Origin: Sialis fuliginosa
Taxonomy: Eukaryota; Arthropoda; Insecta; Megaloptera; Sialidae
Length of the DNA: 64,000 bases
Assembly (NCBI GenBank): GCA_961205875.1
Contig: OY540813.1
Location: forward strand, 35,249,001 to 35,313,000
Direction of reading: 5' to 3'
Positions 1 to 64,000 of this stretch are shown here, one piece after another (position 1 is the first letter of the stretch; each line of letters opens with the position of its first letter). The translations under genes and the position numbers were made by a program. The notes under the pieces are model-generated. The model did no database searches, was not told the DNA's origin, and saw only the letters and a program-made list of their open reading frames with translations.

Positions 1-297
1 ATATTTTTTATCTTCAAAACTATTGATTTTAAAAAAAAGTTTATGAGACAAAAAATGTTCATTTTAATCCAATGAAGCTTACATAATTTTTTCAGATTTT
101 TAAATGCAGATTTAGATTTATTAAACAAAAAAATGTGTGTACCTATTGAAGGACCGCATAAAAAAATATCATGTATATAGATGTTTTTTCTCAGAAAAAT
201 GTAAAGAATTTAATAAAATCATTTTTAGCCACTAGAACGTCGATTGGTCGGTTAGTGTCATTTCTAAGCGAGCTAGACTCGATAATCCGCTCGCCTA
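1..297. other. AT-rich sequence, no gene seen
   Basis: No credible coding region, RNA gene or clear repeat boundary is visible here. Confidence 0.5.
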
Positions 298-1036
298 CTA
301 GTATTGACTTGCAAATTGGATGATTACTAAAATATTTTTAACCCGCTTACAAAAAACGGTGCGTATGTATGCATTGTAATAATCGAATAAAAATTATGGA
401 TATTATTCTTAGGTTTAATCTTAATATAATATTATACAGTTTACATTTTTAATTTTGAATATTTCAAATCAAATTCCATAATGAAATATACAAAATATTA
501 AAAAATAGATGTTAACAAAATATAGCTATTTGAAATAAAAAATTATAGTTTTAAATTGTTCATATATTTTCCTATTGCTTGGTATGGTAACACTTAGCAC
601 AAATTCTGTCCGTTCGACCGGTAGATTTTTAAAACGTCAGTGTATCCAATATTATCGTTTATCGAGTACGATCTTTATAATTTAGTAATAGTATACATCT
701 GTTCTTGATATAATACATGTCTAATCAGATATATTTACTGGGAATTTTTAGTAAGATGTGAAAAAGTCGAGTTGTAGCGAATACAAACACGTATGTAAGG
801 GTATTAATGGTAGCTAGCATTGAAACTAAATCACTAATTACTATATTATTGATTTCAACGTATAATACTGTTTATAGTGATCAACCTAGAACTAATATTT
901 AAACATTGTATTTAATATATATTTTTTAAATCAATAGAATGTATGCCGAATAAAGTCAATGACGAGCTCCAAAAAACGATTTCTATAAACGACTGTTTTC
1001 TCTACATGGTTCTGATGAATATATGACGTCAATTCA
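298..1036 (+). repeat. Orphan H1 upstream region, no H1 gene attached
   Basis: This stretch matches by eye the upstream regions of the H1 genes at 24622 and 56918. Shared landmarks include GTATTGACTT, the GCTTACAAAAAACGGTGCG block, GGTATGGTAACA, AAAACGTCAGTGTATCCAAT, and CTACATGGTTCTGATGAA followed by ATGACGT. Similarity stops at the TGACGT block. Where a 5'UTR and H1 start should follow, unrelated AT-rich sequence begins. It is a truncated duplicate of an H1 promoter region. Confidence 0.8.
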
Positions 1037-1947
1037 AAAATAAAAATACATCCACATATTATACGCTCATATATCTTCAAAAAATGCAAGAATTTATAAT
1101 TAAATTTATTTAATAATCGGATTTTCATATATTTATGTTATACTATATTTGTTATACACAAAATTAAAAATATACTTATTGTATTATTTTTGAGCATAAG
1201 ATATCATTGATTTAATTTTAACTAGTATTTAGAATTCAAAAAATAATTATAAAAATCCACAACATTATAAATATTATTGAAAAATCCATTTTACAATAAC
1301 ATAAAGTAATTTTTTTAAACAATTCCCTGATGACATAGAGTCTATGTCAGAAAACTGGCATTATCACAAGGTGGCCAGTATTTTCCAGTAATTTCCCTGA
1401 CTTCTCGGTTTTTTTACGTTTTTATTTTTTAAAGCATATTTTACACGTTATACTGATATGATAAGAAAGGAAGAATACGGAACTCTAAGAACGAAAAATT
1501 CATAAATTGTTTAGGGTTCATCTCTAGACTATGCATTCCGCCGCAGTCACACCAATTTATTTGTATAATACACGATTTCCACTGTGAAGTGTATATGCAT
1601 ACTCTCTTTGACCAACTTCATCCTGTTAATTTGCATACTAAAGCTTTACCCTCAACGCGACTAAAGATGTATTAATTAGAAATTATTCATATCATATTAT
1701 TGTAATGTTCTGTCGGAATAAAATTTACGAAATCACAATTAACATAACAGAACTTGTGTGACATGTGCATAACAATTAGAGCAATTCATCTCATACTGAT
1801 TTATGGTAATCGAGTGTATTCAATAAAATATTGTTAATTGAATAGTATTAAACTTTTATTATCACGTATGTCCAGTTGCATTAATTGTAAATTCTTAATA
1901 TAATTTACATATAGTGTAGAAGTATAACTCTTATTTGATATAAATTT
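1037..1947. other. Gene-free spacer left of H2A
   Basis: No gene is visible. Bases about 1060-1310 match about 33100-33360 in inverted orientation, so the same spacer exists twice in opposite orientations. A small ORF on the minus strand at 931-1128 lies in this repeated sequence and has no recognisable domain. Confidence 0.6.
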
Positions 1948-1963
1948 GGTCCCTGATGGGACC
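1948..1963 (-). terminator. Histone 3' stem-loop of H2A (unit A)
   Basis: On the minus strand this reads GGTCCC-ATCA-GGGACC, a perfect 6-bp stem with a 4-nt loop, 18 nt past the stop. A purine-rich CAAATAAGAG element follows. This is the SLBP/U7-type processing signal of replication-dependent histone mRNAs. Confidence 0.93.
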
Positions 1964-1981
1964 GTTTGTTGTGATTATGAT

Positions 1982-2647
<666 letters not shown>

Positions 2648-3019
2648 ATGCCACCAAAAGTAAGCGGTAAAGCCGCCAAAAAGGCTGGTAAAGCTCAGAA
2701 AAACATCACAAAAACCGACAAGAAAAAGAAACGTAAGCGTAAGGAAAGTTACGCCATCTACATCTACAAAGTGTTGAAACAAGTACATCCCGACACTGGT
2801 GTCTCAAGCAAAGCCATGAGCATCATGAACAGCTTTGTCAACGACATTTTCGAACGGATTGCGGCCGAATCTTCTCGTCTCGCTCACTACAACAAGCGTT
2901 CTACAATCACCAGTCGGGAGATTCAAACTGCCGTCAGACTGTTATTGCCCGGTGAACTCGCGAAACACGCCGTCAGTGAAGGAACCAAGGCCGTCACTAA
3001 ATATACAAGTTCGAAATAA
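2648..3019 (+). CDS. H2B: Histone H2B, unit A
   Basis: Partner of H2A in the nucleosome octamer. The 123-residue product starts [15 protein letters not shown] and has a [10 protein letters not shown] basic stretch (about residues 27-36). The histone fold follows from [14 protein letters not shown], and the end is AVTKYTSSK, with the conserved ubiquitinated lysine in that C-terminal region. The protein is identical to the copies at 28560 and 42138. It is intronless, starts shortly after a TATA box, and is followed by a perfect stem-loop. The transcript points towards H4, unlike units B and C where H2B points back towards H1. Confidence 0.98.
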
Positions 3020-3049
3020 AATTTTACTACATACATCAGGCTTCAGAAC

Positions 3050-3065
3050 GGCTCTTTATAGAGCC
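3050..3065 (+). terminator. Histone 3' stem-loop of H2B (unit A)
   Basis: GGCTCT-TTAT-AGAGCC is a perfect 6-bp stem with a 4-nt loop. AAAAATGAG follows about 13 nt later as a likely U7-binding downstream element. Confidence 0.93.
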
Positions 3066-3397
3066 AAATTTATATCAAAAATGAGTTACAATTAACAATG
3101 GTTTAATGAATTTGTATTGTATTTTTCCTGATAATACAGTGCGTTCACGATGAAAGGAAAAATTCTTTATTGAAGTCATAATAAAAAATATCAGTAACTT
3201 AATTACCCGGCCGCTAGCAGTTTACATAATTTGAGCCAAAAGTTTTCATTATACAGAAAAGTTAGCGATGAATAAAATAAAAAAACCAGTCACCTAAATT
3301 ACTACATTTAAAGTATAAAAACAACGAAAATGCATTTATTATTACCATTATTATTATACACATAGTCCAGTACATTTTAGACGAAAAATAACTGTGT
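3066..3397. other. H2B downstream flank
   Basis: No gene. The block around 3150-3350, with ATTACCCGGCCGCTA, recurs at 13790-13990 and in degraded form at 18320-18420, so it marks former H2B 3' flanks elsewhere. Confidence 0.7.
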
Positions 3398-4529
3398 CTG
3401 GGGAATAATTCGCAATAAGCTGAATTTTTATATACACCTTCATTTTGTCTTTATAAATAAGGTACCAAAAGTCCCCAACAATCCCATGCGAGCATACTTT
3501 TTTACAGCCCACAAAAGGTGCTAACAATTAGTTTTATGTAAATATCTCTGTATCTATTGGTTCTATGACTAAAATAGTTATTATCAAATATAAAGTTTAG
3601 AAAATTACCTACAATAAAGATCTTACAACTTTTTTCTTACAAGTAATCGTTTTCGCTTATTAAGAGGGTATTCTATATTATTTTATCAATAAACAGGGTT
3701 TCAAAAATATGTGTTCAAAACCCTATACCTCAATTCCAAAAATTGACGGAGTTACAGCGATTTGAAGATGATGCGTAACATTAAATAGCCAGCTATGTAT
3801 AAACATTGAACGCGTTTTTCTCGAAACTAAAAACTGAAAATGGTTGCCATAATATCACAAGATCTACTGAACCAATTGACTCAAAATTTGCTGTTCACCT
3901 TCAGTACACATGTTATTTACCACTGTTAGCAGAATTGAGTCAAAAACATTTTTTTTTATTGTATAGATAGCGAAAGATTTAGTTAGTTAGGCTATAGCGG
4001 GTTGCAAAAAAAAATAATAATTAAAATAAAAAAATGGCGGCATTTTGAAAAGTGACTATTCATTTTATACACAGAAAATTTGAAGTCAATCGGTTTAGTA
4101 GATCTTGTGATATTATGGCAGCCATTTTCAGTTCAAATCGCTGTAACTCCGTCAGTTTTTGGAATTGAGGTATAGGGTTTTGAACACATATTTTTGAAAC
4201 CCTGTTTATTGATAAAATGCAAAAAAAAAATATATTTTTACATTTTTAGACTAGAATACCCTCTTAATAAGCGAAAACGATTACTTGTACGAAAAAAGTT
4301 GTAAGATCTTTATTGTAGGTAATTTTCTAAACTTTATATTTGATAATAACTATTTTAGTCATAGAACCAATAGATACAGAGATATTTACATAAAACTAAT
4401 TGTTAGCACCTTTTGTGGGCTGTAAAAAAGTATGCTCGCATGGGATTGTTGGGGACTTTTGGTACCTTATTTATAAAGACAAAATGAAGGTGTATATAAA
4501 AATTCAGCTTATTGCGAATTTTTCCCCAG
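3398..4529. mobile_element. Foldback element, 1.13 kb, CTGGGG termini
   Basis: Two long inverted arms (about 3398-3900 and 4080-4529) face each other across a spacer of about 180 bp. The ends read CTGGGGAATAATTCGC and its inverted counterpart GCGAATTTTTCCCCAG. No transposase is encoded, so it is a non-autonomous foldback or large MITE. No clear target-site duplication was seen, and the superfamily is unknown. Confidence 0.85.
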
Positions 4530-4535
4530 TAAAAA

Positions 4536-5045
4536 GCTAATGTTCCTGGACTAACAATAACTATAACCAGTCACAGAAAGTCATATATCATCAGAACCAT
4601 GTAGAGAAAACAACCGTTTCTAGAAATCGTTTTTTGGATCTCATCGTTGGCCCTAACTCGACATACTTTTTATTATTCTAAATGCAAATTATAAGATATA
4701 ATGTTTAAAAATAAGTAACAGTTTGAAGACTATATTCAGTTTTACATATTAAAATAAATTAAACATGAATTAGTAGTATAGTTTGATCGTAAGTTAACCA
4801 TAAAACACTCATATACGTGTTTGTGTTCGTTACAACTTGAGTTTTTCACATTTTACTAAAATATCCCAGTAAATACAGTCGATTAGACATATGTTATATA
4901 AAGAACAAGTGTATACTATTACTAAATTATAAAAATTGTATTTGATATACAATGAGATTAGATACACTGACGTTTTAAAAATCGACTGGTCGAACGGACA
5001 GAATCTGTGCTGAATGGCAAGTAATGGGGAAATGTATGGCACAAT
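4536..5045 (-). repeat. H1 upstream-region relic, unit A
   Basis: Read on the minus strand, this matches the H1 upstream region from GGTAACA-like sequence through AAAACGTCAGTGTATC, ACTGGGATATTTTAG and CATGGTTCTGATGA to TGACTTTCTGTGACTGGTT. No H1 coding sequence or 3'UTR follows; the foldback element lies next to it. It corresponds to the H1 ghosts at 26620-27262 and 41000-41610 but lacks their 3'UTR part. Confidence 0.78.
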
Positions 5046-5393
5046 TAAAATAATTAGTTTTTTTTAAATATTATTTTATCGTTTAAAAAATATTATATAA
5101 TATATTACTATCTGTAAATTAATAATTTATACATTTTTAACGATCATTAATTTTTTTTATATATGTACAAGATATATTTATGTTACTCCTATATGTAATG
5201 TTATTATTTATTTATCCACAGACCATCTGATGTATAAATTTTATCACTTATTTCAGTGTTTTCCAAAGTTTATGTTACTACGCCTCTCTATAAAAAATGT
5301 AATAATACAAAAAATTAATTGTTTGATGATAATTTATAATAATTAAATAATCAAATAACGTATTAATAATTAACTCTCTTTTGATTTATGTTT
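5046..5393. other. AT-rich spacer with a hAT terminus relic
   Basis: No gene. A hAT-like end, CAGTGTTTTCCAAAG, starts at 5254 and matches the ends at 27710 and 34735 (inverted). Only about 45 bp of that element remains here. Confidence 0.6.
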
Positions 5394-5410
5394 GGCCCTT
5401 AAATAGGGCC
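5394..5410 (-). terminator. Histone 3' stem-loop of H4 (unit A), 17 nt
   Basis: Minus-strand GGCCCT-ATTTA-AGGGCC has a 6-bp stem and a 5-nt loop, one longer than the canonical loop. An AAAAGAGAG element follows. Confidence 0.9.
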
Positions 5411-5457
5411 GTTTGTCAGTCATATATAATTCAATTCAGTTTGTACATAGTACGTGT

Positions 5458-6443
<986 letters not shown>

Positions 6444-6463
6444 ATTACTACTCGACTAACAAC

Positions 6464-6480
6464 GGTCCTACTTAAGGGCC
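6464..6480 (+). terminator. Histone 3' stem-loop of H3 (unit A), 17 nt
   Basis: GGTCCT-ACTTA-AGGGCC has a 6-bp stem with one T-G wobble pair and a 5-nt loop. AAAAAAGAG follows. Confidence 0.9.
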
Positions 6481-7400
6481 AAAATTTTATCAAAAAAGAG
6501 TAGTTTAAACATAATACTATTTACAAGCTTATGAAATACATTATTTAATCACTTATAACATAATAAATTATAGGTATAAAATAATATTGTTAAAAATAAA
6601 TTTATTTAGTGTGTATTATTCAATTCTAAAATTATTATAGTATTATTGGCTACCTGAAACTAACTTTAATTTTTAATATTCTTCAAAATTTTACGCTTTT
6701 TTCTAGACTAACCGCTACTTTTAACTGACCTTTTTATTTGATTTATTTTTTGCGTAAAAAGTTCACATCTTGATAAATTGACGCCTAAATGGTAAGAAAC
6801 AATAAGAAAGAACACATTTTTCATTATAACATATTGTTTTTAAAATCACTTTTACATTTAACAACTCCAAGCAATGAACTAAAAATTATCTATATCAATT
6901 GTGTGTAAAAATAAACATACAAACTAGCTTCATTTCTTTGTTTATATCTGCCTATATTAATAAAGTCACAGTATACAACAGTATAGCTTAAATAGCCTTC
7001 CGAAATTTGTAACGCCCGTTAAAGGTACTTGTGAGTATTTTACAAATCTAATAATAATAATAATAAATTCTCCTTTTAACATGGTGAAGTTATAAAAAGT
7101 CAGTTCCTTTTCAGGTGTTATTTCATATTATTAATTTATATTAATATCAAAAATACTGTTTTGATTGGTATAAACTTGTAAAATCCATTCCATGGACTCG
7201 CCCCTATTTAATTTATAAAGTTTAACGGTATGAATTTTATTTCACAATTATACAATTTAGTTCTGTATTCATATGAAAGTGGCATTTAAATCAGGATACT
7301 TTTTAAATAATAAATTATATACAATTCAATGTTATTTAGTATATCTGCGATTGAAAAAAAATTCCATATGTACTCTAACGTTAATATTTAATTAAGTTCT
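6481..7400. other. H3-H1 spacer, conserved between units
   Basis: No gene. Large parts recur downstream of H3 at 36277-37190 (unit C), 59640-60590 (unit D) and, more diverged, 19740-20640 (unit B). It is useful as a marker of the H3 3' flank. Confidence 0.75.
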
Positions 7401-8022
7401 TGGTGATAGATATTTGAAATAAAAAATAATAGTTTTTAATTATTCTATGTATTTCTTCATTGCTTGGTATGGTAACATTTAACAGATTCTATCTGTTCGA
7501 GCAGTCGATTTTTAAAACGTCAGTGTATCCAATCTTCTCATATATCGACTACTGTATTTATAATTTAGTAATAGTATATATCTGTTCTTGATACAATACA
7601 TGTCTAATCGATCATATTTACTGGGATTTTTTAGTAAGATGTGAAAAACTTGAGTTGTGGCGAACACAAACACGTATGTAAGGGATTTACCGTTAACTTA
7701 CAATCAAACTATACTACAAATTCATGTTTAATTCATTTTCATATGTAAAACTGAATATAGTCTTCAAATTGTTACTAATTTTTAAACATTATATTTTATA
7801 ATTTGCATTTAGAATAATAAAAAGTATGCCGAGTTAAGGCAACGATGAGCTCCAGAATCGATCTCTAAAAACGGTCATTTTCACTACACGGTTCTGATGA
7901 ACGCATGACGTTACATGACTGGTCCGACATGTTGTCATTATACATACATATGTTTACAATTTGTATGTGAATACATTCGTTTTATATTTATCAATTTCGT
8001 TCGTTGAACAATCTCGTTACTA
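7401..8022 (+). promoter_or_regulatory. H1 upstream region, unit A
   Basis: About 600 bp conserved among H1 copies. Blocks include GCTTGGTATGGTAACA, TTTAAAACGTCAGTGTATCC, ACTGGGATTTTTTAGTAAG, GTATGCCGAGTTAAGGC and GGTTCTGATGAACGCATGAC followed by GTTACATGACTGGTCC. The TGACGT core is CRE-like. Function as a promoter is inferred from position and conservation. Confidence 0.7.
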
Positions 8023-8613
8023 ATGGCTGAAACAGATCAATTATCTGCTGATGCGGCTGTTGCCGTTGCTGCAGCTACGACTCCTAAGAAAGTGAAAAAG
8101 AGTGGCGCCGCCAAGAAACCGACGCATCCAAAAACATCTGACATGGTGAATAACGCGATTAAGGATCTTAAAGAACGTGGAGGTTCTTCACTTCAGGCTG
8201 TTAAAAAATACATCGCCGCTAATTACAAAGTTGATGCTGAAAAACTTGCACCTTTTATAAGAAAATACTTGAAAGCCGCGGTCACCAGCGGTGCTCTTGT
8301 GCAGACAAAGGGCAAAGGAGCGTCCGGGTCATTCAAATTAGCCGTCGCATCTTCGAAATATACTAGCAGTGCTGCTTCTAAAAAACCCAAAGCCAAACGT
8401 GCTGCTTCTAGCTCAACTGTAACTAAGAAGCCAGTGAAGAAAAGTCCAGTAGCAAAAACAACAGTAGCGAAGAAACCTGTAACACCAAAGAATAAGAACG
8501 CAAGGACTCCAAAGGCAAAGAAAGTTACAAAAGGTCCGACCAAAAAACCTAAAACACCAAAACCAAAAAAAATTGCCGCAACAAAAAGCTCAAAGTCACC
8601 TAAAAGGAAGTAA
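8023..8613 (+). CDS. H1: Linker histone H1, unit A (shortest copy)
   Basis: Binds linker DNA and the nucleosome dyad. It has 196 residues: an Ala-rich acidic N-tail ([12 protein letters not shown]), then the H15 winged-helix domain at about 34-112 ([20 protein letters not shown] through [11 protein letters not shown]), and a Lys/Ala/Pro tail with KTPK, SPK-type motifs. The tail is 16-25 residues shorter than in the other three copies and differs in sequence, while the globular domain is nearly unchanged. It is co-oriented with H3, 1.6 kb downstream of it. Its stem-loop carries a mismatch. Confidence 0.96.
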
Positions 8614-8655
8614 ATATGTTATGTAACGCATTGTTAATGTAACAATGAAATTAAA

Positions 8656-8671
8656 TTGCCCATCTGGGCTA
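8656..8671 (+). terminator. Histone 3' stem-loop of H1 (unit A), imperfect
   Basis: TTGCCC-ATCT-GGGCTA has a T-T mismatch at the second pair; the other H1 copies have TAGCCC there. AAAAGAG follows at 8685-8691. Confidence 0.82.
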
Positions 8672-8827
8672 CAATATCGTTTATAAAAGAGTTTTTACAG
8701 TAATTTCTATGGTTAAAATTTGTTTGACTGTTTTTTTGTCATTGTATCCCTGAAAATCTAAATAATTTTTGATTTTACTAATAAGTAATTTTTTTTTATG
8801 TTATCAGGTACAAAGAAGTATTTAAAT

Positions 8828-9132
8828 CAGGGCTTCGAACCGGAACTGAACCGAAAACCGTTATTTTTTGCCAGAACAGATCCGAAATAATAATATCGGT
8901 TTTTACGGTTCAGTACATGTTAAAATACGCGCGTTAACATAATCTTATTTCCCACTTCAATTGTCGTTCGGACTATCATACAAGTACCATAAAATATTTT
9001 AAATTATGGTAGAAAATTTTTTTTTAATACAAATAATTTTTTTTTTAATTAATCATCGGAGCTGAACCGAAAAAACCGTTATTTTTTGCGAAACGAAAAC
9101 CGAAAGGAAAAAAATAACGGTTCGAAGCCCTG
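8828..9132. mobile_element. hAT-type MITE, 305 bp
   Basis: Terminal inverted repeats are CAGGGCTTCGAACCG and CGGTTCGAAGCCCTG. An 8-bp target duplication ATTTAAAT flanks it exactly (8820-8827 and 9133-9140). The paralogous site around 61195 has a single uninterrupted copy. It encodes nothing, and the 8-bp TSD with CAGGG ends fits hAT. Confidence 0.93.
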
Positions 9133-9140
9133 ATTTAAAT

Positions 9141-9200
9141 AATTAAAATGGTCAAGTGCGTGTTGGGCACACACATGATAGGGTTCCGTATATATTATGA
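9141..9200 (+). repeat. 5' part of an insect GGGTTCCGTA repeat
   Basis: GGTCAAGTGCGTGTTGGGCA followed by GATAGGGTTCCGTA matches pieces at 25770-25880, 40790-40830 and 61215. It is cut by the Helitron-like element starting at 9201. The family is common in insect genomes; the class was not determined. Confidence 0.7.
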
Positions 9201-10153
9201 CTAGCTGCTACCCGCGACTTCGCTCGCGTGGATTTCGAAACCCTTCATATGTGACAGGGGGTAAAATATTAAATTTATCTTATTTTTAGTTTTCTTTAAT
9301 TATACAAAATCGTAAATGTGTCGGCTCCTATGCGAGATAGAGGGGTTTTTCCGCCCTAAAACCCCCGCCCCCGTGGTATTTTTCCCGTTGGATCGAATAA
9401 AACCACTTACAACCCTCATATGTAACGGGTCAAATATTAATTACTAAAAAAAATTAAAAATTTTCCTCCCCCTTGCAATTCCTTAGGGGTTGAATTTTCG
9501 AGATACGAAATAGCCTTAATCCGTCCTCGGGATGTAAGCCATCTCACTGCCAAATTTCATCAAAATCGGTAAAGCAGTTTAGTCGTGAACAGGTAACAAA
9601 TAGACAGACTGAGAGATACACTTTCGTATTTATAATATAAGTCGCGACTCCTATGTAAGATAAGGGGTTGTTTTGTCCCCCTAATAATCCCTCTTCCGTA
9701 ATATTTTTGCCCGCCAGATCGATTGTAATCAATTACAACTCTTCATATGTGACAGGGGGTAAAATATAAAATTTTTCTTATTTTTAGTTTTCTTTCATTA
9801 TACAAAATCGTAAATATCTCGGCTCCTATGCGAGATAGAGGGTTGTTTTGCCCCCTAAAACCTACGCCCCCGTGGTATTTTTCCCGCCGGATCGAATAAA
9901 ACCACTTACAACCCTTCATATGTATCGGGGGGTAAAATAATAATTACTAAAAAAAATTAAAAATTTTCCACCCCCTTGCAATTTCTTAGGGGTTGAATTT
10001 TTAAGATACGAAATAGCCTATGTCCGTCCTCGGGATGCAAGCTATCTCACTGCCAAATTTCATCAAAATCGGTAAAGCGGTTTAGCCGTGAAAAGGTAAC
10101 AAACAGAAAACAGACTGACAAACACACTTTCGCATTTATAATATTAGTATGGA
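9201..10153 (-). mobile_element. Inner short Helitron-like unit with its own 5' TC end
   Basis: On the minus strand a second plausible 5' end, TCCATACTAATATTATAAAT, begins at 10153 and is preceded by A. The same CTAG end as the long element closes it. It contains an internal tandem duplication: about 9240-9560 matches about 9730-10050. The tail resembles a very common insect repeat end (ATCAAAATCGG). Short ORFs here are not genes. Confidence 0.7.
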
Positions 10154-11393
10154 TATCGTAAAATGTCCAAATATTACTTTACTTAATATTTTATTAACTA
10201 ATTAAAATTTGAACAATAAAACTTAAATTTTTCGAAAAATTGTTCATTCGAAGAATTTTGATTCAAAAAATTGTGATTCGAAAAATTGTGTTTCGAAAAA
10301 TTTACACCAAACCTAATAATTAATTTCGATATTTTACCTTTCATAGAAGTGAAATGTTTCTTCATATTTAAATTTTCAATCAATATAGGCATTTCAAAAT
10401 ATTTAATTGTTAATATGTGTCAAAAATCATTTAATTGTTCGACAAAATATTTTAAAGAGACATAATCATAGTAACCTAAATTAATAAAATAAAATATTGA
10501 AACCGTAAATTATAAAATTCCGTATTCCATGGCTAGGTACTATGTTTTTATATACCTAAATTATAACATACCTGGTTAAATTATTTCTATATCGTCCCCT
10601 CCAAGGCAAAGTATCGTAAGATACACTTTTTGCGAAATTGAGTTATCGATTCTAAAAATCTCATATATAAGCGACAAAATTCTCTTTTCCGCTAAAAAAT
10701 CTGTTAAAACTTTTATCGTATTCATCCAGACAATGTATTCTAAGCACCGATATCTGTTTTATGAAATATCGTAACCAACAATAATATAGTATCGTAACCA
10801 GTGACGTAGCTAGCCCTGAGTGGATCCTGACTGGCCTATATGGTAGGTACTTTCCCGCGACGGAATAATATAGTGCTGTGACGGAGTGCTTTCTTATTTA
10901 TTCATTAGAGCTGGGCTTTTATCAATTTTAATTTTATTAATTTTAAGATATTTTAGAAAAATCGTACCTGTTAAAACTTTATTGCACAAACTAAATATGG
11001 TTTCTCTATGAGGTTTTTTCAATATATTTTTTACCCTCAATAACTCAATTTGGTTGATATTGAAGTATGATGTAGAACAGTGCTTCCTAAACTTTTCCTA
11101 CGACAGAACACTTCACAAATCCTGAAATTTTAATGGAACGTCTTGGTTATTTTGTAAGTAATATATAAAATAAGGAAAAAAGTAAATTTAAATCAGTCAA
11201 GCATGTTTGAACTTCTCGCAGCATTTAAAAACATTGAATATTAACTTTGATATTTTTTACGCTTAAACTGATAAGACATACGTTATATATCGTAGTACAG
11301 GTATTCCTCGACTTACAACCGAGATAGGTTTCTAAACATCGATCGTAAATAGAATAAGTTGTAAGTTAACACGTACAATATGTACATATTTTT

Positions 11394-12200
11394 ACTTCCA
11401 TGTTCCGAAGGAAATGGAAGTATTGTAATACCATCGAAAAATCGTGTCCGAGAAAATGACAAATTCTGATTGTACTAACTTCAAAACGTAAAGAAAAGTT
11501 AATTTCCGCATGGCGGCTGTGCGTGTGTCTGTGTGTCTGTGTGTCCGTGTGTCTGTGTGTCTGTGTGTCTGTCTGTCAGGATGTAGATTTTTTTTTCGTT
11601 CACGATAACTACTGTAAAAATGCTCCGATCTGAATTATTTTTGGGGAAAATATTTGTCTCAGTGAGTACTCCAGACTTATTGATTTTGGTGCTAATCGGA
11701 TAAGGGGTTTTGGAAATATTCGAAATTTTGTAACTTTTTTCGTCAAAAAAATGAATATTGCGAGTATTATCTCACTAATTTTGATAAGATTTGGTACATT
11801 TGCAGTTCAATTAAATCTAAGGGACATTTATTATTTGTACGTGCCTAAACAGCCATTAAAGGGATGAAAAACACACTTAAAATTTGAATTTTAAATACTA
11901 ATATGTCATTAATTCATGTTTCCTTGGAAACAAATGCAACTAAATTCAAATTGTCAAATTAGTTTTTCTACGAATGTGAATTATGTTTTTGACATTAGAA
12001 AACTAATATTTATATACAAATGGCAAAAAGAGCTGTAACCGTTGTAAGTATATATGTTTTTTTAATGTATTACGATATGTATATTCATAGTAGTAGGTTA
12101 TATAAATAAAATATTTAAAATTAAAAAATGTATATTTAAAAATTATTTAAAAAGATAGATAGAACATGGAAGTCATGTATGGTTCTCCATACCGATATTT
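11394..12200. mobile_element. Insertion specific to Helitron copy 1, about 0.8 kb
   Basis: Copies 2 and 3 read straight through this point (ACATATTTTTGCTTTGG). Here the sequence is split, with ACTTCCATGTTC near the left edge and GAACATGGAAGT near the right. ATATTT occurs at both junctions as a possible short duplication. It contains a GTGTGTCT microsatellite (about 11520-11570). No transposase; class unknown. Confidence 0.65.
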
Positions 12201-13734
12201 GCTTTGGACGTTTTCCTTGATGTGAAGCGAATCGCATTTTCTATACATAACAAACAGTTGCGGGTTCCCAAAAATATCTACATAAATAATAATAAATTAC
12301 ATTTTTGGGAAATTCCCGGAACTGTTTGTTTCATTTATGTAATATGTGCATGTAAGAAAGAGACAAAGACAATTATAAGTCGAGGATTACCTGTATATTT
12401 GTTTACGATGCGTTTTCAACTCTTGTCGTATGAAAATATATTGCATACTAAATACATATTATGACATTTGTTTCTGATATGACAACGACAAAAAATTATT
12501 TTATGACTTCTGGTACATGTATTGTATTACATCATGTACTTACATGATTTGAACATTTTATGAATATTAAAAATAATTTCATTTTTGGTTTTTCTGCTCG
12601 TGTCTTTCAAAAATTCATCAATGTGTCTATATAAATACATTATTAGCTCTTGTAGATACTCGTACACCCTTTGTACAATTAATTAATTAATTACAATCAA
12701 ATATAGGTCTTGTCAATTGAATGAAGCTTTCGTAACAATTTGCAATAAATCAACATCTTGTTTTAATTTTGTAAATGTACATTTTAGGTTAGTACATTGG
12801 GTAAAGATGACAGATATACAGTTTCAAACAACAATTAAAATAATATCATTTAAAATTACAATGTTAATTTGAAATTATATAAATTCTTCTGATATTTATG
12901 ATTACAAATAAATATAATAAAATACCTATACCTATGAAAGTAAAAATATTGATAATTCAATGACTTAAGATTTAAAAAATGTCATTATATACCTACTTAA
13001 TTTTTATTTGTACCGGGAACACATATCTATCGCCGAATGTTGGTCGAATTGTGTCCGAATGCTGTAATTATTTGTCTTCAATTTTTTTGTCAAATTTATT
13101 TATGAAAATTAAATTATTTATTACATTAGAGTTGTGCATATTTTTTCGTTCGTTATGCTCTTTATATTTCTTTTTTGTTATATTTTATTGTTCACTTCAA
13201 AATTTTAAATGGCCACTGACATTTAAAATTTTTAAAAATAATCAATAAAATATAATGTATCCATAGTTACGACATTTGCAATTAATTTAGTAAATGCTTA
13301 AAGCGCATTATATGTAAACGTATTTTGTTTATTTTCTCCTCTTTAACATATCTTTTTCAAAAATCAGACACGGGTTCATGGTTGCCAATTAACCAAAGTA
13401 TTTGAAAAAAATTAAAAAAATCTAATATCGGTTTTCGTTTTGATACTTTTTTACATCAAAACTTTTTTTTTCATTTTTTTTAAATCTGAAATTTGAACCT
13501 TACATTATATCACCCAAGGAATATAGAAAAAATTATAAAAAAATTCTAACTTTTTTTTTGAAAAATTGGGGGCCCCTTGTCACCCCATTTATGAACTTTT
13601 TCAAAAAAGGCCCACTAGTTGTTATTTTTTACCCCCAAGGAATATATATACCAAATTTCAAGGTTCTCCGATGAGTGGAAATGGTCAAAAAAATGATTAT
13701 CAGTGAGTCAGGGCACTTCATTATATATAGTAGA

Positions 13735-14013
13735 TATCAGGGCTGGAAATAACCAATCAAACTGATTAATTTATTAATTATCAAGAGAATCTTTATTGAA
13801 ATCATACACAAAATAAATGTATTTTTAATAAAAAATATCAGTAACTCAATTACCCGGCCGCTACCAATTTACATAATTTGAGCCAGAAGTTTATATCACA
13901 GAGAAAAGAATAAAAAAAAAAACAGTCTCATAATTAACTTTTTTTAAAGTATAAAAACTTGGAAAATGCATTTATTATTATCAATACTTCAAAAATGATC
14001 ATTATATACATTA
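13735..14013. other. Relic of an H2B downstream flank
   Basis: Sequence from about 13790 matches 3150-3350, including ATTACCCGGCCGCTA. The H2B gene itself is absent. It separates two Helitron-like copies. Confidence 0.65.
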
Positions 14014-17000
14014 CTAGCTGCTACCCGCGACTTCGCTCGCGTGGATTTCGAAACCCTTCATATGTGACAGGGGGTAAAATATTAAATTTATCTTATTTTT
14101 AGTTTTCTTTAATTATACAAAATCGTAAATGTGTCGGCTCCTATGCGAGATAGAGGGGTTTTTCCGCCCTAAAACCCCCGTGGTATTTTTCCCGCTGGAT
14201 CGAATAAAACCACTTACAACCCTTCATATGTAACGGGTAAAATATTAATTACTAAAAAAAATTTAAAATTTTCCTCCCCCTTGCAATTCCTTAGGGGTTG
14301 AATTTTCGAGATATGAAATAGCCTTAATCCGTCCTTGGGATGTAAGCCATCTCACTGCCAAATTTCATCAAAATCGGTAAAGCAGTTTAGTCGTGAACAG
14401 GTAACAAATAGACAGACTGAGAGATACACTTTCGCATTTATAATATAAGTCGCGACTCCTATGTAAGATAAGGGGTTGTTTTGTCCCCCTAATAATCCCT
14501 CTTCCGTAGTATTTTTGCCCGCCAGATCGAATGTAATCAATTACAACTCTTCATATGTGACAGGGGGTAAAATATTAAATTTTTCTTATTTTTAGTTTTC
14601 TTTCATTATACAAAATCGTAAATATCTCGGCTCCTATGCGAGATAGAGGGTTGTTTTGCCCCCTAAAACCTACGCCCCCGTGGTATTTTTCCCGCCGGAT
14701 CGAATAAAACCACTTACAACCCTTCATATGTATCGGGGGGTAAAATAATAATTACTAAAAAAAATTAAAAAATTTCCACCCCCTTGCAATTTCTTAGGGG
14801 TTGAATTTTTAAGATACGAAATAGCCTATGTCCGTCCTCGGGATGCAAGCTATCTCACTGCCAAATTTCATCAAAATCGGTAAAGCGGTTTAGCCGTGAA
14901 AAGGTAACAAACAGAAAACAGACAGACAAACACACTTTCGCATTTATAATATTAGTATGGATATCGTAAAATGTCCAAATATTACTTTACTTAATATTTT
15001 ATTAACTAATTAAAATTTGAACAATAAAACTTAAATTTTTCGAAAAATTGTTCATTCGAAGAATTTTGATTTGAAAAATTGTGATTCGAAAAATTGTGTT
15101 TCGAAAAATTTACACCAAACCTAATAATTAATTTCGATATTTTACCTTTCATAGAAGTGAAATGTTTCTTCATATTTAAATTTTCAATCAATATAGGCAT
15201 TTCAAAATATTTAATTGTTAATATGTGTCAAAAATCATTTAATTGTTCGACAAAATATTTTAAAGAGACATAATCATAGTAACCTAAATTAATAAAATAA
15301 AATATTGAAACCGTAAATTATAAAATTCCGTATTCCATGGCTAGGTACTATGTTTTTATATACCTAAATTATAACATACCTGGTTAAATTATTTCTATAT
15401 CGTCCCCTCCAAGGCAAAGTATCGTAAGATACACTTTTTGCGAAATTGAGTTATCGATTCTAAAAATCTCATATATAAGCGACAAAATTCTCTTTTCCGC
15501 TAAAAAATCTGTTAAAACTTTTATCGTATTCCTCCAGACAATGTATTCTAAGCACCGATATCTGTTTATGAAATATCGTAACCAACAATAATATAGTATC
15601 GTAACCAGTGACGTAGCTAGCCCTGAGTGGATCCTGACTGGCCTATATGGTAGGTACTTTACCGCGACGGAATAATATAGTGCTGTGACGGAGTGCTTTC
15701 TTATTTATTCATTAGAGCTGGGCTTTTATCAATTTTAATTTTATTAATTTTAAGATATTTTAGAAAAATCGTACCTGTTAAAACTTTATTGCACAAACTA
15801 AATATGGTTTCTCTATGAGGTTTTTTCAATATATTTTTTACCCTCAATAACTCAATTTGGTTGATATTGAAGTATGATGTAGAACAGTGCTTCCTAAACT
15901 TTTCCTACGACAGAACACTTCACAAATCCTGAAATTTTAATGGAACGTCTTGGTTATTTTGTAAGTAATATATAAAATAAGGAAAAAAGTAAATTTAAAT
16001 CAGTCAAGCATGTTTGAACTTCTCGCAGCATTTAAAAACATTGAATATTAACTTTGATATTTTTTACGCTTAAACTGATAAGACATACGTTATATATCGT
16101 AGTACAGGTATTCCTCGACTTACAACCGAGATAGGTTTCTAAACATCGATCGTAAATAGAATAAGTTGTAAGTTAACACGTACAATATGTACATATTTTT
16201 GCTTTGGACGTTTTCCTTGATGTGAAGCGAATCGCATTTTCTATACATAACAGTTGCGGGTTCCCAAAAATAGCTACATAAATAATAATAAATTACATTT
16301 TTGGGAAATTCCCGGAACTGTTTGTTTCATTTATGTAATATGTGCATGTAAGAAAGAGACAAAGACAATTATAAGTCGAGGATTACCTGTATATTTGTTT
16401 ACGATGCGTTTTCAACTCTTGTCGTATGAAAATATATTGCATACTAAATACATATTATGACATTTGTTTCTGATATGACAACGACAAAAAATTATTTTAT
16501 GACTTCTGGTACATGTATTGTATTACATCATGTACTTACATGATTTGAACATTTTATGAATATTAAAAATAATTTCATTTTTTGTTTTTCTGCTCGTGTC
16601 TTTCAAAAATTCATCAATGTGTCTATATAAATACATTATTAGCTCTTGTAGATACTCGTACACCCTTTGTACAATTAATTAATTAATTACAATCAAATAT
16701 AGGTCTTGTCAATTGAATGAAGCTTTCGTAACAATTTGCAATAAATCAACATCTTGTTTTAATTTTGTAAATGTACATTTTAGGTTAAAGATGACAGATA
16801 TACATTTTCAAACAACAATTAAAATAATATCATTTAAAATTACAATGTTAATTTGAAATTATATAAATTCTTCTGATATTTATGATTACAAATAAATATA
16901 ATAAAATACCTATAACTATGAAAGTAAAAATATTGATAATTCAATGACTTAAGATTTAAAAAATGTCATTATATACCTACTTAATTTTTATTTGTACCGG

Positions 17001-17719
17001 GAACACATATCTATCGCCGAATGTTGGTCGAATTGTGTCCGAATGCTGTAATTGTTTGTCTTCAATTTTTTTGTCAAATTTATTTATGAAAATTTAAATT
17101 ATTTATTACATTAGAGTTGTGCATATTTTTTCGTTCGTTATGTTCTTTATATTTCTTTTTTGTTATATTTTATTGTTCACTTCAAAATTTTAAATGGCCA
17201 CTGACATTTAAAATTTTTAAAAATAATCAATAAAATATAATGTATCCATAGTTACGACATTTGCAATTAATTTAGTAAATGCTTAAAGCGCATTATATGT
17301 AAACGTATTTTGTTTATTTTCTCCTCTTTAACATATCTTTTTCAAAAATCAGACACGGGTTCATGGTTGCCAATTAACCAAAGTATTTGAAAAAAATTAA
17401 AAAAATCTAATATCGGTTTTCGTTTTGATACTTTTTTACATCAAAACTTTTTTTTTCATTTTTTTTAAATCTGAAATTTGAACCTTACATTATATCACCC
17501 AAGGAATATAGAAAAAATTATAAAAAAATTCTAACTTTTTTTTTGAAAAATTGGGGGCCCCTTGTCACCCCATTTATGAACTTTTTCAAAAAAGGCCCAC
17601 TAGTTGTTATTTTTTACCCCCAAGGAATATATATACCAAATTTCAAGGTTCTCCGATGAGTGGAAATGGTCAAAAAAATGATTATCAGTGAGTCAGGGCA
17701 CTTCATTATATATAGTAGA
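14014..17719 (-). mobile_element. Helitron-like element, copy 2 (3.7 kb)
   Basis: Same termini as copy 1: minus-strand TCTACTATATATAATG starts at 17719 and CTAG ends at 14014. The host bases are A and T. It lacks the 0.8-kb insertion of copy 1. The inner 5' TC end lies at 14961. Near-identity over the full length suggests recent amplification or segmental duplication; different left flanks favour transposition. No coding capacity. Confidence 0.8.
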
Positions 17720-17818
17720 TAAATGTAAATAATACAGAATAGCATAAAACCACTGTTACTTTTCTTAAATTTTGCTCTATAAAAAACCGTATTGGTGCTT
17801 AATGAAAGTCAAAGTTTA

Positions 17819-17980
17819 TTTAGAACTTGTGTATTTAGTGATAACCTTGGTTCTGTCAGTGACGGTGTGTTTCGCGACTTCACAGTCTGAACCTCCCGAC
17901 TAGTGATTGTAGAACAATGCAGAAGCAATGCTTTCGAAAATGTAGACAAAACTGTTCATGATGCTCAAGGCTTTGAACCA
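17819..17980 (-). pseudogene. H2B pseudogene 1
   Basis: The minus strand matches the C-terminal half of H2B: GAACTTGTGTATTTAGTGA covers the TKYTSS end, and CCCGACTAGTGATTGTAGAA covers the ITSR region. It has small internal deletions, frame shifts and loss of the 5' half after the CTTTGAACCAAATTT junction. The stem-loop at about 17772-17790 is decayed on one arm (CTCTATAAAAAACCG). Confidence 0.9.
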
Positions 17981-18299
17981 AATTTTAGATATAATGGTAG
18001 TACAGAATGCGCGGTCCATGACTTTGTCATACACATTGTAAATGTACTTTTAACTCTATAGATATACCAAAAATTGATATACATATATCTACCAAACCGG
18101 TTATTTTTTAACAGCTGGTAATTTAACTGAAAAATATATTAATTTTATCAATTAATGCAAAGGGAAGGTAAAAAAAAAACTCCAAGAAAACAAGAAATTA
18201 TATTTTTCACTAAAATTTTTATACACAATATGAAAAATGGTAGTAATAGCAATTTAAATTTTAACATACCTTAACACACATTTTTATACCGGTCAATCT

Positions 18300-18425
18300 G
18301 TCCGGTTGGCATATCTAGTGTTTATAACAAATTATCAGCAACTTAATTACCCGACGGCTACCAGTTAAATAATTTCAGCCAAAAGTTTTTATTACAGAAA
18401 AAGTTAGCGATGAATAAAAAAAAAT
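18300..18425. repeat. Degraded H2B downstream flank
   Basis: TCAGCAACTTAATTACCCG and neighbouring sequence match 3185-3270. It lies between the two H2B pseudogenes. Confidence 0.65.
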
Positions 18426-18443
18426 AAAAAAACGGTCGTGACA

Positions 18444-18582
18444 TCACCGGACAATAACAGTATGAATCTCCAAACTAGTGATTGTAGAACGCTTGTTGTC
18501 GTGAACGAGACGAGTAGATTCGGTCGCAATCCAGTCAAAAATGTCATTGACAAAACTGTTTATGATGCTCATTTCTTTGAAC
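18444..18582 (-). pseudogene. H2B pseudogene 2
   Basis: A minus-strand match to the middle of H2B, including CTAGTGATTGTAGAACGC and CATTGACAAAACTGTTTATG. The reading frame is broken and the N-terminal part is lost. It ends at the same CTTTGAACCAAATTT junction as pseudogene 1, so both derive from one truncated ancestor. Confidence 0.9.
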
Positions 18583-18664
18583 CAAATTTACATCTGGCGA
18601 AGATTTTTTTCTAAATATTGAACATATAACGTATCTATAGTTAACTCTCTTTTGATATAAGTTT

Positions 18665-18681
18665 GGCCCTTAAACAGGGCC
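18665..18681 (-). terminator. Histone 3' stem-loop of H4 (unit B), 17 nt
   Basis: Minus-strand GGCCCT-GTTTA-AGGGCC has a 5-nt loop. AAAAGAGAG follows. Confidence 0.9.
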
Positions 18682-18717
18682 GTTTGTCAGTTATACATAA
18701 TTCAAATCATATTACGT

Positions 18718-19699
<982 letters not shown>

Positions 19700-19719
19700 A
19701 TTACTACTTGACAAACAAC

Positions 19720-19736
19720 GGCCCTAATTAAGGGCC
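19720..19736 (+). terminator. Histone 3' stem-loop of H3 (unit B), 17 nt
   Basis: GGCCCT-AATTA-AGGGCC, perfect 6-bp stem and 5-nt loop, followed by AAAAAAGAG. Confidence 0.9.
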
Positions 19737-20645
19737 AAAATTTTATCAAAAAAGAGATAATACTATTTACAAGCTAAAGAAATACATTATTTAATCTCTT
19801 ATAACATAATAAAAATATTGTTCAGTACATTTATTTAGTGTATTGTCCTGTTTTTAAAATTATTATATTTGCTGCCTGAAATTGGCTTTCGTAAATGAAT
19901 AAAAATTATATATTCTTCTTAATTTGAACAATTAATAAAGAATTATTATTACCCAATGTTTTCACATCGGAGCCCTATTTATCGTGAAAAAACTCACTAT
20001 TTGACTTAAAAACAACACAATACCGTGGAAAATATATTCAAATTATAAATAATGTTCTATTTTGTTTACTTATTTGTATTATTTATTACCAACTTTTAGA
20101 AGATATTTTATGACATAATTGTAATGTATTACACGTGAACATTATAAACAACATAATCTCACTCTAGCACTGGCTGTACCGAGTTCGGTGAGAAAAATTA
20201 ATTGTAATGTTTGTTACTTTTGTTATGAACATAATAAAAAGGTAGTAAGGGTTGACTATGGGGATGGTGAAGGCCAATAATTATACAATATACATAATGT
20301 CTACATTTTTTAATTCGGTTCAGATAGTCAGTAAAAGTCAGTATTTTTAGATTTCTGTGTCAGTAAAATCAGTATTTTTGAACTTGTTTCGACCCCTGAA
20401 ATTAATATAATCATACCTTAGTTCTATAATCCTAATATGAAGGTGGCATTTCAATCTAAAAAAAAATTACATCAAAATTTTACAATTTTTTTTAAATAAC
20501 AAATTGTATGCAATGGTAAATTAGTATAAAAAGGTATTTCTGCGATTTAAAAAAAATTGCATAAGCTCATATCGTTATTTTTTTAAGATGTTCATGACGG
20601 CTGGGTGTGTAATGTTTTTTTTTCTATTTTTATTATTTGCACATT
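19737..20645. other. H3 downstream spacer, diverged copy
   Basis: No gene. Recognisable but degraded similarity to 6490-7380, such as ATGAAGGTGGCATTTCAATC against ATGAAAGTGGCATTTAAATC. The ORF at 20588-20881 begins here but runs into the foldback arm and has no domain. Confidence 0.65.
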
Positions 20646-22427
20646 TATATATGAGCATTTCCAGTAGTTTTTTAAAAAACAGGGCGCACGTATGTCACCG
20701 ATTTTGCTCCCAATTTTTTTTCTCAAAGTACATATCAAAAAAACATGTTTTCCAAAATATTTTCCCCCCGCCCCCTTTTTTGACCGAATTACGATTTTTT
20801 AAACTTTTGAAATCGAGCGAAATTAGACTTTTTTCGATAGTACCTTATTTTTCAAAATGTCCCTTATTATGCATGTTATAGGGCTCATTTTCTTCATTTT
20901 TTGTTGATCTATCATTTGAAATCGGTTTCAGAGCCGAATATTCAATTTTGGCCGAATGCGGTACCAAAACATTAAGTTTGATTTTTTGTAAAAATAGTCA
21001 ATTTTGAAATTGCCGCCAAATATTTTGGTTTCAACCAAAATACTTCCGGTATAGGTCATTTTATTCTATTTCTTATGTAGTTTCCAAATATTTATACATT
21101 TTTTAATTTGGTCAAAAACTTTTAAAGTTACACTTGTTTTTAGATGTCTTATTTTCCAAAAAACGCTATATTCACACCATTAAAACTTTTTTCTCTATAC
21201 TCCAAATTGCACCGAATTTTGGCAAAAGTTTCCTTCCTTTATCCTTAAAACAACTCTCAACAAACATTTTTTCATATTGAGCTCCTAAGTGAGATATAAT
21301 TTTTATAACACACCTAATTACACGTGTATTAAAGATAAGAATTTTCAGTGTTTCTGAAATATCGGGGCTCCTGATAATCGAATAAAAAATATACCATTTA
21401 ATTCGTTATGAAATTCCCTACAAATCTACATAAGTTTAATTTTTTAATTACAAAACCTATAAAAAAATAAAAGCCGAGCGAGTGCAAGCGAACCAGTCTT
21501 AAAAATCGTACATATTAAACAACGAAGTTATGAGACACTATTCATTACATTTAAAGTTGTTATTAAATAAATACGAAATCGATGTACAAAGTTTTTATTT
21601 ATTTGTAGGTTTTGTAATTAATCTAAAAAAATTAAACTTATGTAGATTTGTAGGGAATTTCATAACGAATTAAATGGTATATTTTTTATTCGATTATCAG
21701 GAGTCCCGATATTTCAGAAACACTGAAAATTCTTATCTTTAATACACGTGTAATTAGGTGTTTTATAAAAATTATATCTCACTTAGGAGCTCAATATGAA
21801 AAAATGTTTTTTGAGGGTTGTGTTAAGGATAAAGGAAGGAAACTTTTGCCAAAATTCGGTGCAATTTGGAGTATAGAGAAAAAAGTTTTAATGGTGTGAA
21901 TATAGCGTTTTTTGGAAAATAAGACATCTAAAAACAAGTGTAACTTTAAAAGTTTTTGACCAAATTAAAAAATGTATAAATATTTGGAAACTACATAAGA
22001 AATAGAATAAAATGACCTATACCGGAAGTATTTTGGTTGAAACCAAAATATTTGGCGGCAATTTCAAAATTGACTATTTTTACAAAAAATCAAACTTAAT
22101 GTTTTGGTACCGCATTCGGCCAAAATTGAATATTCGGCTCTGAAACCGATTTCAAATGATAGATCAACAAAAAATGAAGAAAATGAGCCCTATAACATGC
22201 ATAATAAGGGACATTTTGAAAAATAAGGTACTATCGAAAAAAGTCTAATTTCGCTCGATTTCAAAAGTTTAAAAAATCGTAATTCGGTCAAAAAAAGGGG
22301 CGGGGGGAAAAGATTTTGGGAAACATGTTTTTTTGATATGTACTTTGAGAAAAAAAAATTGGGAACAAAATCGGTGACATACGTGCGCCCTGTTTTTTTA
22401 AAAACTACTGGAAATGCTCATATATAT
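20646..22427. mobile_element. Foldback element, 1.78 kb
   Basis: Two nearly identical inverted arms of about 830 bp (about 20646-21472 and 21590-22427) flank a loop of about 120 bp. The outer ends read TATATATGAGCATTTCCAG and its complement. Landmarks GGGCGCACGTATGTCACCG and CGGTGACATACGTGCGCCC mirror each other. No transposase. Units A, C and D lack it in the H3-H1 interval, so it inserted after the unit was duplicated. Confidence 0.88.
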
Positions 22428-22662
22428 GTATATATACAGAGTTGGGGGGACATAATAATTATGAATATTAAACAAAATATATTGTTACATTGATATTTAC
22501 ACAAAATTGGGTATGTTTAAATATAAAACACATGTATGTGTACGTCGTTAAATATGTATATATAGGTTTTTATTTATTTAATCTATACGTTACCAAAAGA
22601 ATAAAACCATATTATTTATAAATAATAGTGTGAACATTTATCATATAAATATAGGTGTATAT

Positions 22663-23679
22663 TAGGGTGTGCCAAAAAAATCAACAAATTTTTTTTTTCA
22701 AAAAGTTCTTGAAATTTCGTTAGAAGATATCAAAATAAAAATTCAGTCAAAATTTAAGCCCTTAATATCAATATTTAGAGGTCGCGAACTGAATTTTTCG
22801 ATTTTTCATTTAATTAACACGGAAAAAAAATTTCTAGAAAGTTTGGATTTTTATTTCTCTCGATTGAACGAACTCCATCGAACGAACAATCAATATTCTT
22901 ACAGGAAATTGAACGCTGAATAAAAAAGGTCTCTTATCATTTTTTGAAAAATTCAATCCTCCGAAAGTTATTCAAGGTTGAAGTTGAGCTTATTGCAAAT
23001 TTGTGGATTATTTCACTTTTACGGTAAATTTATTATTGTTTAGAGGAAAATTGTTATTGATTTTTAAAAAATATCCGATTCCGACAACATAGAATATCGA
23101 AATTGATAATTAGTTTAAAAAAATAAAAAAAATAATGGGACTTTCAAGTATATTTTTTCTTCATTGTTGTTTTAAATATCAAAATTTTTTTACCAAATGT
23201 ATGTTAGCTGATTGATTATTTTTTTTATTTTTTTAAACTAGTTATCAATTTCGATATTCTATGTTGTCGGAATCGGATATTTTTTAAAAATCAATAACAA
23301 TTTTCCTCTAAACAATAATAAATTTACCGTAAAAGTGAAATAATCCACAAATTTGCAATAAGCTCAACTTCAACCTTGAATAACTTTCGGAGGATTGAAT
23401 TTTTCAAAAAATGATAAGAGACCTTTTTTATTCAGCGTTCAATTTCCTGTAAGAATATTGATTGTTCGTTCGATGGAGTTCGTTCAATCGAGAGAAATAA
23501 AAATCCAAACTTTCTAGGAATTTTTTTCCGTGTTAATTAAATAAAAAATTCAGTTCGCGACCTCTAAATATTGATATTAAGGGCTCAAATTTTGACTGAA
23601 TTTTTATTTTGATATCTTCTAACGAAATTTCAAGAACTTTTTGAAAAAAAAAATTTGTTGATTTTTTTGGCACACCCTA
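22663..23679. mobile_element. hAT-type foldback element, 1.0 kb, with 8-bp TSD
   Basis: The ends are TAGGGTGTGCC and GGCACACCCTA, and the arms are almost perfect inverted repeats of about 490 bp. The target duplication GTGTATAT is exact (22655-22662 and 23680-23687). The paralogous region at about 55995-56012 (ATAGGTGTATATATATATAC) is the empty site. An 84-codon ORF inside is a chance reading of one arm. Superfamily from TSD length and TIR. Confidence 0.93.
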
Positions 23680-23687
23680 GTGTATAT

Positions 23688-24621
23688 ATATATACTACAT
23701 CGCTGAAACATTTGAATAGCCTTACATTAAATCTGCGCGTGAACGCTTTCGATCAATTTTCATTAAAATAATTGTAAGTATTGACTCCCAAACAGGATGA
23801 TTACTAAAACATATTTAACCCGCTTACAAAAAACGGTGCGTATGTATGCATTGTAATAAGTGAATAAAAATTAAGGATATTATTCTAAGGTTTAATCATA
23901 ATATAATGTTATACAGTTCACATTTTTAATTTTGAATATTTAAATTAAAATTCCATAATGAAATATACAAAATATTAAAAAATAGATGTTAACAATATAT
24001 ATATTAACAAAAAATAGTTATTTGAAATAAAAAATTAGTTTTAAATTGCTCATATATTTTTCTATTGCTTGGTATGGTAACATTTAGCACAAATTCTGTC
24101 CGTTCGACCGGTTGGTTTTTAAAACGTCAGTGTATCCAATATTATCGTTTATCGAGTACGATCTTTATAATTTAGTAATAGTATACATCTGTTCTTGATA
24201 TAATACATGTCTAATCAGATATATTTACTGGGAATTTTTAGTAAGATGTGAAAAAGTCGAGTTGTAGCGAATACAAACACGTATGTAAGGGTATTAATGG
24301 TAGTTAGCATTGAAAATAAATCACTAATTACTATATTATTGATTTCAACGTATAATACTGTTTGTAGTGATCAATCTAGAACCAATATTTAAACATTGTA
24401 TTTAATATATATTTTTTAAATCAATAGAAAGTATGCCGTATAAAGTCAATGACGAGCACCAAAAAACGATTTCTATAAACGGCTGTTTCTCTACATGGTT
24501 CTGATGAATATATGACGTTCTGTGACTGGTCTATGTTATAACCATTGTGTATTTACATTTTGTGTGTGAATATACTCGTTTGATATATATCAATTACGTT
24601 TGTTGAACATTCTCATTTTCA
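23688..24621 (+). promoter_or_regulatory. H1 upstream region, unit B
   Basis: The long form (about 900 bp), starting with CGCTGAAACATTTGAATAGC and TAAATCTGCGCGTGAACGC. It then has GGTATGGTAACATTTAGCAC, AAAACGTCAGTGTATCCAAT, ACTGGGAATTTTTAGTAAG and TGACGTTCTGTGACTGGTC about 90 bp before the start codon. It agrees with the unit D region; unit A and C H1 genes have a diverged shorter form. Confidence 0.7.
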
Positions 24622-25260
24622 ATGTCTGAAACAAATCAACCATCTACCGATACGGCTCCTGCCGTTGTTCCGGCTAGTACTCCTAAAAAAGCGAAAAAGA
24701 CTGCCGCCAAAAAACCAACTCATCCAAAAACATCTGACATGGTGAACAGCGCGATCACGGATCTTAAGGAACGTGGAGGTTCTTCACTTCAGGCTGTTAA
24801 AAAATACATCGCTGCCAATTACAAAGTTGATGCTGAAAAACTTGCACCATTTATAAGAAAATACTTGAAAGCCGCGGTCACCAGCGGTGCTCTTGTGCAG
24901 ACAAAGGGCAAAGGAGCGTCCGGTTCATTCAAATTAGCCGTCGCATCTTCGAAAAATACTAGCGGTACCGTTGCCAAGAAACCAAAAGCTAAACGTGCTG
25001 CTTCTGGTTCCACTGCTGCTAAAAAACCAGTAAAGAAAACCCCAGCTGCAAAAACAGTTGTCGCAAAATCAAAGAAACCCACAACACCTACGAAAAAAAC
25101 ACCAGCTGTAGCTGCTAAAAAAGCTGTATCTAAAAAGGCTAAACCAAGTACTCCGTCGAAAGCGAAGAAAGCTACAAAATCACCGAAGAAAATAATAACA
25201 CCTAAACCTAAAAAGGCTACAGCAGCAAAGACTACAAAGAAATCTCCGAGAAAGAAATAA
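24622..25260 (+). CDS. H1: Linker histone H1, unit B
   Basis: 212 residues. The only copy starting MSETNQ instead of MAET. The winged-helix H15 domain lies at about 31-109 ([20 protein letters not shown] to [11 protein letters not shown]), with a unique Thr in NSAITDL where others have Lys or Met. The C-tail is built of KKPxxKTP and [10 protein letters not shown] repeats and ends SPRKK. The tail lacks the KPKKLV segment of the unit C copy. It lies about 5 kb after H3, with its own long upstream region, and H2B in the opposite orientation lies 3.3 kb downstream. Confidence 0.97.
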
Positions 25261-25305
25261 TTTCCATCTATTTGAATATGACGACGTTATGTATTTTTAA
25301 AAAGT

Positions 25306-25321
25306 TAGCCCACTTGGGCTA
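25306..25321 (+). terminator. Histone 3' stem-loop of H1 (unit B)
   Basis: TAGCCC-ACTT-GGGCTA is a perfect 6-bp stem with a 4-nt loop. A GAAGAG purine run follows. Confidence 0.92.
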
Positions 25322-25469
25322 CAAAACTATTCATGAAGAGTTACTACAAATATCGGTTAATTTTTTAACCTTTTAAATACAGGGTATTGGTCTTATTAAA
25401 AATTGACAGTTAAAAGCACTCATTTAATTATAATATATATAATCTTATATAATTAAATTTAAAAAATAT

Positions 25470-25800
25470 TACATTTTTAGGGTTCCGTAGAAAAATATGA
25501 ACCCTTATAGTTTCGCTCTGTCAGTCTGTGTATATAATAGATTTTAATTAGTACTTCCAACGAAAATTATAACGAACACTCAAAGAATTTGTAGACCTCT
25601 CCTATAAACTGAAAATGAACATTTTTTTTCACTAACCCCATTGAGTGGGTAATCTATAGGTCTTCTAAAAAATTCGAGAATGTAACTTTTAATTAATTAG
25701 TACTATATAATGAAAATTATAACTCTTTTTTTACAAATTGTAATATATACGGAACCCTATCATGTGCGTGCCCAACACGCACTTTACCGTTTTATTTATT
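25470..25800 (-). mobile_element. GGGTTCCGTA-type insect repeat, minus orientation
   Basis: Bounded by TAGGGTTCCGTAGAAAA on the left and by CCAACACGCACTTTACCG on the right, which is the inverted start of the family. It contains the TATAGTTTCGCTCTGTCAG segment. Non-coding. Confidence 0.7.
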
Positions 25801-25837
25801 TAAATACTTCTTTGTACCTGATAACATTAAAAAAATA

Positions 25838-26507
25838 AAACGGCCAAGTGCGTGTTGGGCACGCACATGATAGGTTTCCGTAGTCATTACGATTTATAAA
25901 CAAGAATTATTTAAACGGACGCTCTGATAACGACATTTAAATGCAAATATATCGTGACTGAAGGGTTAAAATCAAAATTTTATTTAACATTTTTTGTTGC
26001 ATTTCGGGAGACTATCTAATGACATCCCATTCAATGTGAACAAAAAAATGTGAGTTCGCTTTTCAATCTATGGGAGGGGGGTCCAAAATAATTTTGAGTG
26101 TTCGTTATAATTTTCAGTGGAAGTACTAATTATAAGCTACATTCTTGAATTTTTTCAGATTTTTAAATTGATTTGATCACGACTTTGAACGCAAATATAT
26201 CGTAACTGAAGGGGTTAAAATCAAAATGTCATATTACATTTTTTTATTGCATTTTAGGAGACCTATCTAAAGACCCCCCCACTTAATAGATTAAGTGAAA
26301 ATTTTTTTTTGAGAATACTTTTCAGTCTATGGAAAGGGAGTCCAAAAAATGTTTTTTTTCAAAAATATTATCATTTATGTTTTTGGGTTATCAGACTTCG
26401 TCAGTATACCAACCAAATTTCATCTTAATCGGCTTAAAATTTTTGAGGACGGACGGACGGACATAGCGAAACTATAAGGTTTCCTAGTTTTCTACGGAAA
26501 CCTAATA
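25838..26507 (+). mobile_element. GGGTTCCGTA-type insect repeat, plus orientation
   Basis: Starts AAAACGGCCAAGTGCGTGTT and ends after GGACGGACGGACATAGCGAA with TTTTCTACGGAAACCT. It is arranged head-to-head with the preceding copy, making an imperfect inverted pair. It has an internal repeat: CGTGACTGAAGGGTTAAAAT near 25953 and a similar run near 26203. Non-coding. Confidence 0.72.
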
Positions 26508-26619
26508 AATTTTACTTATTAGTAAAATTAAAATATTTAATTAGATTTTCGGGGGTTTCGTTACTATAAAATTTGAGCAAAAAAAGGAATTAGAGGCAAT
26601 GACTAAAAAACAGTCACAC

Positions 26620-27262
26620 AAATTTTAACCTTAGAAATTACTGCAAAAACTCTTATGTAAACGTTATTGTAGCCTTAATGGTCCATTTAATTTCATTGTT
26701 ACAATGAATAACAATGCATAACATTACGTATATTTACTTCCTGTAAATAATACACAATGATTGACTATAACAGACCAGTCACAGAACGTCATATATTTAT
26801 CGGAACCATGTAGAGAAATCAGCCGTTTCTAGAAATCGTTTTTTGGATCTCATCTTTGTCCTTAACTCGACATACTTTTTATTATTCTAAATGAAAATTA
26901 TAAGATATAATGTTTGAAAGTAAGTAACAGTTTGAACACTATATTCAGTATTACATATTAAAATAAATTAAACATGAATTAGTAGTATAGTTTGATCTTA
27001 AGTTAACCATAAAACACTCATATACGTGTTTGTGTTCGTTACAACTCGAGTTTTTCACATTTTACTAAAAAATCCCAGTAAATACAGTAGATTAGACATA
27101 TGTTATATCAAGAACAGATGTATAATATTGCTAAATTATAAAGATTGTATTTTATATACAATGAGATTGGATACTCTGACGTTTTAAAAATCGACTGGTC
27201 GAACAGGCAGAATCTGTTCTAAATGTTACCATACAAAGCAATGGGGAAATGTATGGCATATT
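26620..27262 (-). pseudogene. H1 ghost, unit B: upstream region fused to 3'UTR
   Basis: Read on the minus strand: a full H1-type upstream region (GGTAACA block, AAAACGTCAGAGTATCC, ACTGGGATTTTTTAGT, TGACGTTCTGTGACTGGTC, ATCATTGTGTATTA). At about 26741 it joins directly to AGGAAGTAAATA, which is the last H1 codons and stop as in unit A. The H1 3'UTR (GTAACAATGAAATTAAATGG) and a decayed stem-loop follow. The whole H1 body is missing. The same joint is present in units C and D. Confidence 0.88.
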
Positions 27263-27709
27263 TAAAAATTTTAATTTTTATTAAAAATATTATTTTATTA
27301 GTAAATATAATATGTATAAATATTATATAATGTATTACTACCTGTAAAAATATTAATATTGTATTTCAATTAAAAAATAAAAATACATCCACGTACTATA
27401 CGCTATAATGTTTACAACTTTTTTTAACTAGATGTTCCTATTTAATAATTATATTAAGAACTTACATATTCATATATATCAAGCATATCATGTTTTGTTT
27501 ATTTATTCAATGTATTACTTGTTCTTTTACTTCTATTTTATCTATATTATTTTATTAAATAAGTAAATATTATTTTATATGATATACATTTTTAGCGATC
27601 ATTAATTTTTAAATATATGTACAAGATATATTTATGTGTTACTCCTATATGAAATGTTATTATTTATTTATCCACAGACCATCTGATGTGTAAATTTGAT
27701 CACTTAATT
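27263..27709. other. AT-rich spacer
   Basis: No gene. Much of it recurs at 41611-41830 and partly, inverted, at 34744-34910, marking the H2B-side flank. Confidence 0.6.
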
Positions 27710-28231
27710 CAGTGTTTTCCAAAGTTTATGTTACTACGCCTCTAATCTTGCCCCCCATTAATTTAATAAAATAATTAAGACACGTTTCAAAAAGGTATAA
27801 AATGTATTAAAACAAAAAAAAAACAAAAACTCGATAGATGAATGTGCTATGTGTCTATTAGCACAAACTTCATTAAATCTAGGTGTAATTGAGGAAAGTG
27901 CTACTCGTATATTTTTCCTACTACGATATTCGGATGTCATTGCAATTAATGCAGAAAATCCCGCTTCGCATAATAATGAAGGTACGAATGGAAGCAGTAC
28001 TTGCATTGCTTTGCTTGAAACATATTCTTCACTTTAATACAATCAAAATTAAAATAGGGTTTCACTCTGAAATTTTTGTTGAAGTATCACATAATTTAAT
28101 CATTCCCTCTTTTCAATAGTTGTCAATCTAAATCTACACAGATAATTTATAAAAAAAAATAGTATTATTTATTTATAATTATACCTAATGTTGTTATGCA
28201 AATTACATTTCTGTTAAAATTTTCGCGCTTA
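27710..28231 (-). mobile_element. Internally deleted hAT element, 522 bp
   Basis: One end is CAGTGTTTTCCAAAG at 27710; the other lies at about 28231. Flanks ACTTAATT (27702-27709) and ACTTAATG (28232-28239) form a 7-of-8 target duplication. It carries the C-terminal end of a hAT transposase. The same element with the same target site, inverted, lies at 34206-34735. Confidence 0.82.
27758..28045 (-). pseudogene. hAT transposase C-terminal fragment
   Basis: The minus-strand frame encodes LPFVPSLLCEAGFSALIAM, then SEYRSRKNI, RVALSSITPRF. This is the pattern of the hAT dimerisation region seen in ZBED5-like transposon proteins (CEAGFSAL, KYRSRLN, RVALS). The catalytic part is missing, so it is a remnant, not a gene. 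Confidence 0.8.
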
Positions 28232-28239
28232 ACTTAATG

Positions 28240-28513
28240 GAATGTAATTATGAATGTATTTTTTTTTAATTTTTACATTATAAAAAATTAAATAACAACA
28301 ACAAATTATTGATGATTATAATTTGTTTTTAAATATAATCACCATTTTTAGTGTGAACTCTTTTTGAATAGATATTATTCTTAAAAAATTCAGATTTACC
28401 AGTATTTTTAATAATTTTTTTAACTTTCCAGAAAGTTAATTATATTATCAGGAAAAATACAATACAAATTCATTAAACCATTGTTAATTGTAACTCATTT
28501 TTGATACAAATTT
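28240..28513. other. H2B downstream flank, unit B
   Basis: No gene. The last part (CAGGAAAAATACAATACAAA) matches the unit A H2B flank at about 3110-3130 in inverted orientation. Confidence 0.6.
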
Positions 28514-28529
28514 GGCTCTATAAAGAGCC
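28514..28529 (-). terminator. Histone 3' stem-loop of H2B (unit B)
   Basis: Minus-strand GGCTCT-TTAT-AGAGCC, perfect. AAAAATGAG follows. Confidence 0.93.
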
Positions 28530-28559
28530 GTTTTTTCTATTCCTGATGGTCGTCATAAT

Positions 28560-28931
28560 TTACTTTGAACTTGTGTATTTAGTGACGGCTTTGGTGCCTT
28601 CACTGACAGCGTGTTTAGCAAGTTCACCGGGCAATAACAGTCTGACGGCAGTTTGAATCTCCCGACTGGTGATTGTAGAACGCTTGTTGTAGTGAGCGAG
28701 ACGAGAAGATTCGGCCGCAATCCGTTCGAAAATGTCGTTGACAAAGCTGTTCATGATGCTCATGGCTTTGCTCGAGACACCAGTGTCGGGATGTACTTGT
28801 TTCAATACTTTGTAGATGTAGATGGCGTAACTTTCCTTACGCTTACGTTTCTTTTTCTTGTCGGTTTTCGTGATGTTTTTCTGAGCCTTACCAGCCTTTT
28901 TGGCGGCTTTACCGCTTACCTTTGGTGGCAT
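28560..28931 (-). CDS. H2B: Histone H2B, unit B
   Basis: 123 residues, the same protein as the unit A copy, intronless. The coding strand differs only silently. It reads back towards H1, so H1 and H2B converge across the H1 ghost and hAT remnant. It starts 296 bp from the divergent H2A. The open frames on the opposite strand (for example 28653-28946) are shadows of its biased codons. Confidence 0.98.
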
Positions 28932-29602
<671 letters not shown>

Positions 29603-29634
29603 ATGATAATTGCAAAGAAATAAAAAACAAAAAC

Positions 29635-29650
29635 GGTCCCTCAAGGGACC
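29635..29650 (+). terminator. Histone 3' stem-loop of H2A (unit B)
   Basis: GGTCCC-TCAA-GGGACC, perfect 6-bp stem and 4-nt loop. Confidence 0.92.
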
Positions 29651-29758
29651 AAATTTATATTAAATTAGAGTTACAAACGTACACTGGTTTTTATATGTTA
29701 ATTATAATTGGCTAATTCTGGAAATCGATAACACTTATTAATAATAATCTGGTTAACG

Positions 29759-30009
29759 CAGGGTGTCCACTTTCTGGAATGTCAGGGAAGCCTAAAGTTG
29801 TCACAGAATTTATTAATTCAGGGAAAATTTTTTATAAAATTTAAATGACGAACAAAAAAAGGTCATTGAATTGAAAGTAAGTAATGAGTGTAAAATTTTC
29901 AAGTTTATGACCAACAAAAAAAAAGTCTTCAAATTTTATGTCTGCACATTCTTGCCCCGGGGCCCTCCGAGTCAGGAAATTTTATTTCCAAAAACCATTG
30001 GACACCCTG
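29759..30009. mobile_element. CAGGGTGTCCAC MITE, 251 bp
   Basis: Ends CAGGGTGTCCACTTTCTGG and CCATTGGACACCCTG. The interior resembles the 189-bp copy at 55616-55804. No clear target duplication here. Non-coding; the ORF at 29871-30101 overlaps it by chance. Confidence 0.82.
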
Positions 30010-30141
30010 ATAATTTATCACATATAATGATATATAATAATAACTTTACGGGACAGCGAATTTCCCACTTGCTGAGATATACCCATTTACAAACTGAATA
30101 AATATATTATTTAATCACTTATAACGTGAAATAAATATTTA

Positions 30142-32826
30142 TCTTACATCCTTAATATATATAAAGCTCAACGTCTCTCTGTCTGTCTGTCTGTCCGTTA
30201 GTTACCTTATCACTCGAGAACCACTTATCCGATTTACGAGTTTTTTTTTTTAATTCATAGGTACGTTCTCTGGCCAGGTTATAGGCTATATTTTTTTACG
30301 TTAGGTAACATAACAACAAAGCAGTGACGATAATAGTAAATCAAGTCGGAAAAAATTTTGCCGTCGGCGCGCTATTTTGTAATACGCTGCCTAAACCGTT
30401 CAATATAGAACAAAATAATGTATTAAAGAATTGTGTAGAATCAAAAGTTCTACAATTAAGTCAGCGACACGATATGTCTAACTTTTATATTTAAGCCACA
30501 ATGACTGCTTTTATGTTACAAAAAAAACATAAAATATTTGGGTTTTGTTTACATGGACTTATGACCTGCAAAACATTAATCCTTATCGAAATAAATGATT
30601 TCATCGTCATAAGTACTTAATGTAGATATAGTTTGCCATTTACAGCATCCAATTTGGTCGTATAGTTTAGAAAATATCTTAAAATATATTTATAAAGGTA
30701 ACATTTTAAATGTATGGTGTCGTGCCGCATCGAAGCGATGTACATCAGACTGGATTCGCTTACGTTCGGTAGATATTCGGAGTCCCTCGGCTGACGTTTG
30801 AGTTAATTTTGTTTTCAATAATTAACATTTAAATTTAAACAGAACACAAATTATTTGTACTTTTTTCTTCTGATTCGTTTTTGTTAGGTAATTTAGGTAT
30901 TGATAAATTATTATTACAATAATAACTAATCGTGTTTGTACTTAATTAATTAAACTATATTTTTCAAAAATCCTAAACAATAATTCCGTAGTCTACGCGA
31001 GCGAAGCCGCGTGGGCCCAGCTAGTTATAACATAAACCCTAATATATATATATATATTTAAAATTTATATGTCTGTCCGGCCACTATAAATTTATACGAT
31101 CATAAACCTTTCAGTGGATTTTTTTCAAATTTTCACTGTTTTTAGATTCGTCCTTTATACAGTGCTTAGGCTATTTTTTTTCCACAACACTATAATAATT
31201 TCTGTGATGTGTATTTTTTTGTGAAAAACGGCATGTAAAATTGGCACACAATTTGCTTTCCAACTGAATTTAGGAGTTTCGGCAATAGTCGTTTGTTTTG
31301 CCAGGTAGTGTGATGGTAGTTTGAAAAATACAATTTTTACGAGAATTTGCTAAATTCTAACATTTGACTGTTGTGTTTTGTTTACATCTGTCAGTATATG
31401 ACATTTATAAAGAAGAAAACACATGGATTTTTTATTGACATTATAATAAAAAACACACTGATGAAATAATTGATTAATTTTAAAATGTCAGATTTGTGAA
31501 TTAATTATAATTACTACGTTAAAATAGATTTTGATTGAAATTGTCACAAATACCAACAAGGAAATCATTAACAGCTGTTTTTGTCTCAAATACATCAGGT
31601 GCGTGTACAGAATATTGATGAAATTAGCTAATTATTTATATTTAATACCAAAAAGTTTATGTTTAATAATAATAACGTCAAGAGCGGCGAATTAAAAAAT
31701 ATTTATAATTGTTTTTTTTCTAAATTGTTCAAAAATTAAAAATTTCAGAAAAATATGAAAATAATAAAAAAGTCAGAGGCGTGTAAAAAAATTACAATTA
31801 TCATATTCTAATCAAATTTTATTTAAATATTTATTATTTTTTGGAAGTTGTAAGATTGACATTAACTAAAAATTTATAAATAAAGTCAGAGGCGTCGTAT
31901 TAAAAAATTAAATTGCTTTTTTTTAATTGTGACTTGAAAAATTGATTTTGATTGAAATTGTTGAAAAATTATAAATTTCAGAAAAATATGAAAATAATAA
32001 ATAAATCATGAGCGTATGAAAAAAATTTACTATGCTCATTTTCTAATAAATTTGTATCTAATGATTTATTATTTTTTAGAAATTGTGAGATTGATATGAC
32101 ATTATCTAAAAATTTATATTTAAAAATAATAAAATCAGTAGCGTCGTATAAAATTGATTCTGTTTGAAATTGAACAAAAATTAAAAACTTTAGAAATACA
32201 TATATAAAAATAATAAATAAATCAAAAATTTGTATTCTTACACAATTTTACAAACAAATAGTTTTTAATCATTCGGTTGTTGTGAAATTGATGTTATTTA
32301 CCCAAAAATTTATATTTTATAATAATTAAGTTAGGGGTGTGGTCTTAAAAAATTGTAATTTAGTATTTTTTCATAAGATTATGTAAATAACATAAAATAA
32401 AGATCGTAATAAAATAATTTAACCTAATAAATAACATCGAACATGCTTCTACGCATTATTTCAATATGTTGCACGCAAAATAATATGGAAATTGATATTC
32501 GCAATAATTTATTGGTAATTTTTTAAAGTATCAAAATTTATTGATAAGGGCATAAAATAAACAAACGAGGGTCGCAGCCGAAGGCTGAGACCCGAGGTTA
32601 CGGTGATTTGTACATGTAAATCGTAATATTAATGGAAAAGTGATAATGATAATCAAGAATTATTTACTTATCAGCGTTTAAAACAATTACAGTGAAATAT
32701 TTTATAATAATTTGATATGGCAGAAGTTAATATAAAAAAATAATTTATATCTTATCAATCAATATTTTATCAAATGTGGCACGATTTGGGGTTGGGGCGC
32801 GTAGCGCCCAGGGGCAAGGCCCCTAG
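30142..32826 (+). mobile_element. Outer Helitron-like element, 2.7 kb including a nested one
   Basis: It ends in CTAG at 32823-32826 followed by T. Before the end lie the hairpin GGGCGC-GTA-GCGCCC and the GGGGCAAGGCCCC palindrome. The proposed 5' TC at 30142 follows A. The flanks rejoin as H3-downstream sequence, like 36350-36380 (AATAAATATAGGTATA). Non-coding over its length; the 5' end is less certain than the 3' end. Confidence 0.65.
30149..31024 (+). mobile_element. Nested Helitron-like element, 0.88 kb
   Basis: The 5' TCCTTAATATATATAAAGC follows A. The 3' end has the hairpin ACGCG-AGCGAAGC-CGCGT, then GGGCCCAGCTAG and host T. A CTGTCTGTCTGTC run lies near the 5' end. Different family from the 9201 element but the same 3' architecture. 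Confidence 0.75.
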
Positions 32827-33090
32827 TAGGTATAATAATATTGTTAAAAATACATTTATTTAGTGTGTATTATCTGATTCTAAAATGATTATAGTATTAT
32901 TGGCTACCTGAAACTAACTAATTTATAACATTTAACAACTTCAAGCAATGAAGTAAAAATTATCCCTATCAATTGTGTGTAACGTCCGTTAAACATACAA
33001 TCTAGCTTCAGTTTTATGTTTATATCTCCTATCATATCATATCAGTATAACGTGTAATATATGCTTTAAAAAATTAAAACATAAAAACAG
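32827..33090. other. H3 downstream-flank relic
   Basis: Matches 6570-6660 and on to about 6960, including TTATTTAGTGTGTATTAT and TATTGGCTACCTGAAAC, but no H3 gene precedes it. It shows that an H3-containing segment was lost or moved. Confidence 0.7.
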
Positions 33091-33850
33091 AGAAAAACGT
33101 AAAAATTGTTTAAAAAAAATTACTTTATGTTTTTGTAAAAAGGATTTTTCAATAATATTTATAATGTTGTGAATTTTTATAATTATTTTTTTAATTCTAA
33201 ATACTAGTTAAAATTAAATCAATGATATCTTATGCTCAAAAATAATACAATAAGTATATTTTTAATTTTGTCTATAACATTGATGGAAAATAAATATATG
33301 AAAATCCGATTATTAAATAAATTTAATTATAAATTCTTGCATTTTTTGAAGATATAAAAAAATATGTTCAGCCTAATGTTCAAGTTCATAATTAGTGGTG
33401 GATTTTATATGTTCTTAGTCATACATTATTATAGAAATGCTGGTTTCACTATTATTAAATTAAATTAAACTCTGCGTAATGATTTCCATTGGATAGTTAG
33501 ACATAAAAATTTATCCGTCTAGAAATAAACTATTCGAATGCTGTATAAATCAATATAAAGATAAATAATATTCGTTTCACGTAGATGCATACATTCAAAC
33601 GCAGTTAGAAAAATGTTTCCCTAATCAGTGACAAGTAAATCAAAGTTATATATGCATTGCTTGATTATTACTGGTGACAGATTTAATCATAAAAAATGTA
33701 GAAGAAACTTGTCTAAAATCTAAACGTGTATTTAAAAATATATAATGGTTTTGTAAATAAAAACTTTGAACATGATTTAAGTAAGAGGTACTTCAAAGTC
33801 GAATTCAGTACTGTAAATAGATTAAAAATAAATTATACAATGATAAAGCA
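33091..33850. other. Gene-free spacer
   Basis: 33100-33360 is an inverted match to 1060-1310. The part around 33800-33850 (GAATTCAGTACTGTAAATAG) recurs at 58435-58480. No gene. Confidence 0.6.
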
Positions 33851-33852
33851 TA

Positions 33853-33935
33853 TTTTCAGAACCGTGTAGAGAAACTTTATGTTTCTGTGGATCGTTTCAG
33901 GAGCTCCTCTTGACTTAACATTTCATTAATTTGTA
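33853..33935 (-). repeat. H1 proximal upstream relic
   Basis: The minus strand resembles the H1 segment with GAGGAGCTCCTGAAACGATC and CTCTACACGGTTCTGA. Neither the distal part nor an H1 gene is attached. Confidence 0.6.
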
Positions 33936-33944
33936 ACAAAATTT

Positions 33945-34031
33945 AAGGCACCAAAGCCGTCACTAAATATACAAGTTCAAAATAAATTATGACGACAATC
34001 AGGAATAGAAAAAACGGCTCTTTATAGAGCC
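33945..34031 (+). pseudogene. H2B 3' end relic with intact stem-loop
   Basis: The last 12 H2B codons ([12 protein letters not shown] and stop) lie at 33947-33985. The H2B 3'UTR follows, with a perfect stem-loop GGCTCT-TTAT-AGAGCC at 34016-34031. Everything upstream is replaced by unrelated sequence. The orientation is as in unit A (pointing to H4). Confidence 0.93.
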
Positions 34032-34205
34032 AAATATCTATTCAAAAAGAGAACACTAACAATGGTTATTATATTTAAAAATACATACATACTTTAAAAA
34101 TAAATTATAATAATCATCAATAATGAGAGTTGCTATTTTATTTAATATTTTATAATGAATGGTAAAAATTTAAAAAAATACATTCATAATAGCATTCCAT
34201 TAAGT

Positions 34206-34735
34206 TAGTAAGTAAGCGATTTTCAAACTGGGAGCCGCGAAAATTTTAACAGAAATGTAATTTTCATAACAACATATTTAGGTATAATTATAAATAAACA
34301 TAATACTATTTTTTTATAAATTATCTGTTCCTGAAAGGCACATTACTGTGTAGATTTAGACTGACAACTATTGAAAAGAGGGAATGATTAAATTATGCGA
34401 ACATACGATACTTTAAACAAAAATTTCAGAGTGATTGATTGAATTGAAGTGAATAATATACTTCAAGCAAAGCAATGCAAGTACTGTTGCCATTCGTACC
34501 ATCATACATATTTATGCGAAGCGGGATTTTCTGCATTAGTTACAATGACATTCAAATATCGAGACGTAGATTTAATGAAGTTTGTGTTAATAAACAAGCA
34601 CATTCATCTATCGATTACTTTTAAAAAAAAAATTTGTATTAATACATTTTATATTTTAATTATTTTATTAAATTAATGGGGGGCAAGATTAGATTTTTTA
34701 TAGAGGCGTAGTAACATAAACTTTGGAAAACACTG
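34206..34735 (+). mobile_element. Internally deleted hAT element, inverted copy
   Basis: The left end has GCGATTTTCAAACTGGGAGC and the right end CTTTGGAAAACACTG. Flanks CATTAAGT (34198-34205) and AATTAAGT (34736-34743) form a 7-of-8 target duplication. The transposase C-terminal fragment (CEAGFSALVTM at about 34515) is frameshifted relative to the copy at 27758. The matching target site shows it is the same insertion, duplicated and inverted. Confidence 0.82.
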
Positions 34736-34743
34736 AATTAAGT

Positions 34744-35191
34744 GATCAAATTTACACATCAGATGGTCTGTGGATGAATAAATAATAATAATTCATATAG
34801 GAGTAACACATAAATATATCTTGTACATATATTTAAAAATTAATGATAGTTAAAAATGTATATCATATAAAATAATATTTTCTTATTTAATAAAATAATA
34901 TACACTCATCCAAACAATTAAAGGAACAAGAATTTAAACATTTTTTTGAGTGTTTTTTGAAGTGCTGTATCTTTGTGAAAAATGGTCGTATCGAAATAAA
35001 ACAAAAAACATTTTAAAGCTTTAAGTTTCTAGTTTTGAGATTTTTTAGCATAATTTTTTTTGAGTTACGGTTATTGCGCAATCAAAAGAAATAGTGGGAC
35101 ACAAAAATTTTCCAATTTTTTAAATTTTTTTACTAAATAATTCAATATTCAAATAACACATCAATAGTTAACTCTCTTTTGATTTATGTTT
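34744..35191. other. Spacer before H4, unit C
   Basis: No gene. 34905-35110 (ACTCATCCAAACAATTAAAG) looks like one end of an unrecognised element; its other end was not found. Confidence 0.5.
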
Positions 35192-35208
35192 GGCCTTTAA
35201 ACAGGGCC
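35192..35208 (-). terminator. Histone 3' stem-loop of H4 (unit C), with a mismatch
   Basis: Minus-strand GGCCCT-GTTTA-AAGGCC has a C-A mismatch at the fifth pair compared with unit B. AAAAGAGAG follows. Confidence 0.85.
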
Positions 35209-35257
35209 GTTTCGCCAGTCATATATAATTCAGATCATTGTTTTACATAATACGTAT

Positions 35258-36239
<982 letters not shown>

Positions 36240-36259
36240 ATTACTATCAGGTTTTCAAC

Positions 36260-36276
36260 GGCCCTACTTAAGGGCC
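36260..36276 (+). terminator. Histone 3' stem-loop of H3 (unit C), 17 nt
   Basis: GGCCCT-ACTTA-AGGGCC, 5-nt loop, followed by AAAAGAG. Confidence 0.9.
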
Positions 36277-37190
36277 AAAATCATGTCACAAAAGAGTTTA
36301 AACATAATACTATTTACAAACTGAATAAATACATTATTCAATCACTTAAAACGTGAAATAAATATAGGTATAAAATAATATTGTTAAAAATACATTTATT
36401 TAGTGTGGATTAAATCCAATTCTAAAATTATTTTAGTATAATTGGTTACCTGAAACTAACTTTAATTTTTAATATTCAAAATTGTACGCTTTTTTCTAGA
36501 CTAACCGCTACTTTTAACTGACCATTTTATTTATTTTTTGCGTAAAACATCTTGATAAATTGAGGCCTAAATGGTAAGAAACAATAAGAAAGAACACATT
36601 TTTCATTATTACATATTGTTTTTAAAATCACATTTACATTTAACAACTCCAAGCAATGAACTAAAAATTATATATATCAATTGTGTGTAAAAATAAACAC
36701 AATCTAGCTCCATTTCTATGTTTATATATGCCTATATTAATAAAGTCACAGTATACAAAAAAAAAAAATAGAATTACCTGACGTTAGCTTAAATAGCCTA
36801 CCGAAATTTGTAACGCCCGTTACAGTTACTTATGAGTATTTTACAAATCTAATAATAATAATCAATTCTCCTTTTAACATGGTGAAGTTAATAAAAAATC
36901 AGTTCCTTTTCAGGTATTATTTCATATTATAAATTTATATTAATATTAAAAATACCGTTTTGATTAGTATAAACATGTAAAATCCATTCCATGGACTCGC
37001 CTCTATTTAATTTAAAAAGTTTAACGGTATGAATTTTATTTCACAATTATACAATTTAGTTCTGTATTCATATGAAAGTAGCATTTAAATCATGATATTT
37101 TTTAAATAATAAATTATATACAATTCAATGTTATTTAGTATATCTGCGATTGAAAAAAAATTCTATATGTACTCTAACGTTAATATTTAA
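36277..37190. other. H3-H1 spacer, unit C
   Basis: No gene. Nearly identical to 6481-7400 of unit A apart from small indels and an A-tract near 36760. Confidence 0.75.
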
Positions 37191-37813
37191 TTAAGTTCTT
37201 GGTGATAGATATTTGAAATAAAAAATAATAGTTCTTAATTACTCTATGTATTTCCCCATTGCTTGGTATGGTAACATTTAACAGATTCTATCTGTTCGAG
37301 CGGTCGATTTTTAAAACGTCAGTGTATCCAATCTTCTCATATATCGACTACTGTATTTATAATTTAGTAATAGTACATATCTGTTCTTGATACAATACAT
37401 GTCTAATCGATCATATTTACTGGGATTTTTTAGTAAGATGTGAAAAACTTGAGTTGTGGCGAACACAAACACGTATGTAAGGGATTTACCGTTAACTTAC
37501 AATCAAACTATATTACAAATTCATGTTTAATTCATTTTCATATGTAAAACTGAATATAGTCTTCAAATTGTTACTAATTTTTAAACATTATATTTTATAA
37601 TTTGTATTTAGAATGATAAAAAGTATGCCGAGTTAAGGCAACGATGAGCTCCAGAATCGATCTCTAAAAACGGTCATGTTCACTACACGGTTCTGATGAA
37701 CGCATGACGTTACGTGACTGTTCCGACATGTTGTCATTATATGTTTACAATTTGTATGTGAATATATCCGTTTTATATTTATCAATTGCGTTCGTTGAAC
37801 AATCTTGTTACTA
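37191..37813 (+). promoter_or_regulatory. H1 upstream region, unit C
   Basis: Near-identical to the unit A H1 upstream region, with GCTTGGTATGGTAACA, AAAACGTCAGTGTATCC, ACTGGGATTTTTTAGTAAG and GCATGACGTTACGTGACTG. TATATCC-type sequence lies about 50 bp before the start. Confidence 0.7.
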
Positions 37814-38479
37814 ATGGCTGAAACAGATCAATTATCTGCTGATGCGGTTGTTGCCGTTGCTGCAGCTGCGACTCCTAAGAAAGCGAAAAAGGGCGGCGCC
37901 GCTAAAAAACCAACTCATCCAAAAACATCTGACATGGTGAACAGCGCGATCATGGATCTTAAGGAACGTGGAGGTTCTTCACTTCAGGCTGTTAAAAAAT
38001 ACATCGCCGCTAATTACAAAGTAGATGCTGAAAAACTTGCACCATTTATAAGAAAATACTTGAAAGCCGCGGTCACCAGCGGTGCTCTTGTGCAGACAAA
38101 GGGCAAAGGAGCGTCCGGTTCGTTCAAATTAGCCGTCGCATCTTCGAAAAATACTAACAGTACCGCTGCCAAGAAACCAAAAGCTAAACGTGCTGCTTCT
38201 GGTTCCACTGCTGCTAAAAAACCAGCAAAGAAAACCCCAGCTGCAAAAACAGTTGTCACAAAATCAAAGAAACCCACAACACCTACGAAAAAAACACCAG
38301 CTGTCGCCACTAAACCGAAGAAACTTGTTGCTGCTAAAAAAGCTGTAGCTAAAAAGGCTAAACCAAGTACTCCGTCAAAAGCGAAGAAAGCTACAAAATC
38401 ACCGAAGAAACCAAAAACACCTAAACCTAAAAAGGCTATAGCAGCAAAGACTACAAAGAAATCTCCGAGAAAGAAATAA
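37814..38479 (+). CDS. H1: Linker histone H1, unit C (longest copy)
   Basis: 221 residues from [13 protein letters not shown]. An in-frame ATG at 37805 would add three residues (MLL); 37814 is chosen because all H1 copies share MAET or MSET. The H15 domain is at about 34-112. The N-tail resembles unit A but the C-tail resembles B and D, so the gene looks like a mosaic of the two types. The tail has an extra [18 protein letters not shown] segment, SPKK and TPKPKK motifs, and ends SPRKK. It has a long antisense shadow frame. Confidence 0.97.
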
Positions 38480-38524
38480 TTTCCATCTATTTGAATATGA
38501 CGACGTTATGCATTTTTATAAAGT

Positions 38525-38540
38525 TAGCCCACTTGGGCTA
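38525..38540 (+). terminator. Histone 3' stem-loop of H1 (unit C)
   Basis: TAGCCC-ACTT-GGGCTA, perfect, with GAAAGAG downstream. Confidence 0.92.
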
Positions 38541-38667
38541 CAAAACTATTCACGAAAGAGTTACCTACAAATATCGGTTAATTTTTTAACCTTTTAAATA
38601 CAGTTAAAATCACTCATTTAATTATAATATTCTTTTATAATTAAATTTAAAAAATATTACATTTTTA

Positions 38668-40825
38668 GGGTTCCGTAGATAAATATGAACCCTTATAGTT
38701 TCGCTCTGCCCGTCTGTGTATATAATAGATTTTAATTAGTACTTCCAATGAAAATTATAACGAACACTCAAAAAAGTTTTATACCTCCTATAACCTATAA
38801 AATGAAAAATGAAAATTTTTTTTCACTAACCCTATTGAGTGGGAAATCTATAGGTCTCCTAAAATGCAACACAAAATATTAGATGACCTTTTGATTATGT
38901 ATGTATAACACTTCAGTCACGATATAGTGGAGTCATATAACCGACCTTTTTTGATTGAATAAAACAATCTCTCCCTACAGCGATTTTATGGTTTTATAAT
39001 GTTCTGGGGATCAAGAGAAGTTTATAACTGAGTTTGTGGATTAATCCGTTTTCCGCGCGGTACTTTTTTCACGACTTTTCCGGAAAATCATCAATTTTTC
39101 TTGTTTGCGGTTCGGTTTTTCGCGAATATTTCAGCTTCTACTTGATCAATACAAACCAAAAAAATAGGGTCACTCATAATGAACCCTTCTATCGATCTGT
39201 GGAAGGCGGAACACTAACTTAATTCATAACCTTAAAAAAAAATTACAAAATGTGCTTAACACAAATTTTTCATTTCTTCTCAATTACTTTGTAACAAATA
39301 TGAATATTTTGATGAAAATAAGAATAAATGTACTTCTCTGATCCTCAATAAGCCTATCAAATTGTATTTTAAAATATTCATAATTTCCAGAAAAATTTAT
39401 ATTAAAAAAAAAAAATTAATTGATGCGCCATCCTTGAACAAACCATCGTAGAGCAATTTTGTTTATGTGAAATTATAGTGTTTTTTATGCCCTATGAAAT
39501 GATTTATATATATTTACCCATACATATTGAAACAAAAAAGTTATTTAGGTTTTTCTGAACTGATTTATTTCATTATTGTTCAAAATAAATTACAAAATTT
39601 AAAATCTAGTTAAAAGATAAGTGTTAGAAATGAATTTAACAAATTTTTATTATATTAATTAGTAGGTTGCCCAAAAATTCCGAAATTTTAAAATTTCATC
39701 TGCACAGATTAATCAGTTTTTTTTGTTAAAAATACATTTGTATACTTGAAATTTTTATTTTTAGTAACGAGAAAGATTAAAAAAATTAATTTAATTAAAT
39801 TCCAAATTATTTATAAGAACAACATAAAATTACAGATGGATACTCAAAAAATATATTTTCACAAAGCCTTATTCGCTTAACATTTATGAATTATCAGATT
39901 AATCAAAAGTTTCATTTCATGTATGTAATGAAGTCGTTTTTATACGGACCATCTTCATTCCTGTAGAACTACCAAATGAAATTAATATCCATAAGCTAAC
40001 TATTGCACAAGGGCATCTGTCAGAAGACCTAATTTTTTTTAACCCTTTCTTATTACTAAAAATAAAAATGTAATCTATACAAATGTATTTTTAAGAAAAT
40101 AACTGATTAATCTGTGCTGGTGAAATTTTAGAATTTCTGAATTTTTGGGACAACCTAACAATTAATATAATAAAAATATGTTGAATTCATTTCAAACACC
40201 CATCTTCTAACTAGATTTTAAATTTTGTAATTTATTCATATTTGTTACAAAGTAATTAAGAAAAAATAAAAAATTTTTTTTAGGTTATGAATTAAGTTAT
40301 AGTGTTCCGCTTTCCACAGATCGATAGAAGGGTTCATTGCTAGTGACCCTATTTTTTTTTTTGGTTGGTATTGATCAAGTAGAAACCGAGATATTCGTGA
40401 AAAACCGAACCGCAAACAAGAAAAATTGATGATTTTCCGGAAAAGTCGTGAAAAAAGTACGCGAAAAACGGATTAATCCACAAACTCAGTTATGAACTTC
40501 TCTTGATCCCTAGAACATTTTAAAACCATAAAATCGCTGTAGGGAGAGATTGTTTTATTCAATTAAAAATTTTGGTTATATGTATGACTCCACTAATATA
40601 TTTTCTTTTAAATGTCGTTGTGTGAGCGTCTCCCTCCCCTCTAATATCTATACTATCAATTCAAAAAATCTGAAAAAATTCGAGAATGTAACTTTTAATT
40701 AATTAGTACTATATAATGAAAATTATAACGAACACTAGCAAAAATAGTTCACGAAAAATTTTGAAATAACTCTTTTTACAAATCGTAATATATACGTGCC
40801 CAACACGCACTTGACCGTTTTATTT
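38668..40825 (-). mobile_element. GGGTTCCGTA-type repeat split by a foldback element
   Basis: The left part, 38668-38924, begins TAGGGTTCCGTAGATAAA. The right part, 40596-40825, ends with CCCAACACGCACTTGACCG. It is the counterpart of 25470-26507 in unit B, in the same interval between H1 and the H1 ghost, so it predates the duplication of the units. Confidence 0.72.
38925..40595. mobile_element. Foldback element, 1.67 kb, TAGTGGAGTC ends
   Basis: Ends TAGTGGAGTCATA and TATGACTCCACTA. Long inverted arms carry CGGAAAATCATCAATTTTTC and its complement. Compared with the uninterrupted run in unit B (CAGTCACGATATATTTGC, reverse of 25945-25965), the flanks suggest a 3-bp duplication ATA. The 62-residue ORF at 39034 is arm sequence. 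Unit D keeps one truncated arm with the same junction. Confidence 0.87.
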
Positions 40826-40999
40826 ATTTAAATACTTCTTTGTACCTGATAACATTAAAAAATAAATTTTACTTATTTGTAAAACAAAAATATTCAATTA
40901 GATTTTCGGCGGTTTCGTTACTATAAAATTTGAGCAAAAAAAGTTACATATAAAGAATTAGAGGCAATGACTAAAAAACAGTCACACAAATTTTAACCT

Positions 41000-41610
41000 T
41001 AGAAATTACTGTAAAAACTCTTTTGTAAACGTTATTGTAGCCCTAAAGGTCCATTTAATTTCATTGTTACATAAGATTGCGTAACATAACATATTTACTT
41101 CCAGTAATACACAATGATTATAACAGACCAGTCACAGAACGTCAGATATTTATCAGAACCATGTAGAGAAAACATCCGTTTCTAGAAATCGTTTTTTGGA
41201 TCTCATCTTTGTCCTTAACTCGACATACTTTTTATTATTTTAAATGCTAATTATAAGATATAATGTTTGAAAATAAGTAACAGTTTGAACACTATATTCA
41301 GTTTTACATATTAATAAAAATTAAACATGAATTAGTAGTATAGTTTGATCTTAAGTTAACCATAAAACACTCATATACGTGTTTGTGTCCGTTACAACTC
41401 GAGTTTTTCACATTTTACTAAAAAATCCCAGTAAATACAGTAGATTAGACATATGTTATATCAAGAACAGATGTATAATATTGCTAAATTATAAATATTG
41501 TATTTGATATATGAGATTGGATACATTGATGTTTTAAAAGTCGACGGGTCGAACGGGCAGAATCTGTGCTAAATGTTACCACACAACGCAATGGGGAAAT
41601 GTATGGCACA
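41000..41610 (-). pseudogene. H1 ghost, unit C: upstream region fused to 3'UTR
   Basis: The minus strand shows the H1 upstream region ending TGACGTTCTGTGACTGGTC and CATTGTGTATTA. At about 41102 it is joined to GGAAGTAAATATGTTATG, the end of H1 and its 3'UTR, then GTAACAATGAAATTAAATGG and a decayed stem-loop (GACCTTTAGGGCT). The joint is the same as in unit B, so it arose once. Confidence 0.88.
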
Positions 41611-42091
41611 TTTAAAATATTTAATTTTTATTAAAAATATTATTTTATTAGTAAATATAATATGTATAAATATTATATAATGTATTACTACCTGTAAAAA
41701 TATTAATATTGTATTTCAAATAAAAAAAAAAATACACACACGTACTATACGCTATAATGTTTACAACTTTTTTTAACTAGATGTTTCTATTTAATAATTA
41801 TATTAAGAACTTACATTTTCATATATATTTAGCATATTATGTTTAGTTGTGTTTTGCTTGAATCATATTCTTCAATTTAATACAATCAAAATTAAAATAG
41901 GGTTTCACTCTGAAATTTTTGTTGAAGTATCACATAATTTAATCATTCCCTCTTTTCAATAGTTGTCTCTACAGATAATTTAAAAAAAATTATTTATTTA
42001 TAATTATACCTAAATGTGCAAATTACATTTCTGTCAAAATTTAAAAATATAATCACCGGTTTTAGTATTAACTCTTTTTGAATAGATATTT
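41611..42091. other. Spacer with partial hAT remnant
   Basis: No gene. About 41847-42035 matches one part of the hAT element at 27710-28231, but the end with the transposase fragment is deleted. Confidence 0.65.
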
Positions 42092-42107
42092 GGCTCTACA
42101 AAGAGCC
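42092..42107 (-). terminator. Histone 3' stem-loop of H2B (unit C)
   Basis: Minus-strand GGCTCT-TTGT-AGAGCC, perfect stem. Confidence 0.93.
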
Positions 42108-42137
42108 GTTTTTTCTATTTCTGATGGTCGTCATAAT

Positions 42138-42509
42138 TTATTTTGAACTTGTATATTTAGTGACGGCCTTGGTGCCTTCACTGACAGCGTGTTTTGCGAG
42201 TTCACCGGGCAATAACAGTCTGACGGCAGTTTGAATCTCCCGACTAGTGATTGTAGAACGCTTGTTGTAGTGAGCGAGACGAGATGATTCAGCCGCAATC
42301 CGTTCGAAAATGTCGTTGACAAAACTGTTCATGATGCTCATGGCTTTGCTCGAGACACCAGTGTCGGGATGTACTTGTTTCAATACTTTGTAGATGTAGA
42401 TGGCGTAACTTTCCTTACGCTTACGTTTCTTTTTCTTGTCGGTTTTCGTGATGTTTTTCTGAGCTTTACCAGCCTTTTTGGCGGCTTTACCGCTTACTTT
42501 TGGTGGCAT
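42138..42509 (-). CDS. H2B: Histone H2B, unit C
   Basis: 123 residues, identical protein to units A and B, and closely similar DNA. It converges with H1 at 37814 across the foldback element and H1 ghost. It is divergent from H2A at 42807, sharing 297 bp. The start is set by the invariant MPPK N-terminus. The downstream sequence near the stop (TATTTTGAACTTGTATATTT on the plus strand) closely resembles the H2B relic at 33945. Confidence 0.98.
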
Positions 42510-43181
<672 letters not shown>

Positions 43182-43201
43182 ACATATAAAACAAAAAAAA
43201 C

Positions 43202-43217
43202 GGTCCCCCCAGGGACC
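43202..43217 (+). terminator. Histone 3' stem-loop of H2A (unit C)
   Basis: GGTCCC-CCCA-GGGACC, perfect stem with an unusual C-rich loop. Confidence 0.9.
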
Positions 43218-44380
43218 AAAGTAATGTTAAATTAGAGTTATAAACGTATACACTGGTTTTTACAAAAAATCTAAAAAGAAAATTAAAGCACCGAGTCACA
43301 TTTTATACAATTTCTTAAATTCAGATTAAAAACTTATCTTGGTGTTTGGACATGTTTACACATATTTATATACCAGATATGACTGCAATTATTTTTTACT
43401 TTCTTATACCATGTGTATGAAATATACATAAAAACAAACTTGTTTGTTTAAACGTCAAAATTTATTTAAGAAAAGGTAATCACAAGCTTTCGATTCACAG
43501 AATCATCGTCAGGCTAAAATATAATAAATAACAATTAAATACAATTAATATAATGCAAAATATTGATATTTTAAAATAAAAATTCAGAAATATACCTATT
43601 AATACAGATTTAAATTTGAGAACGATGTCGTTATCTCAATAATATACATGTGACTACGGAAATGTTTGAAAAAATAACAAATATCTTAGTAACTCAAATA
43701 GTTACCAAGGAACGAAAAAGTTGATTTAAAAAATTAATGACAGAAATAATTAATTATTTAAAATTGTGTTGTAAATAGTAGATAATGTGGATATGTCAGT
43801 TTTCTTGTTAATTGTATTATTGTTTCTTTTTATGTGTAACATTTCGGAAATGTAACGTTTAGCTTAATGTTTTTCATTATCTAAAATTTTAGTTTGTTTA
43901 TAATCAAAAATATGCCCTGTACTATAATGCTGTGAAATATACATATAGTATAAGTAATTATAGTGAAGCCAATTTTTTTCGAACCCCGGATTTTGACGGA
44001 ATTATCAATTTTGACCTTCCCTGAATCCATTTTCGCCATGATGTATGTGTGTCTGTCTGTCGGTCTGTCTGTAAGCGCTGTAACTCAAATACGACAAATC
44101 GTATAAGGGTGAAATTTTATATTTAAGATTAATTTTTGTCTGGGAAAAAAACGACCTATTTTTGAAAACGATCTTTCAACCGGATACGGATGTTTACCTA
44201 CGTCGATTTTTGAATGTTTCGAATTTCTCTGAAACAGTGCAAAATAGAGAAAAATGGTCAAGTTAGAAAATGTAGGTAATATCTAAATCTATAATTTATG
44301 TTCTATTCATTTTTTCGTAAAAACAAATTTTTGAAAAAAAATTTTTTTATTATAATTCAAATGGTTCATAACAGAGGAGA
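43218..44380. other. Repeat-like region without genes
   Basis: Contains a GTGTGTCTGTCTGTC run at about 44047 followed by sequence resembling insect repeat tails (GTAACTCAAATACGAC). No coding region. Confidence 0.55.
43487..43512 (-). ncRNA. Hammerhead-ribozyme-like core, unproven
   Basis: The minus strand reads CTGACGA, then TGATTC-TGT-GAATC, then GAAA. That matches the hammerhead core CUGANGA, a perfect stem II and GAAA. No convincing stem I or stem III partner or cleavage site was found nearby. It may be a relic from a Penelope-like or other retroelement tail, or chance. Confidence 0.25.
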
Positions 44381-44868
44381 AATATCTGCCATGACTGTCA
44401 TGGGACGTTCTTATACGTATTACAGAGATTGAACAGTGTGTGTGTTTGCCATAGGTACCATGGGACTTTCTTATACGTAATATTGAGAGTGAACAGTGTA
44501 GGTGAATCTAAATAATTATATAAAAAAATTCTTTCTGGCTAAATCACAAATGTTGGAAAAAAATGTATGGGGAATAAATTATAGATAATAACATACTCGA
44601 CATTTTTTATCTAAAACATTTATTTCTTATTTCAAAAATAATTCAAAAATCCAAAAATTTACGAGAGTAAACATCCGTTTTCAGTTATTACGTTAAAAAA
44701 AATCGCTTGTTATATAATGGAGAGAATAATATTACTTATATTATTAATTTTGTTCTATCTTGTTAGTTTGTTAGAAATGTTTTAATAAACAAAGAATCAC
44801 GTATACAATTATCCGTTAGGATTACGTATAAGAAAGTCCCGTGGTTCCCAAGGCAGATATTTTTATTT
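44381..44868. mobile_element. MITE, about 490 bp
   Basis: Inverted ends AAATATCTGCC...TTCTTATACGTA (44383-44420) and TACGTATAAGAAAGTCCC...GGCAGATATTT (to 44868). The left end is followed by a partial tandem copy (CCATGGGACTTTCTTATACG, 44458). Non-coding. Confidence 0.75.
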
Positions 44869-45818
44869 AAGTAGGTTTCCAGAGTACCGTGTGTGGCGGG
44901 CTCTACAGTTCTAATATTGAAAATTCTGTAGTTTACCCCCTTTGTATAGCAAACTCATGATTTTTGACAGTTGCTGGTAGGTATATCAGAAAACTCTTCC
45001 GTGTGCAAAGGGTTAATAATCAATCCTTTTTTAGAGATTAGGTGCTAGATATGTAAAATGGCAACACTTAATTGTATTTATTTTGATTTCTAAATCGGGT
45101 ATACTGAGAATAGATATTAATAATACGATAACGAATAATTTTAGGTATACAAAAGTTGTTTGCACTTGAAAGTTTTTTTAAGTTCCAAAAACATAAGGTG
45201 TTCCATTAATACAAATTGAGTTTTGTTACTTTGAATTATTAATGTTTGCAGTTTTTTAAATCTTGTAAAGTTGGAAAGTCAATAATTTAAAATATATATT
45301 TATATATTGTTCCACTGTCTAGTTGAATTTCGTATTGATTATATTTTATTATTTTGGAGGAAATTGTTTATTGTTGATTTTCATAAGAAGGGATTCAAAC
45401 ATAAATGTTTAAATAGGGGTTGAGTCAATTTAAATATATTTGTGTTTTGTTTTATTAATTTATAAATTATAAATTTTTTTTACGCTACCATAGGAATACA
45501 GGGTGGGCGAGCAACAATTTTCTATAATTTTTTACTCAGAAAGAAAAATCATAAAACTAAAAAAGAGCTTAGAACTAAGCAAGGACTCTCGGAGAATTGT
45601 TTTTAAAATTTATTGTTAATTTTTTATGCAACTTTTTTATAAAGAAAAAATTCTGAAAAAAAAAATGAATTACATATTATATAAAAAAAATTGTGAGAAT
45701 CTTTGCATAATTTTAAGTACATTTTACCTCTTGCAATTATTTATAAAAATTAGTAATTTTCGAGTAAAAAAATATGGAAAATCCAGAAAGTTTTCTTCGG
45801 TTTACTCCTTATAATAAA
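44869..45818. other. AT-rich spacer, no gene
   Basis: No gene is supported. The 62-residue frame at 45626 is lysine/asparagine-rich AT sequence without a domain. TAGGAATACAGGGTGGGCGAG at 45491 looks like a repeat terminus. Confidence 0.5.
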
Positions 45819-46088
45819 CTAGCGCGCTGGACCCGGTGTTACTCGAGTATATACATTTAATCTGTAAAGTAAAGATTCTGTAATAATTTTTTTCAATTAA
45901 AGTATTTCTATATTGGAATCAATTAATTTTCAAGTTTTTTAATACAATGTCATGGATAACAGCCCAGAAATCAAGTTCATACAAAGTCTCCGCGTTACAG
46001 AGCCTTCCGATTTTCTATAAGATATGTCCCCGCAGCATGATATGTACTTATTTTGTATCTTTATGAATATGAAGGAATCCTTACATAA
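45819..46088 (-). mobile_element. Helitron-like end, second family
   Basis: The minus strand ends GTAACACCGGGTCCAGCGCG followed by CTAG, with host T. The intact relative at 46089 has the hairpin ACCCG-AGTAACAC-CGGGT. The 5' end is probably at the border with the next copy. Confidence 0.5.
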
Positions 46089-46380
46089 CTAACGCTTTGG
46101 ACCCGGTGTTACTCGGGTTTATAAATTTAATCTCTAAAGTAAAAATTATTTAATTTTTTTTCTGTTCAATTATATCTATATTGGAATACAGTAATTTCCA
46201 AGTTAATTATTTTCAAAATTTTAATTTAAAACAAAATTCACACCAAATTATTTAATTTTAAAAAAATACACACATTATTATAAGTCGAATCTCGATAAAT
46301 CAAAATCCGTTCACATCTATGGTTTCTCTATCTATGTCACCTAACTATAACCTCTATAACTCGAAACTCTCATTAAAAAA
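46089..46380 (-). mobile_element. Helitron-like end, second family, tandem copy
   Basis: AACGCTTTGGACCCGGTGTT at 46091 repeats the preceding copy's start, and the next 110 bases are similar too. Right boundary not determined. A third degraded start lies at about 57882 (CAGCGCATTGGCTTGGTGTT). Confidence 0.45.
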
Positions 46381-46795
46381 TTTACTTCTAATATTGGAAT
46401 ATAATAATTTCCAGATCAACAAATAATTAAATTTTTAATTTAATGTTGAATTTCGCCTTGACATGTTGGTGTATCCTAAGTATGAACGATTGGCGTAGTG
46501 TTTTTGTTTGATATGTTTTAAACTCTTGTCGTATAAAAATATATTACATACTTATATCACATTTGTTTTTGATACGACAACGATAAAAAATTGTTTTATA
46601 ACTTTTACGCCATAACTATAGAATTTAAAATGTTTCAAATTAATATAAAGAGTGACAAATTAAGAGTGACCCATTTTTAATTAATGATATCGAAAACAGT
46701 AATCACTTAGTGAACCTAATTTTAACTGTAATATCTTTTGTTAACCTTAACCAATTAAATTATTCAGACTCAGTGGTGGTTCCGACAACAATTAA

Positions 46796-47140
46796 ATGTT
46801 CCCGTGGCTTCAAATCGCAAGACAATTGGAAGTGAATCGGAGAAAAAAAACAAACAGGATTGAAGCAAATTTTAATCAATCAAATCTAATTTTGAAGAAA
46901 GATTTACACTTTCATCCATACAAATGGCAAAACGCTCAAAAACTTTTTCCAAATGACTTAAACACATGTTTGGATTTCTGTCGTTGGATTTTAGATAGAG
47001 GGAATAATTTTGTTAACATCATAATTATGAGCAACGAAGCGCATTTCCAATTTCTTGGCGAGAGGAATAAACAGAATTTGTGTTACTCGTCTGTCGAAAA
47101 CCATCAATCGGCCATAACACCATTTTTACAAAAACTTTAA
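46796..47140 (+). pseudogene. Mariner-like transposase fragment
   Basis: A 114-residue frame with LKKDLHFHPYKWQNAQKL, then LDFCRWILDRG and MSNEAHFQFLGERNKQN. This is the insect mariner-like pattern LKKDLHxHPYK...FSDEAHF...G.VNKQN. The expected first catalytic aspartate (SDEAHF) is Asn here. The C-terminal catalytic part is absent. Non-functional. Confidence 0.85.
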
Positions 47141-47176
47141 GGTTCACAAAAGATTTGATAGATAAAATTAGGCCCA

Positions 47177-47996
47177 CTAAAAGTGCGTTCCAGGGATGAA
47201 TCTGGACCCTATTTCAGCCAAAGCGCCGTCTTCTGACAGTATCTGGAAGTTCCTGAACCATATACGATTATCCAAAACACTGAATGTGTAAACATTATTG
47301 AAGAACGGCTGGTTCTTCGGGTGGTGGTTAGGAACACCAAATGTTTGACTGAATACTTCCTTCATCAGAACATAATGAGGTTCTTCGGTGAAATTATTAT
47401 TGAAGGAAAGTAATGCACGTGAACCTCTTAAGCAATTCCCTGTTAGTTTTAACTCCTTATCGTATTAACTGAAAAAATAAATGTTTTGTTTGGTAATTTT
47501 TTTAATTTTAACTCGTTCAAAACTAAAAATAATACAGAACAAAGAAAAATATCACAGTTAAAAAACATTATTATAATAGTTTTTTTTAAAATATTTTAAC
47601 TATCCGGCATAGAAATAATTTTGATTGTAGAAATTATTGTAAAATGCAAATTTTGATTTCTGCAACAATCACAAAATAATGCAAATCATTTCAACGATGA
47701 AAAATATGAACCCCGGTAAACAAAGAATCTTAAGGATATTTAATTAAATTATAAAAAAGAAGGGACTTACTCTCCTGACAGATGTCCGCTAACTCCGTTG
47801 TTTACAACTTTGGTATATACGTATAAGGAATTGTATCAGATATATCCGGTTTAATTTCTGGCTTTTACTGACACTCATTGGTTCTTACAATTGCATCATT
47901 CAGAATATTTGACACGTCATGATCGTTTCAAACGCCAAACGGAACGATGTAATCAACGATCGTAACGTTACAAGTGCCATCTGGAACGCACCCTAA
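47177..47996. mobile_element. Small TIR element carrying a gene fragment
   Basis: AAGTGCGTTCCAG at about 47181 and CTGGAACGCACCC at about 47982-47994 form inverted ends. It lies inside the mariner-like element and holds the BRX1-like exon just inside the left end. No clear target duplication; superfamily not determined. Confidence 0.65.
47198..47468 (-). pseudogene. BRX1 (Brix-domain ribosome biogenesis protein) exon fragment
   Basis: The minus strand encodes ELKLTGNCLRGSRALLSF, then PHYVLMKEVFSQTFGVP, then HHPKNQPFFNNV, then DNRIWFRNFQI and ALAEIGSRF. This matches the Brix domain of BRX1/BRIX1, a 60S assembly factor, as known from the family (TGNCLKGSRPLL, HPKSQPF, DNRIWFRN, EIGPRF). TTATTTTTTCAG, a splice acceptor, stands directly before the exon. 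There is an apparent 1-bp frameshift near its start. The fragment stops where a transposon end begins, so it is a captured genomic exon, not a gene. Confidence 0.9.
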
Positions 47997-49578
47997 GTGA
48001 TTACTTATTTCGATATTATTAATTAAGAATGGGTTACTCTTAATCTGTCACCCTGTATTACACATACCTTTAGTCTTATATGAAAAAGACTCCGACATGG
48101 AAGTCGAAACATCAAGCCATACATATGTTCATATGGACAACGGCAACAAAAAAACATTTAAACGTTGACATCAGTTCGGAAACCAAAGTTCATATATGAA
48201 CAGCCATGAAAGCCTACAGATGATAATTACTTTTTTATGATAATGGAATAATGCTGACTTTTAAATATATTGTATATACTTACATGATTTGAAATAACAT
48301 TTTATGAATATTAAAAATAATTTCATTTTCGGTTTTTCTCCTCGTGTCTTTCAAAAAGTCATCTAAATTAAATCAATGTTTCTATATAAATATATTATTA
48401 GTAGCTTGTATACATTCTTGTTGTACATCCCTTCTACAATTAATTACAATTAACTATATATTAGTATATACCTACATTTCGTATTAAAAAAGATTAACCT
48501 TTTTTAAAATCAAATATTCTTGTAAATTAAACGAATTTTGTCACTGTATTCGAACAATTCGCAATAAATCATTTGAAATCAGTTCAACTATTTAAAAGTT
48601 AGAGCCGTTAGAGCACAGTAGATACACATTGACATTTTAGATGTATGATATACAGATTGGTACAGATGCACAGATGCTTGCATACATAGATAAGTAAATG
48701 TGGATCCTTAACAGATGTACAAATGCTAACAATTAAAAAAATATCATTTAAAATTACGTCAATGTTAATTGTTAATTAAATAAATACTTCTGATATTTAA
48801 AATACCTATGTAGGTAAAAATATTGATATATCAATAACTTTAGGTTTTAAATTTTAATGTATTACCTATGTTATGCCGAATGTTAGTCATTCGAATGCTG
48901 TAATTGTTTGTCTTCAATTTTTTTGTCAAATTTATTTATGAAAATTTTAATTATATATTACATTAGAGTTGTGCATATTTTTTCATTCGTTATGTTCTTT
49001 ATATTTCTTTTTTGTTATATTTTATTGTTCACTTCAAAATTTTAAATGGCCACTGACATTTAAAATTTTTTAAAATAATCAATAAAATATAATGTATCCA
49101 TAGTTACGACATTTGCAATTAATTTAGTAAATGCTTAAAGCGCATTATATGTAAACGTATTTTGTTTATTTTCTCCTCTTTAACATATCTTTTTCAAAAA
49201 TCAGACACGGGTTCATGGTTGTCAATTAACCAAAGTATTTGAAAAAAATTAAAAAAATCTAATATCGGTTTTCGTTTTGATACTTTTTTACATCAAAACT
49301 TTTTTTTTCCTTTTTTTTTCATTTTTTTTAAATCTGAAATTTGAACCTTACATTATATCGCTCAAGGAATATAAAAAAAATAATAAAAAAATTGTAACTT
49401 TTTTTTTGAAAAATTGGGGGCCCCTTGTTACCCCATTTATAAACTTTTTCAAAAAAGGCCCACTAGTTGTTATTTTTTACTCCCAAGGAATGTATATACC
49501 AAATTTCAAGTTTCTCCGATGAGTGGAAATGGTCAAAAAAATGATTGTGAGTGAGGACACTTCGTTATATATAGTAGA

Positions 49579-52500
49579 CTAGCTGCTACCCGCGACTTCG
49601 CTCGCGTGGATTTCGAAACCCTTCATATGTGACAGGGGGTAAAATATTAAATTTATCTTATTTTTAGTTTTCTTTAATTATACAAAATCGTAAATGTGTC
49701 GGCTCCTATGCGAGATAGAGGGGTTTTTCCGCCCTAAAACCCCCACCCCCGTGGTATTTTTCCCGCTGGATCGAATAAAACCACTTACAACCCTTCATAT
49801 GTAACGGGTAAAATATTAATTACTAAAAAAAATTTAAAATTTTCCTCCCCCTTGCAATTCCTTAGGGGTTGAATTTTCGAGATATGAAATAGCCTTAATC
49901 CGTCCTTGGGATGTAAGCCATCTCACTGCCAAATTTCATCAAAATCGGTAAAACAGTTTAGTCGTGAACAGGTAACAAATAGACAGACTGAGAGATACAC
50001 TTTCGCATTTATAATATAAGTCGCGACTCCTATGTAAGATAAGGGGTTGTTTTGTCCCCCTAATAATCCCTCTTCCGTAGTATTTTTGCCCGCCAGATCG
50101 AATGTAATCAATTACAACTCTTCATATGTGACAGGGGGTAAAATATTAAATTTTTCTTATTTTTAGTTTTCTTTCATTATACAAAATCGTAAATATCTCG
50201 GCTCCTATGCGAGATAGAGGGTTGTTTTGCCCCCTAAAACCTACGCCCCCGTGGTATTTTTCCCGCCGGATCGAATAAAACCACTTACAACCCTTCATAT
50301 GTATCGGGGGGTAAAATAATAATTACTAAAAAAAATTAAAAAATTTCTACCCCCTTGCAATTTCTTAGGGGTTGAATTTTTAAGATACGAAATAGCCTAT
50401 GTCCGTCCTCGGGATGCAAGCTATCTCACTGCCAAATTTCATCAAAATCGGTAAAGCGGTTTAGCCGTGAAAAGGTAACAAACAGAAAACAGACAGACAA
50501 ACACACTTTCGCATTTATAATATTAGTATGGATATCGTAAAATGTCCAAATATTACTTTACTTAATATTTTATTAACTAATTAAAATTTGAACAATAAAA
50601 CTTAAATTTTTCGAAAAATTGTTCATTCGAAGAATTTTGATTCAAAAAATTGTGATTCGAAAAATTGTGTTTCGAAAAATTTACACCAAACCTAATAATT
50701 AATTTCGATATTTTACCTTTCATAGAAGTGAAATGTTTCTTCATATTTAAATTTTCAATCAATATAGGCATTTCAAAATATTTAATTGTTAATATGTGTC
50801 AAAAATCATTTAATTGTTCGACAAAATATTTTAAAGAGACATAATCATAGTAACCTAAATTAATAAAATAAAATATTGAAACCGTAAATTATAAAATTCC
50901 GTATTCCATGGCTAGGTACTATGTTTTTATATACCTAAATTATAACATACCTGGTTAAATTATTTCTATATCGTCCCCTCCAAGGCAAAGTATCGTAAGA
51001 TACACTTTTTGCGAAATTGAGTTATCGATTCTAAAAATCTCATATATAAGCGACAAAATTCTCTTTTCCGCTAAAAAATCTGTTAAAACTTTTATCGTAT
51101 TCCTCCAGACAATGTATTCTAAGCACCGATATCTGTTTTATGAAATATCGTAACCAACAATAATATAGTATCGTAACCAGTGACGTAGCTAGCCCTGAGT
51201 GGATCCTGACTGGCCTATATGGTAGGTACTTTCCCGCGACGGAATAATATAGTGCTGTGACGGAGTGCTTTCTTATTTATTCATTAGAGCTGGGTTTTTA
51301 TCAATTTTAATTTTATTAATTTTAAGATATTTTAGAAAAATCGTACCTGTTAAAACTTTATTGCACAAACTAAATATGGTTTCTCTATGAGGTTTTTTCA
51401 ATATATTTTTTACCCTCAATAACTCAATTTGGTTGATATTGAAGTATGATGTAGAACAGTGCTTCCTAAACTTTTCCTACGACAGAACACTTCACAAATC
51501 CTGAAATTTTAATGGAACGTCTTGGTTATTTTGTAAGTAATATATAAAATAAGGAAAAAAGTAAATTTAAATCAGTCAAGCATGTTTGAACTTCTCGCAG
51601 CATTTAAAAACATTGAATATTAACTTTGATATTTTTTACGCTTAAACTGATAAGATATACGTTATATATCGTAGTACAGGTATTCCTCGACTTACAACCG
51701 AGATAGGTTTCTAAACATCGATCGTAAATAGAATAAGTTGTAAGTTAACACGTACAATATGTACATATTTTTGCTTTGGACGTTTTCCTTGATGTGAAGC
51801 GAATCGCATTTTCTATACATAACAAACAGTTGCGGGTTCCCAAAAATATCTACATAAATAATAATAAATTACATTTTTGGGAAATTCCCGGAACTGTTTG
51901 TTTCATTTATGTAATATGTGCATGTAAGAAAGAGACAAAGACAATTATAAGTCGAGGATTACCTGTATATTTGTTTACGATGCGTTTTCAACTCTTGTCG
52001 TATGAAAATATATTGCATACTAAATACATATTATGACATTTGTTTCTGATATGACAACGACAAAAAATTATTTTATGACTTCTGGTACATGTATTGTATT
52101 ACATCATGTACTTACATGATTTGAACATTTTATGAATATTAAAAATAATTTCATTTTTGGTTTTTCTGCTCGTGTCTTTCAAAAATTCATCAATGTGTCT
52201 ATATAAATACATTATTAGCTCTTGTAGATACTCGTACACCCTTTGTACAATTAATTAATTAATTACAATCAAATATAGGTCTTGTCAATTGAATGAAGCT
52301 TTCGTAACAATTTGCAATAAATCAACATCTTGTTTTAATTTTGTAAATGTACATTTTAGGTTAGTACATTGGGTAAAGATGACAGATATACAGTTTCAAA
52401 CAACAATTAAAATAATATCATTTAAAATTACAATGTTAATTTGAAATTATATAAATTCTTCTGATATTTATGATTACAAATAAATATAATAAAATACCTA

Positions 52501-53322
52501 TACCTATGAAAGTAAAAATATTGATAATTCAATGACTTAAGATTAAAAAAATGTCATTATATACTTAATTTTTATTTGTACCGGGAACACATATCTATCG
52601 CCGAATGTTGGTCGAATTGTGTCCGAATGCTGTAATTGTTTGTCTTCAATTTTTTTGTCAAATTTATTTATGAAAATTTTAATTATATATTACATTAGAG
52701 TTGTGCATATTTTTTCATTCGTTATGTTCTTTATATTTCTTTTTTGTTATATTTTATTGTTCACTTCAAAATTTTAAATGGCCACTGACATTTAAATTTT
52801 TTTAAAATAATCAATAAAATATAATGTATCCATAGTTACGACATTTGCAATTAATTTAGTAAATGCTTAAAGCGCATTATATGTAAACGTATTTTGTTTA
52901 TTTTCTCCTCTTTAACATATCTTTTTCAAAAATCAGACACGGGTTTATGGTTGTCAATTAACCAAAGTATTTGAAAAAAATTAAAAAAATCTAATATCGG
53001 TTTTTGTTTTGATACTTTTTTACATCAAAACTTTTTTTTTCCTTTTTTTTTCTTTTTTTTTAAATCTTAAATTTGAACCTTACATTATATCGCCCAAGGA
53101 ATATAAAAAAAATAATAAAAAAATTGTAACTTTTTTTTTGAAAAATTGGGGGCCCCTTGTTACCCCATTTATAAACTTTTTAAAAAAAGGCCCACTAGTT
53201 GTTATTTTATACCCCCAAGGAATGTATATACCAAATTTCAAGTTTCTCCGATGAGTGGAAATGGTCAAAAAAATGATTATCAGTCAGTCAGTAAGTCAGG
53301 GCACTTCGTTATATATAGTAGA
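49579..53322 (-). mobile_element. Helitron-like element, copy 3 (3.7 kb)
   Basis: The 5' TC is at 53322 and CTAG at 49579-49582. It is inserted exactly at the 5' terminus of the older copy: plus-strand ...AGTAGA is followed directly by CTAGCTGC. Same internal organisation as copy 2, including the inner TC end near 50532. Lysine/phenylalanine-rich frames at 49277 and 53009 are repeat sequence. Confidence 0.82.
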
Positions 53323-54436
53323 TAATTCGGGAAAGACATACACGAGTGTATGCTATAAGGGTTCCGAAGTACGTACTACGTGGAATGTTTGGAACCACTT
53401 ACAGGTGCATTTTTAAGTTAGAAAAAAATATAAAAAAATGTCAAGTTCTACTAATTGAGATCTATATTTTGACACCCCACTTGCCTAGATATCAAAATAA
53501 AAAATTATATGACGCCCTTCCCTATAATTCCAAAAATTTAAAATTATGATGATGAAGTATAATGTATATTGAATTGTTTGCATTGTTACACGACAGTTGT
53601 GTTTTGTTATTATCACAGTAACTATAATCTTACGTATATTATGTTATGCAAAATTGGCAAAAAGTCTGGCTAATATCAAGCGTGAATTATGTTTTTCGTT
53701 GAGAAAATATCCTTTTTAAAAAAATCTTTATTTGTTATAATTCTATACAATGCTTATAGCTAGATGGTATACTTGAGAATAATCTTATAGAAGAGGATAA
53801 CAGTTTGCATGATTTTACTCCGTCATCATTTTCTATAATTCTCTGAATGTAATACAATACTTTTTGTACGCCGGATAAGGCGATGATAAAAATGTGTTAA
53901 ATTCATAAGTGTTATACATATGATTAAATAGTTATTCATAATTAAATTAAGTACAATACAATATAATATCTTAACTATTGGTTATTGAAATATATATTTA
54001 TCTTATATAATAGATAGTTCATTTCATGACTCGTGTTTAAAAATGGTCATTTTTCCAAACTTTATTTTAATTTTAAATATTACTATTACATTATTGGCTC
54101 CTTTTTTTGCTCACATTGTATATCTGTAAGTTTAGAAAAGTTGTTCAATGTTTTATTTATTTTGTTGGTTTGTGATAAAATTATTTTATAATAAACAAAA
54201 ATTTATTTACTTTGGATCTTCTTTAGATGCAATAAATAATTGTTATTATTTTAAAAGTTGACCAGATGTAAACGCATTTATTTAATTTATTTTCGAATGC
54301 GAATATTCGTTACATCACTAATACATACATACACACACAGATGCAGCAGCTGCTGTCTGTCACTAGGGAGAATGTCTCGTTACCAATAGCAACCAGACAT
54401 CTATTGATTTTAATGTTTATTGAAGTCTATTTGCAA
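53323..54436. other. AT-rich region, no gene
   Basis: Nothing coding is supported. The frame at 53346-53549 has no recognisable domain. Confidence 0.5.
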
Positions 54437-54600
54437 CTAGCTGCTACCTGCGGCTTCGCTCGCGTTGATTTCGAAACTAAATACAACCCTCCATACGTGA
54501 CATGGGGTCAAATATTTAAATTTCCTTTATTTGTTTTTTAATAATTATTTATTTGTATTGAAGAGTAATTATTTTAAGTTTCAAATAAATCGGGTTCCAT
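54437..54600 (-). mobile_element. Helitron-like 3' end, diverged copy
   Basis: The minus strand ends GAGCGAAGCCGCAGGTAGCA followed by GCTAG and host T. The adjacent sequence (CTCCATACGTGACATGGGGT) matches the start of the 9201 family. The 5' end was not found. Confidence 0.65.
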
Positions 54601-54864
54601 GATGGACTGTAGGTATTTGTTTAACTTTTATCTTGAATATAAAGCACTAAATTGTATCAATCAAGCAAAAATATCATCGGGACACTTTTCGTGTGAATGT
54701 GACCCTGTTTGTAGAGAAATGCCCATATATACTTCACTACTAAATTCCATTCAAAAATTTGTACATATAAATATACAAAATTAAAAAAAATACTGTTTTA
54801 ATATTTAATTTACAAATAGTAATATAATATTTATATACTGATAAATTAATATTTTTAATATAAA

Positions 54865-55490
54865 TTAAATATTTTAATTGTGCCATACATTTACCCATGG
54901 TAACATTTAGCCCAAATTCTGTTAAAGTAGCTAGAGTAGTCCAGATAGATTGGTTCGTTTTCAGGTAGGGTTAGGTTAGGTTTATGAATTTCTGTCTATG
55001 CACTAAATAATATATGAACATAGATACAGTATACTCTACTCTATTCTAACACATCAACACGTGATTTTCAGAGTTTTTAACAGAGAACCCCCAGACTCTC
55101 CGTATTTACCATATAATTTTTTTACCGTGTGTTTAGTGTCGGAATAAATATAGGTAATGTTGAAAATAATTTTACAATTAATGGTTTAAATATAAAAGAT
55201 TTGGAAATTTGCCAGCCATAATGTGTGTAGAGAAAACGAGACAACCCACAAGCAATATTTAACTATAAAAAAAACCAAATTAATAACTCCATGTCTATTC
55301 TAGACAATTAAATATTTTGAATTTTGAAAATTGCGCCAAACATTTAATTAAATCTTTGTAAATTTTATGTTGACGGTTATGATAGCTGAAACAACCGCGA
55401 GCAAGAATATTAATAATTCACCCAGTACAAGTCTATATGCATCAAATAATAAAAATACATTATTTTATTATAATCAAACATAAAAATGTA
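54865..55490. other. Spacer with a short H1 upstream relic
   Basis: 54865-54925 (GCCATACATTTACCCATGG then TAACATTTAGC) resembles the distal H1 upstream block. The rest is AT-rich without a gene. Confidence 0.5.
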
Positions 55491-55491
55491 T

Positions 55492-55560
55492 GCTTAAATT
55501 ACTATTATACTTTCAACGGCCCTACTTAAGGGCCAAAATCTTATCAAAAAAGAGTTAAAA
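55492..55560 (+). pseudogene. H3 3' end relic with intact stem-loop
   Basis: GCTTAAATTAC is the last H3 codon, stop and start of the 3'UTR. GGCCCT-ACTTA-AGGGCC at 55518-55534 and AAAAAAGAG follow. The H3 body is missing. It is followed 1.4 kb later by H1, as an H3 should be. Confidence 0.9.
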
Positions 55561-55615
55561 CATAATACTATTTACCAGCTGAAGAAATACATTATTTAAT
55601 CACTTATAACATAAT

Positions 55616-55804
55616 CAGGGTATCCACTTTCTGAAAAGTCGGGGAATTTATTACATTTTTTTTGAAAAGTCGGAATTTATTATATCAGGGAAGTCAGTGA
55701 AATAGAAAAAATGGTATAAATTTCAGTTGACGAGCAAAAAAAAGTTCTTACTCGAATCTTTAGTGGTCAGGGAATTTTATTTTCAAAAAACAGTGGACAC
55801 CCTG
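55616..55804. mobile_element. CAGGGTATCCAC MITE, 189 bp
   Basis: Ends CAGGGTATCCAC and GTGGACACCCTG. The 5-bp duplication ATAAT flanks it. The empty site is seen in unit A (AACATAATAAATTATAGG, about 6560). Same family as 29759-30009. Confidence 0.87.
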
Positions 55805-56014
55805 ATAATAAATATAGGTACTTATTAATAAGGAATTATTATTGTAATACCTACCTATTAATATGATAATTTTACTGGTATATATATGTATGTATGTATA
55901 TAAAGGTTTTTATTTATTTATCCTATACGTTACGAAAAGAAGAAAACAATATTATTTATAAATAATACTGTTTGAAAAATCTATCATATAAATATAGGTG
56001 TATATATATATACT

Positions 56015-56917
56015 AGATCGCTGAAACATTTGCATTGCCTTACATTAAATCTGCGCGCGAACGCTTTCGAAAAATTCTCATTAAAATAATTATAAGTATT
56101 GACTTCCATATTGACCCGCTTACAAAAAACGGTGCGTATGCATTGTAATAAGTGAATAAAAATTATGGATATTATTCTTAGGTTTAATCTTAATATAATA
56201 TTATACAGTTTACATTTTAAATTTTGAATATTTCAATTAAAATTCCATAATGAAATATACAAAATATTAAAAAATAGATGTTAACAATATATATATTAAC
56301 AAAATATAGCTATTTCAAATAAAAAAATATAGTTTTAAATTGTTCATATATTTTCCTATTGCTTGATATGGTAACATTTACCACAAATTCTGTCCGTTCC
56401 ACCAGTTGATTTTTGAAACGTAAGTGTATCCAATATTAACGTATATCGAGTACGATCTTTATAATTTAGTAATAGTATACATCTGTTCTTGATATAATAC
56501 ATGTCTAATCAAATATATTTACTGGGAGTTTTTAGTAAGATGTGAAAAAGTCGAGTTTCTAGCGAATACAAACACGTATGTAAGGGTATTAATGGTAGCT
56601 AGCATTGAAACTAAGTCACTAATTTCTATATTATTGATTTCAACGTATAATACTGTTTATAGTGATCAACCTAGAACTAATATTTAAACATTGTATTTAA
56701 TATATTTTTTTTAAATCAATAGAAAGTATGCCGAGTTAGGTCAACGACGAGCTCCAAAAAACGATTTCTAAAAACGGTTGTTTTCTCTACATGGTTCTGC
56801 TGAATATATGACGTTCTGTGACTGGTTTATGTTGCAACCATTGTGTATTCACATATTGTGTGTGATTATTCTCGTTTGATATTTATCAATTACGTTTGTT
56901 GAACATTCTCTTTTTCA
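56015..56917 (+). promoter_or_regulatory. H1 upstream region, unit D
   Basis: Long form as in unit B: CGCTGAAACATTTGCATTGC, GCTTGATATGGTAACATT, AAACGTAAGTGTATCCAAT, ACTGGGAGTTTTTAGTAAG, CTACATGGTTCTGCTGAA and TGACGTTCTGTGACTGG. It ends about 90 bp before the start codon. Confidence 0.7.
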
Positions 56918-57565
56918 ATGGCTGAAACAAATCAACCTTCTGCCGATACGGCTCCTGCCGTTGTTCCGGCTAATACTCCTAAAAAAGCGAAAAAGACTGC
57001 CGCCAAGAAACCAACTCACCCAAAAACATCTGACATGGTGAACAGCGCGATCAAAGATCTTAAGGAACGTGGAGGTTCTTCACTTCAGGCTGTTAAAAAA
57101 TACATCGCTGCCAATTACAAAGTAGATGCTGAAAAACTTGCACCATTTATAAGAAAATACTTGAAAGCCGCGGTCACCAGCGGTGCTCTTGTGCAGACAA
57201 AGGGCAAAGGAGCCTCCGGTTCATTCAAATTAGCCGTCGCCTCTTCGAAAAATACTAGCAGTACCGCTGCCAAGAAACCAAAAGCTAAACGTGCTGCTTC
57301 TGGTTCCACTGCTGCTAAAAAACCAGCAAAGAAAACCCCAGCTGCAAAAACAGTTGTCGCGAAATCAAAGAAACCCACAACACCTACGAAAAAAACACCA
57401 GCTGTCGCCGCTAAACCGAAAAAACGTGTTTCTGCTAAAAAGGCTAAACCAAGTACTCCGTCAAAATCGAAGAAAGCTACAATATCACTGAAGAAACCAA
57501 AAACACCTAAACCTAAAAAGGCTATAGCAGCAAAGACTACAAAGAAATCTCCGAGAAACAAATAA
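56918..57565 (+). CDS. H1: Linker histone H1, unit D
   Basis: 215 residues from [22 protein letters not shown]15 domain at about 31-109 ([11 protein letters not shown] version). The tail resembles B and C but carries [11 protein letters not shown], and [14 protein letters not shown] where others have [10 protein letters not shown], which removes one SPKK motif. It ends SPRNK instead of SPRKK. It lies before H4/H3 instead of after them, because it belongs to a preceding unit whose H4 and H3 are lost except for the H3 3' relic at 55492. The 148-residue antisense frame is a shadow. Confidence 0.97.
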
Positions 57566-57615
57566 TTTCCATCTATTTGAATATGACGACGTGACGTTAT
57601 GCATTTTTAAAAAGT

Positions 57616-57631
57616 TAGCTCACTTGAGCTA
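57616..57631 (+). terminator. Histone 3' stem-loop of H1 (unit D), compensated
   Basis: TAGCTC-ACTT-GAGCTA. Compared with TAGCCC-ACTT-GGGCTA in B and C, one C-G pair has become T-A on both sides, keeping the stem. Confidence 0.93.
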
Positions 57632-58565
57632 TAAAACTATTCACGAAGAGTTACTACAAATATCGGTTAATTTTTTAACATTTTAAATTTAGTCTATAAA
57701 AGGCAAATTTTATTTTTTTATTATTATGGTGTTATTTTACAAATACCAATCCTCTATTCTAAAACAATCGTAAAAATATATGTTGATTATATTTATACTA
57801 TTATGTTATAGAGTTGATAAAATAGTTTTATTTAATTAAACAATTTTTCTTATTACTATTAATATTATTACTTATTATACCAGCGCATTGGCTTGGTGTT
57901 ACCCGGGGATATAAATTTAATTAAACATAAAGTAATTATGCCCACCCAACATGCTAACAACACACGGTTCACCACGAATTGTTTTTTTCCGGCTTCATGA
58001 AATTTACCCAAAATATCTACAAATTATACACCTAAACTTAACCTATCCATTAGTGAAAACCGGAATAAAATCCATTCAGTAGTTATTGAAAAAACCGTCT
58101 AAAGTTATATTTTCTCGCAGGAAACACCATTTATATATTATCTTAGATTTTGTATGAAAATCAAAAATAAATAAATAGGTTACCTTTCTTGGAAGTTCTT
58201 TATTGTTATTTATAAAAATCCGTTTATTTATATTGTAAAAATTATCTAACTATTGATGAAAACCGCATTGAAATCGGTTCAGTAATTCCGGAGTCTATAA
58301 GTCACTACTAACATAACTAGAAAGCTATGTATATTTAAAATGGCTATTTGTTGGTAAGATAACCGATTATATGTCTTTAAATTTAGAATCTGTTGTAAGC
58401 GAGTCTGGCCTTAAGGGTACCAGACGAGTTGCTGAATTCAGTACTGTAAATAGATTTAAAATAAATTGTCCAATGATAACACATATATCAAACAAAATTG
58501 CTGAATAAATTATAAGTAAATCAATATTTGCGCATTTAGTTGTAACTCTTTTTGAATAAGTTTTT
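57632..58565. other. H1-H4 spacer, unit D
   Basis: No gene. A degraded Helitron-like 3' end lies near 57880. The part at about 58435-58480 matches 33800-33850. Confidence 0.55.
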
Positions 58566-58581
58566 GGCCCTAAAGAGGGCC
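58566..58581 (-). terminator. Histone 3' stem-loop of H4 (unit D), canonical length
   Basis: Minus-strand GGCCCT-CTTT-AGGGCC, 16 nt, the only H4 copy with the standard 4-nt loop. Confidence 0.92.
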
Positions 58582-58621
58582 GTTTGCGTAGGTCAATGAA
58601 ATAAAATGAGTGAATATGTGT

Positions 58622-59590
<969 letters not shown>

Positions 59591-59610
59591 ATTACTATTA
59601 GACTTTCAAC

Positions 59611-59628
59611 GGCCCCTACTTAAGGGCC
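59611..59628 (+). terminator. Histone 3' stem-loop of H3 (unit D), 18 nt
   Basis: GGCCCCTACTTAAGGGCC has one C more than the other H3 copies. The stem can still form as GGCCC/GGGCC with an enlarged loop or a bulge. Confidence 0.85.
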
Positions 59629-59654
59629 AAAATCTTATCAAAAAAGAGTTAAAA

Positions 59655-59960
59655 CATAATACTATTTACAAGCATAAGAAATACAGTATTTAATCACTTA
59701 TAACATAATAAATACAGGTACAAAAATATTGTTCAGCACATTTATTTAGTGTGTATTATACAATTCTAAAATAATTATAGTATTATTGGCTACCTGAAAC
59801 TTTATAACATAATACTATTTACAAGCTTATGAAATAGATTATTTAATCACTTATAACATAATAAATATGGGTACAAAAATATTGTTCAGCACATTTTATT
59901 TAGTGTGTATTGTACAATTCTAAAATTATTATAGTATTATTGGCTACCTGAAACTAACTT
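59655..59960. repeat. Tandem duplication of the H3 3' flank
   Basis: About 155 bp (CATAATACTATTTACAAGC to TATTGGCTACCTGAAAC) is present twice in direct succession; units A and C have it once. Confidence 0.85.
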
Positions 59961-60020
59961 TAATTTTTAATATTCTTCAAAATTTTACGCTTCTTTCCAG
60001 ACTAACCGCTACTTTTAACT

Positions 60021-60592
60021 GACCTTTTTATTTTATTTATTTTTTGCGTAAAAAGTTCACATCTTGATAAATTGACGCCTAAATGGTAAGAAACAATAAG
60101 AAAGAACACATTTTTCATTATTACATATTGTTTTTAAAATCACTATAACATTTAACAACTCCAAACAATGAACTAAAAATTATCTATATCAATTGTGTGT
60201 AAAAATAAACATACAAACTAGTTTCATTTCTTTGTTTATATCTGCCTATATTAATAAAGTCACAGTATAAAGAATAAAGATGCATTATTATTATTATTAT
60301 TATTATTATAAAAAAAAAAATAGAATTACCTGACTTAATAACGTATGTTAGCTTAAATAGCCTTCCGAAAATTGTAACGATCGTTATCTAAAATAATAAT
60401 AATAAATTCTCCTTTTAACACGGTGAAGTTAATAAAAAATCAGTTCCTTTTCAGGTGTTATTTCATATTATAAATTTATATTAATATCAAAAATACCGTT
60501 TTGATTAGTATAAACTTGTAAAATCCATTCCATGGACTCGCCCCTATTTAATTTAAAAATTTTAACGGTATGAATTTTATTTCACAATTATC
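60021..60592 (+). repeat. Left arm of a 572-bp inverted repeat
   Basis: H3-H1 spacer sequence (GACCTTTTTATTTTATTTAT to TTATTTCACAATTA), facing its inverted copy at 61611-62182 across about 1 kb. Small differences include the length of an ATT microsatellite around 60290. Confidence 0.88.
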
Positions 60593-60595
60593 TAC

Positions 60596-61035
60596 TGAAT
60601 TTACTGGGATTTTTTAGTAAAATGTGAAAAACTCGAGTTGTAACAACCACAAACACGTATATGAGTGTTTTATGATTAACTTACGATCAAACTATACTAC
60701 TAATTCATGTTTAATTTATTTTAATATGTAAAACTGAATATAGTGTTTAAACTGTTACTTATTTTCAAACATTATATCTTATAATTAGCATTTAAAATAA
60801 TAAAAAGTATGTCGAGTTAAGGACAAAGATGAGATCCAAAAAACGATTTCTAGAAACGGTTGTTTTCTCTACATGGTTCTGACGTTCTGTGACTGGTCTG
60901 TTATAATCATTGTGTATTTACAGGAAGTTAATACATATGTTATGTTACGCAATGTTATGTAACAATGAAATTAAATGGACCTTTAGGGCTACAATAACGT
61001 TTACAAAAGAGATTTTACAGTTATTTCTAAGGTTA
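60596..61035 (+). pseudogene. H1 ghost, unit D: upstream region fused to 3'UTR
   Basis: Proximal H1 upstream sequence (TTTACTGGGATTTTTTAGTA, CTACATGGTTCTGACG, TTCTGTGACTGGTC, ATCATTGTGTATTTACA). At about 60922 it joins GGAAGTTAATACATATG (H1 end, stop mutated to GTTAATA) and the H1 3'UTR with a decayed stem-loop. It occupies the place of H1 after H3. Same joint as units B and C but opposite orientation. Confidence 0.88.
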
Positions 61036-61197
61036 AAATTTATGTCACTGTTTTTTAGTCATTGCCTCTAATTCTTTATATATATAACTTTTTTTGCTCA
61101 AATTTTATAGTAACGAAACCCCCGAAAATCTAATTGAATATTTTTGTTTTACTAATAAGTAAAATTTATTTTTTTAATGTTATCAGGTACAAAGAAG

Positions 61198-61524
61198 TAT
61201 TTAAATAAATAAAACGGTCAAGTGAGTGTTGGGCACGTATATATTACGATTTGTAAAAAAAGTTATTTCAAAATTTTTCGTGAACTATTTTTGCTAGTGT
61301 TCGTTATAATTTTCATTATATAGTACTAATTAATTAAAAGTTACCTTCTCGAATTTTTTCAGGTTTTTAGAATTGGTAGTATAGATATTAGAGGGGAGGG
61401 AGACGCTCGCACAACGACATTTAAAAGCAAATATATTAGTGGAGTCATATAACCAAAATTTTGTATTGAATAAAACAATCTCTCCCTTCAGCGATTTTAT
61501 GGTTTTAAAATGTTCTAGGGATCA
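61198..61524 (+). mobile_element. GGGTTCCGTA-type repeat plus a truncated foldback arm
   Basis: AAAACGGTCAAGTGAGTGTT opens the repeat. At 61437 the end TAGTGGAGTCATATAACC of the unit C foldback begins, with the same flank AATATAT, and stops at about 61524. Inverted repeat material follows. Confidence 0.8.
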
Positions 61525-61610
61525 TAAATAACATTGAATTGTATATAATTTATTATTTAAAAAATATCCTGATTTAATTGCCACTTTCATATGAATACAG
61601 AATTAAATTG

Positions 61611-62182
61611 TATAATTGTGAAATAAAATTCATACCGTTAAAATTTTTAAATTAAATAGGGGCGAGTCTATGGAATGGATTTTACAAGTTTATACTAATC
61701 AAAACGGTATTTTTGATATTAATATAAATTTATAATATGAAATAACACCTGAAAAGGAACTGATTTTTTATTAACTTCACCGTGTTAAAAGGAGAATTTA
61801 TTATTATTATTTTAGATAACGATCGTTACAATTTTCGGAAGGCTATTTAAGCTAACATACGTTATTAAGTCAGGTAATTCTATTTTTTTTTTTATAATAA
61901 TAATAATAATAATAATAATGCATCTTTATTCTTTATACTGTGACTTTATTAATATAGGCAGATATAAACAAAGAAATGAAGCTAGTTTGTATGTTTATTT
62001 TTACACACAATTGATATAGATAATTTTTAGTTCATTGTTTGGAGTTGTTAAATGTTATAGTGATTTTAAAAACAATATGTAATAATGAAAAATGTGTTCT
62101 TTCTTATTGTTTCTTACCATTTAGGCGTCAATTTATCAAGATGTGAACTTTTTACGCAAAAAATAAATAAAATAAAAAGGTC
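61611..62182 (-). repeat. Right arm of a 572-bp inverted repeat
   Basis: Inverted copy of 60021-60592. Beyond its inner end (61536-61610) it keeps extra H3-H1 spacer sequence (ACTTTCATATGAATACAG) that the left arm has lost, so this arm is the more complete one. Confidence 0.88.
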
Positions 62183-62253
62183 TATCTAGTATATTTTTGT
62201 TCTTTGTCAAGCGCATAAATAAGACACAAAAATATACTTTATTCATTTGTTAG

Positions 62254-62256
<3 letters not shown>

Positions 62257-62314
<58 letters not shown>
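62257..62314. repeat. (TA)29 microsatellite
   Basis: An uninterrupted TA run at the start of an H1 upstream-like block. The same site in unit D (about 56000) and unit B has only a few TA units. Confidence 0.97.
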
Positions 62315-62315
<1 letters not shown>

Positions 62316-62735
62316 TAGATCGCTGAAACAATTGCATTGCCTTACATTAAATCTGCGCGTGAACACTTTCGAACAATTCTCATTAAAATAATTATAAGTA
62401 TTGACTTGCAAATTGGATGATTACTAAAACATTTTTAACCCGCTTACAAAAAACGGTGCGTATGTATGCATTGTAATAAGTGAATAAAAATTATGGATAT
62501 TATTCTTAGGTTTAATCTTAATATAATATTATACAGTTTACATTTTTAATTTTGAATATTTCAAACAAAATTCCATAATGAAATATACAAAATATTAAAA
62601 AATAGATGTTAACTATATATATATTAACAAAATATAGCTATTTGAAATAAAAAATTTTAGTTTTAAATTGTTAATATATTTCTTATTGTTTGGTATGGTA
62701 ATATTTAGCACAAATTCTGTACGTTCGTAGAGAAT
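62315..62735 (+). repeat. Orphan distal H1 upstream region
   Basis: CTAGATCGCTGAAACAATTG through GGTATGGTAATATTTAGCAC to TCTGTACGTTCG matches 56015-56400. The proximal part and H1 gene are missing; similarity ends at 62730. Confidence 0.82.
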
Positions 62736-62860
62736 TAAATTTCCTATAATATGGGTCTACTACGTTTGTTGTAAAATATTCCCTTACAAAGATTTATCTA
62801 AATTAATTTAAAAAATTCGTGTTTTGTTTTTCTAAATTGATATTTGATTGGATATATTAA

Positions 62861-62939
62861 GTGTCATTTTGACGTTTTAAATGTCACTTTGGCGTTTTAA
62901 ATGTCACTTTGACGTTTTAAATGTCATTTTGACATTTGC
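62861..62939. repeat. 20-bp tandem repeat, four units
   Basis: Units of ATGTCACTTTGACGTTTTAA, with the last two-thirds of the fourth unit altered. Each of units 1 and 3 has a TGACGT core. Confidence 0.9.
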
Positions 62940-64000
62940 ATAAATTTAGATTTAGATTGAAATTGTCAAAAAATTAAAAAAATATGAAAAAATATTCAGG
63001 TGCGTTTTAAGAAAAAATTCGAACTAAGATTTTTTAGTAAAATTTGTATAAAAATTAAATGGTTAACCAATGCCAGGCAATTTATCTGAACACTATCGGT
63101 TTTAGTGTATTTAGCACGAGGAAGCACTGTGCATTTACTTGGCAGATGTTTTTTTAAATTAAACTGGCTATAACTTTTTTTCTGTGGCATTGATCGATTG
63201 GGAATTTGGTGTGACTATTTAATAGTGTAAGTAGTTTATATTTTCAAAGTTTGGCAAAAAAATATCTGTGCGCTTCAGAAATAACTAACATTTAATATTT
63301 TTTTTGGCCTCGTTTATAAACCTTTGAATAACGCCGTAATTTTCAATAACTCAATTAATATGCTATTTGTTATCAATTGCAAATTTTACTCTCTACACAA
63401 TTAGTTCCATACATTTTTTTCGTGCGATATACCGTTTTCAAGAAAATCGAGAACATAAGTTGAGAGTTATACACTAAGGGTAGTTTTTTCAATATAGGGG
63501 TTGAATTAAAAATTTGATTACAGATAATGGTTTATTATAACAAACTATAGATATTTGGTAACATCTTTCCCAATTTTTAACTTCGTCAATGTTTTTCTCT
63601 GCACAGTGTTAATTTCCATAGCTTACTCTGTACAACAATATTGATGTAAAATGTCATTTTTTTGAGCACTTTAAAATTTAATATTTCTGTGATATATAAT
63701 CCTATTAAAATTTAATTTTCAGAGAGTTTGCAAATTATTATCCTCTAAAATTAGTGTTACTTATTTTTTATCAATTCTTCACATTAGGGCCAGAAAAAAA
63801 TCAAAACTAGCTTATTTTTCGTCGGCCCCTCTAAAAATAAATTTTCGCGTAGATTTATTAACCATTTAGAATAAAGATAACAAAAAATACTTTTCATAAA
63901 AGTTGTAGCACATAAAACTTTACGTATTTTGATGTGATGGTACTTGCATGTATCTTCATTTGTTTAGGAGATATCTTGATTATACCAACTTACGAAAAAA
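62940..64000. other. AT-rich sequence, no gene seen
   Basis: No supported coding region or repeat boundary. The 64-residue minus-strand frame at 62996-63190 shows no domain. Confidence 0.5.

Follow-up and report, generated by a model that had tools for sequence, protein, structure and literature searches.

A BRX1 gene fragment inside nested transposons of Sialis fuliginosa, very probably captured once by a PIF/Harbinger-like element and spread by a Helitron

A piece of the BRX1 gene, comprising the end of an intron with its splice acceptor and most of the exon behind it, lies inside a short PIF/Harbinger-like element with terminal inverted repeats (TIRs), which is nested in a mariner-like element inside a Helitron of Sialis fuliginosa. 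Very probably, this arrangement goes back to one capture of BRX1 DNA by the PIF/Harbinger-like element, and the piece has since been spread as a passenger of the Helitron. The stretch of DNA that we analysed, 64,000 nucleotides in length, is referred to as the window, and coordinates are those of the window unless another locus is named. The nest consists of the following features.

45819..49578, minus strand: non-autonomous Helitron, 3760 bp, 5' TCTACTATATA at 49578 and 3' CCAGCGCGCTAG at 45819
45831..45848, minus strand: 3' hairpin of the Helitron, with a 5-bp stem, an 8-nt loop and a distance of 12 nt to the CTAG end
46648..48055, no strand assigned: mariner-like element, about 592 bp once the inner element is subtracted, TA flanks, right TIR split by the inner element
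46796..47140, plus strand: degenerate open frame in the mariner-like element, transposase-like by eye only
47178..47180, no strand assigned: left target duplication, TAA
47181..47993, no strand assigned: inner TIR element, PIF/Harbinger-like, 813 bp, 13-bp TIR GGGTGCGTTCCAG
47194..47468, minus strand: captured piece of the BRX1 exon, 275 bp, corresponding to 276 of the 284 bases of the parental exon, with a 1-nt gap just behind the acceptor
47469..47618, minus strand: captured BRX1 intron piece ending in the acceptor TTTTTTCAG, 150 bp, aligned to the parent intron at L069:4897-5041
47619..47993, minus strand: non-BRX1 part of the inner element, no match to the 9.9-kb parent locus
47994..47996, no strand assigned: right target duplication, TAA

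The translated minus-strand frame at 47177-47464 matched the Pfam Brix family (E 2.9e-19, 70.3 bits against a cut-off of 28.2). Among solved structures its best match was human BRX1 (8fkp, E 6.6e-36), one of six matches in all, the others being four more BRX1-named chains and one Brix-domain chain. These matches bear out the original prediction that the frame belongs to the BRX1 family. That prediction had placed a 270-bp exon at 47198..47468; the BRX1 exon piece is indeed there, and its extent is corrected to 47194-47468 (275 bp).

When the genome (392,097,322 bases, 20 contigs) was searched with the N-terminal portion of human BRX1, the parent gene was located at one place, C13:3928101-3928355. 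The parental locus (L069, G000:C13; 9.9 kb) holds an N-terminal exon, an intron, an exon and then a further exon with IKIFAGSFG, the exon/intron borders being taken from sequence and protein alignment, without transcripts. The two parental features that correspond to the fragment are as follows.

L069:4858-5041: parent intron, 184 bp
L069:5042-5325: parent exon, 284 bp, with a GTAAGT donor behind it

Positions 376-800 of the inner element align to L069:4897-5317 with 88% identity. In the intron part, 130 of the 145 aligned bases are identical to L069:4897-5041, and in the exon part (element positions 526-800) 244 of 275 are identical to L069:5042-5317. The acceptor TTTTTTCAG stands at the same place in fragment and parent, and the parental exon border lies exactly there; had the parent gene shown no border at this point, the original prediction would have failed. 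Since parental intron sequence precedes the acceptor and the exon border coincides with it, the fragment was copied from DNA, as had been proposed together with the retention of the acceptor. The fragment lacks the last 8 exon bases and the 3' donor of the parent. One base is absent right behind the acceptor, and a frame entered by splicing would therefore be wrong.

PIF/Harbinger elements have short TIRs and a 3-bp TWA target duplication. Both were found in the inner element, and we infer that it belongs to this superfamily. In the window copy one TIR has AA in place of the first GG of GGGTGCGTTCCAG, and in the majority consensus of the copies the ends match at 13 of 13 positions. The target duplication reads TTA on both sides in 21 of 40 copies and TAA/TTA in 17, and two copies have changed ends; as all copies occupy one nested site (see below), these duplications represent one insertion and not 40. 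The BRX1 copy directly abuts the left-hand 13-bp TIR (window orientation). A host gene piece is thus copied between the TIRs of a TIR element while its parent lies elsewhere, which is what defines a Pack-TIR. A donor-like GAGA|GTAAGT occurs at 47771/47770 in the non-BRX1 part, 302 bp upstream of the kept acceptor. In the 298,085 bases of fetched loci, many of which overlap, 124 sites lie within one change of GGGTGCGTTCCA; 105 are in the usual element context and the remaining 19 are by their context also at element ends. Viral contigs scanned with the TIR pattern and with a near-Helitron-3'-end pattern gave 0 matches for each.

The mariner-like element has TIRs (inverted repeats I1 and I2) that are 88% identical over 66 nt and 84% identical over 44 nt. 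When the flanks of the inner element were joined, the right mariner-like TIR aligned to the left one. TA stands beside both ends in 40/40 copies, which share one insertion. The frame at 46796-47140 gave no Pfam match above the cut-off (only a sub-threshold Intu_longin_3) and no credible PDB match (E 1.1), so the mariner-like class is assigned from the TIRs and TA. The joined-flank alignment, together with the TAA and TA duplications, supports the nesting of the TIR element in the mariner-like element. The full order that had been proposed, in which the exon lies in the TIR element, this in the mariner-like element and the latter in a Helitron-like element, is likewise supported.

Helitrons are characterised by a 5' TC, a 3' CTRR and a palindrome of 16-20 nt about 11 bp from the 3' end, and insert between A and T without target duplication, as described in the available text of PMC4067079. 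The minus strand of the outer unit starts TCTACTA and ends GCGCGCTAG, giving the 5' TC and the 3' CTRR. The 3' hairpin, at 18 nt, falls within the expected size range; it is weak (-4.2 kcal/mol, RNA parameters) and has one G-U pair in its stem. Ends were compared at 20 long loci. The base beside the 45819-side end is A in 20/20 (three of these are tandem junctions), and the base beside the 49578-side end is T in all 17 readable non-tandem ends; the other three are rearranged, followed by another Helitron, or outside the fetched stretch. Judged from these flanking bases, insertion was between A and T without target duplication. The 45819-side end is present in 20/20 long loci and both ends in 18/20, although at L052 the first Helitron end is visible in only one of two end comparisons. 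From about 45809-45818 to about 49578 the unit runs in one piece in 16/20 long loci and in two pieces in 2/20 (the remaining two, L056 and L067, are rearranged or extend past the fetched stretch). The outer element had been described as truncated; with its TC start, CTAG end, hairpin and recurring ends, it is instead of full length. Another Helitron adjoins the 49578 side of the window copy, and at the start of three long loci (L053, L059 and L063) a further Helitron copy is joined head to tail.

Several other Helitron sequences were observed. The genome has 30 Helitron_like_N matches; two span the full model, their frames having 1675 and 1660 codons, and two others are partial and lie in frames of 1987 codons. 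The frames of 1675 and 1660 codons (C9:1083925 and C12:951765) are candidate working Helitrons. Within the BRX1 Helitron, a second, internal 3'-end-like copy with the hairpin kept is present (45806-45936 and 46078-46204, 82% identical), as though the element had run past a former end and acquired another. A second Helitron family occurs in the window at 9201-13734, 14014-17719, 49579-53322 and 54437 (end only). Its 3' end, GCAGCTAG with a strong hairpin, differs from that of the BRX1 Helitron, while about the first 690 bases are common to both at 98%. One of its copies is fused to the BRX1 Helitron in head-to-tail orientation, without any intervening base. We rejected the idea that this family shows the clean empty site of the mariner-like insertion, as the block missing from it is larger (unit positions 1303-2974, versus 1524-2931 for the insertion).

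Clustered H2A, H2B, H4, H3 and H1 genes, recognised by eye, occupy window positions 1982-59590 in irregular order, with divergent H4-H3 and H2A-H2B pairs and large transposon-rich spacers. The cluster contains large, nearly perfect inverted repeats (93-99.7%) at 60021-60591 / 61612-62182 and 3398-3675 / 4252-4529, and the same set includes 20646-21472 / 21593-22426 and 22663-23679. An open frame at 27758-28033 on the minus strand resembles by eye the C-terminal end of a hAT/ZBED-type transposase.

The original prediction had called for a check for other copies, and we found the BRX1-bearing element at 49 loci or more. With the exon as query, 40 of 56 candidates were scored, at 98-100% identity; the 40 copies compared throughout are the window copy (L001) and L009-L047. 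With the parental sequence as query, 40 of 58 candidates were scored, namely the parent and 39 places, of which 7 were new relative to the exon-query list. All 39 non-parental matches cover the query from base 38 to base 454 or 458, and these uniform end points indicate one capture. With the non-BRX1 part as query, 40 of 59 candidates were scored and 8 were at places new relative to the exon-query list; BRX1 is present in each of the two that were fetched, one of which has an internal deletion. The BRX1 piece is therefore present at at least 49 loci (40 + 7 + 2), or about fifty in the genome, and capture at a single locus is ruled out. The inner element occurs at at least four more loci, which are not included in the count of 49. 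Among the matches listed, none placed the inner element outside the nest or showed it without BRX1.

All copies point to the same nested site. One flank of the inner element is common to 40/40 copies and both flanks to 39/40, the flank of L046 diverging a few bases after TTA. Helitron sequence lies beside the nest in 40/40 copies; L035 and L046 have no match to the 45819 end within the fetched stretch. Beyond the Helitron the loci differ: among the left flanks (400 bp, 20 loci) only those of the tandem junctions L053, L059 and L063 resemble each other. Five pairs of right flanks share sequence, as do some left-right pairs, which indicates that some insertions lie in repeats. Multicopy Pack-TIRs that move by their own transposition have distinct sites and target duplications, whereas here one nested site is found in 40/40 copies. 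Spread by the inner element itself is rejected on this ground, and the Helitron rather than the Pack-type element is the likely vehicle. The recurrence of the outer edges in 18/20 long loci likewise argues for the Helitron as carrier. These comparisons suggest that the Helitron is the likely amplified unit.

The following course of events would account for these results. A single event would have brought about 421 bp of BRX1, made up of 145 bp from the intron, acceptor included, and 276 of the 284 bases of the exon, into a short TIR element, presumably by template switch or by gap filling and repair. The resulting Pack-TIR-like element would then have inserted into the right TIR of the mariner-like element, with TTA duplication, inside the Helitron. 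The Helitron, mobilised by rolling-circle transposition through Rep/helicase that was presumably supplied in trans, would have spread the nest to about fifty loci. Capture probably preceded nesting, the one observation that suggests this order being that the BRX1 piece abuts the TIR. The copies differ from each other by a median of 1.0% (mean 2.2%, largest 15.9%; 780 pairs, about 2.3 kb), and 39/40 differ from the parent by 10.5-12.1%, while L028, which has a deletion, reads 26%. The copies are thus closer to each other than to the parent, indicating that capture is older than spread.

A different order of events would keep the single capture and the Helitron spread. BRX1 may have been copied into the TIR element after nesting, as filler DNA in break repair inside the Helitron, which would amount to a Helitron capture. 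We regard this as a possible but doubtful course. It is consistent with the 40 compared copies being in the same nest and with the two extra fetched copies also carrying BRX1, and filler-DNA capture has been proposed for insect Helitrons (available text of PMC6544945). However, the piece ends exactly at the 13-bp TIR, as in Pack-TIRs, and internal break repair would be more likely to leave subterminal sequence. The source of the fragment might also differ. The same text discusses horizontal Helitron transfer in which insects are involved, and a fragment brought by such transfer from the BRX1 of another lineage might explain why 18/28 exon differences to the parent are synonymous against about 0.39 expected (P 0.010; the expectation is a rough estimate that assumes a copy neutral since capture and a conserved parent). 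We consider such an origin unlikely, because the AT-rich intron piece is still as similar to the resident gene as given above and 9/28 of the exon differences touch CpG. Fast CpG sites may account for part of the synonymous excess, or another source lineage may do so. Most exon differences to the parent are synonymous, to a greater extent than in a simple neutral copy, although the fragment looks non-coding.

In the preferred reading, capture before nesting followed by Helitron spread, the BRX1 piece would have no function as an exon. It would gain one if transcripts of the element or of its neighbours were spliced onto the kept acceptor, giving chimeric or regulatory RNA, and animal Pack-TIRs are sometimes transcribed as chimeras (available text of PMC8277862). 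The acceptor string TTTTTTCAG is unchanged in 38/40 copies (TTTTATCAG in one, no match in L028, where the deletion lies), and the donor-like site is seen in at least 34/40. Intact splice sites mean little, however, in copies so alike, and the frame shift just behind the acceptor and the missing downstream donor speak against such a role. Per-copy frame substitutions lean synonymous (47 against 35, with 59/82 at third positions) and so lean away from plain neutrality, but this count includes inherited changes many times. Distinct changes among the copies (9 synonymous and 19 nonsynonymous, against an expected share of 0.24 for the former; P 0.37) fit neutrality and give no clear sign of selection. 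A functional exon is thus very unlikely. Slightly less probable still is that the nest serves as a dispersed, spliceable exon cassette whose donor-like site and BRX1 acceptor would feed BRX1-like RNA into transcripts; if so, the parent gene could be affected, by way of small RNAs for instance, or chimeric transcripts could arise. The 95-codon open stretch could suggest a retro-copy or a real exon of a window gene, a reading that we give practically no weight: the parental intron upstream of the acceptor rules out a retro-copy, and the frame shift and absent donor, in an exon that ends 8 bases short of the parental donor and continues into the TIR, rule out a coding gene. From its sequence the piece is best read as a passenger pseudo-exon, frame-shifted, lacking a 3' donor and without clear selection among copies.

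If the nest spread as proposed, a host exon could reach high copy number without an active capturing transposon, by riding inside a Helitron. The results also call for caution: gene pieces in Helitrons need not be Helitron captures, and nested TIR elements should be checked first. Because a single genome provides the parent, exact borders and about 50 copies, related species would allow the order in which capture, nesting and spread took place to be tested directly. Our literature search, which covered few subscription journals, found no published insect Pack-TIR that had been multiplied within a Helitron. Within that literature, the kind of element is already known, and the combination and the copy number are new.

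Plant Pack-TYPE elements spread by their own transposition. Like the inner element, they are non-autonomous TIR elements with captured coding DNA (available text of PMC8903248); unlike it, they belong to a plant setting. Multicopy Pack-TIRs are rare in animals: in the available text of one large survey, 370 Pack-TIRs are reported from 100 genomes, none of them in insect reference genomes and only four cases being multicopy (PMC8277862). A further multicopy Pack-TIR, the fly Ssk-FB4 family, has distinct target duplications (PMC8277862, Tan et al. 2021, in the same text). The inner element resembles these animal Pack-TIRs as a short TIR element with a host gene piece (421 bp versus their median of 224 bp), and it differs from them in that the BRX1 nest is present at 49 or more loci with one shared nested site, having spread with the surrounding Helitron. 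Helitron gene captures are common in insects, and a survey of silkworm Helitrons cited in the available text of PMC6544945 counted 3724 fragments of 268 genes. The BRX1 Helitron likewise carries and multiplies a host gene piece. Unlike those captures, however, one end of the BRX1 piece borders the TIR of another transposon inside the Helitron, and the Helitron therefore probably carries rather than captures it.
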